DNA from: Styela clava | Lineage: Eukaryota > Chordata > Ascidiacea > Stolidobranchia > Styelidae | Reading direction: 5' to 3' | Length of the DNA stretch: 64,000 nucleotides | Assembly (NCBI RefSeq): GCF_964204865.1 | Contig: NC_135261.1 | Span: 8,618,001-8,682,000, forward strand | Part shown: positions 1 through 64,000 of the stretch, in pieces | Layout of the letters: every line of letters begins with the position of its first letter | How positions within the stretch are numbered: position 1 is the stretch's first letter | The notes under the pieces: model-generated | Database searches by the model: none | What the model saw: only the letters and a program-made list of their open reading frames with translations | What the model was told of the DNA's origin: nothing | Position numbers and translations under genes: made by a program

Positions 1-45
1 TAACAAAGAGGTCAATAATATGAAGAAAAATTAGTCAGATAGAAC

Positions 46-400
46 AGGGTTTCCAAACTTTTTGGGCCGCAGACCCCTATTTGTGAATCTTAGTTTTAAC
101 GGACCTCCATCCAATGTCGTATCAGTTTCTTTGTCTAATCAACGAGGAAGAATAATGTTTCATTATTTTGCCATCATATATGTAAGAGCTGAAAATGCTG
201 CCTCAAACATGTAGGTCGTTGCAAAAGACAATCAAATTGTAATTGCCTTTTTTGACAGCAATGGATATTCGTTCACAACGCTCAACCAAAAAGATGCAAT
301 GGCTTTTTGATTGAAATCAATCATTGAAGATCGAATAGATGTTGCGGACCCCCTGTGCAATCATCACAGACCGCCAGGGTTCCGTGGACCCAGTTTGATT
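46..400. mobile_element. Degenerate hAT-like MITE
   Basis: The left end begins CAGGGTTTCCAAACTTTTTG followed by a GC-rich 'ggccgcagacccc' block, the style of the hAT copies at 1953 and 10505. The right end is poorly preserved: a 'gtggacccagtttg' stretch near 385-400 resembles the inverted partner, but the final bases are missing. No clean target duplication is visible. It lies downstream of the last RRP1 exon seen here, so it is probably intronic. Confidence 0.45.
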
Positions 401-572
401 CATTAAAAATTTGTCTAGCTCAGAAAAGAGCACCACATCCGATATTTCTCAGAGTGAGATATTACGCAGAGGCAGTTCACAATATGATCAAGCTTTTCTA
501 TGCATTTCCCTCCCATATGATAAATATGTTACACCGAATCCTATTATGTAACATAAAATCAACATCACAAAC

Positions 573-2823
573 CTGGAAGACGTTGGTTGCAACTGCATTG
601 ACAATGTCATAATTCTTTGCACTTGCCACAATGATACAGTATGGATCTAAAAACCTCAACACCTAAATTTGAAAAAGCAATGTAGGTTTATTCCATTTGT
701 TGCATCAACAGTTACTCCCACAGCGAGGGTACCAGGTTAGGGTTAGGTCATACTTTTATTCAGATTTTCCCTATTTCAGTTCTATTACGAGTTCATGAAC
801 TGTCTGTGTTAGCCAAGTGAATATACCCCCTGCCCATAGGGTTAAGTCCCTTTACACAACTTGATGTAAAATAGAGGAGCAAAATTAGTTACCTCCATAT
901 TGGTACACACACTTCTGGAGCGCCCATCAACATGCCAAATTTGGCAAGCATTTATCATAGGACGTTGTATTTTGTGGTATACTCAATCCTTGCATTATGT
1001 ATTGATCCATGTCGGGTATGGGATTAGTTAGCCAGGTATTTGTTTCAGATGCATGGACTTGATGGTGGAGGAGGCCGTAGACACTAAGTTGTTATGGGAA
1101 TCACCCTATGGTGGTGGCGAGGAGCTCAGTAATCCTCTCGCACATAATTATCCCCCACAAGATTGTACCTGTGAACCCACGCAGAATAATCAGCGATGCG
1201 ACGGCAAACATACTTCCTGACTGAACAAATAAAATACTAAATCTTACCATTTGAGAATCTAGTTCGTCTTTGCATATTTTTGATAATTCTTCCAGATATA
1301 TGTCACTGAAGTGGTACTGCATACCAGATACAGGTTTTGTTGGACAAATCGGTCCATTTTTCAGGATAGCTAGAAGCCAATCTACGTTTCCAGCATCCCA
1401 ACTTCGAGTTTTTAAAAACTCAAAAGCTTTTCGCAAGACGCATCGAACTAACAGATAGAATTTATCCATCCGAAGTCTATCTATTCCCTTCCATTCACGT
1501 TGCATGGTTTCAAGAAATGTATCAAAAAATAACATCGCTGTTTTTATATTGGAAAGCCTGAAACCAGAATGAAATATGTTACAAAATTTAAAACAAACTC
1601 ATTTACCGTAAGACAGGATGTAGGTAACACATGTCATGAAATTTTATAAAAATTACAAAATAAAATTTCTGTAAAATGGTGTAAGAATAATTAAAATAAA
1701 TCATTAAGAAAACTTAGGGAGTATCACAGACTAACAGTATTTGAATATGGACATACCCTGGCAAAAGATCTGATATTTTATTTGCAAGATCTTCTTGTAC
1801 AAGAGGTTTATCAGACATCCACATGCAGTAAAATAATCCTTTCCAGATACTCAGCATCTCAATTCTATGAAATAAAATCGCATATCCATAGTTTAATATA
1901 ATATTTTTTTACACCACTCAACATAAAGTGAGTAGGCTATGACTCTTCAGATCAGGGTTCCCAAACTGGGGTCCGCGGATCCCTGAGGGTTCGTAATGAC
2001 TGCACACAGGGTCCACAAGGATATGAAGAGTCTGATCAATCTTTCAGCATTTTCAGCTCTTACCAATATGATGACAAAATACATGCAGAGTACTGTACAC
2101 TGTGTTATCTTTCCTCGTTGGTTAGTCAGAGAAATTGATAAGGCTCAGGATGGGGGTCCGTGAAGTGGCGTGAACCTAGGATTCACAAACAGGGGTCCTC
2201 GCCACTCCGCGGCCCAAAAAGTTTGGGAAATTCTGTTTTAGACGATCACTCCCTATTCACTCAATACAAGGCTCTGGACAATTAGGAATTTTAAATTTGC
2301 CAAAACGACCTCAAACCTCCCAGTTAAATATAGCCACGGTGATGGAGAGCCTTTTAGAACAATCAGGAGTGGAGTCGAAATATTCAAACTTTCAATGCCA
2401 AAATAATAAGGCTATGGATAGGGATAGGATTTTATTTACAATCCTGATTTAACAATACATAGCATATTTGTGCAAAACTTGCAACATCACAGAATATTTA
2501 ACTGTAGGTAATATTGAGACACATAGATTGTAATCTATCATTATTAGGAATAGTGAGCCCCGAAAAAAAAATCAAACTTTTTTATCTACAGTAAATTATA
2601 CCAAGTTGTTCATCACCGAATTAATTTTTATTATTCTCTGCCTGAGATAAAAACAATGTAACGACAAAAAACATACACACCTCGTGAATCCACCATCTGT
2701 TTTTGCCGATCTGAGATTGAGAAACTGTCTTAATTTCTTCAGAGCTTTATCCCTACATCTTTTATCGTTTCCAGCTAACCGTCTGGCAAATTCAGCCTCG
2801 ATTGAAGCAGGAGCCACAGCCAT
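573..2823 (-). CDS. RRP1: RRP1/NOP52 ribosomal RNA processing protein 1, 5' part (4 exons)
   Basis: Nucleolar protein needed for maturation of 27S/32S pre-rRNA in 60S subunit biogenesis. Four minus-strand exons join in phase: 2823-2681 (start MAVAPASIEAEFARRLAGND), 1864-1757 (contains WKGLFYCMWMSDKPL), 1557-1248 (contains REWKGIDRLRMDKFYLLVR) and 662-573 (starts VLRFLDPYC). Together they give 217 codons. Vertebrate RRP1 shows the same blocks in the same order: an 'aRRLAGN' start, WKGLFYCMWM, EW.GIDRLR.DKFY and F.DP. Every intron has GT-AG ends. The usual low-conservation C-terminal half is not seen and should lie left of the window. A SINE copy (about 1005-1230) and a 283-bp hAT copy sit in its introns. 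I am confident of the family; RRP1 versus a RRP1B-like paralogue cannot be told. Confidence 0.92.
728..925. mobile_element. Partial copy of the palindromic 'AAGTATGTG' MITE family
   Basis: The right end (about 898-925) carries the family terminus, 'ggtacacacacttctggag'. The left half carries the family's internal 'ggtaccaggttagggttagg' followed by a 'tattacgagttc' stretch that also occurs at 59700. The left inverted terminus is missing. It lies in an RRP1 intron. See the complete copies at 28166, 52307 and 59595. Confidence 0.6.
1005..1230 (-). repeat. tRNA-derived SINE, degenerate copy
   Basis: It reads like the SINE copies at 6876 and 50380: on the minus strand a decayed B-box region, then 'gagaggatt', 'ggcttcctccaccatc', 'aagtccatgc' and a 'cccgacatgg' block. 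It is more diverged than the other two. Its 5' end stops within about 20 bases of the RRP1 exon-3 donor at 1247, so it inserted next to a splice site. Confidence 0.65.
1953..2235. mobile_element. hAT-type MITE, 283 bp
   Basis: The ends are CAGGGTTCCCAAACT on the left and the inverse AGTTTGGGAAATTCTG on the right, with GC-rich subterminal blocks. Flanking octamers are cttcagat (left) and ttttagac (right). They are alike but not identical, so the duplication has decayed or the ends are recombinant. The right flank is the same octamer that is duplicated around the hAT elements at 10505 and 12489. It lies in RRP1 intron 1. Confidence 0.75.
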
Positions 2824-3567
2824 TTTGGGCTTTTCAAACAGGTAAATTTAAAATTATGACTAAAAGTCAAATATGAAAAAAACATAAATATATTTTAGAA
2901 TATTATGGACATTAATAAATATTTGACTAATTCGTAATAAAGAACTTGGAACATGTGAACAATAGCAAAAAATTGGCATTTAAAAATATCAAAAAAAGAT
3001 GCTAAATTTCATGCTCAATTATCAAGAGTTCACAATCAGTTGTTTATAAAAAACACGCTTTTCGACTATAAAAGCCATGTTTAGCAATCGGAAAGAGACA
3101 CTGAGAAACAATATTTTTTTAATAGGATGGTCAATGTCAATACATTTATCACATTTAGTTTAAATACTGCAATAAAATGCCTGCAATACTGCCCAGTGAC
3201 ATCTCTCGATAGAACTGCCATCATTTTCACACCATGAAACAATATAAAGAGCATTCTTATACCAAATATAGATTTATAGCCAATTAATAAAAGGTATAAT
3301 CCAAATATGTAGCCTACCAAATGTAGCCTGCCAAATGTAGCCTGTCAAATATGTAGATAATTTAACAAACTCAAGTTGCAATCAGCAACTCACTAGGTAA
3401 TGTAATAACCTGTAGGTAATAGGTTCTGCCACTGATTCATTTGCAGCCAAGTCAAGTTCACTAAAAAAAAATATTTGATTGTACCTGTATAATAATATAA
3501 GTTAACAACAACATTTTTAAAACTAATTATCGTTTCCGGTAGCCTATCAATCATAATCAGATCATAG
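2824..3567. other. Intergenic, RRP1 start to MTRF1L stop
   Basis: AT-rich sequence between the RRP1 start codon and the MTRF1L stop codon. A short direct repeat of 'aaatgtagcct' occurs near 3310-3350. I see no gene, RNA or clear regulatory motif. Confidence 0.6.
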
Positions 3568-4887
3568 TTACTTTGAAACAGCTGATTTGACTTTCTTGTC
3601 ATTAAAAAACAATTGTCCTTCATCAAGCAAAATTTTACTTGTAATATTTAATTCTTCCAATTGAGTTTTACTGTTTAATTTTTCCATCAAATTAAGCAAA
3701 GTTGTTTCACCATTAAGAAACTTTGCAATTCCATGGGTAGTGAAGCCAATTCTATGATCAGTCACACGATCTTGATGATAATTATAAGTCCTAATTTTAT
3801 CGGAACGCTCCCGATTTTTGACCTGCTGTTGACGAGCTTTAGTGAGAGCACTTTGTTGCATACTATGTTTTTCTGATGCTAATATAGCTTCTAGCATTTG
3901 CATAGCACGATCCTTATTATCATGTTGAGATCTTGTAGCATTACATTCAACAATCTTTCCAGTTTTAATATGTTTTAATCGAATTGCGGATTCAGTTTTA
4001 TTTGCGTGTTGACCACCTGAAGAATTAGAGCGTTTAAAACGTTGAACCTCCACATCTTTTTCATCAAGTGTTTCAGTTCGATTGCTAAAAACTGGAAGTA
4101 AAGCGACGGATGCTGTACTGGTGTGTATTCGTCCAGCTTTTTCTGTCTCTGGCACACGTTGTACCCTATGGGTACCAATCTCATTCTTAAACAATTGATA
4201 CATATTTCTATCTATAAAATTTATATTTGCTGAAGACTTCTTCAATCCTCCAATATCAGTATACTCGACATTTAAAATTTCAAAATCATGTCCAAATCTT
4301 ATACAAAAAGATTGATACATTTCGAGTAATTCTGATGCAAAAAGCATGGCTTCTTGACCCCCAACGCCCGCTGACACTTCGAGAACTGCGTTGGAAACTT
4401 GATTATCACCGTGCATTATTTCAAAAAGCTTCGACACAATTATTTCATTACATGACTCTATTTCTTTCAAAAGTTCTTCTTTTTCATCTTCTGCAATTTT
4501 AATTAAATCATCTTTTTCATCAGATTTAGCTTCAGTTAATGCTTCAGATACAAAAGATTCAACTTCTTTTAAATTATCATGAACACCGTACAGATTATCA
4601 ATATCATTGTTCAAATTTTCCAATTTATGAATCGCAACCTTAGGATTGCTCCCAAAAAACTCTAATAATGAAGGTGGCCATTTTGTCTTTGAGCTAGATT
4701 CTATATTTAAACGTCCATAAGCAAACTTGAAATAATCAAAAAGATCTTTATGGTGAATCTTCTCTCCTTTCATAATCGAAGACGTAGACAATTGAACAGC
4801 ATGTCTGATAATGCCACAACATGTAACTGATTTGTGTAATAATTGAGATTTATTGCAACAAGTCCGAGTGAGGAATGTTAGAAACAT
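3568..4887 (-). CDS. MTRF1L: Mitochondrial peptide chain release factor 1-like (mtRF1a), intronless
   Basis: Class I release factor that terminates mitochondrial translation at UAA/UAG and hydrolyses peptidyl-tRNA. The 439-residue frame is one exon. Residues 1-38 are rich in basic and hydroxyl residues with almost no acids, as in a mitochondrial presequence. A PCRF coiled region follows (about 75-200, with SAGVGGQEA near 173-181), then the codon-recognition stretch RVPETEKAGRIHTS with the PxT tripeptide at 246-248, and the catalytic GGQ at 291-293 in SGGQHANKTESAIRL. The intact PxT tripeptide argues for MTRF1L rather than MTRF1, which has an altered recognition loop. The C-terminal block SDKIRTYNYHQDRVTDHRI is canonical. 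The last 30 or so residues are a lysine-rich extension not typical of bacterial RF1. The vertebrate gene has several introns; here there are none. Confidence 0.95.
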   Translation of the reverse strand: MFLTFLTRTCCNKSQLLHKSVTCCGIIRHAVQLSTSSIMKGEKIHHKDLFDYFKFAYGRLNIESSSKTKWPPSLLEFFGSNPKVAIHKLENLNNDIDNLYGVHDNLKEVESFVSEALTEAKSDEKDDLIKIAEDEKEELLKEIESCNEIIVSKLFEIMHGDNQVSNAVLEVSAGVGGQEAMLFASELLEMYQSFCIRFGHDFEILNVEYTDIGGLKKSSANINFIDRNMYQLFKNEIGTHRVQRVPETEKAGRIHTSTASVALLPVFSNRTETLDEKDVEVQRFKRSNSSGGQHANKTESAIRLKHIKTGKIVECNATRSQHDNKDRAMQMLEAILASEKHSMQQSALTKARQQQVKNRERSDKIRTYNYHQDRVTDHRIGFTTHGIAKFLNGETTLLNLMEKLNSKTQLEELNITSKILLDEGQLFFNDKKVKSAVSK

Positions 4888-5460
4888 AATACAGGTTAAT
4901 CCTGTAATTATAGTCTAAATAACAAACCTAGAACTGATGAACAACAGAATAGCAAATTCACAGATTCCAAAAATATCCCCAATATCTGAATATTTAGATA
5001 TATGAAAATAAATAAGATGAAATTTGGTAGGAGACATTTCTTTAGTTCTTTACTGCTGTACTGCCTAACTGATACAGTGATATGGGACATGCATGCAATA
5101 AATTAAATATAGATGTTACTTTGACAGATTCATATTCAGATATTCTATTTCCATCGTGCATGAAGTATTGTACCGACACAAGTAATAAAAAAAATGGTAA
5201 CAATAATATCAATTGAAATAAAGAGACATACAATATTACTGCAAGTGATAAATTGATCAAAATCTTAAAACTGTAACAAGCAATGATTTAGAGAAGAACA
5301 TTTTGTTTGAGTAATAGGCGACTGAGTGGGGTGCCTTTTTGCATTGATAGCATTATGGAATTTGAAAAGAAAAAATTATGATGAATTATTTGACTGATAA
5401 TTGTTGATTCTATAGTGAATTTAAACTATAAGTTATTTAGAACACTATATCATTGATATT
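4888..5460. other. Intergenic, upstream of MTRF1L
   Basis: AT-rich sequence 5' of the MTRF1L start codon. I see no gene, RNA or defined promoter element. Confidence 0.6.
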
Positions 5461-5882
5461 CAGGGTCTCATGTAGTTCCTACCTAACATACTTCTAGTGG
5501 GCGTAGCATGACAATTTTTTCACGTATCAATCCTAACCCCCACCTGACTACACCATCCAAAAATTACATCATTACCACGTCACAGTGAAGTCTGAAAGTA
5601 ATAGAGCCCTTCAAACTATATGAACTCGTCGCAACGATTCCAATAAGAGAGAGATCGATAACGTCGGTCAGTTCTTCTGTTCTTTAGCGTCGGCGCCAAT
5701 GCCATTTCGGGCGATTGTACGTATATTTGGCAAGCTCAGTCTATGACGGGATTGTGATCTCGTAGTGACGTAATTTTTGGATGGCGTAGTCAGATGGGGG
5801 TTAGGATTGACATATCAAAAAATTGTTATGCTACTCCCACTAGAAGTACGTTACGAAAAAGGTACGAAAATACACGAGACCC
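5461..5882. mobile_element. MITE with long (about 120 bp) terminal inverted repeats
   Basis: The left arm begins 'gggtctcatgtagttcctac' and the right arm ends 'cgagaccc'. The arms pair over blocks such as 'acttctagtggg', 'gtagcatgacaatttttt', 'caatcctaaccccca' and 'catccaaaaattac'. Flanks read 'gatatt' (left) and 'aatatt' (right), a possible short target duplication. There is no coding capacity. The superfamily is not recognised. Confidence 0.75.
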
Positions 5883-6659
5883 AATATTCAGATATTTAAG
5901 TATTATCAAGGCATTTCAGTAAGTGTGGCCCTCGGCTAGCTTACGGGAGAGTGACAAGTGTCCATCCTCATTTTTTGTCCAACTTACGCCAATTGTCACT
6001 TCTACACTTCAACATTCAGTTCGACTGTCAGACTGTTCGATAACAATTCACTCATTCAGATTCTATAAGTTCAGAACTTTATCATAACTCACAATTCAGC
6101 AATTCTGTAATTGAATATTTCATGTTGCAGTGTTTCGTCCGCTTGAAACATGTAATAGCCTACCTACTCCACTCAATTACGCGAGTTACCGTATGTTATA
6201 TCCCTATTCTACATGCGTCAGTCAGCAGACATATACATACATAAGCATATGAGGTCCCAACTTTTTTTTTTTGCCAAATTCAAATCCATTGCCAAATCGG
6301 ATTTATACAAATGATAGTTTTGGTATATCCAAATAATCAAATATATATTTCAATATTATTGCATGAGGTCCAAATTTTATTTTATTTTTGTGATGTTATT
6401 TAGGTGATTTCATACAATGAATAAGTATACAATGAAAAGATTACGCAACTAACTGCAGCTAATAGCCATGCTGCAACAATGGTTATTTCCCGACCCTTGA
6501 CCTCACCTCGCCAATGCAAAATATTACAATAATATTATTTTTTTTTTGAAGGTGTTTCAACGATCTGGTCATTATATAATAACTGAGGTTAAAAAAAATA
6601 TTCTTATCTATATTTACACTTTCCGTAACTTTTATCTTCATTATGACGAGTATTGGGAT
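5883..6659. other. Gene-free AT-rich sequence
   Basis: Homopolymer T runs near 6262 and 6537 and unremarkable AT-rich sequence. I see no gene or RNA here. Confidence 0.6.
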
Positions 6660-6715
6660 AAGTTAACATTTGCATATTTGTCCCGGGGGGAAGGAAACCG
6701 ATAAGACGGTCTTAA
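6660..6715 (-). repeat. SINE 3'-end fragment
   Basis: The block 'catatttgtcccggggggaa' followed by 'accgataagacgg' matches the 3' end of the SINE at 6876-7175 in the same orientation. Only this tail is present. Confidence 0.55.
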
Positions 6716-6875
6716 TATAAGTTTATCCGACGCCATAATCAGCATAACAGCAACAATGGTATATATTTACGGAAAAACAAATAAATGAATATTGATCATG
6801 AAATCAGAAGAGCAAACCAAACCTCAGATTAGGTTTAAAACATACAGATATAGGATGGAAAGTTTTGCCAAGGAG

Positions 6876-7175
6876 GATAGGATAGGATTTACATATTTAT
6901 CCCGGGGGATAGGAAAGTCGATAAGACGGCTTAATCATATGACGAACCACGGCCTCTCGTTCTGTTTTCGGAAGCATGGACTTGATGGTGGAGGAAGCCG
7001 TAACCGACCAGCGGTTACGTGAACCACCCTACGGCGGCGAGGAATCCAGCAATCCTCTCGCACATGATCATTCCCGCATGGGATTCGAACCTGCGATCCC
7101 ACGAAGAGTAATCAGAAATGCGGTGGCGAGCGTATTCCTAACGCTTAGCACAATGCGCCACACCGCCGAGCCAAG
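6876..7175 (-). repeat. tRNA-derived SINE, near full length
   Basis: Read on the minus strand it starts with a tRNA-like head: an A-box-like 'tggcgcattgtgctaagcg' near 7155-7170 and a B box 'ggttcgaatcc' near 7082-7092. A body follows with 'gagaggattgctggattcct', 'cgccgccgtagggtgg' and 'ggcttcctccaccatcaagt', then a 3' tail ending 'cccgggataaatatgtaaat'. The B box matches the pol III promoter consensus GGTTCGANTCC. It shares head, body and tail with the plus-strand copy at 50380-50715. Confidence 0.85.
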
Positions 7176-7732
7176 AAAAGGTACGTGTTCACTAACCTGA
7201 AATTAATAAATGAATTCACACACACTCACATGTACCACTCGCAACCACAGAGATATTATAAAGTAAAAAAAACGCTATAAACTTAAAAGATAGAAAACAA
7301 AAAAAAAAATAAATAAAATCATAATTATGTCTGAAATTCCGCCTCCGATTAATTTAGAATTTCGACTCCGAGTCCCGCTACTAGCTTCACAATGGTAGCA
7401 AAGTGACTATAAATTCCGACTTTTTGACATTGATGAACGGCAACTAAACCTTCTCGATAAATGCAGAAATGCGAGGTTGGTATAATGGATTTTATTGGTG
7501 ATTTCCGTGTACAAATGATATTTAATGAAATTCTGCTGTTTATGAGAGATCATATACGGCAATTATCGTAAAGTAGGCCTAGTTCTGTAGTTGGAAAGAT
7601 AGGTACGGTAATCATATGACATTACCGATATGATTATTCAGCCGTCCTAGTTTGTACCGCACTGCTGATTTACAAGCTAACGGTTGTGTATTATTACTGT
7701 ATTGCTGTAATGGTCTATATCAGTGGCCAGTG

Positions 7733-7790
7733 GTTCTCAAACTTTTTTAGTCCCAGAGCCGCATTTCAAACCTCAAAGTTATTATATTTG
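7733..7790 (+). mobile_element. Left end of a hAT-like element, interrupted by the LTR element
   Basis: 'cagtggttctcaaactttttta' followed by 'gtcccagagccgc' is a hAT-type terminus like the one at 10505. No matching right end was found. The LTR retrotransposon starts about 60 bases further on and may have inserted into it. Confidence 0.45.
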
Positions 7791-7794
7791 ATGG

Positions 7795-10358
7795 TGTAGC
7801 GTACCGGCAATGTATGAAATAATTATCCAAGTTCAGAATATCTTCTAATATGATCTGACGTCAAGTTTTCTCTCAATAGTCCAAGTCTTTATGCTATTTT
7901 ATGTCATTTATTAACAACTCGAACAGTAAACGATCCAAAACAACCAAACACTCCCCAAAGGAACGAAAAGCATAAAATAAAAATAACAGATACCAGGCAG
8001 TAAAATGCAAGAAAGACCACATACACAACAAAAACACTGACCAACCCTGAAATCCAAGACAACTCTGAATAAAAAACCAAATGACCCCTAGAATCTGGTA
8101 CAATGAACTAGCTACTGCAATTTGTAAAACAGGCCGAAAGTAACTTATGACAGGCATTTAAAAAGACTATGAACAATTCTATAGGTGCACAACATTTGAA
8201 CAATACTGATGAAAGCTAATTCCACGATAAAACTGAAAATACAACACTACGGTAAATGAACTGTAATGGCACTGTACTGGTAAAATCAATAACATGGTCC
8301 CTACGTCAGCCCACTGTCCAGCACAAAACATCCGACAGTCACACAACACAGACAAACATCCCTGAAGACCAGACGCATTCACACAGACATTCAAAACCCA
8401 CCAATCTAACCGAAACACTCAGACGACTCCACTCTGTCACACACAGCATACACCAACAGACCACGCTGCCCCCGAGAACCGATCGACCGTGTCGCAGCGT
8501 CTAAACTGCTAGAATACCAAATATGGAAACGATATCACATGACGTCATTTAACAGGCAAAACAAGGGTCGTCACATTACCCCCCTCTTCTAGATGGAACA
8601 TTATGAAAGAATGTTTTCATCTCTAAAAAAAATATTTGAAACACGAAAAGCAGTAGTCAAAACCAAATTATGTCCACAAATGTCTTTAAAATATGCAGGC
8701 CGTCTACCCTCACGCTTAAGCATCCGTAAAGTTTGTCATTCGGGATTGAGTCCACCAACGTCATCGAAACGACCAAATTGATGTTGCATATCTCCATTGG
8801 CTCAACAATGGCTACTATGTTAGATCTCCGGACGGCCAAGGCTGTTGTAGCTGAACTAGAACAACCATTCCCGAGCGGCCGGTATAACCACATCTTCACT
8901 ATAGTCCCATGACAGCAGGGAGAAGCTGTTTGGTGCTGTACCTTAACATCCTGTCCCTCAAGAACAAAACGATGCGACGAATTTGCCAAGATAGTCCATC
9001 CGTGACCCTAGATCGGCGACGGCAACGGTATGCTCCACAGGCCAGCTTTCAATCGTCAGGTTGACATCAAGTGCACCATGAGACACTAACGACTCGCCAC
9101 TGGCAGTACGCAATGGTACTGGAAAAGAATACAGTTCTGAAATGTCCGAATTTCCTGCAACGTCGAGTAAACAGCGGTGTCTATGAGCGAGACACCCGAA
9201 CCGAATTTTCCGCAACGTCAAGTAAACAGCGGTGTCTATGAGCGAGACACCCGCACGTGACCCTGGATCGGCGACCACAACTGTATGCTCCACAGACCAG
9301 CTTTCAATCGTCAGGTTGACATCAAGTACACCGTGAGACACAAATGACTCGCAACTGGCAGTACGGAGTGGCACTGGAACAGGATGCAGCCCCGAAATGT
9401 TCGAATCTTCCTGCAACGTCGAGTAAACAGCGGTGTCAATGAGCCAGACACCCGCACCGGTATCAATCAAAAACAAAACAGGCACGTTATTGACCAGAGC
9501 CTTGACATATCATCCATTAGTCCAAGTAATAGAAAAAAAAATCATAGTTCATAGAAAATATCCTGGCGTGCTCTCGCCAAAAATTGTAGCGTACCGGCAA
9601 TGTATGAAATAATTATCCAAGTTCAGAATATCTTCTAATATGATCTGACGTCAAGTTTTCTCTCAATAGTCCAAGTCTTTATGCTATTTTATGTCATTTA
9701 TTGACAACTCGAACAGTAAACGATCCAAAACAACCAAACACTCCCCAAAGGAACGAAAAGCATAAAATAAAAATAACAGATACCAGGCAGTAAAATGCAA
9801 GAAAGACCACATACACAACAAAAACACTGACCAACCCTGAAATCCAAGACAACTCTGAATAAAAAACCAAATGACCCCTAGAATCTGGTACAATGAACTA
9901 GCTACTGCAATTTGTAAAACAGGCCGAAAGTAACTTATGACAGGCATTTAAAAAGACTATGAACAATTCTATAGGTGCACAACATTTGAACAATACTGAT
10001 GAAAGCTAATTCCACGATAAAACTGAAAATACAACACTACGGTAAATGAACTGTAATGGCACTGTACTGGTAAAATCAATAACATGGTCCCTACGTCAGC
10101 CCACTGTCCAGCACAAAACATCCGACAGTCACACAACACAGACAAACATCCCTGAAGACCAGACGCATTCACACAGACATTCAAAACCCACCAATCTAAC
10201 CGAAACACTCAGACGACTCCACTCTGTCACACACAGCATACACCAACAGACCACGCTGCCCCCGAGAACCGATCGACCGTGTCGCAGCGTCTAAACTGCT
10301 AGAATACCAAAACGATATCACATGACGTCATTTAACAGGCAAAACAAGGGTCGTCACA
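7795..10358 (-). mobile_element. Non-autonomous LTR retrotransposon (Gypsy-like), minus orientation
   Basis: Two direct repeats, 7795-8575 (781 bp) and 9585-10358 (774 bp), are almost identical and differ mainly by a 7-bp indel near 8521. On the plus strand each begins TG and ends CA. A 4-bp target duplication ATGG flanks the whole (7791-7794 and 10359-10362). In the minus orientation the interior opens with ATTTTTGGCGAGAGC just after the LTR, a plausible primer-binding site, and ends in a purine tract (agaagagggggg) just before the other LTR. The interior is only about 1.0 kb, too short for gag-pol, so this is a deletion derivative. LTR near-identity implies recent insertion. Confidence 0.88.
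8958..9485 (-). pseudogene. Retroelement aspartic-protease remnant with internal duplication
   Basis: A 175-codon minus-strand frame inside the LTR element. Its start has the retropepsin active-site pattern FLIDTGAGV (D at residue 8), followed by a second LIDTAVY match near residue 80. The DNA explains this: a segment of about 195 bp (9003-9195) recurs at about 9260-9455 with scattered differences, and a third short partial copy lies between them. Only the first copy keeps the full DTG triad, and the reading frame drifts between copies. No reverse transcriptase, RNase H or integrase is present, so any mobility would depend on a related element elsewhere. Confidence 0.65.
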
Positions 10359-10504
10359 ATGGTCACAATGCAATGTGACAAATATTGTTTTTTTGTTTCA
10401 ATTTCATGTTGTTATTACTGTATTATTTATCTGTAGTGCATTACATTTTCAATTTCTGGTTGTATATCAGCGTAGTTTACTTTTATCAGTATTATCTTTT
10501 AGAC

Positions 10505-12480
10505 CAGGGGTTCTCAAACTTTTGGTGTTGCGGAGCCCGTGAAGAGGTTGACTATTATTCACGGAGCCCCAAAATAAATTTTAAAATTGTTACTTTCCGA
10601 TTAATATTCCTGAGTAAGTTAAAAGTACTTTACTTAATTTAAATGCTAAACCTTTTTTAACGGGTTAATACAAGTCATAAATAAATCTAAATTTTAAAGA
10701 TAAATTACCGTATATATATATTGAGGCTGTAAATTTGACACTTGACAAACATATTAATAAATTAGGGGTCAAATCTTTTTCTTTTGATATTTGGTGACCG
10801 TACATTTGAACCCACGTACATTTGAACCCATGTGTATATCCACGGGTTTAATCTATATGCGGGTGCTAAAACCCATGGGTTAAGGTTAGTATGGGTTCAA
10901 CTATCCGAAAAACAAAAAAAATTTCATAGGTGCAATAGCATACAGGTGCAATTGTCATGGGTTCAAATGTAATGGAACCATATTTATTGAGGCTGTAAAT
11001 TTGACACTTGACAAACATATTAATAAATTAGGGGTCAAATCTTTTTCTTTTGATATTTTTAGAAGACCTAAAAAGTCGCTGCGCGATTGCATTTTGTTAC
11101 AATCGCCGACTGTTTTCGTCAGCGTGAAACGTCAAACCTAAACATCTTTACGTCTGTGTTTATTCTCCCTAAATCAAAAATTTCTTCCGGCATATACATG
11201 TATTTTTCCACAATGGCGACGATAATTGCTTTTTTTTTCTCGTGGGGAATTATGAATTCGATGTGAAAAACATGTTAATATAATATATATTATAGTCATC
11301 GGCGACGATATGCTAAAAATAATTAATAAAGAATCGGCGGTGAATTCGCAACTCAAATTTCTTGATTGAAAAGCGGCATTATGAAATATTAAAATTAAAA
11401 CGGAAGATAACACTATAAGTTTTGTTTCAGCAGACTCCCGACAGATTTAAAACGCTCTTTTGGACATTGTAAATGTCCATACTTGGTGTTATGTCAGGTT
11501 TTCTTTGGGTATTCATCGTAGTAACTGAAATCGAAACACAGTCAATTGTGCGCGCGAGGCGCGATGTACCTTTTCTCCATTCTGAAACTACCAACGGAGC
11601 CGCATGCAATAACATAAATTTCAATCGTTCGTACGGTGATATCTTGCAAAGAATCGGATTGGCAGACCTGCGATAGGTTGGAGTCAGTGTTGCAAGAAGG
11701 GCTCGAATTCGCTAAACGCTATAATCTATCACACTGCCACGCAATCATCTGTCATGATCTGTCGTATTCAAGTCATGATTACGATGATGATTTGATCGGA
11801 ATGTGCAGAAATATCTTATCAAATCTCTGACACCGGTAGTAGTTATATAAACATGTACTTTTGTGGGCAATATGACTTTGTTTCTAATATCTTATAATAA
11901 CAGCGTTGTTCAGGATATACGGTAGTCTACAAGAACTTCGTTCACTTAACTTTGTTTCTCATTTCATGTCCGCGGATTGCCGTGGTAATTTGAGAAGTAA
12001 TGATTTTTATTGTGAGTAGGCACAATCGCAGGTTACATTGAACGCAATTAACCCAATAAACAAATCATTTTAAATATGCCCGCATCGGTCATGGATTGCA
12101 CAATTGTATATTGTACTCATCGAGTTTTAAAGTCGACCTTGGGATTTTGTAACGGCGATATCTCGCTTAAAAATAATCTTTAGTGCGAAAGAACAAATAA
12201 AGTTTAACAAATCCCAAGATCGCAAAAATACGATTCCAATTTATTTATAGTTGGCAGTTGTTTTATGTTATTTTAGAATACTAATCTTTTATTCAAGTAA
12301 TCCTCAAAGTAATCTTGAATCAAACGTGAGTAACGATGCGCACAATTAAATTATTATGACAGACATTTTAAATGCACGCATCAGACAGTTACAAAATTAA
12401 CCAAGTCAGTCTTTTGAAAAGTAATCAAATAGCTCGCGGAGCCCCTAGGTTTCTTTCGCGGAGCACTTTGAGAACCTATG
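10505..12480. mobile_element. hAT element (non-autonomous), 1976 bp
   Basis: The left end is CAGGGGTTCTCAAACTTTTG and the right end is the inverse CACTTTGAGAACCTATG. The octamer ttttagac occurs on both sides (10497-10504 and 12481-12488), an 8-bp hAT-style target duplication with TA in its centre, as in the Buster group. I found no transposase frame longer than about 80 codons. A smaller MITE with 72-bp flanking repeats is nested near its left end. Short open frames near 11473-11830 are not recognisable. Confidence 0.85.
10721..11058. repeat. 72-bp direct repeats around a nested palindromic MITE
   Basis: The 72-bp stretch 10721-10792, starting 'ttgaggctgtaaatttgaca', recurs without visible change at 10987-11058. 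Between the copies, 10793-10981 has inverted ends: 'gtacatttgaaccca' on the left and 'tgggttcaaatgtaatgg' on the right. This looks like a MITE whose insertion or repair duplicated a long stretch of the host hAT element. Confidence 0.7.
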
Positions 12481-12488
12481 TTTTAGAC

Positions 12489-13870
12489 CAGGGGTCACCA
12501 AACTACGGCCCGTAATAACACGCAAAAATGGCTAAATTTTTTCCAAGGAACTTGTTTATTTCGTAACATTGACCAATCAGCAAGATGCAAAAAAACGGGA
12601 CGTAATAAGAAGCCTCTTCGCATCTCAGCTCAGATAACTTTTGTCATCCTGACAGATTTCCAGTCGTGGTTGTAAACAATACTTCGTTTTTGCGACTTTG
12701 AATGCTATTCGTTAGTTTTTGATTGTGTTTCGGAAATTTAAGTATGAATCAAATAAGTCAACTATCATTTGCATCCTTAGGAGTTGTAGTTTTAATAGTA
12801 GTAATAAAAAATTAGTCTAGAAATAGCTGTGATAAAATAGGCTAAAATTCTCTACCGGTACGCAACGTTTTCTGCGAAAGATGCACTTGTACACCCGTGG
12901 CGCGTGCTTTCGACGAAACTGTTTACGTTTCTTGTGCTAAAATAAATGTTGAATGTGCATTTTGCGCTAACAGTACTATAATCCCTCGCGTACTGCTCCA
13001 ATTTCATAAGTCACACTAACTTTTGTACTGCTCAAATGAGGATATTCATGTAGTATGTTACAAAAACAATTCATCCGATTTAAATAAAAACTGCGCCAGT
13101 GGATAGATCTGAGTGAAAATAGAAAACAGTACCAATTTTATAAAAAAACGGTCAAGAAATAACCGAGATATCGGAATTTTAGTACCGCCCGACAGGGCAA
13201 TTATTTTTATAAGGATTGTATTACTTTTTTGATAAGAACTGTAACAAATATGAAAAAATAACACATGTCAATCACTAATATTGAGACTATTTCGGGATTT
13301 TATTGACACCGGTCATTGACACCGCCGAAAGATCGTCGCAAATAAACGCTGCAGTTGTGCATGATAGTTTAATTTTCACTACGTATAAAAGGGGGGAGGC
13401 GGAATTTTAAAAGCGTCGAAAGCTGAGAAATGTATGCGCTAATGAAAAAAATCAAATACCAGATATGTTGTTTATTTTATCTAAATTATGTCAAAATTTC
13501 ATGGAATTCCAAGCTACAGCAGGCAGTCCGTAGTCGTTTTCAGCAGTAGCAGTATTCCAACACGGCGTAACAGTTCTTAGCAGACGTGAAGCGTACATTA
13601 TTTTGGCGCGAAATAGCCGATTTTGTAACATTCCTAATTCATGACAGCAACGTTTTGATAACAGCTAAACTCAGGATAGTTGTCTAGATATAGATAGAAT
13701 TAAATATTCAAGTCTTCAGAAATGTAGAATATATATTGTTAAATAAATTGGATGAATTTCCCAACTTTTGTGAATTTATTTTATTGCATTGACAAAAATA
13801 TTCATCCGGCCCGTTTCAACCCAGTTTGAGTCATACCCGGCCCGCGGTCAAAAAAGTTTGGTGACCCCTG
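12489..13870. mobile_element. Second hAT element in the same target, 1382 bp
   Basis: The left end is CAGGGGTCACCAAACTACGG and the right end is the inverse AAAGTTTGGTGACCCCTG. It is flanked by ttttagac at 12481-12488 (shared with the previous element) and at 13871-13878. The termini and subterminal sequence differ from the 10505 element, so it is a different family, not a tandem duplicate. It has no transposase-sized reading frame. Confidence 0.87.
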
Positions 13871-13878
13871 TTTTAGAC

Positions 13879-14746
13879 CATTAATCTTGATCTTACATCA
13901 GTACATTATTATTGGTGTAATATAGTTCTAATTTGATTTAATGATTGAATCTTACATATTCTTATTGCTGTATTGCCTTGCCATACTGTCATTTTTTATA
14001 TCGAGCCAGGTTCTGTGGAAATGATCAGTATTGTACCAGATCACAGTGTGGTATAATTTATAATTTTATGCTTGCGCTCTGAACTCCACAATAAACATGA
14101 ATATATAGCGTCGAATCACAGAAAAAATGAATAAATTATTTGCCGACTTGTTTTCTGCCTTTTTATTTTTTTAATTTTATACTGTCACAATCCAATGAAT
14201 CCATTATCAAAGCTTATTAATCACAGTGAACAAAATGGTCAGGAGCCTCGATGACCTGCGAAGGTTTTGCATACTGACCTACACAACTCAATGTTTATGT
14301 TATTCACTGCAATGTAACATTGTCTGTTCTTTTATTTGACATTGTTTGGTGGATAAAAATCTCTCTCTCTCTCTCATTAACCCATAAAAAATATATAGCC
14401 TATTTTACAGCAAAGAAAAAAAAACTTTGAAACTATTTTAGAAGTACAGACAAGTAGGATAGATAAATTGGATAGTAGGCCTAATGCAATAATGTCTGTC
14501 TGTGCATGAATAAATAAAGCAAAATAAGATATGTTTTTTTATTTGGTTAGAATGAATATAATGGAAATGATAGACTAATATGGTGCCATGCTAATATAGC
14601 TTTTCACCCAAATAGGTTAAACCCATTCAATCTATAAATTATGTGATTATATTAGGACTGATTTGACAATATCTATCATTAAACTGAAACATTCATTATT
14701 TTGAAAATATATATAAAAGCTCAATTAGGCCTACTGTAATATAAAC
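13879..14746. other. Intergenic, upstream of DHX16
   Basis: AT-rich sequence with a short (tc)n run near 14363-14377. A TATA-like 'atatataaaag' lies about 30 bases before the DHX16 start codon, probably too close to be its promoter unless the leader is very short. Nothing else recognised. Confidence 0.5.
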
Positions 14747-17700
14747 ATGGCTCTTCAAGTTTGGGTCGAGGATAAACTTCATGAAATCCTTGGTATGAGT
14801 GAGAAACATGTTGCCCAATACCTTATTGGACTATGTCAGAAAAGTACATCAATGGACGGGTTTGCTGACACTCTACAAAAGACTGGTGCGTTTGATGTCA
14901 CTGATAAATTTTTAAGTTTTGCAAAAGATTTATATGCAAAAGTTCCACACAAACAAGTTGCCACCAGCAATACTAATCGTTTACGAGAACAAAAAATTGT
15001 TTCAATGCATCAGAAAAATTTAAGTTATAAATTAGTGTCATCTGATGAAGATGAAACTATTCCGTCAAAATCAAGTCGTAAGACAACATCAGTTTCCTTC
15101 TCGGATAAAAAAGAAAGAAAAGGATCTATGGGTAAAAAAGTGCGAGCAATACGTAAGCGTAATCAGACATCTTCTGAAAGCGAGGATGAACAACCAACAG
15201 GAAATGATAAAGATGATAAATCTGGATCGTCATCATCAGATGAATGGGACAAGGAAGAACAACAAAGAAAACAAGACTTGGAAGAGCGAGATAAATTTGC
15301 CGAACGAATGAAAAAAAAGGATAAAGAGAAAACCAGAAAAGTCATGGATCGAAGTGATGGAAAAGCATACAAAGAAGCAAAAAAACGTCTTGAAATTGCA
15401 GATGCCAATGACTCAAAAATCCTACAAGATCTTCGTAAAAAATCAAGGCGAGAATATTTGAAGAAAAGAGAAGAAGATAAATTACAAGAATTAGAAGGTG
15501 ATATTTATGATGAGGAACATTTTTTCGCTGGTGAAGAATTAACAGAAAAGGAACGCCAAGAATTAGAATTCAAGAAGCAAGTTCGCGATATCGCGTTAAA
15601 CTACAAAGGTATTGGTGAATCACAAAAACGAGGTCGATATTACATACCAGAGGAAAAAAAGAGAGGTGATATACATGATGAATATGATGAAACTATTGGA
15701 CCATCAGGAGAATCTGGTAAATTGATTTCAGAGAATGAACGTTGGGAAGAAGCTCGTATTCATGCCGCAATAGCTCATTATGGCGCTAAAGATGCAAGAG
15801 AAAAGAAAGAAGAGAAGAAGTACGAGCTTCTCACAGAAGATGATGTGATTGAATTTGTTCAAGCTGCTACACACAAAGGCACATTGAATGAAGATCAATC
15901 ACCAGAAATGAGTGCATCTGAAAAAAAGAAAATGTCTATAAAAGAAACTAGGGAAAATCTTCCAATCTATGGATTTCGTGAAGACTTATTGGATGCTATT
16001 GATGAACACCAAGTTTTGATTATTGAGGGTGAAACTGGTAGTGGCAAAACTACTCAGATTCCTCAATATTTGTGTGAGAGTGGATATTGCAAAGGAGGAG
16101 TGAAAGTCGGTTGTACTCAACCTCGTCGAGTTGCTGCAATGTCTGTAGCAGCTAGAGTTGCATCGGAAATGAATGTGAAACTTGGGGCAGAAGTTGGTTA
16201 CTCAATTCGATTTGAAGATTGTACCAGTGAGCGTACCAAGTTAAAATATATGACTGATGGTATGCTCTTGCGTGAATTTCTCACTGAACCAGACTTGAAG
16301 GGATATAGTGTTATTATGATTGATGAAGCTCATGAACGTACTTTACATACGGATATATTATTTGGGCTTGTAAAGGATATTGCTAGGTTTCGACCTGAAT
16401 TAAAATTGCTAATTAGCAGTGCTACATTGGATGCCGAAAAATTTTCTGCATTTTTTGATGACGCACCAATCTTCAGAATACCAGGTAGACGTTACCCAGT
16501 TGATATTTATTACACAAAATCACCAGAAGCTGATTATCTTGATGCCTGTGTGGTATCTGTGTTTCAAATTCATCTGACACAGCCTCTTGGTGATATTCTT
16601 ATTTTTTTAACTGGACAAGAGGAAATTGAGACTTGTGCTGAAGTTATTCAAGAGCGTGCGAGGCAACTAGGGTCAAGGATTAAAGAACTTGTTATTTTAC
16701 CTATTTATGCAAACTTACCATCTGATATGCAAGCAAAAATATTTGAGCCAACTCCCCCAGGTGCTAGGAAAGTTGTTATTGCCACTAATATCGCAGAAAC
16801 TTCTCTTACTATTGATGGAATTGTTTATGTAATTGATCCTGGATTTTGTAAGCAAAAAAGTTTTAATGCAAGAACAGGTATGGAGTCTCTTATAGTAGTT
16901 CCATGTTCAAAACAAAATGCAAATCAAAGAGCGGGCCGAGCTGGAAGAGTTGGGCCAGGAAAATGCTTCAGATTATATACTGCATGGGCTTACAAACATG
17001 AACTTGAAGATGCAAGTGTCCCTGAGATTCAGCGAACGAACCTCGGAAATGTTGTATTGATGCTTAAAAGCTTGGGTATCAATGATTTAATTCATTTTGA
17101 TTTTATGGATCCACCCCCTCATGAAACTCTTGTTATGGCTTTAGAGCAGCTTTATGCACTTGGTGCTTTGAATCACCTCGGTGAACTAACAAAACTGGGG
17201 CGTAGAATGGCAGAATTTCCAGTTGATCCTATGTTATCAAAAACTTTGTTAGCATCTGAGAAATATAAATGTTCTGAAGAAGTGGTAACCATAGTTGCCA
17301 TGTTATCAGTTAATAACTCCATATTTTATAGACCTAAAGATAAGATAGTGCATGCTGATAACGCTCGACAAAACTTTTATATGCCTGGGGGTGACCACCT
17401 TGTTTTACTAAATGTATATAACCAATGGGTGGGAACTGGTCATTCTACTCAATGGTGCTTTGAAAATTTCATTCAACATAGGTCAATGAAAAGAGCTCGT
17501 GATGTACGAGATCAACTCGAAGGTTTGATGGAACGTGTGGAGATTGAACCAACTTCAAATCCGAATGATATTGTTGGAATACGTAAAGCGTTTACAGCAG
17601 GATTTTTCTATCATGTTGCTCGCCTGACGAAAGGTGGTTACAAAACAGCTAAACATCAGCAAAGTGTTCACATTCACCCAAATAGTAGTATGTTTGAAGA

Positions 17701-17890
17701 GCAACCCAGATGGCTTTTATATTTTGAGCTTGTGTTTACAAGTAAAGAATTTATGCGACAAGTCATTGAGATAGACAGTCAATGGTTACTTGAAGTTGCC
17801 CCACATTACTATCAAGCGAAGGAAATTGAAGATTCTAGTAAAAAGAAAATGCCGAAAAATGTTGGTAAATCCAGAGAAGAGCTAGGATGA
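14747..17890 (+). CDS. DHX16: DHX16 (PRP2) pre-mRNA-splicing DEAH-box RNA helicase, intronless
   Basis: ATP-dependent helicase that remodels the activated spliceosome before the first transesterification (yeast Prp2 orthologue). The 1047-residue frame is close to the 1041 residues of human DHX16. Residues 1-70 match the family's N-terminal fold ([20 protein letters not shown]). About 100-400 is a charged, coiled, serine-rich linker. The core then has GETGSGKT at 428-435 (motif I), DEAH at 526-529 (motif II), SAT at 558-560 (motif III) and QRAGRAGR at 727-734 (motif VI), followed by winged-helix, ratchet and OB-fold regions ending [15 protein letters not shown], as in the human protein. All catalytic motifs are intact and no stop or frameshift is seen, so this is a functional gene although it lacks the many introns of its vertebrate counterpart. 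No poly(A) tract or target duplication marks it as a recent retrocopy. Confidence 0.97.
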
Positions 17891-18395
17891 ATTAATAGCT
17901 TGTGATTGTGATCGGCAAAATGGTATTTCCAACTGCAGCTTGGAAAATTACAACACTAGTGGCATGGATAAAAGAGGGCATAAAAAGAATTATTTTCGGT
18001 AACATGCTGAAGAGGTTCGATGAAAAAGTGACCGAGACACCTTCTACCATGGGCAGAACAAATCTACTTCGGTATATATATATATACTTTGTGTTGAGCA
18101 TGCTGTGCAACTTATATATATGTCCATTAAAATTAAGGCCAAACTTGTTGATTTTCATGATTTGGTCATATGAGTATCTGGAATCAGCAATTAGTGGGCA
18201 ATATTTTCTTTCTTTCATTAAATTTAAAGATGGTATTCAACTTTCCATTATTTAATCTATTGATTTATCTGTTCCCCAGATTATACAAAGTCTTTATTTT
18301 TCAAAGTATCTGGACACAGTTTCACCTTTGTCTTCAAATTGACTTACATATAGGCCTAGGGTTACATAAAATGTCTCGAGTTTGATACTGTACAG
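17891..18395. other. DHX16 3' flank
   Basis: Sequence after the DHX16 stop codon, probably partly 3' UTR. It has a short (ta)n run near 18076. Open frames on both strands are short and unlike known proteins. Confidence 0.5.
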
Positions 18396-18846
18396 CAGGG
18401 GTCGGCAACCTTTTGTCGTTCGCTGGCCAAAATTAAAGGTTGCTAGTCATTGGCGGGCTGCACATATTTTTAGAAAGGTAAAAATCGAATGGATGACCGA
18501 TGAATCACATTTTATCACACATATCAGAAGTTAAATTTTAAGCAACGCGCGAAGACTGACCATTTGAATATTTTTTGCGCTATTAAACCTTTTGCACTTA
18601 GCATCAACTTTTCTGCGTTTTGTTGCCATTTGTCTGAATTATAATTAAATTATAGGCTCATTAAACGAGTAATTGTGAATTATATACTTGTTACGTTATA
18701 ATATAATTAGGTCTACACGTAAATTCTGTTGCGTTAAGAATATAATCGACAAAACAGCTATAATTTGTTACTATAGTTCAGTGAAGCGTCGCGGGCCGGA
18801 TTATATTGCCGCGTCCGGCCCGCGGGCCGTAGGTTGCCGACCCCTG
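18396..18846. mobile_element. hAT-type MITE, 451 bp
   Basis: Perfect termini: CAGGGGTCGGCAACCTTTTG on the left and the inverse GGTTGCCGACCCCTG on the right. Flanking octamers are ctgtacag and ctgtacac, an 8-bp duplication with one mismatch and TA at its centre (the nnnTAnnn preference of Buster-type hATs). Subterminal blocks are GC-rich (cgcgggccgg). No coding capacity. Confidence 0.88.
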
Positions 18847-18854
18847 CTGTACAC

Positions 18855-19418
18855 ACTACGCTTTATCCCAGGTGGGTTTTAAAAATTGATCACATAATAC
18901 CGAGCTAGGAGGGTTTCTTTTCATCTGAGTAAAAATAGTTTGCTATTGTATAGTGATGGCTGCTTGTCTAACGCACTATAATAACAAATAAGGGAATATC
19001 CACAACAAAAAAATTTATTCCCAAATTTGCATGTAATCACTTACAAATTTTGATTTGGTTGAATTTTGATAATGTGGAGATAGATTTTTTGATAAAATAT
19101 GATGCTTTAAGTCGCTATATAATAAATAAAATTGATTAAATCGTATTCTGTTTTTCCTATCATTGAGTTCGGTGGCTTTCTTCGGACCGTGACTAATGCT
19201 CGAAATTTGCTTAATTCAAAAGCGATGCTGGTGATCAGTTAGTAGAGGTTTGGATACTTGTCTTCGCGTGGGTATGAAGCTCCGTGGCGACGCTTCGATA
19301 TTGTCGCCCCTAATGATAGTTCTGTCGCTTCTGACAGTTTGGCCGTTCATGTTGCTATATTGTTTTCGACATATTTATGTCGAATCACGTTTGAAGTATT
19401 GAATTATAAGTAGGCTTA
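18855..19418. other. Gene-free AT-rich sequence
   Basis: No gene, RNA or repeat recognised. Open frames are short. Confidence 0.55.
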
Positions 19419-19875
19419 CCATAGCCTACGTCCCCTCTTTAGGCGGGACAGTCCCGCTTTTAAGCGTCAGCCAAAAGTCCCGCTTCGGCGTTCAGCCTTC
19501 CATCATAATACACTAACTTGTTACTGTTGTTTTATGTAGCGCAGCGCTAGCCTACTTACTGAAGGTGAATGCGTTTGTTTCGTTGTTTCCCGCTAACATT
19601 GTTTGGAAACGTATCGCATGTAAAACCAATACTTTTTGGATTGTATATATTTGTATCGTTAACGTCAATTCCTTTCTATTATTCGAACTGAACGCGATAT
19701 TTGGACAGAAAATATGCGCGTGAATTCTCGATGATTATATGGTCAATGAAGACGGACGGGATAGCTTTAAATGTAGGCCTATGTAGTAAAATCGAAAAAA
19801 GTTACAAAATCACAGCTAAGGAGTCGTAGTCTTTAGAGGCGTCCCACTTTGAAGTCACAAATATATGGTAGGGCC
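19419..19875. mobile_element. Possible MITE
   Basis: The left part reads 'taccatagcctacgtcccct' followed by 'aggcgggacagtcccgc'. The right part has 'gaggcgtcccactttg' and ends 'atatatggtaggg'. The inverse relation is limited to short ends (taccata/tatggta) and 'gtccc' blocks, so this is a tentative call. Confidence 0.35.
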
Positions 19876-20415
19876 TAACCCTAGTTATAAGAGGTCAAAA
19901 GTTTCCCATTTTGCAAGAAATCGAAAAAGAGGCAATACGAAGCACAAATATGTGTGCACACGTAGTCGAAACTGCTGTACGGGGCGACCCCCAAAAAAGC
20001 AGAACCCACAAATTACTTATGGAAATGTAGTTAATTTAAATTACACTTGTACTTATGTCTGTGTATGATTATACCCGAAAGTTTCAGTGATCTTAAGACG
20101 TTGTACACAAAAGTTGTGTTATTTCCAATTCTAGGATTTGTTCCAAATGGGCATTGTATACAGATCTGTATATGTTGTGTAATATTGCAATCACTCGCAC
20201 GCACTTCTTTATGATGATTGTATTGTCACAGACGAAGTCTGGGGGCTTCATATGTTTATACATGCAGTTTATCATAGTTGGCAACACCAAAGCTATAATT
20301 GAGGTTCTCAAAGCAAGAGTAAATAAATGACATAGCCGATGATATGATAAACAATGCTGAAGTACACATATATAATAGCTAACAATTCTAAGAACAATAT
20401 ACAGTAATGATATCT

Positions 20416-20800
20416 AGGGCTGGGCAGTTCGGATCGAATAGTAAATTATTCGAATGGGTTCAGAGCGAAATTTCGAATCGCCGCCATTTTTCTTTCTTTC
20501 CGCCAATGGTCGAGGTGAATTCCTCGATTTTATTTTAATGAAGCCATATTTTTTTAACGCAATTCTGACATATGACTATTTTCTGTAGTGTGTTATTGAT
20601 AAAACGCGTTTTTTATTGTGTGTGAACGCTCAGCAATATGGGTTATGTATTCTATGTTTTCAGTAATTCATTTGTTGACAGGACCAATTACAATTAAAAG
20701 TCGCATACAAATATATATCTCCCAAGTATTCGAGATTCGATTCGAAAAGAATATTCGATTCGAATCTAAAATCATCAGGTATTCGAAAATGCCCAGCCTA
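20416..20800. mobile_element. 'AGGGCTGGGCA' MITE, copy 1
   Basis: The ends are agggctgggcagttcg and the inverse cgaaaatgcccagcct, with repeated 'attcgaat' blocks near both ends. Its interior ('gactattttctgtagtg', 'ttattgataaaacg', 'aggaccaattacaa') is shared with the copy at 23482. 'tgatat' occurs on both sides as a possible target duplication. Confidence 0.8.
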
Positions 20801-22233
20801 CTGATATATGTTTGCACAATATTTCATGCACGACGAAAATAAAAAAAATCTGAATCTGAATCTATAACTAGAAGTAAAACGATGATTTTGCCGTATGTCA
20901 TAGAGAAAGAATGATTTATTTCCGAATATATCATCAACGTACAGTAAAAAGAATAGAATGAAAAATAATCATAAAATATAATCGGAAGGGGTGGGCAAAA
21001 CTGCAAAAACGACGGCCGCTAAAATATTTCCATCGGGATAAGGCACAGGCAAACTCTATTTACAATATTAAAACACATATTTTGAGTCAGAAGAAAAAAG
21101 TTATCACCGACTGCTTATAGATGGTTAAGTTATCAAATTAATTCCAACAATGGATTACAGATTCCAAAGTAAATATAAAATGGGCATGTTTATTAAACAA
21201 AGTTAGCTGATACTTTTTCTGAAATACTCTAATTGAATTGAGAAAGGAAAGTTAAAAAAAAGGTACCGTATTTGGAAAAAATAATTTAGTCGCATTTTGA
21301 AAAAATAATATGGTCAACAGACCCTTTTAAGTAACTAAAAATTAAAGAAATATATTCCACAGCTGTTTGAATTATTGATTATTAGTTGATATTTGATGAA
21401 AGAGCAAGTTTCATGCACCGAACTTGAATTTGAGACTACACTGCGAAGTAATATCGCCTAAAACATGAACGTGCGACGTGCACCCGTGAAAAACCTATTT
21501 CTAACTGCAGCCAAAATGGTGGCACTGGATAATTAAACAAATAGTATATATATGCTATAGTTAAATAAAATTATAAATAAACTTACAGAAACCCATACAA
21601 AGGCTAGAGCGTAAATTTAAAACAAATACGTATATATATTATTTTATGATCTACGTGGTATCTCTGCTCAGAACACATAACAGGTTTATTCCCATTACTT
21701 CAAGATACCCCCTTATTTTATTTTATATCGTATTATAAAGATACATTAACAAAAAATGATCAGAAGTCGCGTGAGTCAACCACTCAGAAACACTCTTCGT
21801 TTTCAAGGTCTATTTTCGAGTGCTTTTTTTATAAGTAATCAGGTATTTTACCGAGATAGGCCTTAGACTTGTGCAAATATTGCCACAGGCATTTGCTTTT
21901 TATTGCACTTCGTTCTATTTATTCAGTTTTCAAGCATCTTGTGTCATTGCTTACAAATTGGTTATTTTTAAATTCTTCCTGCTCTGTGTCAATGTGCACG
22001 TTACAAACAACACGTGTCATTTCTTGTGACTTTTTACAGAAGTCAGACACACATTGTCTATAACAGAGTTATTTATAGTCACTGACTGCACATTACTTGA
22101 TCTTCGTAGTGTTGATAGCCATTGAAAGGTACCATTACCACTTTTTATGACGTCGCACCTGTTGGAAAACATTCAACTGAAATTGACGCATGGACACGAA
22201 TTTTGAGATACAAAAATACCGTAATACAAAATT
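20801..22233. other. Gene-free sequence
   Basis: AT-rich sequence, probably 3' flank of the ZU5 gene on the minus strand. Two short open frames do not resemble known proteins. No repeat family recognised. Confidence 0.5.
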
Positions 22234-25200
22234 TTACTTGTGAAATAAACGTAAAGTGATGTGGAAAGATGCACACGGTATTATGAAAGGAGAGAGAAGC
22301 GCGAGAAAAGAATATCTGAAATTAATTTAACTCTCCGCACAGGTTGGTTATAGATAGAAATTGTGCTAAATGCTTACGTTGACTACACGCATGGCTCATT
22401 GTGTTAGATTCATTATAACTGAATATGTCTTACCGCGGATCGTCTCCTTCGCACCAAACCTCGAAGCAGTATTCTATTCGAACTACGTCAACTTGGCTGT
22501 CGTTGATATGACGCAGGCCACATTTTTTGTTTACAATAACACCGTACGGCCAAATGTCTTTGTTCTTGATGGAAATCACTGGTGGCTCTACAGAAATATT
22601 TGAGTTTTCTGAGTTGATACAGATGTTTAGAGACTGGTCGGGCCTGTAAATATATATGTTGGGAATAAAAACGTTAGAAACTATTCGAAAAAAGATGAAA
22701 GTAATATATGAATAGACACTATCATATTTGACTACTGGGAATATGAAAGATACTGCTCCAGTTAACGGAACAGAAGAAAATAATTTAGCGATGTCATATA
22801 TTTCATAGGTAATGACTCTGAGTAGTCGTTTCGAATTCCAGAAAACATACATATGCTGAAATGGTTATTGCAGAGAAAAAGTTGAAGTCACCTAATCATA
22901 AGTGTCCCAGGTTCCACTACCATTTCATAATGTTCCGAGTTCATTCCCCTTGTGACATATGCAAACGAATGTACGTCGGAAATACACCAAACTAGTTCGT
23001 AGTTGTTAGGTTTCTGCTCTACTGTAAATCGCTTCACGTAGCCAACAAAATATAACGTTTTTGAAAACAGTTTCTCAATCGCCCGCTGGAAGATGGCTCG
23101 GAATCTTAAAAGGAAATAAAAGCTTAGTAATTCTTGATCTTTTGGGTATGTTCTCCGAACTCTTCCATTCTGTATCTCACATAAAAAGTGTCAAGTGAGA
23201 ATAGGCATTCGCCGAAAATTTCAAAACATTAAAAAGAAACTCACAACGTAAAATGATTCACACCGAACACAATTCTGCCCGGAAAACTATTTTTTACTAT
23301 CTTAAATTCTTCCCAGTTGCTTTCTTCTTCTTGTCGTGTTTGTATCTAAAATATATCAACAACCACTGATTTTTTAGTAAAATAGGATTTTATGTTATAT
23401 ATATTTATATCAAGTCTATAAGACGAATTTGCCATGCAGCCTCTATGTGTGCATCGCTACCAGCTGAAGGGGTGTGGTGGGTAGGGCTGGGCATTTCGAA
23501 TCGAATAGTGAATCGGTTCGAATTTTTTTATCGGAGCCATAGTTTTTCAATGCAATTATGACTATTTTCTGTAGTGAGTTATTGATAAAACGTGTTTCTT
23601 ACTGTATGTGAACTCTCAGCAATCTGCCTGAGTGATGTATTTTACGTTTTCAGTAATTCATATGTTGAAAGGACCAATTACAATGAAAAATCGCATACAA
23701 TTATACATCTTCCAAGTATTCGATTCGAAAAAAATATTCGATTCTGAAATCATCAGGTATTCGAAAATGCCCAGCCCTACTGGTGGGCGAAATAGATTGT
23801 GACCAAATTGACGCTAACGTAAATTGAGGAATTCCTAGGGATTCGAAATAGGAAAGGTAGATAGCCACATGGCAAGAATTATAACGCAGGAGTGCAGCGT
23901 CTCGAGTCAGCTTGGAACTCAAACCTTCAGGACTTTGGACTTGACTTGAAATTGGGTTTGGTGTTGACTCGACATGACTCGCTACTTAGTCTATAAAAAG
24001 TTGCACTCAACAACGGTAGTTTGACTACTCTCGCACTAAAAGAGCTATGGTAATCATAAACAGTTCACTGTGAACATAGCGTACCGTTATATCAGAGAGT
24101 TTGACGTGAGATAGTGGGTCAAAATATGCCGGTATTGATATCAAGACATCTTTTTTGAAGCTCAAGCCTTTTGGAAGAAGCTGGATTGTAGGGGTCATGG
24201 TCAACCAATTTTCGTCCTGAAATGGAAGTATGTAAACACACAAATGCCGGATTAAAATTCCATGATTTTGTCAAAATTAGAATTACCAGTATAGCTTAGT
24301 TAATAATCAAAGTGAGCCGATCACTGCATGAGGCAGTGCTGAGGCCGGAAATCTTCAACTATGCTATGCCGATAGCGTTTTTGAATGTCTAACCTGAGTT
24401 ATCGTCGCTGCAACTTTTCACCACTTACTTGAAAAGGTTGTCGATGGAAAAAACACTTCAGCGTAATTTCAGTTAAATGGTCCAAGGCTCCTTTGGGTAT
24501 TAACACACTGCATCCAGCAATCGCCAACGATCCGCCGTGAGAACCAATAACTTCTGATATATCATAAATATCAACATTGTTAATATCTGAGATCGTGGAT
24601 ACAACTTCTTTCTTTCCACTATTTGAAGATAAGCTGAAATTATTTAGTATATCAAATTATAGTAATATTTTTTTTATATTACCTACTATTATTTTGCATC
24701 TTATTGTAACGTATATTAATTCGAACTGCTCAATATATATATACGGAGGCCTGCACCCTTGTCTGAATTTTAGATGTGTATGCGTATAGTTTTTGCAAAC
24801 TGTTGACGAAATATTTCTGTGAAGAGAAACTCTGACTTACTCTGCGTTTGTAAACAATCAATATATATACCATACACGCCTCGCATATCAGAAAACAAGT
24901 GACAGCTATTCATTATCCACCTACAAAGAGTCTTCTTACCTTATGCCTGAATCTCCATCGCCGCACGACCGAACTTCAGAAAGTCTAAACCAAAAATACT
25001 TATATATATGGGCACGAACTGAATATGAGTATACATCTACACATAAATCTGTTTTCACTATAATAGTCAAAGCGAATCTTTACTGTACAACAAAACGTTG
25101 CTGGTAAATATTGAATGAAGCAAATGCAGCAATAAGAAATTAGCAAAAGAGATAGCTAGAGCATAGGACTTGCAGACCTTCGAGTCATATGATGTCTATT

Positions 25201-27615
25201 AAATACGATATGTCATTCTAATTTGTCTGACCCGAGTTTTTCACAAGAAAGAAATTCTTGCAATTTTGCTCCTTTACTAGTATCTAGAATCTTTTTTTTA
25301 ATTCAGAAATTAAAATTTTTCAAATCTATCATGTTCTCTTCACCATTTTTCTCAATATAAGCCCAATCGCTGATTTGCTTAGGCTCGTATTAATAACTTT
25401 GATATAGGCAAATCATACGACCATGTAACTTTAAACGCATTTTATAAATTCAATAAAATTGTTTCATACCTTCTAGTTTCATCCTGTTGTTTGTTTCCGA
25501 CTGATTTCGATCTTTCCGGAAATAAATCATTCTGGAATAAAAGAGTTTTGGCAAATTATTCCGCTTTATCTTGCTAACTACTATTTCATTCTGTGATATC
25601 AATGATTAGATAGTGAAATCTCACCTCGTTAAACCGCATTTTAACATTGACACGTTTCGGCGAAGTTGTGACATCGATATTTGCTACATTTTCATTGGAA
25701 TCTGTAAAATGTTATATTTTTCTTTCAAAATATCTCAGAATATTCTATGATAATGATTCATTAATCGTCAGTAATAGGAGTGGTCAGTGACGAACGCATT
25801 TACATCATAAAAACATGTCATGTTTTGAACTATACGAATAGGACGTTCATTGCGACGTCATATTTATTTTCGTACAATGCCGTATGACGTCATAATGATT
25901 TGTAGGACTGCTCAAAACATACTGAGCACGCACAACTTATGATTACTCGCCTTCAGTCTGTAACCATGTATTATAGTTGGATAAAGTATACGCTAACGCT
26001 TTAAATTAATATTGCCCGCCATTCTTTGAAATATACGTTTTGTCAGGTATACCAGGGAACGTTTGAGGTACAGTGTTTACCCGAAAATAAGACTGGGGTT
26101 TATTTCAATTTTCTTTCGAAAAATAACACTAGGGCTTATTTTCGGGGAATGTCTTATATTTTCATTTATCAAAAACAAAATTACAAAGTGGAGAATTACA
26201 AAATTTTCAAATATACAAAATATGAAAACCGATATTCATTTACTTATAAATAACATGTTTTTATTCAAAATAACTGCAAAACATAGATTATTAATCATTT
26301 TAAACGTGTAGAAGAGATTTCCTACTATCGACTAGTTAGAAAAAAAATTTCGCGTTACTGACTATGTCTTATTTTAAGTGGAGGGCTTATATTAAAATGA
26401 GTTTTAAAATTCAGGATAGATCTTATTTTCGGGGAAACACGGTAGTAGGACAGTAGGTAGTTCAATTATGGATGACTTTTAAGATTAAACTGCTTCGATC
26501 GAATTCAGTTGATCGAATATCCACTTAAAGTACCGGTAAATCATTTTCTCCAGTGACACTTAGCTTTGTAAGATAGTTACATGCTGTCAAGACTAATTAA
26601 TGCAATTTATTTGAATGGACTATTTCAAATTTTCTTATTTTATAAGTACATATAGGCTGTATATAAACACGCTTACAATTTACCAAACTGTAAATAATCA
26701 CTTCGCTTCTGTAATTGGAGCGGAGTGGAAATCTTCTCCTCCACATCACGGTAATAATATGCGCAGTTACGCAACTACTTACCTTTTACAGGGTGTCGAG
26801 ATATATCATCTTCTTCACCTTGAGCGGGGTATACCTTCACGGTGACATTGCTTTTCATTTCGTCATTATTTTCGTTAACCTGTATTAAATTAACCAGATA
26901 TGGAGTTCAAGAACATCCTCATATGAAACTTAAATCTTTTACAAGTTGGCGGAGAAAATAAAATATAAACCTGCGTTTCATCGGATTTGGGCTGACGGTG
27001 ATCTTCGCCATTTCTTGCTTTATCGTTTTTTTTTCTCCAGATTTTTCGACAAAAATCAATCCTATATAATATATATATATTTATTAAATTATGATAATTT
27101 TGGCCTTTTCAACAGTCATTTTAACAATCTTTATTAAAGTAATCTAACGAGTACAAACCAACTTTCATCGTATCATGTTCTCTTCAAATACATACTTTAT
27201 CTAAATAATGTGCATTTTAGTATATAACCATGATACAAAACATGGATTAATTTTGGCATTTGGAGGAATAAATAATTCAATTTGTTTCGTGGCTACTGTC
27301 GGAATCGAAAAAAAGTTCTACTAATGTTCAAACTACCATGCATGCGATGCTACCTACATTCGTTAAAATATCACATATCAGGTCATTACTCTGACTACTA
27401 CCTAATCAGCCCCCAACATAGTGGATTGGAAAGGTTCTACATTTATCCATACGGCATATTGTTTCTATATTTATGTCATACAGTCTATATCTTGCTGTAT
27501 ATCTTGTTTATAATGTTCAAAGTTATTGAAGTCTTCATTTAGTTTATACTTACAAGTATATTACAAGAAAGGCGACAAGGATCTTCAATAGGAATAAAAA
27601 CTCATTTGAATCCAT
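22234..27615 (-). CDS. Membrane-anchored ZU5-UPA-like protein, 12 exons
   Basis: No gene name recognised. Twelve minus-strand exons join in phase: 27615-27554, 27061-26971, 26879-26783, 25701-25625, 25531-25470, 24984-24940, 24633-24429, 24216-24085, 23345-23245, 23104-22892, 22643-22434 and 22315-22234, giving 458 residues. Residues 1-21 form a hydrophobic segment (FLFLLKILVAFLVIYL) followed by a basic stretch (CRKIWRKKNDK), suggesting a type III anchor with a cytoplasmic body. About 32-135 is low-complexity and charged. Exons 7-9 read as a ZU5 domain: GSHGGSLAIAGCSVLIPKGA, then TPTIQLLPKGLSFKKDVLISIP and VFGVNHFTL. Exons 10-11 resemble the UPA domain that follows ZU5 in UNC5, PIDD and ankyrins. 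No death domain is seen. The last exon (27 residues) is the least certain. Confidence 0.75.
23482..23779. mobile_element. 'AGGGCTGGGCA' MITE, copy 2
   Basis: The ends are TAGGGCTGGGCATTTCGAAT and the inverse CGAAAATGCCCAGCCCTA, flanked by tggtggg on both sides (23475-23481 and just after the right end). The interior matches the copy at 20416 in the same orientation. It sits in an intron of the ZU5 gene, between exons 8 and 9. Confidence 0.85.
26071..26442. mobile_element. 'CCCGAAAATAAGAC' MITE
   Basis: The left end is cagtgtttacccgaaaataa and the right end is the inverse ttattttcggggaaacacgg. This CGAAAATAAGAC terminus with a hAT-like CAGTG start recurs in non-autonomous elements of many animal genomes. 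No coding capacity. It lies in intron 3 of the ZU5 gene. Confidence 0.8.
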
Positions 27616-28165
27616 TCGCCGAAGTCTGCCTGTGAAATTTTTGCTTGCTTATTCCTTTCTGTATATTATAGTGGCCACAAAATTGTATATTAAGTCACCA
27701 ACCGTTCAGACTACTGTTACCTTTTATATGTACATTAATTTGTATTCGTGGGTACCTTTCTGATTCACCGTGCCACGTAAATCAGCTGCACGAGTAACGG
27801 TGATTCAAATACAGTATTTCAGACATTTGAACCCACGCATCGATCACATATTGCTTTGGCCACGCATGTACCGCCGACGGTTAAATAACTATATGAGTTA
27901 TATCGTAAGTAGTATATCCAATGCCTAGAACAATATCATCGATACCGATAACTCATAATTGTGGGTGTCATTCGAGGAAGTAAACTAGTAACCTATTGCT
28001 TCAAGAAACTGTATGCAAAACTGTATCTAGTTATTGCTTTATATATACACGTGATGAGTCTGATGGCATGCAAGTTGGTTAACAGCTCCACAGTATCTCT
28101 GTTATTATAACTAATAATTTAATATCTCTTAATCTACTTTTGAACCACCCTGTAAATATAGTTTG
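27616..28165. other. Gene-free sequence upstream of the ZU5 gene
   Basis: 5' flank of the minus-strand ZU5 gene. No promoter motif stands out and no repeat family is recognised. Confidence 0.5.
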
Positions 28166-28273
28166 GCGCTCCAGAAGTATGTGCGCCAAGATGGCGCACA
28201 ACCAGATGACCCTAACCTGGTACACATACTATGTTCAGGTTGTGCGTCATCTTGGTGCACATACTTCGGGAGC
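28166..28273. mobile_element. Palindromic MITE, about 108 bp
   Basis: The element is almost entirely one inverted repeat. 'ggcgctccagaagtatgtgc' followed by 'gccaagatggcgcacaacc' pairs with 'ggttgtgcgtcatcttggtg' followed by 'cacatacttcgggagc'. The spacer contains 'gaccctaacctggtacacat', the same block as in the copy at 59595. Transcribed, it would fold into a long hairpin. Confidence 0.88.
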
Positions 28274-28495
28274 ATCTTTAGTTTTAGTCTGCCAATTAAA
28301 TTAGACCAAATATTCAAATACTTCTTATTTTCTATATGTCATTACTGCAATGTATGAATCATTATGATCCGAATACATACTTTGTATTTATGCAATTTTA
28401 TTGGAAATAACGGTTCTACATTTGTAAGTAACCCTGGTCTCCAAGGGGGATAAAAGGGTAAACACGGTATTTATGAAAGAGTCACAAATAGGCTT

Positions 28496-28792
28496 TTAAC
28501 CTAAATAGTGAATTGAACTTATGCTCTCGTCAATATAGAAAAAAAGAACTTCCCATCTACTGGGCCAGTCGCCCAAAGAATATATCTGGCGGATATTGCA
28601 TTTTAGAAAGAAAAAAAAAACATGTGTCAAGACCAGATACGACCGGCCCGCCGAATCATACACAAAATTAACAAGACAAAACTGTCCCGAAGGAATGGCA
28701 CATTCGTCGTTGAAGTCAGTCAGTGGAGAAAATGTAACTGTATTTTGATTACCGCTTTCCTTTTCCTGGGTTAAATTCCGAAATAACTTCAA
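28496..28792 (-). other. Open frame, uncertain
   Basis: A minus-strand frame preceded by a fair acceptor (ttaacccag near 28770) and containing PLTDFNDECAIPSGQ. The donor side runs into a T tract and is weak, and no neighbouring exon joins in phase. The plus strand is also partly open here. I cannot tell whether it is coding. Confidence 0.2.
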
Positions 28793-28799
28793 TCAGATT

Positions 28800-30463
28800 A
28801 AAATATAAATTATTAAACTTAAAATCCACGTAAAAGATGTTGCAATAACTGATAATAACAACTTAAAATTGGGATAAACTTTTATTGTACAAATCTGTTA
28901 TTTACATCTTGGTATTTATGCGAATGTTCTGAATCTTCTTTACTGAATGCATGAATAAACGTAATAGATATGTTAGATCAAAACTAGCTTCTGTTTTATG
29001 GGGTATTTTTATACCCCAATTCCGAACATGGCCATGGACAAGCGACTGATATGCAGTGAGCTATTATTTTGAATGGATTGAAATGTTCCCAATTCCAAAT
29101 CGAAGAGATATCGTTTCACATAGTATGGTTTGCTGGTGGCGAAGTAGCCTCTATCCGTTTGAGCAAAAGACAAAAAATTATAAGTTAGTCAAACGAAACA
29201 AGATGTTATGTACCTGTAGGGTGTAAAAGCCTATAGTATCAAGCACAAGAAAGGTTTAAAGATGCTATTTACTTTGGAGATATGAAAAGAAATGATTGCT
29301 ATTGTCATTGCCTTTATATTTTCATGTCGCTCCAATCCTATTGTTCGTAGTTATGTAACCGATACCGGTAAGCAGGCACAATCGGGCGTGGGCACGAGAA
29401 GACGGACTTGTTATCATTTTGTTCGAGCAGGCACAATCGGGCGTGGGCACGAGAAGACGGACTTGTTATCATTTTGTTCGAGAACTATGGAAACTTTATC
29501 AATAGATAACGTCTGAGGACTTAGAGGTAATAGGTTGACAAGAAGTTGTGAATTATTATATTGTGTTTTTATACGATAGATTTCAAGATATGGGTAAGTA
29601 AATTTTAACTTCGATTTACTTTTTTCGGTATTTGTCAACAATGTTGGCTTACATTCGCCTTGTTGCCAATATACCAAGCGACAGAAAGAACTTACCGGTT
29701 GCGATATACAATAAAACAAAACAAGATAAAAAAAATCTATAATTACATTAAAACTGAGTTTACATTCTATAAATTGGTATAAGATTATCTTGTGGTGGAT
29801 TACCATGGTAAAATATTACGTCTTACTACAGTGTGAGGTCTACCATCCTACAGGGTGAGATTTGCTTAAGGTATTATCATAGCGTGAGGTCTCTGTCAAC
29901 ATCAGTATGAAATCGATGTTCAGATTCAGAGGGCTTCTGAGACTACAACTTGGTATTGCGATATACATCGGTTTATGGTAACACAAAATATTTTCAATGT
30001 TGAAAATAGTGTTTGACGTATGTATAAAGATGCATCTCTTAGATACGTCAGCAATTATTTACCGAAAAGAACATTAACAGATTATTTACAAAATTTAAAA
30101 AAGGGGAGGCATTTTTTGAGGGGGCGTGAAGCTAATTAAAAACAAAAGTATTTGTTATAGATTTGATCTTGACCTCCTTATTTTGGACATTTGCAGTTCT
30201 TTGTTGTTTAGAGATTGCGATATCATCTACGTATTTTCAACGTGTTTTTTTTTGAATGAAAGATACCATTGCCTTGCTATATGATATGTGTAGCTTAGCT
30301 ATTGTTAGTTTTTTTTTTTTTGAGTTGGGGCGCGAGACTTGAAGAATTCTGAAAAAGTGGTGCGACTCAAAAAGTTTGAGAACCACTGGGCTGGGTGCTC
30401 AAAATGCCTCAATGAAAGTAATGAACTTAATATAATAAAGTTATAAAATATGTATCTCTGCAG
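28800..30463. other. Gene-poor sequence with one tandem duplication
   Basis: Apart from the 55-bp duplication at 29372, this stretch has AT-rich sequence and a single hAT-like right end near 30365-30390 ('gactcaaaaagtttgagaac' followed by 'cactggg') with no left partner found. No exon was identified with confidence. Confidence 0.45.
29372..29481. repeat. Perfect tandem duplication of a 55-bp unit
   Basis: The unit starting 'gcaggcacaatcgggcgtgg' occurs at 29372-29426 and again at 29427-29481 with no difference seen. It contains the palindromic block 'gtgggcac' and is more GC-rich than its surroundings. Identity implies a recent event. Confidence 0.9.
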
Positions 30464-30624
30464 GTTCATCAGCCTGTAAAATACCAGATGTTCAGAATGC
30501 CATAGAAGCCAAAATCAGAGATAAGGCGTTGAGCATACGAGAAATGAAGAAAACCACAAGTTTGCCCGAAGAAACACTAATTGGAAAACAAAGCACCAAA
30601 CGAATTGTGGACATTTTACTGTAA
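30464..30624 (+). CDS. Possible terminal exon of an unidentified gene
   Basis: A strong acceptor (tatctctgcag) is followed by an open stretch of 53 codons ending in TAA, with a charged helical composition (AIEAKIRDKALSIREMKK). It would enter with one base from a previous exon. I found no upstream exon that joins with confidence, so both gene identity and coding status are open. Confidence 0.35.
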
Positions 30625-30835
30625 ATCAATATCAGCTTTTCATTCTTTTTATCCTACCACTACTGAATATAAATTGCAAATTTTTTTTTTTTTGGGGGGG
30701 GAGGGGAATGATCATGTTTTACTCTGTATAGTTTCTCAAAAATATTATGCGTCAATATATAGAATAACGGAAAATTTAATTAGGTAGAGTTTGATGTATT
30801 CATTAAAATTTGTATTTCATCAGTATTCAAATTAG

Positions 30836-33800
30836 ATGGAAATACTCAACGACTGTGAGGAGGAGTGCTTTTTTGTAAGACTCTCAAATTCAAAGGTCGA
30901 TTTTCTAATATTTCAGTCGCATCCACTTTCCAATAAAATGTTAAGGAAATCAAGCAATCGCTTCTCATCCCTCATATTTTTATGTGGGTCTTGTCGATCT
31001 GAAGACTCTTTCCTTGCGCTGATTTTCTGCTGTATTGTTTTATGATAAATATGATAAATAACTCTATAATGCGATGTAAAACGCTTCTCTATTAAACACT
31101 GTCTGTTAATTTTACAGTAAAACGTCTGATTACAATTTTGATGTTGGTGACAGAAGCGAGAACGATCGCATATTCAATTTGGAGAGTTCCAAACAAAAAT
31201 CGTTTGAAAACGGAATCGGAATTTTGATTTGTCCAGATGAAAACCGGAAAGCTGTAATCAAGAGTAAGTTTCCACAATTGGAATTTGTCAGAAATGGGCA
31301 CAATAAAATCTGTTACCGTGTGTCATTACAATTTTATTTTCAGTAAAGAACTCGCCCTCGCATGTGCATAAATAGTTTGCTCTCTTACTATTTTAAGATA
31401 CAAAACTGAATCACTATGGACATACTTAATATTTTTATTGTGTTCATATATATACATTTCGTCTTTACATGCAGGTACCAGCGAGAAGATTTTTTTGAGT
31501 CCACCAGGAGAGATACGTTGGCCAAACATTGAAATGACTTATCGTCATTGTTCAGTCTCACAGTGTGTTGTCGAAAATTTCAGACACAAAATAATCGGGC
31601 ATACCGACTTTTTTTTGTTGTATGCTGTAGTACCGGGTGAGTACTCGTATATCAAGAGAACGATGCTCAAATATATAGACATGAAAGCTAAAACGAATCT
31701 GAACGGGAATCGGTGTGTAATCTGTCACAGTAGAGTAGACCACAGTTTCGACAGTATTCACGACTAAAGCTAAACTGGGAACGGCCACAAAGTGCGCAAT
31801 TTTTTATGATGCCATCGCATGCAAAACAAATAAAAAAGTAATTCCTTAGAGCCCACAAAATTTGAAAAAAAAGTAATAGCTAAAAATGCAATCTTAAAAC
31901 ACTGAAAATTTTAAAGCATTCGGTCCAGTGGATATAAGAAAAGATATATATACGAAATATGGAAAAATATGACAACCATGTTGATATTTGAATCAGTACG
32001 CAAAACGAGTGCCAAATTACTGCTTGTAATAGTATATTAAATTTGGGCGTTTTGGCTGCCGTGTCCCCCGAGTTCTATCATTTTACTTTTCTGTTGTCAC
32101 AGATTTCAAGAACAACAAGGTGGCGTTTGAAAACGACGTCCAGGAAACCGTCAATTATTTTGAACAACGTCATGCCAGCGTTCTAGATGGCATTTCAAAG
32201 TTGTTCATATTCGAGGTTGGTAAATGTCTGAGTAACCTTTATTCTGTTTCTGTATTTCAACTGACGCGTCCTCCATTACAGCCACGTCTATGCATTGTGA
32301 TAAACTTGCATTTTGCTTTGTATTATCTTGGTTTGTAAGAACGCGAGAGAGAGGTTGTTGTTAGCTATATAATTTAACCCTCCTACGAGCCAATCTCTTT
32401 CCAGAATAAATTTGAAATCGATTACGGCTCAGTTTGACTATATTAGTATTTATTATGGGATTAGATCTTTCTGTTTTGGTATCCTATAATGCCAACACAA
32501 CTAATTTCTTGTCCTTTTTTCTCAAATTCTTTAAATCAGTGTTCAAGACAAAGGCGAGATGAAATGTCACCATCGACGCTGAATTTCAGTGAAGATCCAC
32601 ATACCGCCGTCCTATTTACAGACAGGGTAAGCCCTGGTGGATACGAATAACATTTTTGGTACATCTTATTATAAATGATAATCTGATATTCTACTGAATC
32701 CAAATGTACAGCTAGCTCGTGATATTTTTATGACGCCGTACAATTTCGAAATCGCACTCTTTTAAGAGATAAGACATCCTATTCAAATTAAGTTTGTAAC
32801 TTTTTGAGTGCGTAAAATTTTATGCATTTTTTATATATTTATATTACTGGCATGATTTTCAAAATAAACTAAAATTGTATACTTTCAACTTATTTTCCGC
32901 TTGGAAACATGTACATTATGTTACTAAGTTTGAATAAAAAATGAAGAGTTCACAATTAGATGAAAAACGTCGGAGAGACAATTTCGCCGACTGGAATTAG
33001 ACAGCAAATAATTTTATGTGATCATTATCAACTAATAGTGCATTCGTTTTGTTTTCAAGAACATGTATAATCAAGTGACTAACTATAGTAAAATAAATGA
33101 GCAATACAAACGTTAAACGAACAATTTTGCGATTTTCTAAATTAATTTTACTATTAAAATTTACTAATTTTTCTGATTAAAATATGGATGCAATCAGGTT
33201 GTGCATATGTTTCTGCGGATATTATCATTGCATTAGTTTGTTGTTGCAAATGATTTTACAAAAAGGGATTGATTACTCCCATCGGGGTATAATTCTGTGA
33301 TTAGTTGAGTGGTTTCCTAAGAAGCGGTCTCAAAAATATAGAGGTATGTAAATTATCATACTAATTCGTCAAGTTTTCTAATCAAATTGTGAGCATCTAC
33401 CCAGTGAAAAATAAAATTAACTTAGTGTCATATAAAAGCGTATAGTCGGCTCCAACACATACAGGAATAAGAATCAACAATTGAAACATTTTGATATTGC
33501 TGTTCACTTTTCGACCATGAAGATAACTAAAATTAACATTCCAATACTTCAATTATATATATTATTCTACTGAAGGATGCATTTTTTCCAAAAATTTCTT
33601 TCCACTGTTCATTCAAATCAATCATAATGGTAACATTTAAAATCATAAAAATTCATTTGAAATTTACTACAACTTTCAAACAGTATTGCATGGTTCATTC
33701 GAAACTACATCACAATTGCCTTCTTGTGATTTTTTAAATTTTATTCTCATTAAAAACGATTATCCGACTTGAATTCTTGTAAAACGGTTGGAAATTGTTT

Positions 33801-35003
33801 TCCACAATTAACTAACATTGCCTTATTTTCTGCCTTTTTTCCTGTCAATTTCCTACTGAAGGTTCGTGAACTTTGTTAAATTTACAGTGATTGACAGATG
33901 CATTTATTTTCAATTCGAACAAAAACTACCGAGAACAATTTTTGAAACAAAAGTTGAGTTTTTTTTAAACTACCGAAGCAACCGAAAATTAATTTAGATA
34001 GAAGCTCGACCTCCGACATTGATATCAATTTATGAGATTGACTTATTCATTCCCGACTTGCTTAATTTAAATTTTCTTCATGTGGGTGTTGGTAAGATCA
34101 AGTTGTTTTTGTTGTGTCAATTTAACACAGCAGCAATGCCTAAGTTGCAGGCTTCCGGGGAGGCACATTGTATGTTGAGAATAGTGCCGAAGGCCGCATG
34201 CATATTTTTATAATTTATACCTTAGTTAAGTGCAGTTTGCGATATATATTGCGACGTAATTTATTAGTCGACGAGGTTTTTGAACTGAAAAGATTTTACA
34301 TTGCCAAGCCAACCCAGTTAATGTGGTTAGGTATGACTGAGGCATTTCATTCCGGGAGTTTTTAAATATATAAGACCATGTTTTTTGGCATGTAGAGTAA
34401 TATAATTTTAGTTTAACTTCTCAATGTCGGAGGATGCTTTTCATGCAAAATAGCGAGTTTTGACTCGGGTGAGTGATTTTTAAGGTGACGTCATAATACC
34501 CAAACCTCTCGTGAAGATGTAAACAAAATCTGTGAGTGAGGATAAGTCGATACAATTCCGCACTAGTTTATTTAATGACATTAAATAAAATTTAATATTT
34601 TTCGAGGATAGTGAGAAAGGGTACAGACGGTACGTTACTTTGTTTTATTGTAGACTATTGCTGTCAAATAATATTATACTCGAGCCACGAATAATTTCGG
34701 TTTCCACTCTGGCTCTATGGTGCTTACCGGCATCTTGTTGCGTTAGATCATGTTGTCTAAACTCGAAACTAAAGCAGTAGATAATGTGATATTTTTGTAG
34801 CATATCAATTTTGTTATTCGGAACGATCTTGTGATAGCCAGGCATTTGCTAAATCATTAATTATGATATAACTCATCTACATTTGACTTGGCTTATTTTC
34901 TCCGCTTCGTATATACGTGAACCCTTTATACTCCTAAGTTTTACTAATTTTTTTTATTAAACAGATTAATGCGACAGCGTATAACATCATTTGCCATTCA
35001 TAG
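30836..35003 (+). CDS. Unrecognised seven-exon gene
   Basis: No family recognised. Seven plus-strand exons join in phase with GT-AG ends: 30836-30874, 30917-30987, 31118-31263, 31475-31636, 32103-32215, 32540-32626 and 34965-35003 (stop). This gives 218 residues if the first ATG, which sits right at an acceptor, is the start; the true start may be further upstream. The middle holds the best-structured part: LSPPGEIRWPNIEMTYRHCS, then KIIGHTDFFLLYAVV and NDVQETVNYFEQRHASVLDG, mixing likely strands and helices. Cysteines are sparse. There is no signal peptide or membrane segment. The last exon (INATAYNIICHS) is separated by a 2.3-kb intron holding a MITE and is the weakest join. It ends about 3 kb before REDIC1 on the same strand. 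Confidence 0.55.
34010..34433. mobile_element. MITE with CCTCCGACATTGA ends
   Basis: The 13-bp inverted termini cctccgacattga (34010-34022) and tcaatgtcggagg (34421-34433) bracket about 400 bp of AT-rich sequence with no coding frame of note. No obvious target duplication. It lies in the last intron of the unrecognised gene at 30836-35003. Confidence 0.6.
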
Positions 35004-35175
35004 GATCAGATCATGCCTTTTAGAGGCTACGATTTGGTGCCCTATATAATACTGTATATATAAAATAATAATGATGTTTTTAAACTTTATATTGATTGAG
35101 ACCCCACTGTTTTTTCCCTTGGCCCTCGCTGCCGACTTCACACTTCACTCACAACTTGCTTTTGTAATAATAACT

Positions 35176-35545
35176 GTTGTTTGTACGAATACTGCTGACT
35201 TGTTTTCTCTCCAAATGCTCCATTTTTTCACACGTACCGAACTTGCTTCGGGTCTGTTGTTTATACGAATACTGCTGGCTTGTTTTCTCTCCAAATGCTC
35301 CATTTTTTCACACGTACCGAACTTGCTTCAGGATGGGTCTGTTGTTTGTACGAATACCGCTGGCTTGTTTTCTCTCCAAATGCTCCATTTTCACACGTAC
35401 CGAACTTGCTTCAGGGTTGTTTTACTGGCTTGTTTTCTCTCCAAATGCTCCTTTTTTTCACACGTACCGAAGAACCTGTTGTTTGTACGAATGAACGAAT
35501 AACGCTGGCTTGTTTTCTCTCCAAATGCTTGTTTGTACAAATCCA
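35176..35545. repeat. Minisatellite A, about 65-84 bp units
   Basis: Five units share the core 'cttgttttctctccaaatgc', starting at 35200, 35280, 35364, 35429 and 35509. Most units also contain 'gtttgtacgaata' and 'cacacgtaccgaacttgct'. Spacings are 80, 84, 65 and 80 bp. Units differ by small indels, so several reading frames stay open by chance. Confidence 0.85.
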
Positions 35546-35549
35546 TTTT

Positions 35550-36470
35550 TTTTCTTAGCATGTTGGCTTGGCTGCTCTCGGGGGCCTTCTTTTTTGTTTG
35601 GTGTATTTTTTCTTTCGTTACATTTCGATGGTGGACTTGACTTGGCTGTTGGCCTTCTTGCTCTTCGTCTGTTCTTAGCATGTTGGCTTGGCTGCTCTCG
35701 GGGGTGTATTTTTCATTCGTTACATTTTCGGTGGTGGACTTGACTTGGCTGGTGGCCTTCTTGCTCTTCGTCTGGTGTTCTTTCCTTGGACTTAATTTAT
35801 TTCTTAGCATGTTGCTTGGCTGCTCTCGAAGTCTTCTTTTTCGTTTGGTGTATCCGGGGACCTTCAACCCTGTCTGCTGTTGCCCTCCCTGCCTGTCTTG
35901 TCTGCTTCTTCTTAAGCATGTTGGCTTGCTGCTCTCGGGGCCTTCTTTTTTGTTTGGTGTGCCTGTCTTGTCTGCTTCTTCTTAGCATGTTGGCTTGCTG
36001 CTCCTCTCTGGGCCTTCTTTTTTGTTTGGTGTGTGTATCCGGACCTCCAAAACCCTCCAAAACCCTGTCTGCTTCATTTCTCCTCCCTGCCTGTCTTGTC
36101 TGCTTCTTCTTAAGCATGTTCTCTCTCTCTCCACTCCACTCTCGGGGCCTTATTTTTTGTTTGGTGTGCCTGTCTTGTCTGCTTCTTCTTAAGCATGTTG
36201 GCTTGCTGCTCTCGGGGCCTTCTTTTTTGTTTGGTGTGCCTGTCTTGTCTGCTTCTTCTAGCCTTCTTCTTTCGGCTTGGGCCTTCCCGTTTTGGTGTTC
36301 CTCTCCTGAAGCCCCTCGATTGGCCCTTCTGCTTCATTTTGTCTCCCCTGCATCACACCTGCCTTGCCTGCTGATTCTGGACTGGCCCGTCTGCTGTTGG
36401 TTCCTTCCCTGTCTGCTCTCCCGAAGCTCCTTTTTTTTCCATGGATCGCCTGTCTGCTGATTCTCGACTG
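35550..36470. repeat. Minisatellite B, CT-rich, at least 7 units
   Basis: Units built on 'cttagcatgttggcttg' plus 'ctgctctcggggccttcttt' and 'tgtttggtgtgcctgtcttg' start at 35554, 35674, 35803, 35911, 35981, 36109 and 36188. The strand is strongly pyrimidine-rich, and both strands carry long stop-free frames. The predicted peptides are simply the translated repeat (plus: leucine/cysteine-rich; minus: lysine/glutamine-rich, with HQTKKKAPESSQANML recurring), so I do not call a protein gene. Confidence 0.82.
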
Positions 36471-36519
36471 ACCCGGCCTCTCCGGTCCGGTCTTTGCTGC
36501 TGATTCTGCCCTGTAAGTT

Positions 36520-36612
36520 AGTCTACCCTACGGGGTTCGAACCCACACTCATAACTAGCCCCGCGTTTGACCGTGTCTATACGCTTCCCCTGCGCCACCG
36601 CTACCGACGAAG
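36520..36612 (-). repeat. tRNA-like element (second SINE type or tRNA-derived head)
   Basis: On the minus strand there is an A-box-like 'gtggcgcaggggaagcg', an extended middle, and a B box in 'gggttcgaaccccgtaggg', about 85 bases long. The acceptor-stem ends do not pair well, so it is more likely a tRNA-derived SINE head than a functional tRNA gene. It abuts minisatellite B and differs from the main SINE of this window. Confidence 0.6.
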
Positions 36613-37423
36613 ACCGGATGGTTCAGATTCTTACTTAATAAATAATGTCACGCTTGGCAGCCACCCCGACAATGCTAATTACCCCGAAAATTACATTAAA
36701 CATACTACGTTGATTCGAAGCAGGTTATTCATTTCATGCATGGAAGACGTTTCTCTGGGACCATTGTGTACGCTGCTTTAATGTCTGAATATTTGTGCAC
36801 ATAACATGATGACGTTTTAATTGTGGTTTTAGTTTAATTTTTACAAGAATGCGTTATTATGTAATCATCGGCGACAAGAAGCATAAGAAAATTCAATCAG
36901 TGAATCTGCAAACCAAGTTTCAAACTCTCAGCGGAGACATAGTGAGACTGGACGATGGTTCATCAATTTGATACTTTCTACCTCTTGTGTCAACTGACCG
37001 TCTTATCTTTGATTTACTGTTCCAAAATTTATAAAACATGTCAGGAAAGAATGATGAAATTGGTGACGCGGCGCTATGCCCTTCTACAGATTGAAACGAT
37101 ATTATACAATATACATATTAAAAATAAAACGGGAAACACCATTAATCTTGTCGTAGAAGCCCCGCGACAGGTAAAACATGCTTCCGCTGGCACTAGAGAG
37201 GTAACGCAGTGTGATGCGCACGCGATGTACCCAGGGTCATGTCAAACTTTTCTGCTGCACGAGTTTCTGATAATGATGTCCTTTATACCTAACTTGAAAA
37301 TAATTTCAGGAATAAACAAATTATAGATGTTGTTATAAATGAGGCTAAATAAACTAAAGGTACGAGTGAAATTTTTGTATTATTGTTCAACATCAAACCG
37401 AGAATATCGGTCGGAGACCTAAG
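36613..37423. other. Gene-poor sequence
   Basis: Short frames on the plus strand (for example 36955-37326) do not resemble known proteins and show no convincing splice context. Confidence 0.4.
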
Positions 37424-37672
37424 ACTTATCGATCGGAGGTTAGGGTATCCCCCAAAACAAAACTCTATAGTGACACCGTTTGTCCCGTCACTAATTAATT
37501 AATAATTCGCTAATTATACGACATAATTCATCCAAAATCAACATGCAAAATTTGGAGCAGATTCAACCACGCTTTCGTGAGATATAGCGTGCATCTAACA
37601 GAGAGACAAACAAACAAACAGACAAATACCTATCAACATACTTACCGATCTTAAGATCGATAAGTAATAAGC
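37424..37672. repeat. Repeat with (acaa)n-type tail and inverted ends
   Basis: It starts with 'gacttatcgatcgg' and ends with the inverse 'ccgatcttaagatcgataag', which itself holds the perfect palindrome cgatcttaagatcg. The part before the end reads 'gagatatagcgtgcatctaa', then 'cagagagacaaacaaacaaa'. That resembles the 3' tails of some non-LTR retrotransposons. Family not determined. Confidence 0.45.
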
Positions 37673-37958
37673 AACAAACTCACACCGATAACACGCTGCC
37701 CATATTGCCACGCCCCTGGATGTACCTTTTAATCCATTCTGAAACTACGTCATATTTTCGCGAATTATGATGAAATATAACCTAATCAATGTAAAGTAGG
37801 CATGGCCAATCAGTTTCCAATTCTACTAAAATATATGCATCCATTGTATCGAACTAGGAAGTTACATCACATATATAAGTTACATTCACTAACCTGAGTG
37901 TTATTGAATTGAAAATTAGTGTAAATTTGGAAATCTGGACTTCACGTTTACGTTTACA

Positions 37959-40900
37959 ATGAACTGGATTGGTGGAACGAGGTGAGAAAATATTCTGTAA
38001 TATTTTGATCTTTCGAAGTGATGCGATAAAATGTTTGGTAATTGAACTACGAAGATCTACGAGCACGTTTATTAGTAAAAAGTTGTTAACTTCCTAAATT
38101 CTAACCAATGGAGCGCAGCATAACGATGCTAATATTGGTACATGAACTACTATGATCAAATAATTGGGTGCAAACTTTTACCTAAATGTATTAGACCATT
38201 ACACTTCCATAACCTCATTTGTTTCATTCCATCTGATAAGTTGTGCTATCTCAACTATAAGTAATTTACGGAGAATAAATGTGGCAAGTTAAATCGTATT
38301 TTTTTGTTTGTTTTTAGGAATCGCTTTCGAGGCCTGAATGACGATCAGAAAAAGCAAAAGGTTCGTTTTATGAAATAACAATCATTTATACCACATATAA
38401 AGTAAATCGTTTGATGAAATAGAAGTGAATTAACATCACAATTAATTTTTATTTTTCAAAAGTAGTTTACTGAATATCGATGCGAAATATCTTTCTATGG
38501 ATGGCTTTGCAAGACGTGTTCAATAAAATATGATAGTTCAACCATTCCAGGAAGGAGATATCAGGAGTTTAGAGTAGCGCGACGCATATTCCTCAACTTA
38601 ATCACCCTATATCACAGGAATTCTTTGAACGGAGAAGATTGGCAAATAGAGTCAAATCGGCAACATCTTTAACTACTCCAGCAGGAAAGAAGAAGAGTAT
38701 CAGTCGTGACATTTTACATTTACAATGTGTTAAACAGACTAAACGTTCTCCATTTAAAGGTCAGTGCCCCGACGTTTTCGTAATACTAACTCTACTGGGA
38801 CAAGGTATGATTCGTTCAATCGCATGTATTTATTGTCCTGGCAATCGTTCAATAGGAAATATCAGTTATTTCATTGTTCCCAGTTCAAATAATCCTGTCC
38901 CAAAACTACCCTGCTTTTCATTCAGATGAAGACGCCCCGTCGACGTGTAGTTCTGCTGAAACACGGAACTCTTCTCGACACGAAAGGTATATAAATATTT
39001 GAAATATGCATTTAGTTGGATTTTCCAACCTGGTATATAAACGCTTTAGCCCTTTGAAGATAATTCCTCGCGGCCACTCATTTTATTATTGTAAATTCGA
39101 TAATTCGACTTTAAAATCCTATTTAATTTATATATCTTTTAAGATCTCCTATCCATAGAGTAGTGAAACACATTGATCTGTCGCATGGAAGAAATAGATT
39201 CGGTAATATTGGTAAGAAGTCGTCATCTAATAGAAGTTTCAAGCACAAACTCCATCTTCCTAATGTTTCTCCGTGCAAACAACCATCTAACATCGAACTC
39301 GCAGACGCGACTGACGATGAACATTCCAATACCAGGCAGAGGTAATTGCTTTATTGTGAATTTGGGCGCGCGTGTTGTCCGCAAGTAGGGATAAGTTTAT
39401 TTGCATTCGGGGACTCAGGTAAAGTGCTAATATATCAATGATCGCAAATATTCTTTATACTAGAGTTATTGCATCATTTGCAACTTGGGATATGATTTTA
39501 TTCAGCGAAAAATGCAATAATTGCGGAATGATTATTGTGCTATATAATATGGCGGTAATTAAACAAACTTTGCGAAGCAGCTAAGGGTTCATTGATACTT
39601 CTAAAAATGTATCCAGAGCATCAGACATATATAGACTTTTTGACATAGATTGATTATTTATTAATTGAACTAAATATACTACTTCAAAACGATTCCACTT
39701 AGTCATAGAACAATAAAGATACATACACCTTCACATATTGCAGGCAATTCAAGCATTTACCTTCGTACCAATCAACGCCAATTGACCAATTTGCATCGCA
39801 GGTAAATCTTTTTTATAGTCTTTGCCATTATAAATGCACTTATAGTAAAAACGTCATGTGTGTCTATAAAGTTAAATTATAATAATGTTTTATTATATTT
39901 AAAGTGAAAATCACATGTGTGTTCGACATATCGATATATATACTTGGTATGATTTTGGTACTCTAACATTGGTTGGAGAACTAGCACAAGCTTTATCGAC
40001 ATATATGAGTTAAATAACGATCTTTTTCCATTTTAGAGATTGAATAGAAACAATATGGGAGGACGGCACCCCCGTGGTAAGTGGATCAGATTTTTTATAT
40101 TAAATTATAATAGAATTATTTGCTTCGACTAGCCTGTTTTATTGTTTCCATATAGCAATAATATTAGGTATATACTTTGAAATATTTTAAACAAGAGTGT
40201 AATTTTTTTAGGTGTTTCCAACTTCCAAGGAAGTGCATTGTCAGTTTCTACTCCAGTACTCTATGATGACATCTATGGGTAAGTGATAATCGAGGTTGTA
40301 TATTATGTAAGCTGACTTGAATATGCCCAAAACAATGATTTTTATGTAGTTGTGGATGTTGTACAGCGTACTATGAGGAAGGTCAATTATATAAATTGCC
40401 GACAATTTACAATGACGTCATTTATTTTTTAACTGTAATAATTTTATTTCGCTGTATAGTGATCCGATAAAAATGACATTTAATTAACAGTGACGAACAA
40501 AAAAAATCGAAGCTTTATATACAATATTTTGATATGACCATGTGGGGAATAATGGGATTTTTCTTCGAACTTTGTGTTATTCGGATCAACGCATTTTTGG
40601 CCTTGCCATACCTGCGATTTAAAAATGTTTTGAATTTTGATACTGTTATAAGTCAGTCAATTTCACTAATTTAAAGCAAGGCTCATTTTATTTTTTTCTC
40701 ACTGGTATGAAGATCACGAGAAAAAGTACTTGAAAGCGCCAACAAACGATTTTATGGAAATATTCCCGATTGTGAAGAATCATTCATATGTGAAAGATCG
40801 CGAAGTGAAAAGAAGGTCAATTTCTCGCACATCAATGAATGTTACAGGTTTTCTTCTCTTTTTGAACACTTCTAGGATTTCCTAGTTTCTTATACCATTC

Positions 40901-43565
40901 AAAGCAAAGTAAGTGACTGGGATGTTCAACGCAACAAAAATACTGGTATAGTTTCACTTGTCAATATGGACAATTTGTCGAGCGAGTATGATTTTTTTTC
41001 TTTTTTCGATTTTGAGTACAACGTTAATTCCTGTAATTTCGAAGTTCACTTTCAAGGCGATATTCAGATATGAATATTTTTTTATTTCTGTAATAGAATC
41101 TGCCCATAAATGTTATCAAAAATAATGATATCTAAAAAGTAAAAGTTTTATATCAAGAATTACTCATAGATGAGAAAAAAACTGTTAGGAAATAAATCAC
41201 AACGTTTGATCAAGCAGTCATTCATGATCAATTAGCATTTTTTGTTATTAATTATTACATCTCTCTGTTCTAGCTTAACAAGTGACAGCGAAACCAGGAG
41301 CGATCCTCATTCATGCTTCGACGTGAATTTTTTACTAGGTGCTGGTACTTCTACTGGCATTCAATATCCATCTCCAGCAAGTTTTGACATGATGGAGAGC
41401 GCTACGTTTCCCCAAATTCTTGATGAAGTCAAAAACAAACATTTATCCTACCCAACTCCGGTTTATAACAACCACGAGGAGTTATTCAATAGAGCAATCA
41501 GTTTTAAAAATACTTTTGGAGAAACGGATAGAATACTTCATGGCAGTCCTAAAATTTTACTTGAAAATTTGAATGTGGACGCTCTTCTCACATCACAGCA
41601 AAAGTCATGCTCTGACTTAATATTTGAACGTTTGGCCAACAATGACATATGTGGAGGAAAACGGGAAAAGGACAAATTCACGAATCCAATGTTTGTTGGA
41701 ATTGACGATACGCCTATCTTAGGCAAGGTGTGTCATTTTAAATTCGGTTGGAATATATAGAAATATGATGTAATATAATACTTTTGCCAATTTTTAATTA
41801 AGTAACAGTGAAAGTTGTGAGAAGTTTTAGTTAATTAAACATGTGTCTTAAGCAAAACTTGATACACTTTTGGTTGGTAGGACGCTGTTGAACTGCTATG
41901 AGCTACACGGTTATCTGATTGCTAACAAACTACGTCTCTATGATGCTGTTTGAAATTGAAGCAAATTCAAGTTCGGTTGCATTTGTAAATCGCTCATATT
42001 TTGTTCAGAAAACGAAAATTACAGTTCGATTTTATCAAAGCGATTTGTATTGCTTCAAATATTTTTTTTTATTCATTCTTTCCGTCTTAAAATTTGTAAA
42101 TGATCCCTCATAATAGGGGCCACGTTTCCAGGAGCGACCATTCACATGGATATCGGACGAAGAAGAGGTCAAATTTCATAATTTCTCCTCAGAAGAGTGT
42201 GCAGATGAAAGTCTTCAAAAATGGCTAAAATTTCGACCAAGACAGCTGGATTCTTCTTCTGGTGTTCCAAACAATAACATATCCTTGTCATTCACCCCCA
42301 AAACAAAAATTGAACAGATTGGTATAGTGGCAGAAAATAACATAGCTTCCGAGAATATTCCCAACTCTTATAGCCCGGAATGTCGAAATCGTACACTGAC
42401 GGAAACGCCAAAGTTGAAGAATCAACGATCTCATAATAGCATTACAGACGCGGTGCAGGAATATAACCCAAACGAATCTTTTGTCTCAAAAGAAGGAAGA
42501 GTCAATCTTTGTGATCTGTATGCAAACAATGAGTCGTTCTCTACAGTAGCGAAGTATTCTAGCAATCAACATGAAAGTATAAAACATGGGTCGAGCGGAA
42601 ACGTTATCACTCAAAATGAAGATACTATACCTGATCATTTGAAAGAACCTTGTTCAAGTGCAAAATATAACACTGGAACGAATATAAAATCTGAGATTTT
42701 TGACAATGAAAAATGTACTGAAGTTTATAATATGGAAACCAGTTGTTTTCCTTGGATTATCAACAAAGACGACGGTCTTGCTTCAGAGTTTGATATGAAA
42801 GACAACACTAGTAACGAAAATTCGATGAGTTTAGTTAAGATTTTGACAGGAACTAAAACACCTGTAGAATTGGAGGAACAGGAAAGTCAACAAATACAGT
42901 CAGAAGTATGTAAAAACCAAAAAGAGACGCCCATTGGTATATTCAACCTGGCGAACATAATGCAAATAGACGGTTTCAAGTCGAGTGAGGTAAGCGAAAA
43001 AAATTTAAACAACGAAGTAACTATGATTCTGTCACAAGCGGTGGAGAAGCTGAATGAATCTTTGGGCCAAACAAATGATGGAAGCATAATGGCTTATAAT
43101 GAAAATATAACAACAACGGAAGTCGCAATCCAGAATGTCACAACTGGGGAAGAAGATAAATACATAGATGCAAATCACGAAATTTTATCAAATTGTCGAG
43201 TTCAAACGGCTACAAAATATCTGGACAAAGCGTCTTCGCCGATTATATGCTATACAAAATCCATCAGCAGTACTAAAGCAACTCAAACTGAAGAAACCCA
43301 CAAAGGTTTGGATTCGTCAGTTGAATTCAGCAATGCTTGGATTCAAACTGAACGCTATAGCCCACCATGTTCGGACGTTTGCAAGTTCCACCCTAGAGTG
43401 GAACTTGGTGTGGACGTGAGAGACTGTGTTACTCTGAATCACGGAAGCGCCGTTATCAAACGGCGGAATGAATCTTCTGCTTCTCAAAGCTCTGACGATT
43501 CGGTATTATACGGAAAATCGTCATCGTACAAGAAAAGACGAAGTAAGCGAAAAAGAAAAATTTAA
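37959..43565 (+). CDS. REDIC1: REDIC1 (C12orf40) homologue, 11 exons
   Basis: REDIC1 binds branched DNA intermediates and supports class I meiotic crossovers in mammals. Eleven exons join in phase: 37959-37981, 38318-38360, 38618-38759, 38926-38986, 39144-39341, 39744-39801, 40037-40076, 40212-40278, 40713-40847, 41274-41727 and 42132-43565, giving 884 residues against about 650 in human. The start MNWIGGTR plus QKKQKEFFERRRLANRVKS matches the human start (MNWVGGSR, then RRKQKEYFEKHRLKSKMK). Next comes SISRDILHLQCVKQ, against SLDILNLYMVNQ in human. Near the C-terminus, TKATQTEETHKGLDSS and NAWIQTERYSPPCSDVCKF echo the human AGIQTE...TAVQCD...CMC block. The rest is disordered and serine/glutamate-rich, and it ends in a basic tail KKRRSKRKRKI. 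The exon-9 donor (40848) was chosen over an earlier one for phase. Confidence 0.85.
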
Positions 43566-44847
43566 GGTTTTAGGAAGTGAACGAGTTAACGCCGTCTTTA
43601 AATGGTGTATGATACACGGTGATTTGCGTGACGAGTGCAACAACGATCGTCATCGTTCTTTATTTCCAGGTTACATAGATATCCAATATAGTAACTATTT
43701 TTTCATCGCAGAAAAGTGTTTTAAGCCCGTCACCAAGAAGAACAGATCGCATTTCCATTACAAAATAGCAAAACACAAACGACAACAGAATTGTAAGCTA
43801 GAAAATTTCCTCCAATGAATCGATATCTCAATTGCTAATATATAACATATTTGCATGTATACAAATACATACATTTCTTTACACCGTTTTTTTTAAAACT
43901 TCTGTGTTTTTCATAAAATGGAATTTTTTTCGTCGTTCAATTGTTCCCTTGTTTTTTATTCTGTTTTCAAGAGATGAAATGTTTACATTTTTTATTAGAT
44001 TCCGTTTTGAAATATACCTTACAGTAAATAAAACGGCTCACTACTGCTTGTAGTAATCCATATACTGTCGGTCATGAATATTAGTATGAATAAAAGTCTT
44101 CTTGGCACCTATTTATCGCTGGAACGCATACCCAATGTGTACAAATGAATACCACATCAGTATGGACCTTAACCAAATTCAAAAGACAACTATAAATATG
44201 AATGATCAAAAACTAGGCTTGCAAATTCAATGGATGTGAATCAGGACTTTCTGCCCCATTTATCCGGAACTGCTCTTGCTGATTAATAAACTAGTTATTG
44301 TCACTATAAGTAGAGGTTCCCACTTGTCCAACAAATTTCTCTAATAAAAGCTTCTCCCACCCCAAATAACCATTTTGTTGAATTCCACCTATTCAGCAAC
44401 TCTGATTGACTTGCTCTAGGTTGGGCATCAATCAATATTTGATATTTCTAAACATAAAGAGAGTTCTTGGTGCAACTGTGGGCTTTTACGATTCTTATAT
44501 CAGTATTCAGTAACTGTGTACTTTCAGCTTTGGTGGCCAGAAACTTTGGGGATTAAATTACTAGGCAGAATTATGAAATGTTAAATCGAGATGATATTCT
44601 TAGTTATGGAATATCAAATATATTCTTGAATATTTTGAATATATTAGATTCATTTCCCTATCAATACTTCTACCTGCTCAGTAGGATTATGTATCAGTTC
44701 AGCAAGTCACTTCCTGATAAATCAATAAGATTCTATTAGGTTGGAATTGCTGTTGACACCAAGAAATAATAATATGCCAACTTGTACAATAATGGCTTCT
44801 AAGAAGAATGAGGTCCAAACTTAAGAAATAAAAGTGTAATTAGGCAA
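43566..44847. other. Intergenic, REDIC1 stop to NTPCR stop (convergent)
   Basis: Tail-to-tail gap between REDIC1 (plus) and NTPCR (minus). The first part may be REDIC1 3' UTR; a 77-codon frame after the stop is in a different register and looks incidental. No repeat recognised. Confidence 0.5.
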
Positions 44848-45922
44848 CTAAAATTGAACCAATATAGATTGCACAATATCATTAAGAATATCATTACGGT
44901 TATGCTTTGTAACCTCAAATATTTTCACACGCTTGTCTTCCCTAATGCTTTCCACAAAAGGAATTCCTCTTCCTCTTTTGACTGGAATTGTTCCCAAAAC
45001 AATAAACTCATTATCAGAATCTTGTAGTATTTTACGAGTTTTACGCTTGAATCTTTCACTGAATAGTTCCATTTTACCAACTTCATCAATGATATATAGA
45101 TGTTTTGAATCACTAGTCTCTTCCAACAATGGTAAAACACAATCCTCAAAAGAAGCAACATCAACCGTATACTTCCCAACCATCGGTCCTTTTTTTGAAA
45201 CTGAACATCTTGCAAGAGGAGCTTGCTTTCCACATAAAGTCACAATGTCAAATCCAATTCTAAAAAACCACACATTGGTTAGCACGGAGATGCTAAAAAC
45301 ATAGATCGCATGTAGTTTCATTGAAATATGTCTGTTTATCTATGTTTTAAGATTATTCTGTAAATATTTTGCTCGGCCCAGCTTGAGGTTAGTTGATTGA
45401 AAGCACACTTTGATGGTTTGTTATAACCTATTATCATATACTGTTTACTTGAACTAATACCTATTAAACATGCAGAATTTGGAAGACATTGTATAGCTCA
45501 GTACAAAAGGTAGATCCAATTTTTAAATAATAAAAGTCTTTTATATTTGAGTATGAAACTGCATTTATGAATATAATCAATTTCGACTTGATTTATAGAC
45601 TGGCAAAATGAAATTAAATGAGTAAAATAGGCCTATATCAGTATATACAAATTAAGTCCAATCTACTGATCTAGGCTATACCGGTATCGGCATGTCATCT
45701 GTAAACAAATAAAATATGAAGATGGTTATCTTGAAAATAATGTAAATGGATAACACATAGTTTCGCACACCTTTCATTTCCATTTCTCCTCTCTTTCGTA
45801 TAGAAACCAGAAATTGAAATCACGCTTTCCTTTATATTGGCAATTGCTTTCTCTATTAATGTTGTCTTCCCCACTCCAGGTAATCCGGTAAGAAATATAT
45901 GGCATCTACCTGATGACTGCAT
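44848..45922 (-). CDS. NTPCR: NTPCR, cancer-related nucleoside-triphosphatase
   Basis: Small P-loop NTPase of the THEP1 family that hydrolyses nucleoside triphosphates. Two exons: 45922-45771 (50 codons plus 2 bases) and 45259-44848, total 187 residues against 190 in human. The Walker A GLPGVGKT is at residues 13-20, followed by SGFYTKERRNG. The second exon opens IGFDIVTLCG, as in the human IGFDVVTLSG. The Walker B region reads IIDEVGKMELFSERF, then FIVLGTIPVKRGRG and VTKHNRND, all canonical. The start is set by the methionine eight residues before the IFLTG strand. The gene is head to head with the THAP exon, start codons about 300 bp apart. Confidence 0.95.
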
Positions 45923-46223
45923 GCTCCATTCCAGCTTGAAAATTATGGTACTTGTTGGAAGAAAACACAGTTAACCTTTAGAACTAATATTAATTAGGAA
46001 CATGTTCAATCACCTAAAAGTATTAAATTAATTCACGCAATTCAATATTTTTGATAAGTCTGCTTAATCGGGGAATACCCTATTGTCATTGAGCAGGCCG
46101 ACAATGGAGGGTATTCATTATCGCCGCTGAGCGTCGCCATTTTGTTTTCATGTGGGCATGCGCGGAAAAGTACTGTCTTCTGCTTCCCCGCGACGTTGGA
46201 CTGGTTTGGGCTTTCCGATTGCA
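45923..46223. promoter_or_regulatory. Divergent promoter region NTPCR / THAP gene
   Basis: About 300 bp separates the two start codons, which point away from each other. The THAP-side half is relatively GC-rich (near 46100-46220, with several CpGs) in an otherwise AT-rich window, as expected of a shared bidirectional promoter. No individual factor site was assigned. Confidence 0.45.
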
Positions 46224-46379
46224 ATGGCGGCTCGTGCGTCTGGTGGTTTCAAATTGCATTGCTGCGTACCGTTGTGTAATGGCGATAGCCGTTACTCACC
46301 AGATCGTTCCACTCTTTCCCCAAAAATGAAGAGAGCGTGGATTCACAGTATTCGTCGCGATTCTGGTAAACATTTTCAA
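46224..46379 (+). CDS. THAP-domain zinc finger, first exon only
   Basis: THAP domains are C2CH zinc-binding modules that contact DNA. The exon encodes 52 residues: MAARASGGFKLHCCVPLCN, then LSPKMKRAWIHSIRRDSGKHFQ, and is followed by a strong donor (gtaagtc). The N-terminal C-x4-C pair (14 and 18 in CCVPLC) and the AWIHSIRRD helix are typical. The second half of the finger (a C..H pair in a 'VCS.HF' motif) would be in the next exon, which I could not find before 48 kb. It may be a host THAP gene with a long intron, or the stranded head of a THAP-bearing transposon. Confidence 0.7.
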
Positions 46380-46686
46380 GTAAGTCAGTATATTGTGGCA
46401 AATATTTTTTTCTTCTGGTTTTAATTTTAGTTTTGACCCTGATTTTCTCTTCTCGCTTCTACTTTAGTTAATAGGCTATATCTATGCGGTTGTAGGCTAT
46501 ATGTGGGTGTATTTAAGGTGAGCACAGTCCACGATTTTCTTTTACAGTTTTAGCAACAATTAATTTAACTAATGATTTGGTTTCTACGAGACTAACTACT
46601 TATCCTTCTTCTATGCTTTTGTGCAGGCGGATCGGTATGCATATATTGCAAGGATGCTGTAGCAAGAGTAAAGATAACTATCCTAA

Positions 46687-46740
46687 GTGATTCAAGAGTC
46701 TTGCTGTGAGTCTTAGTGTGCAGCAAGACTCTTGAATCAC
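46687..46740. repeat. Perfect 20-bp inverted repeat (hairpin)
   Basis: The arm gtgattcaagagtcttgctg (46687-46706) is followed by a 14-base loop and the exact inverse cagcaagactcttgaatcac (46721-46740). Pairing stops at the arm ends. Too short for a typical pre-miRNA, but notably perfect. It lies downstream of the THAP exon, presumably in its intron. Confidence 0.9.
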
Positions 46741-48673
46741 CTAATTAAATTAATTTAACTTCTGCTCTTTTCAAATCTTAGTTAGGGCTCTTCTGATTCT
46801 GTAGAGTGTAGACTAATAAGTGTTTATTTTGTCAATATCTTCCTGGTGTACTGATTATGGTAATCAAGCTAAACTTAATAACCTATAGTTATTAAGTTTA
46901 GTTAATCTTCTGTAGTTTGTATTGCGCGTTGTTGGATGGTTAACCAAGCCCGTGGAACTCCGGAATTTAGTCCCGGTGTTGAATTCGCCGACACGCTTGA
47001 CTTGGTGCTGACAGATTATTATTGCTTCGAAAATCATTGTGCGACTCTCTGCGTTTTTCTGTGTTCTGACGGCGCTTTCTCGCGTCAAGATTAAGTGAGT
47101 GACTTATAAATATTCAAGTTAGTTGTGCACATGGGATATTACACGATATACTTGACTATAAAACTGATAGAATGCAGATTACAAAACAAAATAGAAGAAC
47201 AATCAATTGGGTGGGAAGGCCCTAGGACCGGTCCAGCACTCGAAAGCACATTGACAGTACGGTAAGATTTTAAATTCACTTTGAAGCTCCCATGAGTAGA
47301 GAGCCGCTATGTGCTACGATTGTTCAGCATAAAAAAGAATAAGTTGTAAATGTTTTTATAGGTACCCAATACAATAATGATTTGTCAAGGATATAAATTT
47401 TGAGAAGAGATATGTATATTTTCGGATCATAAAAAAGTTGCAGTGTGAGGATTTATGCTGTGTGATCAAAGCAGTAAACAAGAATATAAATTGACTGATG
47501 GTTGATGCTTTATCTCAAAAATCAAAATTAGCTTACACCATATCAATGAAAATATTTTTGGTGGAGCAACTAAAACTGTCAGCAAAAAAAAGAAATGTGG
47601 TGAGCGATACCACCCTGAAATTGTGACGTCTGTATGAAAAACATAAATTAAACACACATATTTTAACTTCAATTAATTAGTGTTTTATGATGGAGTTCTA
47701 TTGATCTTGATAATTTTTTCCCATACTCATTCTGTCATTGTGTACGAAGTCACCAGCTGCATATTACAACATAAGAGGCGTTTTACGTTTGCCATGATAA
47801 TTCATTTTGCTTGATTTCAGGCTGGTACTAATAACTTTTTTCACATAAATTGGATACCTATTATCTAAACATGGCTTCAATTTCAACATATATATATATA
47901 TATATCTATAATTTTAGATGTGCCAAAAAGTTTTGAATTATTTTGTCGAGTGTTTTTAGATTATTGATTTGTGATCAATGACAATAACTTTTTTGCTACT
48001 GCAAAATCCACCACATTTATTGAATACATCAATATTTCTCCTGGAACCGTTACATTTTATTAATTCCAATTTGTTTTGTGGGGTATTCACATTTTTGTTT
48101 TGAATAATACTTTGTCAAAGTGGCTGTTATACTTATATATACACACATACATGCTTAGATGGTAGACAAGGTTCAATTGTTGTGGGCAATTTATTTCAAA
48201 ATACTCTAACTAAAATATAAATTTTTGCAGACGTCTCGAAACTCACTTTTGAAGAATGATTTGCTGTCGCCAGATGGGCTTTTGGCATAGAAACGCATCT
48301 AGAGGGAATTTATGAAGATATTTGTATTTTATCATTAGATCTATCTCCTATTGAGCATTTAAATACTTGGATCATGATTATTATTTCTAAAATTACCAAC
48401 AGTAGGCCTATTCGGGTCATTAATAACAGATGAACCGGGGAAATTTTTCTTTGTAGGTTCTTCCTGCATCTGTTGCTAGAATTTCGGAAATGTCTGAATT
48501 TGAAGCAACTGCCAAGTTTTGCGAACTGCAAAATACCTTTTTTTGACATATGCAACAGCATTACTGACGTGGATTCCCTCAAAAACGGAAATCTACTACT
48601 ACTCTCTGAAACATCTGGACACAAAAGACTGCAGTAGATCAGCTAAAATTTCATAAATTATTTTACACACTGA
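46741..48673. other. Gene-poor sequence, possibly THAP-gene intron
   Basis: Open frames near 46864-47088 and 48310-48624 on the minus strand, and a stop-interrupted plus-strand frame near 48450-48640, are unlike anything I recognise. A (ta)n run lies near 47888. No exon completing the THAP finger was found. Confidence 0.4.
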
Positions 48674-48866
48674 AAGTCTACAACAGGTGATTAGCTCAAG
48701 GATTTTTTAACAAAATAAATGCTATACAGCTACATGCAACACACTTTGTAGTCATATTTAAAAAACAACAAAGTCTACAACAGGTGATTAGCTCAAGGAT
48801 TTTTTAACAAAATAAATGCTATACAGCTACATGCAACGCACTTTGTAGTCATATTTAAAAAAAAAA
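48674..48866. repeat. Tandem duplication of a 97-bp unit
   Basis: The unit containing 'gtctacaacaggtgattagc' starts at 48676 and again at 48773. The copies differ by one substitution (acacac/acgcac) and by the length of an A run at the end. Confidence 0.92.
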
Positions 48867-49969
48867 CATTTCATTGCTTCTCCAGCGTATGAAGGGCTCC
48901 AATTACTGGTACCTTCAACATGTGATATACCATATTAGACCAAACATCTGTCAGACCCCCCTTTAAGTGTAAAATAAAAGTCTTCTAAATTGTTCTACTA
49001 TATCATACATATAAATATTTGTGGCTTGAAACACTTTTTAGAGTTGACCATCGGGACTATTATAAACTAACATTTGCCGGCTTCCGATCAGATCTGCTAG
49101 GTGTTTTGGTCTAACTTGTCAATTAAAAATTTCAGACCCCTCCCCTTCAAAATCTTCAGTTATGCCCGTAGGGCCTCACCCTAAATATTGAATGAATCGC
49201 CAAAAAATGTTCAGTTTAAAAAATGCATATTTTGCAGGTCGCGGGGCTGGGAATCCATCGGTGCTCCGATATATATTTAAGGGTTAACTGCCAAAGCCTG
49301 GTTCTCAATAAAAACTGTGTCCTGACAATCAAACTTTTAGAACTCCACAAAGTACAACACAAAATGCATGCTTACAGAATGCATGCTTGAAAATGAAAAA
49401 CCGCATCAAACTAAAATCCCCAACAGTAAATTAAAGCAATTCACGACGAAAATTCTGTGTCGCTCACAGCGAAACGCTGTTGAATGAATACCAGAGTTGC
49501 ATGTAGACAGGCTTTCTTTAGGAAAAATACAAACAATGACATGATCCAACTAACTACAATAAATTATAATTTGAATGTTTTTATTCTGGCATTGTCATAT
49601 GTTGTGTATGGAATTTTTTTTTCTAGAAACTTACCTCATCCAATACTGAAATCTACTATAATACATCATATTTAAAACTACTATAATACGTGATACTGAA
49701 ATTAAATTACTGGGTAAACCTCGGATGAAACCCTTGGGGTGAATCATATATACTGCAGCAGTACCAGGGGATTTCCGACTAAATATGGAAATCTCAACCG
49801 TTTCAAGTATGTCTGTGAAGTCACGACCTAGAATCTAGATCGACAGCGACCACCGAAGCAAAGATAAAACGACAATGCTACGGTCAAGTGCACGGAGAAT
49901 TTCATAGTGAGACTGCCGAGTACTTACAAGCAACCCTTTCTAGAATTTTTATATTTATCCTAGGCCAGG
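48867..49969. other. Gene-free sequence
   Basis: AT-rich with an 'actataatac' direct repeat near 49665-49690. No gene or RNA recognised. Confidence 0.5.
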
Positions 49970-50100
49970 GATGGGCAACCTTTTTCGGCTCGCGTGCTAA
50001 AATCGACTAAATTTACCCACAAAATTCTTCCGCGTGCCGACCAAAATTAAAAACAATGCTTTGCTATTTTCAATACAAAAATACACAATAATAAACCTTT
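49970..50100 (+). mobile_element. hAT-like left end
   Basis: 'cagggatgggcaaccttttt' followed by 'cggctcgcgtgc' is a hAT-type terminus. A 'ggcgcatttgatggcgtgcc' block near 51580 could be the decayed right side, which would make the element about 1.6 kb with the SINE nested inside, but no clean right end or target duplication is seen. Confidence 0.4.
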
Positions 50101-50379
50101 TAAACATGTACAGACAAATTCTCAGACAGACAAATATATTTGATTACTTTTCTTATTCTATATCAGTGAGACTTCTTCTGCTGCATTGCCGCTGATAGAG
50201 ATTTTACATTGGAATTATATTTTGTAACTTTCAAAGATATACACAAACTACTGGTTTCATCTTCCAGGCTACTCCTGTTACGAAACTTAATAAAGTTCAT
50301 ATCTGAGAACAGAGAAGACAAGAAAATTTTCGGGAATGGCATCCCAATCACGCAATAGTTCGTTCTTCACTTCTCTCCT

Positions 50380-50715
50380 GCATTCCGGTGCGGCGCGGCT
50401 CATCGTGATAAGCGTTAGGAATACGCTCGCCACCGCATCACTAATTACTCTGCGAGGGTTCGCAGGTTCGAATCCCATGCGGAATGGTTGTGTGCGAGAG
50501 GATTGCTGGACTCCTCGCCGCCGTAGGGTGGTTTACGTAACCGCTGGTTGGTTACGGCTTCCTCCACCGTCAAGTCCATGCTTCCGAAAAACAAGTAGCT
50601 AACTAATCCCAAACCCGACATGGAATGGTAACCGGACGAGAGGCCGTGGTTCGCCATATGAATAAGCCGTCTTGTCGGCTTTCCTTTCCCCCGGGATAAA
50701 TATGTAAATTCTATT
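50380..50715 (+). repeat. tRNA-derived SINE, near full length
   Basis: A tRNA-like head with a degraded A box and a clear B box 'ggttcgaatcc' (about 50463-50473), then the family body ('gagaggattgctggactcct', 'cgccgccgtagggtgg', 'ggcttcctccaccgtcaagt'), a 'cccgacatgga' block, 'ggccgtggttcgccatatg' and the tail 'cccgggataaatatgtaaat'. Opposite orientation to the 6876 copy, from which it differs at scattered sites. Confidence 0.87.
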
Positions 50716-52023
50716 ATAAAAGAAATTGATAAAACAGTGAACGTCTAGCTAAATTTCAACCTAAAAATGGCCAAATTATACCTCTTGGGGTAGTTACCCC
50801 TAGTTGGGAAGCACTTCCATAGGTAATGATACGCACCACTGCTTTGTTGTGGTTCGGCACTGGCAAAAAAAGCAATAAAAATTTCTCATTGTTCACGCTC
50901 GGTTGATTTTCTATTGTGACGTGCTACACACAAGGGTCAAATTACTGTACGAACCCTGCATTTGCAACGTTATTTTATGTTTGTGACACGTGTAAATCAG
51001 TACCGGTACCCTTTATTAAGTTAGAAAAAGCTGAAACAGGTAGCCTATATATTTACTCATACGTTTAGGGATAACTCGCATTATATCACATTCTCGATGA
51101 CTGATTCAGCGACATCCACTTACAGACTTAACTTACCTGTATATAGATGTAAGTTACCTTGCAATGCAATTTATTTCACTCATTTTTTACATCCAATGGA
51201 ACTGTCACTTGTCTATCTATATGCATTTCAGCATCGACAGTCAGATAGGAAAAAAATTCATTATTTGGATCCAGGAATTACAGTGAAATACAGAGATATG
51301 TCTGAATTCTGTCTGTAGTTAGACATGGTTTGCTTTGACCCGTGCAGCTGTGTGTCTGCTAATAGGGTACTGCGCAATAAAATAAAATGTAAGCACATTC
51401 TGAAAATGTCACCATTAGATTCCTTAGAAAAAATTTAATCCTTATTTACCAAAGAAAAAAAAAATTACTGTAGCATTCAAGGGTTTTTAAGAAAAAGAAC
51501 GCAATCTTGATAATCTGCAGGCCAACGCAGTCACCAATGATTTAAATTATTACTGAAACACGCTTGACATGATCTGGCGCATTTGATGGCGTGCCAGAGG
51601 CCCTCATTTCAGAGAAAAATACGGTGTTTGTTTTATTGAACCAAACGTCACTACATTTTGCAATTGGAGAACTGTTTTTCTATTGATTTAAGGTTTCATC
51701 AACTGCTTTTGAGATCTTATATCTCATCCAAGCTGATTGAATATGTTGGTATATTTTATTACTGTAATCTTTCCAATTGCTTTGTGAAAAAATACATTTC
51801 AGTTTTGAGCATCTTTGATATTTTGGAGGTCAGCAAATGAGGAGAATTCCAAGTCTTGAATATTGCGGCCACTGATGAATATTCAATTAAAGTAGTTCTT
51901 TCCTTATGAATAATTTACAAGAGTTTTTACTACCAAAGCACAGTTGCGCCACAATGACAGAATGAGATTTCATTAGTTCAACAACATTCTCATTCCAGAT
52001 AAATGTAAATGGAGTAAAGAAAG
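50716..52023. other. Gene-free sequence
   Basis: AT-rich, with short open frames only. Nothing recognised. Confidence 0.45.
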
Positions 52024-52808
52024 GGTCTTACTACTTACTGAATACAGCGCGAAACACCGCAAAACAGCGCGAAACAGCGCAAAAGAGCGCGAAACAGCGC
52101 AAAACAGAGGAAAACAGCGCGAAACAAAAGGAAACCAGCGCAAAACAGAGGGAAACAGCGCAAAACAGGAGACGCAGTTATTACCACCTCCTGCCACGAA
52201 AGAACCACGGCGCCTCTCGCCATGGTTTTATGGCATGATTTCCGGTATATTTACAAGGTTATGTACCGGATTATAGGTCATCATGCGAAATTTTATCTAC
52301 CTTTTTGGTGCTCCAGAAGTATGTGCAGCAATATGTCGCACAACCTGAATCCGCTACACACACACACACACATACTATTTTCAGGTTGTGCGCCATCTTG
52401 GTGCACATACTTCTGGAGGTCCCTTTTTACCTAACCCTAACCCTAAAGCCAACCATATCCACATGGAAAATGTTCTAAATTATGGTACCCAAAATGTGTC
52501 ACCAGCAGGGGCAGACCTGCCATTACAGCATTACTGGCTACATACGTTGGTTTGTGTTTTTAATTTGCTGCCGTGGTAATCCAACTCAAAACAAGGTGCC
52601 CCGAACTCATTGCAAAATTTTTTTCTGCTTCACACTGTTTCCCTCTGTTTTGCGCTCTTTCGCGCTCTTTTGCGCTGTTTCCCCACCATTTTGCGCTGTT
52701 TCCCTCTGTTTTGCGTTGTTTCGCGCTATTTTGCGCTGTTTCGCGCTCTTTTGCGCTGTTTCGCGCTCTTTGCGGTGTTTCGCGCTGTATTCAGTAAGTA
52801 GTAAGACC
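52024..52808. mobile_element. Foldback-like element with minisatellite arms
   Basis: The outer arms begin 'ggtcttactacttactgaat' (52024) and end with the inverse 'attcagtaagtagtaagacc' (52808). Each arm continues into a run of roughly 10-bp units of the type gcgcgaaaca (left, about 52045-52167; inverse on the right, about 52631-52790). Arms made of short internal repeats are the hallmark of foldback elements. The middle holds a palindromic MITE (52307-52423), a telomere-like cctaaccctaaccctaaa run and unrelated sequence. No coding frame apart from translated repeats. Confidence 0.82.
52307..52423. mobile_element. Palindromic 'AAGTATGTG' MITE nested in the foldback element
   Basis: 'ggtgctccagaagtatgtgc' at the left pairs with 'gtgcacatacttctggaggt' at the right; the inner arms ('gcacaacctga' / 'tcaggttgtgcgcc') also pair. 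The spacer has expanded into an (ac)n run. Same family as 28166 and 59595. Confidence 0.85.
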
Positions 52809-53473
52809 GGTAAAGAAAAGGTTATTTTTTTTTGACTGAAAATTTCAAAAATATACCTTTGAAAATATACTTTTGAAAATATACTTACGTGTTACTTAAA
52901 AAGATATAAAAATGACTGCTGAGTGAAATTAAACCAAATGCCAGAATGCTGTTGTTGCTAGAGTTGTGCAAAAAGAAATAGGTATTCACTCAACAGTATG
53001 TTGATTTGAAAAAAAATATTTGTTTTAAATATTTGTTCATGCTGACAGAGTTCAAATAAAAATAAAATGTGCTTGCCCTTGTTACCAAGCTGGGTTGATG
53101 TTGTGATGAATAATGTTGTTCTGAATAATACTATTCTATTGAACACAAATGGCTAAATATTATACTATTAGGTAATCAGATTTATTCTGAAGAATTATTC
53201 GCCCAGTGACTCTACAGAAAATTCACTGTAACTTTTTGCTTACAGTGCCCATTTGTGATTGCAATCGGAACAGGATCGTACAGTTCAAACTTTCTTCAAG
53301 CTGGAAAATTGGCTATTTTCATTTAAATTTTTACTGGGACTGCAAGATCTAACTAACAATATTTATGCAGAGAATGTATTAGGAAGTGTGCTATATTATC
53401 CTAATGTATTAGTGTGTAAATTAGGTTTTGGTAGATTCTGGTAACTTGGTGGTGTCTGTATGCTGTAACCAAC

Positions 53474-54646
53474 ATGGCAAGAAAAACTTGGATTATACCA
53501 TGTCTATGCATTTTTATTATGTTACACAATCTATGCTTGACCAAAGATTCTGAAGATTGGTCAAAATATCTTGATTCCATCAAGAATGCAATGGAAAATT
53601 ATAAACCATGTGAAGGCAACTGCACCTGCCATTCAAATGTTATAGATAATGATTTGAAAATATGGCAAAACAGGGGTGGAATTAAAGAAGAGGATTTTGA
53701 ACGAGCTAAGAAGTATGGAGTTCATTATCAAATCATTGATAATATTCTTTATCGAGAAGAAAAATGCATGTTTCCATCAAGATGTTCTGGAATTGAACAT
53801 TTTATAACACAACTTCTTGACGATCTTCCTGATATGGAGATGATTATTAATGTAAGAGATTGGCCTCAAACAAACAAACGAGACCTTGATCCTCGACCTG
53901 TGTTTTCATTTAGTAAAGTTGTTTCACAGCATATTGACATCATGTATCCAGCATGGACCTTTTGGGAGGGCGGTCCAGCTGTTTGGCCAATATATCCGAC
54001 AGGGCTAGGTCGCTGGGATGAAATGATGAAGTCTTTAAAAGCAAAGTCAAATGAATGGCCTTGGAATCGCAAAGAAAATAAGGGATATTTTCGTGGGTCT
54101 AGAACCTCAGCGATGAGGGATCCATTGATTTTACTGTCTCGATCAAAGCCAGATTTAGTGGATGCTCAATATACAAAAAATCAAGCTTGGAAATCTGATA
54201 AAGATACATTGGGAGCAGAACCTGCGGAGCCAGTCCATCTACTCGAACATTGTAAATATAAATATCTTTTCAATTTTCGAGGTGTTGCTGCGAGTTTCCG
54301 ATTAAAGCATTTATTCTTGTGTGATTCCCTTGTATACCATGTGGGAAGTGATTGGATTGAATTTTTTTATCCAGCTTTGAAACCATGGGTTCATTATATT
54401 CCTGTCCAAGACAATTTGAATGCTGTAGAACAATTACTAAAATTTGCCAAAGAAAATGATCAAGTTGTTAAAAATATTGCTACAAGAGGACGTGAATTTA
54501 TTGAACAATACTTAACAATGTCGGAAGTGAAGTGTTACTGGAAGCAGCTTCTGAAAAAATATGGCAAACTTCTACAATATCGCGTTAAACGTGATAAAGG
54601 ATGCATGAGATTATCTCATCCAAAAAATCAGCATTCAGAATTTTGA
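53474..54646 (+). CDS. POGLUT1: Protein O-glucosyltransferase 1 (Rumi), intronless
   Basis: ER-lumenal enzyme that transfers glucose (and xylose) from UDP-sugar to a serine in EGF repeats of Notch and other proteins. The 390-residue frame matches human POGLUT1 (392) throughout. Residues 1-22 are a signal peptide ([18 protein letters not shown]). The paired cysteines at 46, 50, 52, 98 and 104 are kept. NVRDWPQ at 126-132 holds the catalytic aspartate (129). [20 protein letters not shown] and YFRGSRTS are the family signatures, followed by [12 protein letters not shown] and [20 protein letters not shown]. The C-terminus is HSEF, a KDEL-type retrieval variant (KTEL in human). One exon here against about eleven in vertebrates, with no frame damage. 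Confidence 0.97.
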
Positions 54647-55593
54647 TATTCTCCACTGTTGTCTGTTGATATTCAAATTTTTTGTATTTTGGAATACCCA
54701 CTGATAAATTATGGAAAGAGTGTGTATGCAGGTACAAAATTGCATAGCTATGCAAAAACTGAGGTTAATTAAGGCTTTATAATGGTGCTGATTTTCAATT
54801 TCATACTCTTGTTTGCTTAGTACAACATAGATGTTTTCCCTGAAAAAGTTAAATGTTCTCTAACAGGTAATGCAAAATATAAATTCATAAAATCATTTGG
54901 TTTGAAAATGAAAAAAAATCCGAGCGTTGTGTAAGCATGACCAAAATTTTTTATTTTTAAGTGTTCAATATGATTTTTGGATATCCCAATTTCGATTATT
55001 TGAAATTGAAATTTAACAAAAAGGGAAATTCTTGAATTCCAAGTCATTTTGATGAGGGTGTCTCATAGGTTTTTGTTGTTGATTGCCTATGTACTTTTTA
55101 TGTAATAACAAAAATAGGTGGTTTTTTTTATGAATTGGATTATTCATATATTTTTATACTGTAATCTTGATTGTTTTTAAGTACACTTGTCCTTTGTCTT
55201 TTAAGTACAATAGGTAACAACTAGGCCACTATAGATATAAACGGCTTTCTGATGTCTGGGGTAACCTCCAGATATTGACTGGCAAGCTGAAGTTTGGGAA
55301 TACCCCATCAAGACCAAAAATCTCAGAAAAAAAAATATAAATTCCTCCCCACTTGAGAAATCTTAGAATAGCCAAATCACTTTGGAAATTGTTGTTCTCT
55401 CGACACGTTTACGATTTATTGTTGTGTTTTGTTGCTGTGTGAATTAGTGTTAGTTTCCTATGTGTGTGTTCTTTGCTGTAGCCTAAACTGAAAATATGAA
55501 ATTTCTTTTGCTTTGATGCCAAAAATAACAAATCACTACCTTTAATATTTTGCTAGTCATTGTATATGAAATAAATAAATACCATAATATATA
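54647..55593. other. POGLUT1 3' flank and promoter region of the next gene
   Basis: AT-rich sequence with no repeat or gene recognised. An aataaataaata run lies about 20 bases before the next start codon. Confidence 0.45.
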
Positions 55594-56265
55594 ATGAGGC
55601 TCAGGGCCAAAAATCTTGTTCGAATTTTACTTCTGATGGTAGCTGTGTCAGTCGTTTATTATTACTTACAACTTCGATCACTGAAAGATGATAAAGAAAA
55701 AACTTTAGTACGGAGTCCGCATAACGGTGCTGGTGATGACAGCGATCTAGATCAAATTGATATTGGACATGAAGTATGTTGGAAACTTGCTTAATTTTGC
55801 TTTTGATTCACAATCATGGCGAACTAAGAAAAAGAGAGCCATTGGCTTGGGTATTATTTGCTAAAAATTAACAGTAATATCTTGTTCAATAATTTATATA
55901 TAATATAATTAAAGTGTTATATTACTGGAGATTAGTCAATGTTTCAAGAAAACAATTTTAGTTTTAAGCACCCAAGAATTTACAATTTCTAACAAATCCT
56001 ACTACAATTTCAAATTTTATGTTGTTAAACAATTGTTGAATTATATGTCTGATATCTGTTGTATTGATAAACTGACATTTCATTGATCGAATGTTGAGGA
56101 TTCATTCCTACAAATACATGATTTTGAACTTGCAAACTATTCAATATGTCTTCCCAGGCTAAAGACTATCCAGCAAGACATGACAGAAATGAAGAATATG
56201 CACAATATGATGCTCATGGGGAAAAGTCTTCCATAAACACGCAACCTTTTGAATGGGAAAAGAGG
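55594..56265 (+). CDS. Type II membrane protein, first two exons
   Basis: Exon 1 (55594-55773, 60 codons) reads MRLRAKNLVRILLLMVAVS and continues to a membrane segment of about 18 residues near 9-27, followed by a charged stem (KDDKEKTLVRSPHNG). Exon 2 (56158-56265, 36 codons) joins in phase 0 and is hydrophilic (AKDYPARHDRNEEYAQYD). A basic N-terminus, one anchor and a polar stem are typical of Golgi glycosyltransferases and related type II enzymes. No catalytic domain is visible; the following exons may lie beyond 63 kb or have been missed. Identity not determined. Confidence 0.55.
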
Positions 56266-56376
56266 GTGAGTTATGATTTATTTCATGAAAAACTAGGGTG
56301 ATGTACATTAGCAATGGCAGAGAAATATTTAGTCTTTGAGGATCGATAAAGTGTACTAGCCAGCTTTGGATGTATA

Positions 56377-56632
56377 GCAGCTATTCACAACCTGGGGCCC
56401 ATGCAGGGCAGTCGGAGGGAGGCCACAATGCCCACGATGCAAGACTAATTTTTCTTTTGATTGCTTGATAAAGGGTATTTCACAGCTGATGTTTTTACTT
56501 TGTTGGGCATGAATTGTTTGAACACAATGGTATTTGGAATCTACTATAAATACCACTAGAATGGTAAACAGGGATGCCATTGGTGCTAAAAGCCTCGGGA
56601 ATAAAAGGTTGGGAACCACTGACATATAGTAT
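56377..56632. mobile_element. Degenerate hAT-like MITE
   Basis: The left part reads 'agctattcacaacctggggc' and the right part 'aaaaggttgggaaccactga', inverse-related like other hAT copies here but with several mismatches. No clean duplication. It lies downstream of the type II protein's exon 2. Confidence 0.45.
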
Positions 56633-57156
56633 GATTTTGTACAACAAGTTTTATTTTGCAGTAAGTGACATTGTAATTGAAAGAGGCAGATAACTAGCGG
56701 AATATTTTAGTCGATAAATACTGAAATGTATATTTTTTGTATGCGGGTCTGCATGTGACTCATATGCGCTTCAATATTGGTAAAGAAGAATTGTATTCAA
56801 TATTGGTAAAGAAGGAGAGTTTCCATCATTTTTTATTAAGTTGAGTTCCTCCCTCTTGCTATTTTTAAAATCAACTACAATTATAAATCAAGTTATAGTG
56901 TGATCTCAAAATGTTAGTTCAGAACTTAGAAATTTTAGAATGCGCTGCCAGATTCTGCTACTTATAGCTTGGAACAAAAATCAGCTATACACGACTCCCA
57001 ATAGAAACTATTACGATGCCAAAGCGTATTATGTGATAATATTTCAAGTTGTTATGCGATATTGTTTAATTCGGTTATCAATTTATCGACTTTTATCTTA
57101 GACAATGTTTGTCGAACATTTTCAGCTCTTTCACTCTTAAATACTTTCTTCTATAC

Positions 57157-57917
57157 CAGGGATGGCGAACCACTGACCCGCGGGTCACAATGTGACCCAC
57201 CGTGTTTTATTCATGACCCGCTAAGGCACAAATAAAATAAAAATGCTAATTTATCAGTGATAAAAATTGATAAAACCGGCCTTAAATTAATCTAACGATA
57301 ACTAAACTATTATAATGTACAGTCAGGGCTGCGATCGCTCATATTCAAATTGTTAATTTCCGGGCCGGTATGGATATTTTCAAAACCCCCAATCTTGGAC
57401 GCAGTCTGCTGCACCGTCGTGTACCGTTATTCAGGTATTGGCTCTGACATCGTTTAAGACATAACAATGCAATTGATCTGTTCATTTCTCGCAACGTTGA
57501 GATAATACGAGGTCAAAAACCTAGAAATCTGAGATAACAACTGGGCAGTGTAAAAGTGCTTAATGGGGTTGAAAACCGATCGAAAAATATACCACTATCA
57601 GAGTGGAATTCCCTCCAAACTCTTTGGAACAATGAAATAATTTGCCGCATCGTCCTAAACGTTTTTGGTAATTCATATGCGTGTTTTCGTACTCTAATTT
57701 CATAAAATCGAGTGCCATAAAAAGTCCCTGATGGAAGTGCTGCATAAGTAAAGCCCAAAACTACACCAACACCAACAGAAACTTATAAGATTTGTGTGAG
57801 GAAGTTTTTATAGATACCAACAATAACATTGATTAAATACCTGTTACCCACTCTCTTCTGTTTCATGATAAAAATAATATTTTTGACCCATTCATTGAAA
57901 AAGGTTCACCATCCCTG
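57157..57917. mobile_element. hAT-type element, 761 bp
   Basis: The left end CAGGGATGGCGAACCACTGA and the right inverse GGTTCACCATCCCTG are followed by 'ccgcgggtcac'-like and 'gaccca' subterminal blocks. 'tctatacc' occurs at both outer edges but offset by three bases on the right, so the exact duplication is unclear. A minus-strand frame (57513-57758) inside is not recognised. Confidence 0.75.
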
Positions 57918-58407
57918 TAATCTATACCATATACTTTCCCTATCATCAACTAGAAAAAGTTGTATAGAATTTTCATCACACCTTATGTCAGAATATAGTA
58001 TCATATATTGTATTATGATTTAAGAGTTTGTAGAGGAAAGCTGGAAAGAAAGTTGTATTTTTGAGAAATCGAAAATTACAATTATTCACTCTAGTGAAAT
58101 TTGGAAAAATTGTTCTTTCATATTACAAATGACAATTAATACTGCAATTAATGTTAAACTTACATTTTGTCAGTATTTTTTGATTTTAGAGATAGATTTC
58201 AAATGTATATTTTCATAATAAATTAAATTGAATTATATGTAGCGGTATTTATTTAGGGTGCTTACTGATTATTGAATGTGCATGATATTGAATAATTATG
58301 GTAATTGTAATCAAATTATTGATACAAAGAAGTTGATAAAATAATTGATTGGCACTTTTGGCAGACATCCGAATTCCCAGACAGACAAAATATCAGCATA
58401 TTTTTGA
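57918..58407. other. Gene-free sequence downstream of the lipocalin-like gene
   Basis: 3' flank of the minus-strand gene that ends at 58408. AT-rich, with no further exon identified. Confidence 0.45.
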
Positions 58408-60432
58408 TTATTTGAAACCCATGAACATCTCTGGATGTTCAACTGCTTCTGCAAGGTGAAGTTGTACATTGATTCCCTTTTCCATGAGTTTGTTCCACAT
58501 CAGGGTGAGTTGCTTGATTGTTGGATTCATAGTTGGAAAAACCACCCACACAACCCATTCATCTGGAATATATATTTAGAATATGTTTTATTAAATAATG
58601 CCTAGGTACTAAAATACCCACCTATATCATCAGCGTTTGCTAGGCTAGCAATACTACTGCGAGAAATTGATGCCCACTCGCCCAGTCATGCTTGTGTGAA
58701 AGCTTGATGTTGGGACTTTTATATATGTTTGGGTGGCACCAAAGCATTGTGTGGATTGGTCATGTGTAGTTGGAAGGTATTCGTGATTGCAGAATGTGTT
58801 TTATCAGCATATTTATTACACATATGCAAATCTGTCTCAAACTGTCAAGTATAGTCAGGTTCGTCACTCACAGCCGCGTTCTAACCTATTTCCTCTCATG
58901 CTAGTATAATCTTGTTGAAGCACTCAAATTACTCAATTTGATTATTGATTGGTGAAACTGAGAATGCGCATTAAATGAGGATAAATAATATACTGCATTG
59001 TAATAATGCACATTTAATAAGTTATGGATATGTATTATGTATGTATGTTCTTACCTGAAGGGCCGCAGAATGCATTTATGACGTAATTCTCTTCATCGCT
59101 TACAAACAAATTATCACCAATGAATTGTGCATGTGCTAAATGTTAAAGGATAAGGTTTTTGAATGGAGGTATAGACAATGACAACATTTGAAATTCGGCA
59201 GTTTCAGTAATTTTACCTAATTTTTCTGCATCTTCACTCGTTCCTCCTTCTGGCATTAAAGCATGGGACGCTTGAACAACTGGTTCTGTTTAAGTATTCA
59301 AATAGGTAATTTTTATTTTTTATCGAGGTGCCACGAACATTTCTTCAAAATTTCATTGTAATTAATGTAAATATATACCATCGCTCTTGTCCAATCTGTA
59401 GACACCTGCTCTCTGCTTCGTCCAGTGGACTAACATAGTTTGTGGAGGAGAACTAAATATTAAGTTATCAGTAAATCAGGATCAGTTGCATATGGCCATT
59501 TTGTTTTGGGTCTTTTTGTAATATATTAACAAACCATACTTTATTTTCAAATTAACCAATACATAAATATTTTCTTGGATATACAAAAATATTTGGTACT
59601 TCTGAAGTATGTGTACCAAGATGACTAACACCGGAACGCAGTATGTGTACCAGGTAAGGGTTAGGCCATGATTTTATTCCAATTTTCCCCATTGTAGTTC
59701 TATTACGAGTTCGGGGACTAGCCAAGTGACTCCCATAGTATTTGTACTTGAAAAATTATGGCCTAACCCTAACCTGGTACGCATACTACGTTCCGGTGTC
59801 CGCCATCTTGGTACGCATACTTCAGAAGTGCCGGGAATTATGTATCACTCAAAAAATTTAACTAACTTTTTGTGTATTTCTGTGGCCACCATGTTTAGTC
59901 CAGTACTTGTTTTAGTAAAGTTGTGTAGCCTTGAACCTGAAACATCTTTTCCCATCACTGGATCATTTGTGTGAAGTACCATGTACCAAGTATTGGGACT
60001 CTGCCATTGCACAAACAAAATAAATAAAGATGGTGAAATAACTGGTAATAGATTAGTTTCATATCAGATTTTATAAACTGTAGTGAAATACCAGACGCAA
60101 ATACTGATTGACGCTTTTGTCTTCCATTGGAATAGAAATATTTTATACATAACGTAAACAACAACAAGATGAAATATTTTTATTCGATTTTTGCATGGTG
60201 ACAAAAACAATTAATGTTTTGGAAAATGGTAATAACTTTATTGCTCATGAAAAGAATTAAACTTTGATTCATTTACAAATTCAAATGCTTAAACTTCCTG
60301 GTACGCACATACCTTATCGATATCGATTTCTTCGTTTTCTTCCGGAATTCTGCATCGTTCAGTTTTGATGAAATCAAAACTCAAAACAATCATCAGTAGC
60401 GAAATGTACATGATTTTTTCAAGCACAAACAT
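58408..60432 (-). CDS. Lipocalin-like secreted protein, copy 1 (complete, 6 exons)
   Basis: Lipocalins are secreted beta-barrel carriers of small hydrophobic ligands; the ligand here is unknown. Six exons: 60432-60313, 60000-59867, 59452-59379, 59285-59217, 59135-59055 and 58562-58408, giving 210 residues. Residues 1-24 form a signal peptide (IMYISLLMIVLSF). The mature part starts CRIPEENEEIDIDK, then NTWYMVLHTNDPVMGKDV, where the lipocalin GxW region is expected (W present, G replaced). A potential N-glycosylation site lies in HNFTKT. Later blocks are AGVYRLDKSD, NYVINAFCGPS and DEWVVWVVFPT, then a C-terminal helix. Intron phases 0, 2, 1, 1, 1 and the 74-base exon 3 fit classical lipocalin genes. 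The neighbouring copy 2 has the same layout. Confidence 0.72.
59595..59832. mobile_element. Palindromic 'AAGTATGTG' MITE, longest copy
   Basis: The arms 'ggtacttctgaagtatgtgt' (left) and 'acgcatacttcagaagtgcc' (right) continue inward through 'accaagatg', 'ccggaacg' and 'ggttaggcc' with their inverses. The unpaired centre has 'ctattacgagttcggggact', also present in the partial copy near 780. It lies in the intron between exons 2 and 3 of lipocalin-like copy 1. Confidence 0.88.
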
Positions 60433-60456
60433 GATATTTTATACCCACTTGAAAAC

Positions 60457-60714
60457 AGGGTGGTCACAAGAAAAAAAAGGAAATTTGTCAAATAATTTAT
60501 TTTAATTTTAACAAAGTTTTTCAAAGGCATATGTTATATTACACTCATAGTCCGTGCACTTCAGAGCAGTGTCTTAACCTAGAAGTCAAGCTCATGTAGC
60601 ATTTTGAAGTTTAACTTGTGGGATATCGTTCCAATTCAACCTACAGTATACGCATTTCATTCATTATCTAATCTGACTTTCAAATTTTCTGCTTTTCTCG
60701 CGACCACCCTGTGT
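60457..60714. mobile_element. MITE with CAGGGTGGTC ends
   Basis: The left end 'cagggtggtcacaagaaaaa' and the right inverse 'ttttctcgcgaccaccctg' bracket about 258 bp of AT-rich sequence between the two lipocalin-like genes. No obvious 8-bp duplication. Probably hAT-related from the CAGGG start. Confidence 0.75.
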
Positions 60715-61554
60715 ATTATAATGCTTGTTACATTCTGAAATGCAAAAAAGCACTAAATTGCCTTTAAAGGAATGGTCCTTTGTGGATTTACTGCACTCTA
60801 TTGACTCTGTCTGAAGCCTACCAAAGAACTTCTTCCCATCTGAGATTTTTTTTGCATTTGACAGTACAATCTGATAAGCTAATGAACTATTATATTTAAT
60901 TGATTATTTAATTTGTTTGGTAAGCAGATGATGTCATGAAAACAGTTAGAATATTTTTATACAATGATCGCATCCCATGCTCAGGAAATTATACAAAACA
61001 AATAAGATCATTTTTGTTTATACTGTCAAAATATGTGACAAAATGTCTATGATGTAGTGGCACGAAGATCATAATAACTTTAAGAATCTGTTAGTGAAAG
61101 ATTCAATTTAGGTGTTGAAGAACTTTTATATAAATCTGATCAATCAATTATTTTACTGCTATTTTTCACTCCACTTGGAGAACTCATATGATTTGACTGT
61201 ATTATCTAGTCTTCCAAATAGACAAATAGTCAGAATATTTGTCTGTGAGGATGAATATGCAAGTCTTTGGTGCCATTGGGTCGAAAATTTTGGCAAATTA
61301 GATTTTGCCTATCTGCGGGTCAATTCAATTTCATAGGATATTCATAAGATAACTTTTGCTACCGGCATGTTTCACTTTGCAAGGTATTGGTTTTTATCAA
61401 TAAAAAGCACAACATGGTGGTTACTTCATGTATGACAGACACATATGTCATATGTTGAGTTTCTCAAAGTGAGCAGTCAGTTGACACAAAATCTTGGTTT
61501 AAAATGGTACGTAAATATAGGCCTAGGCAAGCTTTTCTGTTCTAATCTCATACC

Positions 61555-61640
61555 CACCTGGACTGGTAACCAGACGAGAGGCCGTGGTTCGCCATATGAT
61601 TAAGTCGTCTTATTCCCTGGGATAAATATGTAAATCCAAT
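61555..61640 (+). repeat. SINE 3'-end fragment
   Basis: It contains 'ggtaaccagacgagaggccg', then 'tggttcgccatatgattaag' and ends 'ccctgggataaatatgtaaa' followed by 'tccaatcctatcc'. It is the 3' third of the SINE seen at 50380; the tRNA head is absent (5' truncation). It lies between lipocalin-like copies 1 and 2. Confidence 0.75.
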
Positions 61641-61771
61641 CCTATCCTGCTAAAAGCAAATGATCATATAAAAAACAAACTTAGTTATTTTTGATGGAAC
61701 AGAGAAGTATCATGACAACATATTGTAATGCAATTAGGTGTATTTTAACGCATGGATATATATTTGTATAC

Positions 61772-62884
61772 CTGAAAAACCGCAGAATGCATGTATTAAA
61801 TAGTTCTTCCCATCACTCAAAATCAAAACATCACCACTGAACATTGCATCATCTGAATATCAAGGAATAAATATATTTGATGAAAATACAGGCAATGGCA
61901 TTTTACGTAAATAAGGTCAAATACGCTACCTAATTTTGCTGCATCTGCGCTTCTTCCGCCGTCTGGTGTTAAGGCGTGAGATGCTAGAACAGCTGCTTCT
62001 GTTTGAAAATTTAAATTATTTTCGTTTTTATTACTGAAATATTATTTACTACCTTTATTTTAATTGAAAAATTAATTCAATCAATTTATACCATCATCCT
62101 TTGCCAATCTGTAGATACCTTCTCTCTTCTTTGTATAGTGGCCTGTAAAAGTTAGTGGAGGAGAACTAAAATACAAAGTTAGCAGTATATCATAATTACC
62201 GTAGTTACATTCAGTCAACTTGTTTAATATTATTGTTATAACTGTATATTAAATATCATGAAATCCAATTTGAAATTTTGCTCATTTGAAGAAATGTTTT
62301 ACTTCTCATGCGGTTCTGTAATCATCACACTCGCTCCTGTTCTTGTTTCGGTAAAATTCTGTTGTTTTGCACCACCTACATCCTTTCCCATCACTGCGTC
62401 GTTAGTATTTAGAACCTGATTCCAGTCACCAGAAAACTGTCATTCGAAAAATACAATTACAACTAAACTACTTATATCACCAATCTGATAATATTCCTGG
62501 CTTAAGGTGAGCTTCTAACGATTACTGATTCAACCAAGTTGTGGCTGGAAAACAACAGGATTCTATTTAAAGTCTGAATGTTTTCCCTAATGATATGTTA
62601 AATTTATGTACAGTGATAAAGACATTGTCTTGTGAAAAAACAATGTTTTTTACACATGGAAGAAATATAGGCTTTCATTTATTTTTATCCTGCACTCAAA
62701 TGAGTTCAAAACTTTTGAATAACTGGAATTCAGAAGTTTTTATTGACTAGAATAATGTACCAACTTTATCCCAGTCAATATCTTCATTATCTTCTGGAAT
62801 CTTGCAGTGTTTAGTCTGAATGAATTCGAAACTTTGAATCAACAACAATAGCAAAGTAAACCTGCCTCTTTTCAGGATGAACAT
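61772..62884 (-). CDS. Lipocalin-like secreted protein, copy 2 (exons 1-5)
   Basis: Exons 62884-62765, 62436-62303, 62165-62092, 61998-61930 and 61852-61772 have the sizes 120, 134, 74, 69 and 81, exactly those of copy 1, with the same phases. The signal peptide reads RFTLLLLLIQSFEFIQ. The mature part opens HCKIPEDNEDIDWDK, then FSGDWNQVLNTNDAVMGKDV, where a GDW tripeptide supplies the lipocalin GxW motif that copy 1 has lost. NFTETR keeps the glycosylation site, and NYLIHAFCGFS matches the NYVINAFCGPS of copy 1. A counterpart of copy 1's 51-residue last exon is not obvious. The best candidate is at 61242-61202, which would add only 13 residues (DKYSDYLSIWKTR) before a stop. Read as a tandem paralogue. 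Confidence 0.7.
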
Positions 62885-63372
62885 CTTCTTTCTATCCTAG
62901 TTGAATGTATTTCAAAGAAGAACACTGGAATAAGAATTAATTGTTGCCAATTATCATCACAGCAGTTTCTAGTATTTCTGAGAATAATTTGAAGATTTCT
63001 ATTGAATATCATGTGGTTTCATCTACATTCACATGTTTCTGAAACTAATAGAATTGAAAAATTATTCTATTCTGTTGACATTGCAGCTAGCACTCAAGTG
63101 TGACAAACTTAGTGTATATGAGTGTATATAAATACACAAATGAAATTATGCCTGTTAGTGGTTACTTGGTAGCATAAAAACATCAACCTGTATCCCACGC
63201 AATCTGCTTTAAACTGTTTGTGACAAGTCTTTGCTTCTGACAGTTTTATAGGCTTCGATAATCAATGTCTTGAAACAATCTTAATCCTAAATACATGACA
63301 TCAGCTTTTTTCTGAGAATACATTGTACAATAAAAACAACTGAGGTAGCTTACAAAGTGTGATAACAGCAGT
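62885..63372. other. Upstream flank of lipocalin-like copy 2
   Basis: AT-rich. Nothing recognised apart from its position as the likely promoter region of the minus-strand gene. Confidence 0.4.
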
Positions 63373-63747
63373 CTTTCCCAACTTATGGTCCCCCAAAAAT
63401 TTCTTTGGGTCACTAGTTTTTTTCTAAAATACCTTAAAAGTTAGAGACTTTATTCTATGGTAAATTTCGTTGTTTGTTTTGCATTGAATTGTTACTCAAT
63501 TGTATATGTGATAAGTATCACAGAGTTAAAATTTGGTAGCATCAATTTTGCATAAGTAAAGCCACGATTTGATTTGAAAAGTCACGGTGGCAAACAAATA
63601 TGGCTTTCTCACTTTGAAGTGATTTCTGGTAAATTTGATGTAATGTTAAAATTATAAAAAATATTCTTTAATTTTGCTTGTCTCAATATTTTACAAAGTT
63701 AATTTTGTTTTAAATTTGAGTCACTTGATAAAAAGGTTGGGAATTAA
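63373..63747. mobile_element. Degenerate hAT-like element
   Basis: The left end 'cagtctttcccaacttatgg' followed by 'tcccccaaaa' is matched loosely by the right inverse 'ttgataaaaaggttgggaat'. It resembles the decayed hAT copy at 56377. No duplication identified. Confidence 0.45.
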
Positions 63748-64000
63748 ACGGGAACTTTTCATATTTTCCTCTACGGGTACTGAAAACCTGACAGTCAAAT
63801 TCTATCGCAAAATATGATTTCAAAATTCTAGACAGTAGTAAACTCTGATAAAACTTTCAGTAGATAAATATTAGTATAAATCGATTTTTGTTATACGTTA
63901 ACTTAATTTTACCTATTCTGTCATTAACTGTATTGTTGTAAGCATTAAATTTTGAGAATAGTCTTGAATTGTTATCATAAAACCCATTTTTACTGACCAT

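Follow-up and report, generated by a model that had tools for sequence, protein, structure and literature searches.

The self-cleaving ZU5-UPA module has been described in a small number of proteins of inflammasomes and death signalling, and its cut sets off the inflammasomes of NLRP1 and CARD8. To our knowledge, the known self-cleaving examples are few and use Ser. UNC5CL (ZUD) carries no Ig/TSP ectodomain and has an N-terminal membrane anchor, ZU5-UPA, and a C-terminal death domain. According to one report (PMC3210808), CARD8 cuts itself between Phe296 and Ser297, NLRP1 at Ser1213, and PIDD at HF/S, the attack being made by Ser, Thr, or Cys, and UNC5B Leu677 is set opposite CARD8 Phe296; a second source (PMC8081665) gives H942 of rat NLRP1 as the catalytic histidine. 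Sponges and cnidarians have already been reported to possess NACHT-ZU5 proteins (PMC12909245, PMC8260672), a lineage-expanded ZU5 group has been described from sponges (PMC3482391), and fusions of FIIND and UPA-ZU5 to TRADD-N have been published as well (PMC8195603).

The gene studied here lies on the minus strand of a 64,000-nucleotide stretch of Styela clava DNA, referred to below as the window. A preliminary description had proposed twelve exons in one frame, separated by eleven GT-AG introns and encoding 458 residues, and rebuilding the transcript from the window matches this model exactly. Exon 1 (27554..27615) holds the ATG and most of a hydrophobic signal-anchor by splice rebuild and hydropathy, and exon 2 (26971..27061), whose donor GTTTAT is poor, holds the anchor end, a basic flank, and the start of a polar linker that continues, again by splice rebuild, through exons 3 (26783..26879), 4 (25625..25701), 5 (25470..25531), and 6 (24940..24984). 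The linker end and the first half of ZU5 (residues 145-213) are encoded by exon 7 (24429..24633) and the middle of ZU5 (residues 214-257) by exon 8 (24085..24216), both placed by Pfam ZU5 and aligned relatives from the same genome, exon 8 also by a profile of those relatives. Alignment and profile likewise assign the last ZU5 strands and a candidate self-cleavage site (residues 258-290) to exon 9 (23245..23345). A UPA-like region would begin in exon 10 (22892..23104; residues 291-361), as an anchored profile test weakly suggests with no Pfam UPA match, and continue in exon 11 (22434..22643; residues 362-431), which is placed mostly by position.

For exon 12, which provides the C-terminus and stop, splice rebuilding allows both 22234..22315, as previously described, and 22017..22158, which lengthens the product from 458 to 478 residues. 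We modestly prefer the latter; two AATAAA poly(A) signals (21899..21923, minus strand) lie 93 and 112 nt past its stop, and the preference is modest because this pair could serve both versions. The choice leaves the ZU5 findings unaffected, the relatives profile scoring 67.2 bits against the 478-residue and 67.4 bits against the 458-residue product. When open exons flanked by consensus splice sites are chained by a simple rule, the gene region yields 1260 nt, and at least 1260 nt is also reached in 4 of 21 control stretches of the window, which partly overlap one another and in some cases contain other genes; an open exon chain of such length is not unusual in this window and is not strong evidence. 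What makes the gene credible is homology across its junctions: 7/8 and 8/9 are well supported by alignment, 9/10 is indicated weakly because it comes immediately after the final residues that match strongly, and the other junctions follow from splice consensus alone. Codon-usage scoring of this AT-rich gene was uninformative.

The hydrophobic character claimed for the N-terminus is borne out, with a 19-residue window (residues 6-24) of Kyte-Doolittle mean 2.58 that spans exon 1 into exon 2. It is flanked by acidic MDSNE on its N-terminal side and by basic RKIWRKK, in exon 2, on its C-terminal side. The positive-inside rule places the basic flank of an anchor on the cytoplasmic side; since acidic residues precede the segment and a basic cluster follows it, the ZU5 side would be cytoplasmic.

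The ZU5 assignment also stands. Pfam PF00791 matches residues 171-242 across junction 7/8 with 26.8 bits (E 6.6e-6), above its gathering score of 21 bits, and a leave-one-out profile built from 21 relatives in the same genome aligns with residues 174-373 at 66.8 bits, which makes the window protein a member of that genome's ZU5-UPA family. This alignment is strong up to the exon 9 site and weak past it, the score being carried mainly by ZU5. Local ZU5 scores are 139, 128, and 105 against the relatives L006, L005, and L004, and the ZU5 of NLRP1 gave no significant alignment. UPA, Death, Ig, and TSP models of Pfam gave no match to the window protein at E<=1, whereas a positive control, a UNC5C fragment, scored 248 bits for UPA, 117 for ZU5, and 67 for Death.

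Searching the genome (376.6 Mb in 379 contigs) with the window protein returned 38 matches at E<=10, of which 12 are its own exons and 26 are others within residues 149-335, several of them weak; none of the paralogues sought within the window was significant. With the relative L030 as query, 55 of 110 scored candidates matched at E<=0.001, L030 being one of them. Three of the 55 contain a stop; 20 of the 55 cluster on contig C2 (1.6-8.0 Mb), and another 8 cluster on contig C6 (20.7-22.4 Mb). The window gene is absent from these 55, which fits its divergence. After 36 further loci had been added to the family set, a relatives profile produced 84 matches in 70 distinct stretches, 65 of which, the window gene included, span the site. 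Among the matches listed in a literature search that covered few subscription papers, we found no article describing a ZU5 family in tunicates.

At the C-terminus of ZU5 the window protein reads N-H-F-T-L-F, placing a Phe before one of Ser, Thr, or Cys as in FIIND-type sites. The candidate autoproteolytic site HF/T is His288-Phe289-Thr290 (23247..23255, minus strand), and a MAFFT alignment sets it in one column with HFS, HFC, and GFS of the relatives, whereas UNC5B has QLG at this position. HF[ST] arises in 291 of 20,000 shuffles of the 45-residue stretch holding the site, which gives the motif, taken by itself, no more than moderate weight. By eye, no clear His before the site corresponds to NLRP1 H942/H1186, in a comparison for which the NLRP1 ZU5 alignment is not significant; near the site, only the His just ahead of Phe289 is present.

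Across the family, F-[STC] is kept in 60 of the 65 site-spanning stretches and lost in 5, in a set where many stretches are recent copies and 21 contributed to the profile itself. The residue after the first site position is Ser in 38, Cys in 17, Thr in 6, Met in 2, Asn in 1, and Glu in 1. In the best tree of 33 stretches, all with F-[STC] and with near copies removed, the nucleophile changes among Ser, Cys, and Thr 8 times, against a possible minimum of 2; well-supported branches alone force fewer changes (Ser 4, Cys 2, Thr 3), and one Ser/Thr sister pair (L045/L034) has support of 100/100. That a nucleophile is kept while its identity changes is the strongest evidence for the self-cleavage we predict in this family.

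The preliminary description had further proposed that ZU5 is followed by UPA. As a Pfam architecture this holds for ZU5, which is significant, and not for UPA (PF17217), which was not detected. The Pfam UPA model gave one weak match across the whole genome, and it is unfair to distant members, NLRP1 having matched only the separate UPA-FIIND model (E<=0.1). In the relatives, predicted structures of L006 and L030 both show a ZU5-UPA fold, so that a UPA domain is well supported by modelling; the second fold strengthens the UPA reading for the family and leaves the odds for the window gene unchanged. An anchored profile test was matched by 0 of 100 shuffles for seven relatives and by 16 of 500 for the C-terminus of the window protein, which adds 1.3 bits over ZU5 alone, hinting weakly at a UPA domain there; for this protein it was the one sequence test of UPA with a positive outcome. 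Searched alone against a relatives-only UPA profile, the C-terminal half of the window protein ranked 260 of 503 (hhalign P 0.08), in a test that true UPAs failed too (UNC5B rank 271, NLRP1 rank 459). Pairwise comparison of this half with UNC5B and NLRP1 was not significant, its comparison with the UPA of three relatives was no better than shuffles, and the family UPA found no profile match in the UPA of NLRP1 or UNC5B.

As claimed before, the gene appears to end without a death domain: Death models match neither the protein nor any of the 52 frames searched for a death-domain exon, out of 58 downstream minus-strand open frames (>=25 aa). In the 64 family stretches longer than 240 aa, each taken as a single open frame and with overlapping loci partly counted twice, no frame runs more than 56 residues beyond the module, and 12 have more than 60 residues ahead of it. 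Among the longer relatives, L048 combines Death (24.6 bits, partial, at the frame start), NACHT (51.4 bits), and ZU5 (14.6 bits, below the cut-off) in one 1304-aa frame, and L010 has BTB, BACK, Kelch, and ZU5 in 1258 aa. More newsworthy than the single gene is the family in this genome, which conserves its F-[STC] site and seems to end its modules without a death domain.

The locus thus differs from each described system. CARD8 and NLRP1 carry a FIIND of ZU5-UPA followed by CARD, whereas the window protein has no CARD, has Thr for Ser, bears a membrane anchor, and gave no match to the FIIND models of Pfam. With PIDD it shares the HF-nucleophile motif, HF/S in PIDD (PMC3210808), but neither an LRR nor a second ZU5 nor a death domain was seen in the gene. 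The netrin receptors UNC5A-D likewise have a transmembrane segment, linker, and ZU5; in contrast, no credible TSP motif was found in the window and no death domain for the gene. Unlike the invertebrate NACHT-ZU5 and TRADD-N/FIIND proteins, the window protein is anchored and without NACHT or TRADD-N, the Death-NACHT combination occurring in its relative L048.

On balance we lean, with a little more confidence than doubt, toward a ZU5-UPA switch or decoy that is tethered to the membrane, cleaves itself, and acts with other family members. The product, a divergent member of a module family that is large in this genome, would be a single-pass protein of about 478 residues whose short N-terminus lies outside; one anchor, some 140 residues of polar linker, and a cytoplasmic ZU5 would come next, probably followed by UPA and the protein end. 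It would most likely cut itself between Phe289 and Thr290 by an acyl shift, the halves remaining bound as in CARD8, NLRP1, and PIDD, and the ZU5 half, held at the membrane, would keep the UPA half in check until the ZU5 half itself is removed or loosened. Having no effector, the freed UPA half may make UPA-UPA or ZU5-UPA contacts with family members, including the NACHT-containing one, in a role as tethered regulator or decoy. Of this scheme, ZU5, the anchor-like segment, family membership, the conserved F-[STC] site, and the predicted ZU5-UPA fold of two relatives are results of the analysis, and cleavage, topology, the UPA fold of the window protein itself, and function are inferred. We count against this the C-terminal half without a UPA match, the lack of a clear H942 counterpart, and the very long branch, as well as the fewer nucleophile changes forced on well-supported branches and the many family rows that are recent copies.

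The gene could instead be an UNC5CL orthologue from which the death domain has disappeared, leaving a protein that restrains the pathway in a dominant-negative manner, an explanation that we regard as unlikely. The anchor-ZU5 order without an Ig/TSP ectodomain is shared with UNC5CL, which qualifies the earlier view of the architecture as a new branch; what stands of that view is the C-terminus, where UNC5CL keeps a death domain and none was found here. The ZU5 is clearly similar to that of UNC5B (local score 106, as high in 0 of 1000 shuffles), but it is closer to L006 and L005 and equal to L004. Furthermore, a ZU5 tree containing no UNC5CL sequence splits UNC5B, UNC5C, and ZO-1 from the window protein and 24 relatives at 100/99, with long branches; the window protein sits on a very long one, its top identity being 25%, to ZO-1.

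The same long branch, together with the weak C-terminal match and the poor exon 2 donor, would be expected of a decaying gene or a non-cleaving ZU5 scaffold that has preserved its ZU5 half, with the site a vestige and the remainder drifted. This seems improbable, since the spliced 478-codon frame has no internal stop, against 37 and 33 in the other two frames, and the site is intact here while 5 of the 65 family stretches have lost it.

An ectodomain, also claimed before to be absent, was not seen in a TSP motif scan of the window or in Pfam searches of 24 of 77 upstream frames, and the sequence upstream of the ATG keeps this claim tentative. An in-frame TAA lies 36 nt 5' of the ATG in unspliced DNA. 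A possible 3' splice site, TTTCACAG (27630..27637, minus strand), ends at 27630, 14 nt before the ATG, with the frame open from it into the ATG, and may be a trans-splice site or the entry of an unseen upstream exon. A whole-window scan for WxxWxxC and CSxxCxxG returned no credible TSP repeat, only one plus-strand WxxWxxC and one minus-strand CSxxCxxG that contains a stop. A receptor or longer protein with missed upstream exons, perhaps an ectodomain, and with the anchor as an internal transmembrane exon would explain this acceptor and open frame, but we give it the least credence, as the minus strand has no WxxWxxC in the entire window, the nearest 24 of 77 upstream frames (>=40 aa) have no Pfam match, and TTTCACAG fits a trans-spliced leader or an exon of the 5' UTR just as well.

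Extending the tethered, self-cleaving switch to the whole family, we tentatively raise the possibility, which we hold to be doubtful, of a clip-and-release immune network. It would comprise at least 55 loci, mostly free-standing in single open frames, with repeated Ser/Cys/Thr switching; NACHT- and Kelch-linked members would serve as sensors, and the window gene would release or capture UPA while tethered, without a death or CARD effector. If the site persists through Ser/Cys/Thr swaps within the family of a single genome, that family would amount to a natural mutagenesis series for the cleavage chemistry and would show the module operating without CARD or death domains, making testable the long-standing question of how released UPA acts alone.

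Sequence searches of solved structures with the window protein gave nothing relevant, and searches of NCBIfam, PADLOC, viral contigs, Rfam, and tRNAs gave no matches. The window neighbours identified by Pfam are all ordinary: a Nop52 exon (1104-1598), a peptide-chain release factor (3571-4887), a DEAH helicase (14747-17887), an NTPase (44851-45339), and a glycosyltransferase 90 (53474-54643).

Open frames encoding ZU5-UPA relatives of the 12-exon gene are densely clustered in its own genome, at 1.6-8.0 Mb of contig C2 and 20.7-22.4 Mb of C6, and are mostly about 270 amino acids long; a search of this genome with one relative, L030, gave 20 matches on C2 and 8 on C6. For Pfam UPA (PF17217), one match is listed genome-wide (locus L052, C8:23946013-23946243), which is sub-threshold at 22.6 bits, is interrupted by stops, and may represent an UNC5 or ankyrin exon.

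On C19, a single open frame of 1304 amino acids (L048:2132-6043, minus strand) combines Death and NACHT domains with a C-terminal ZU5-UPA-like module, in which the candidate self-cleavage site at the end of ZU5 reads DRFC. Its layout is NLRP1-like, but without a CARD within the open frame. Two adjacent, near-alike genes on C3 (L010:5915-9688 and L011:5916-9656, both minus strand) encode BTB-BACK-Kelch-ZU5 proteins with the site SHFC; additional copies lie at 21.46 and 21.51 Mb of this contig, and another, at 21.38 Mb, carries a stop codon within the matched stretch.

Degenerate second ZU5-UPA-like frames adjoin site-bearing ones at L008:6916-7983 (minus strand) and L039:30-935 (plus strand), pairs that recall tandem ZU5 proteins. 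The cleavage motif is gone from both degenerate frames, where the letters are AYHMYF.

Within the window, the release-factor (3571-4887, minus strand), helicase (14747-17887, plus strand), and glycosyltransferase 90 (53474-54643, plus strand) genes, each one long open frame, contrast with the 12-exon gene located between them. Pfam matches to aspartyl protease and gag-asp protease mark a fragment at 8961-9509 (minus strand) that is probably a transposable-element relic, and an inverted repeat spotted by eye around GTGCGCCATCTTGGCGCACATAC (about 28170-28264) resembles the end of a small mobile element.
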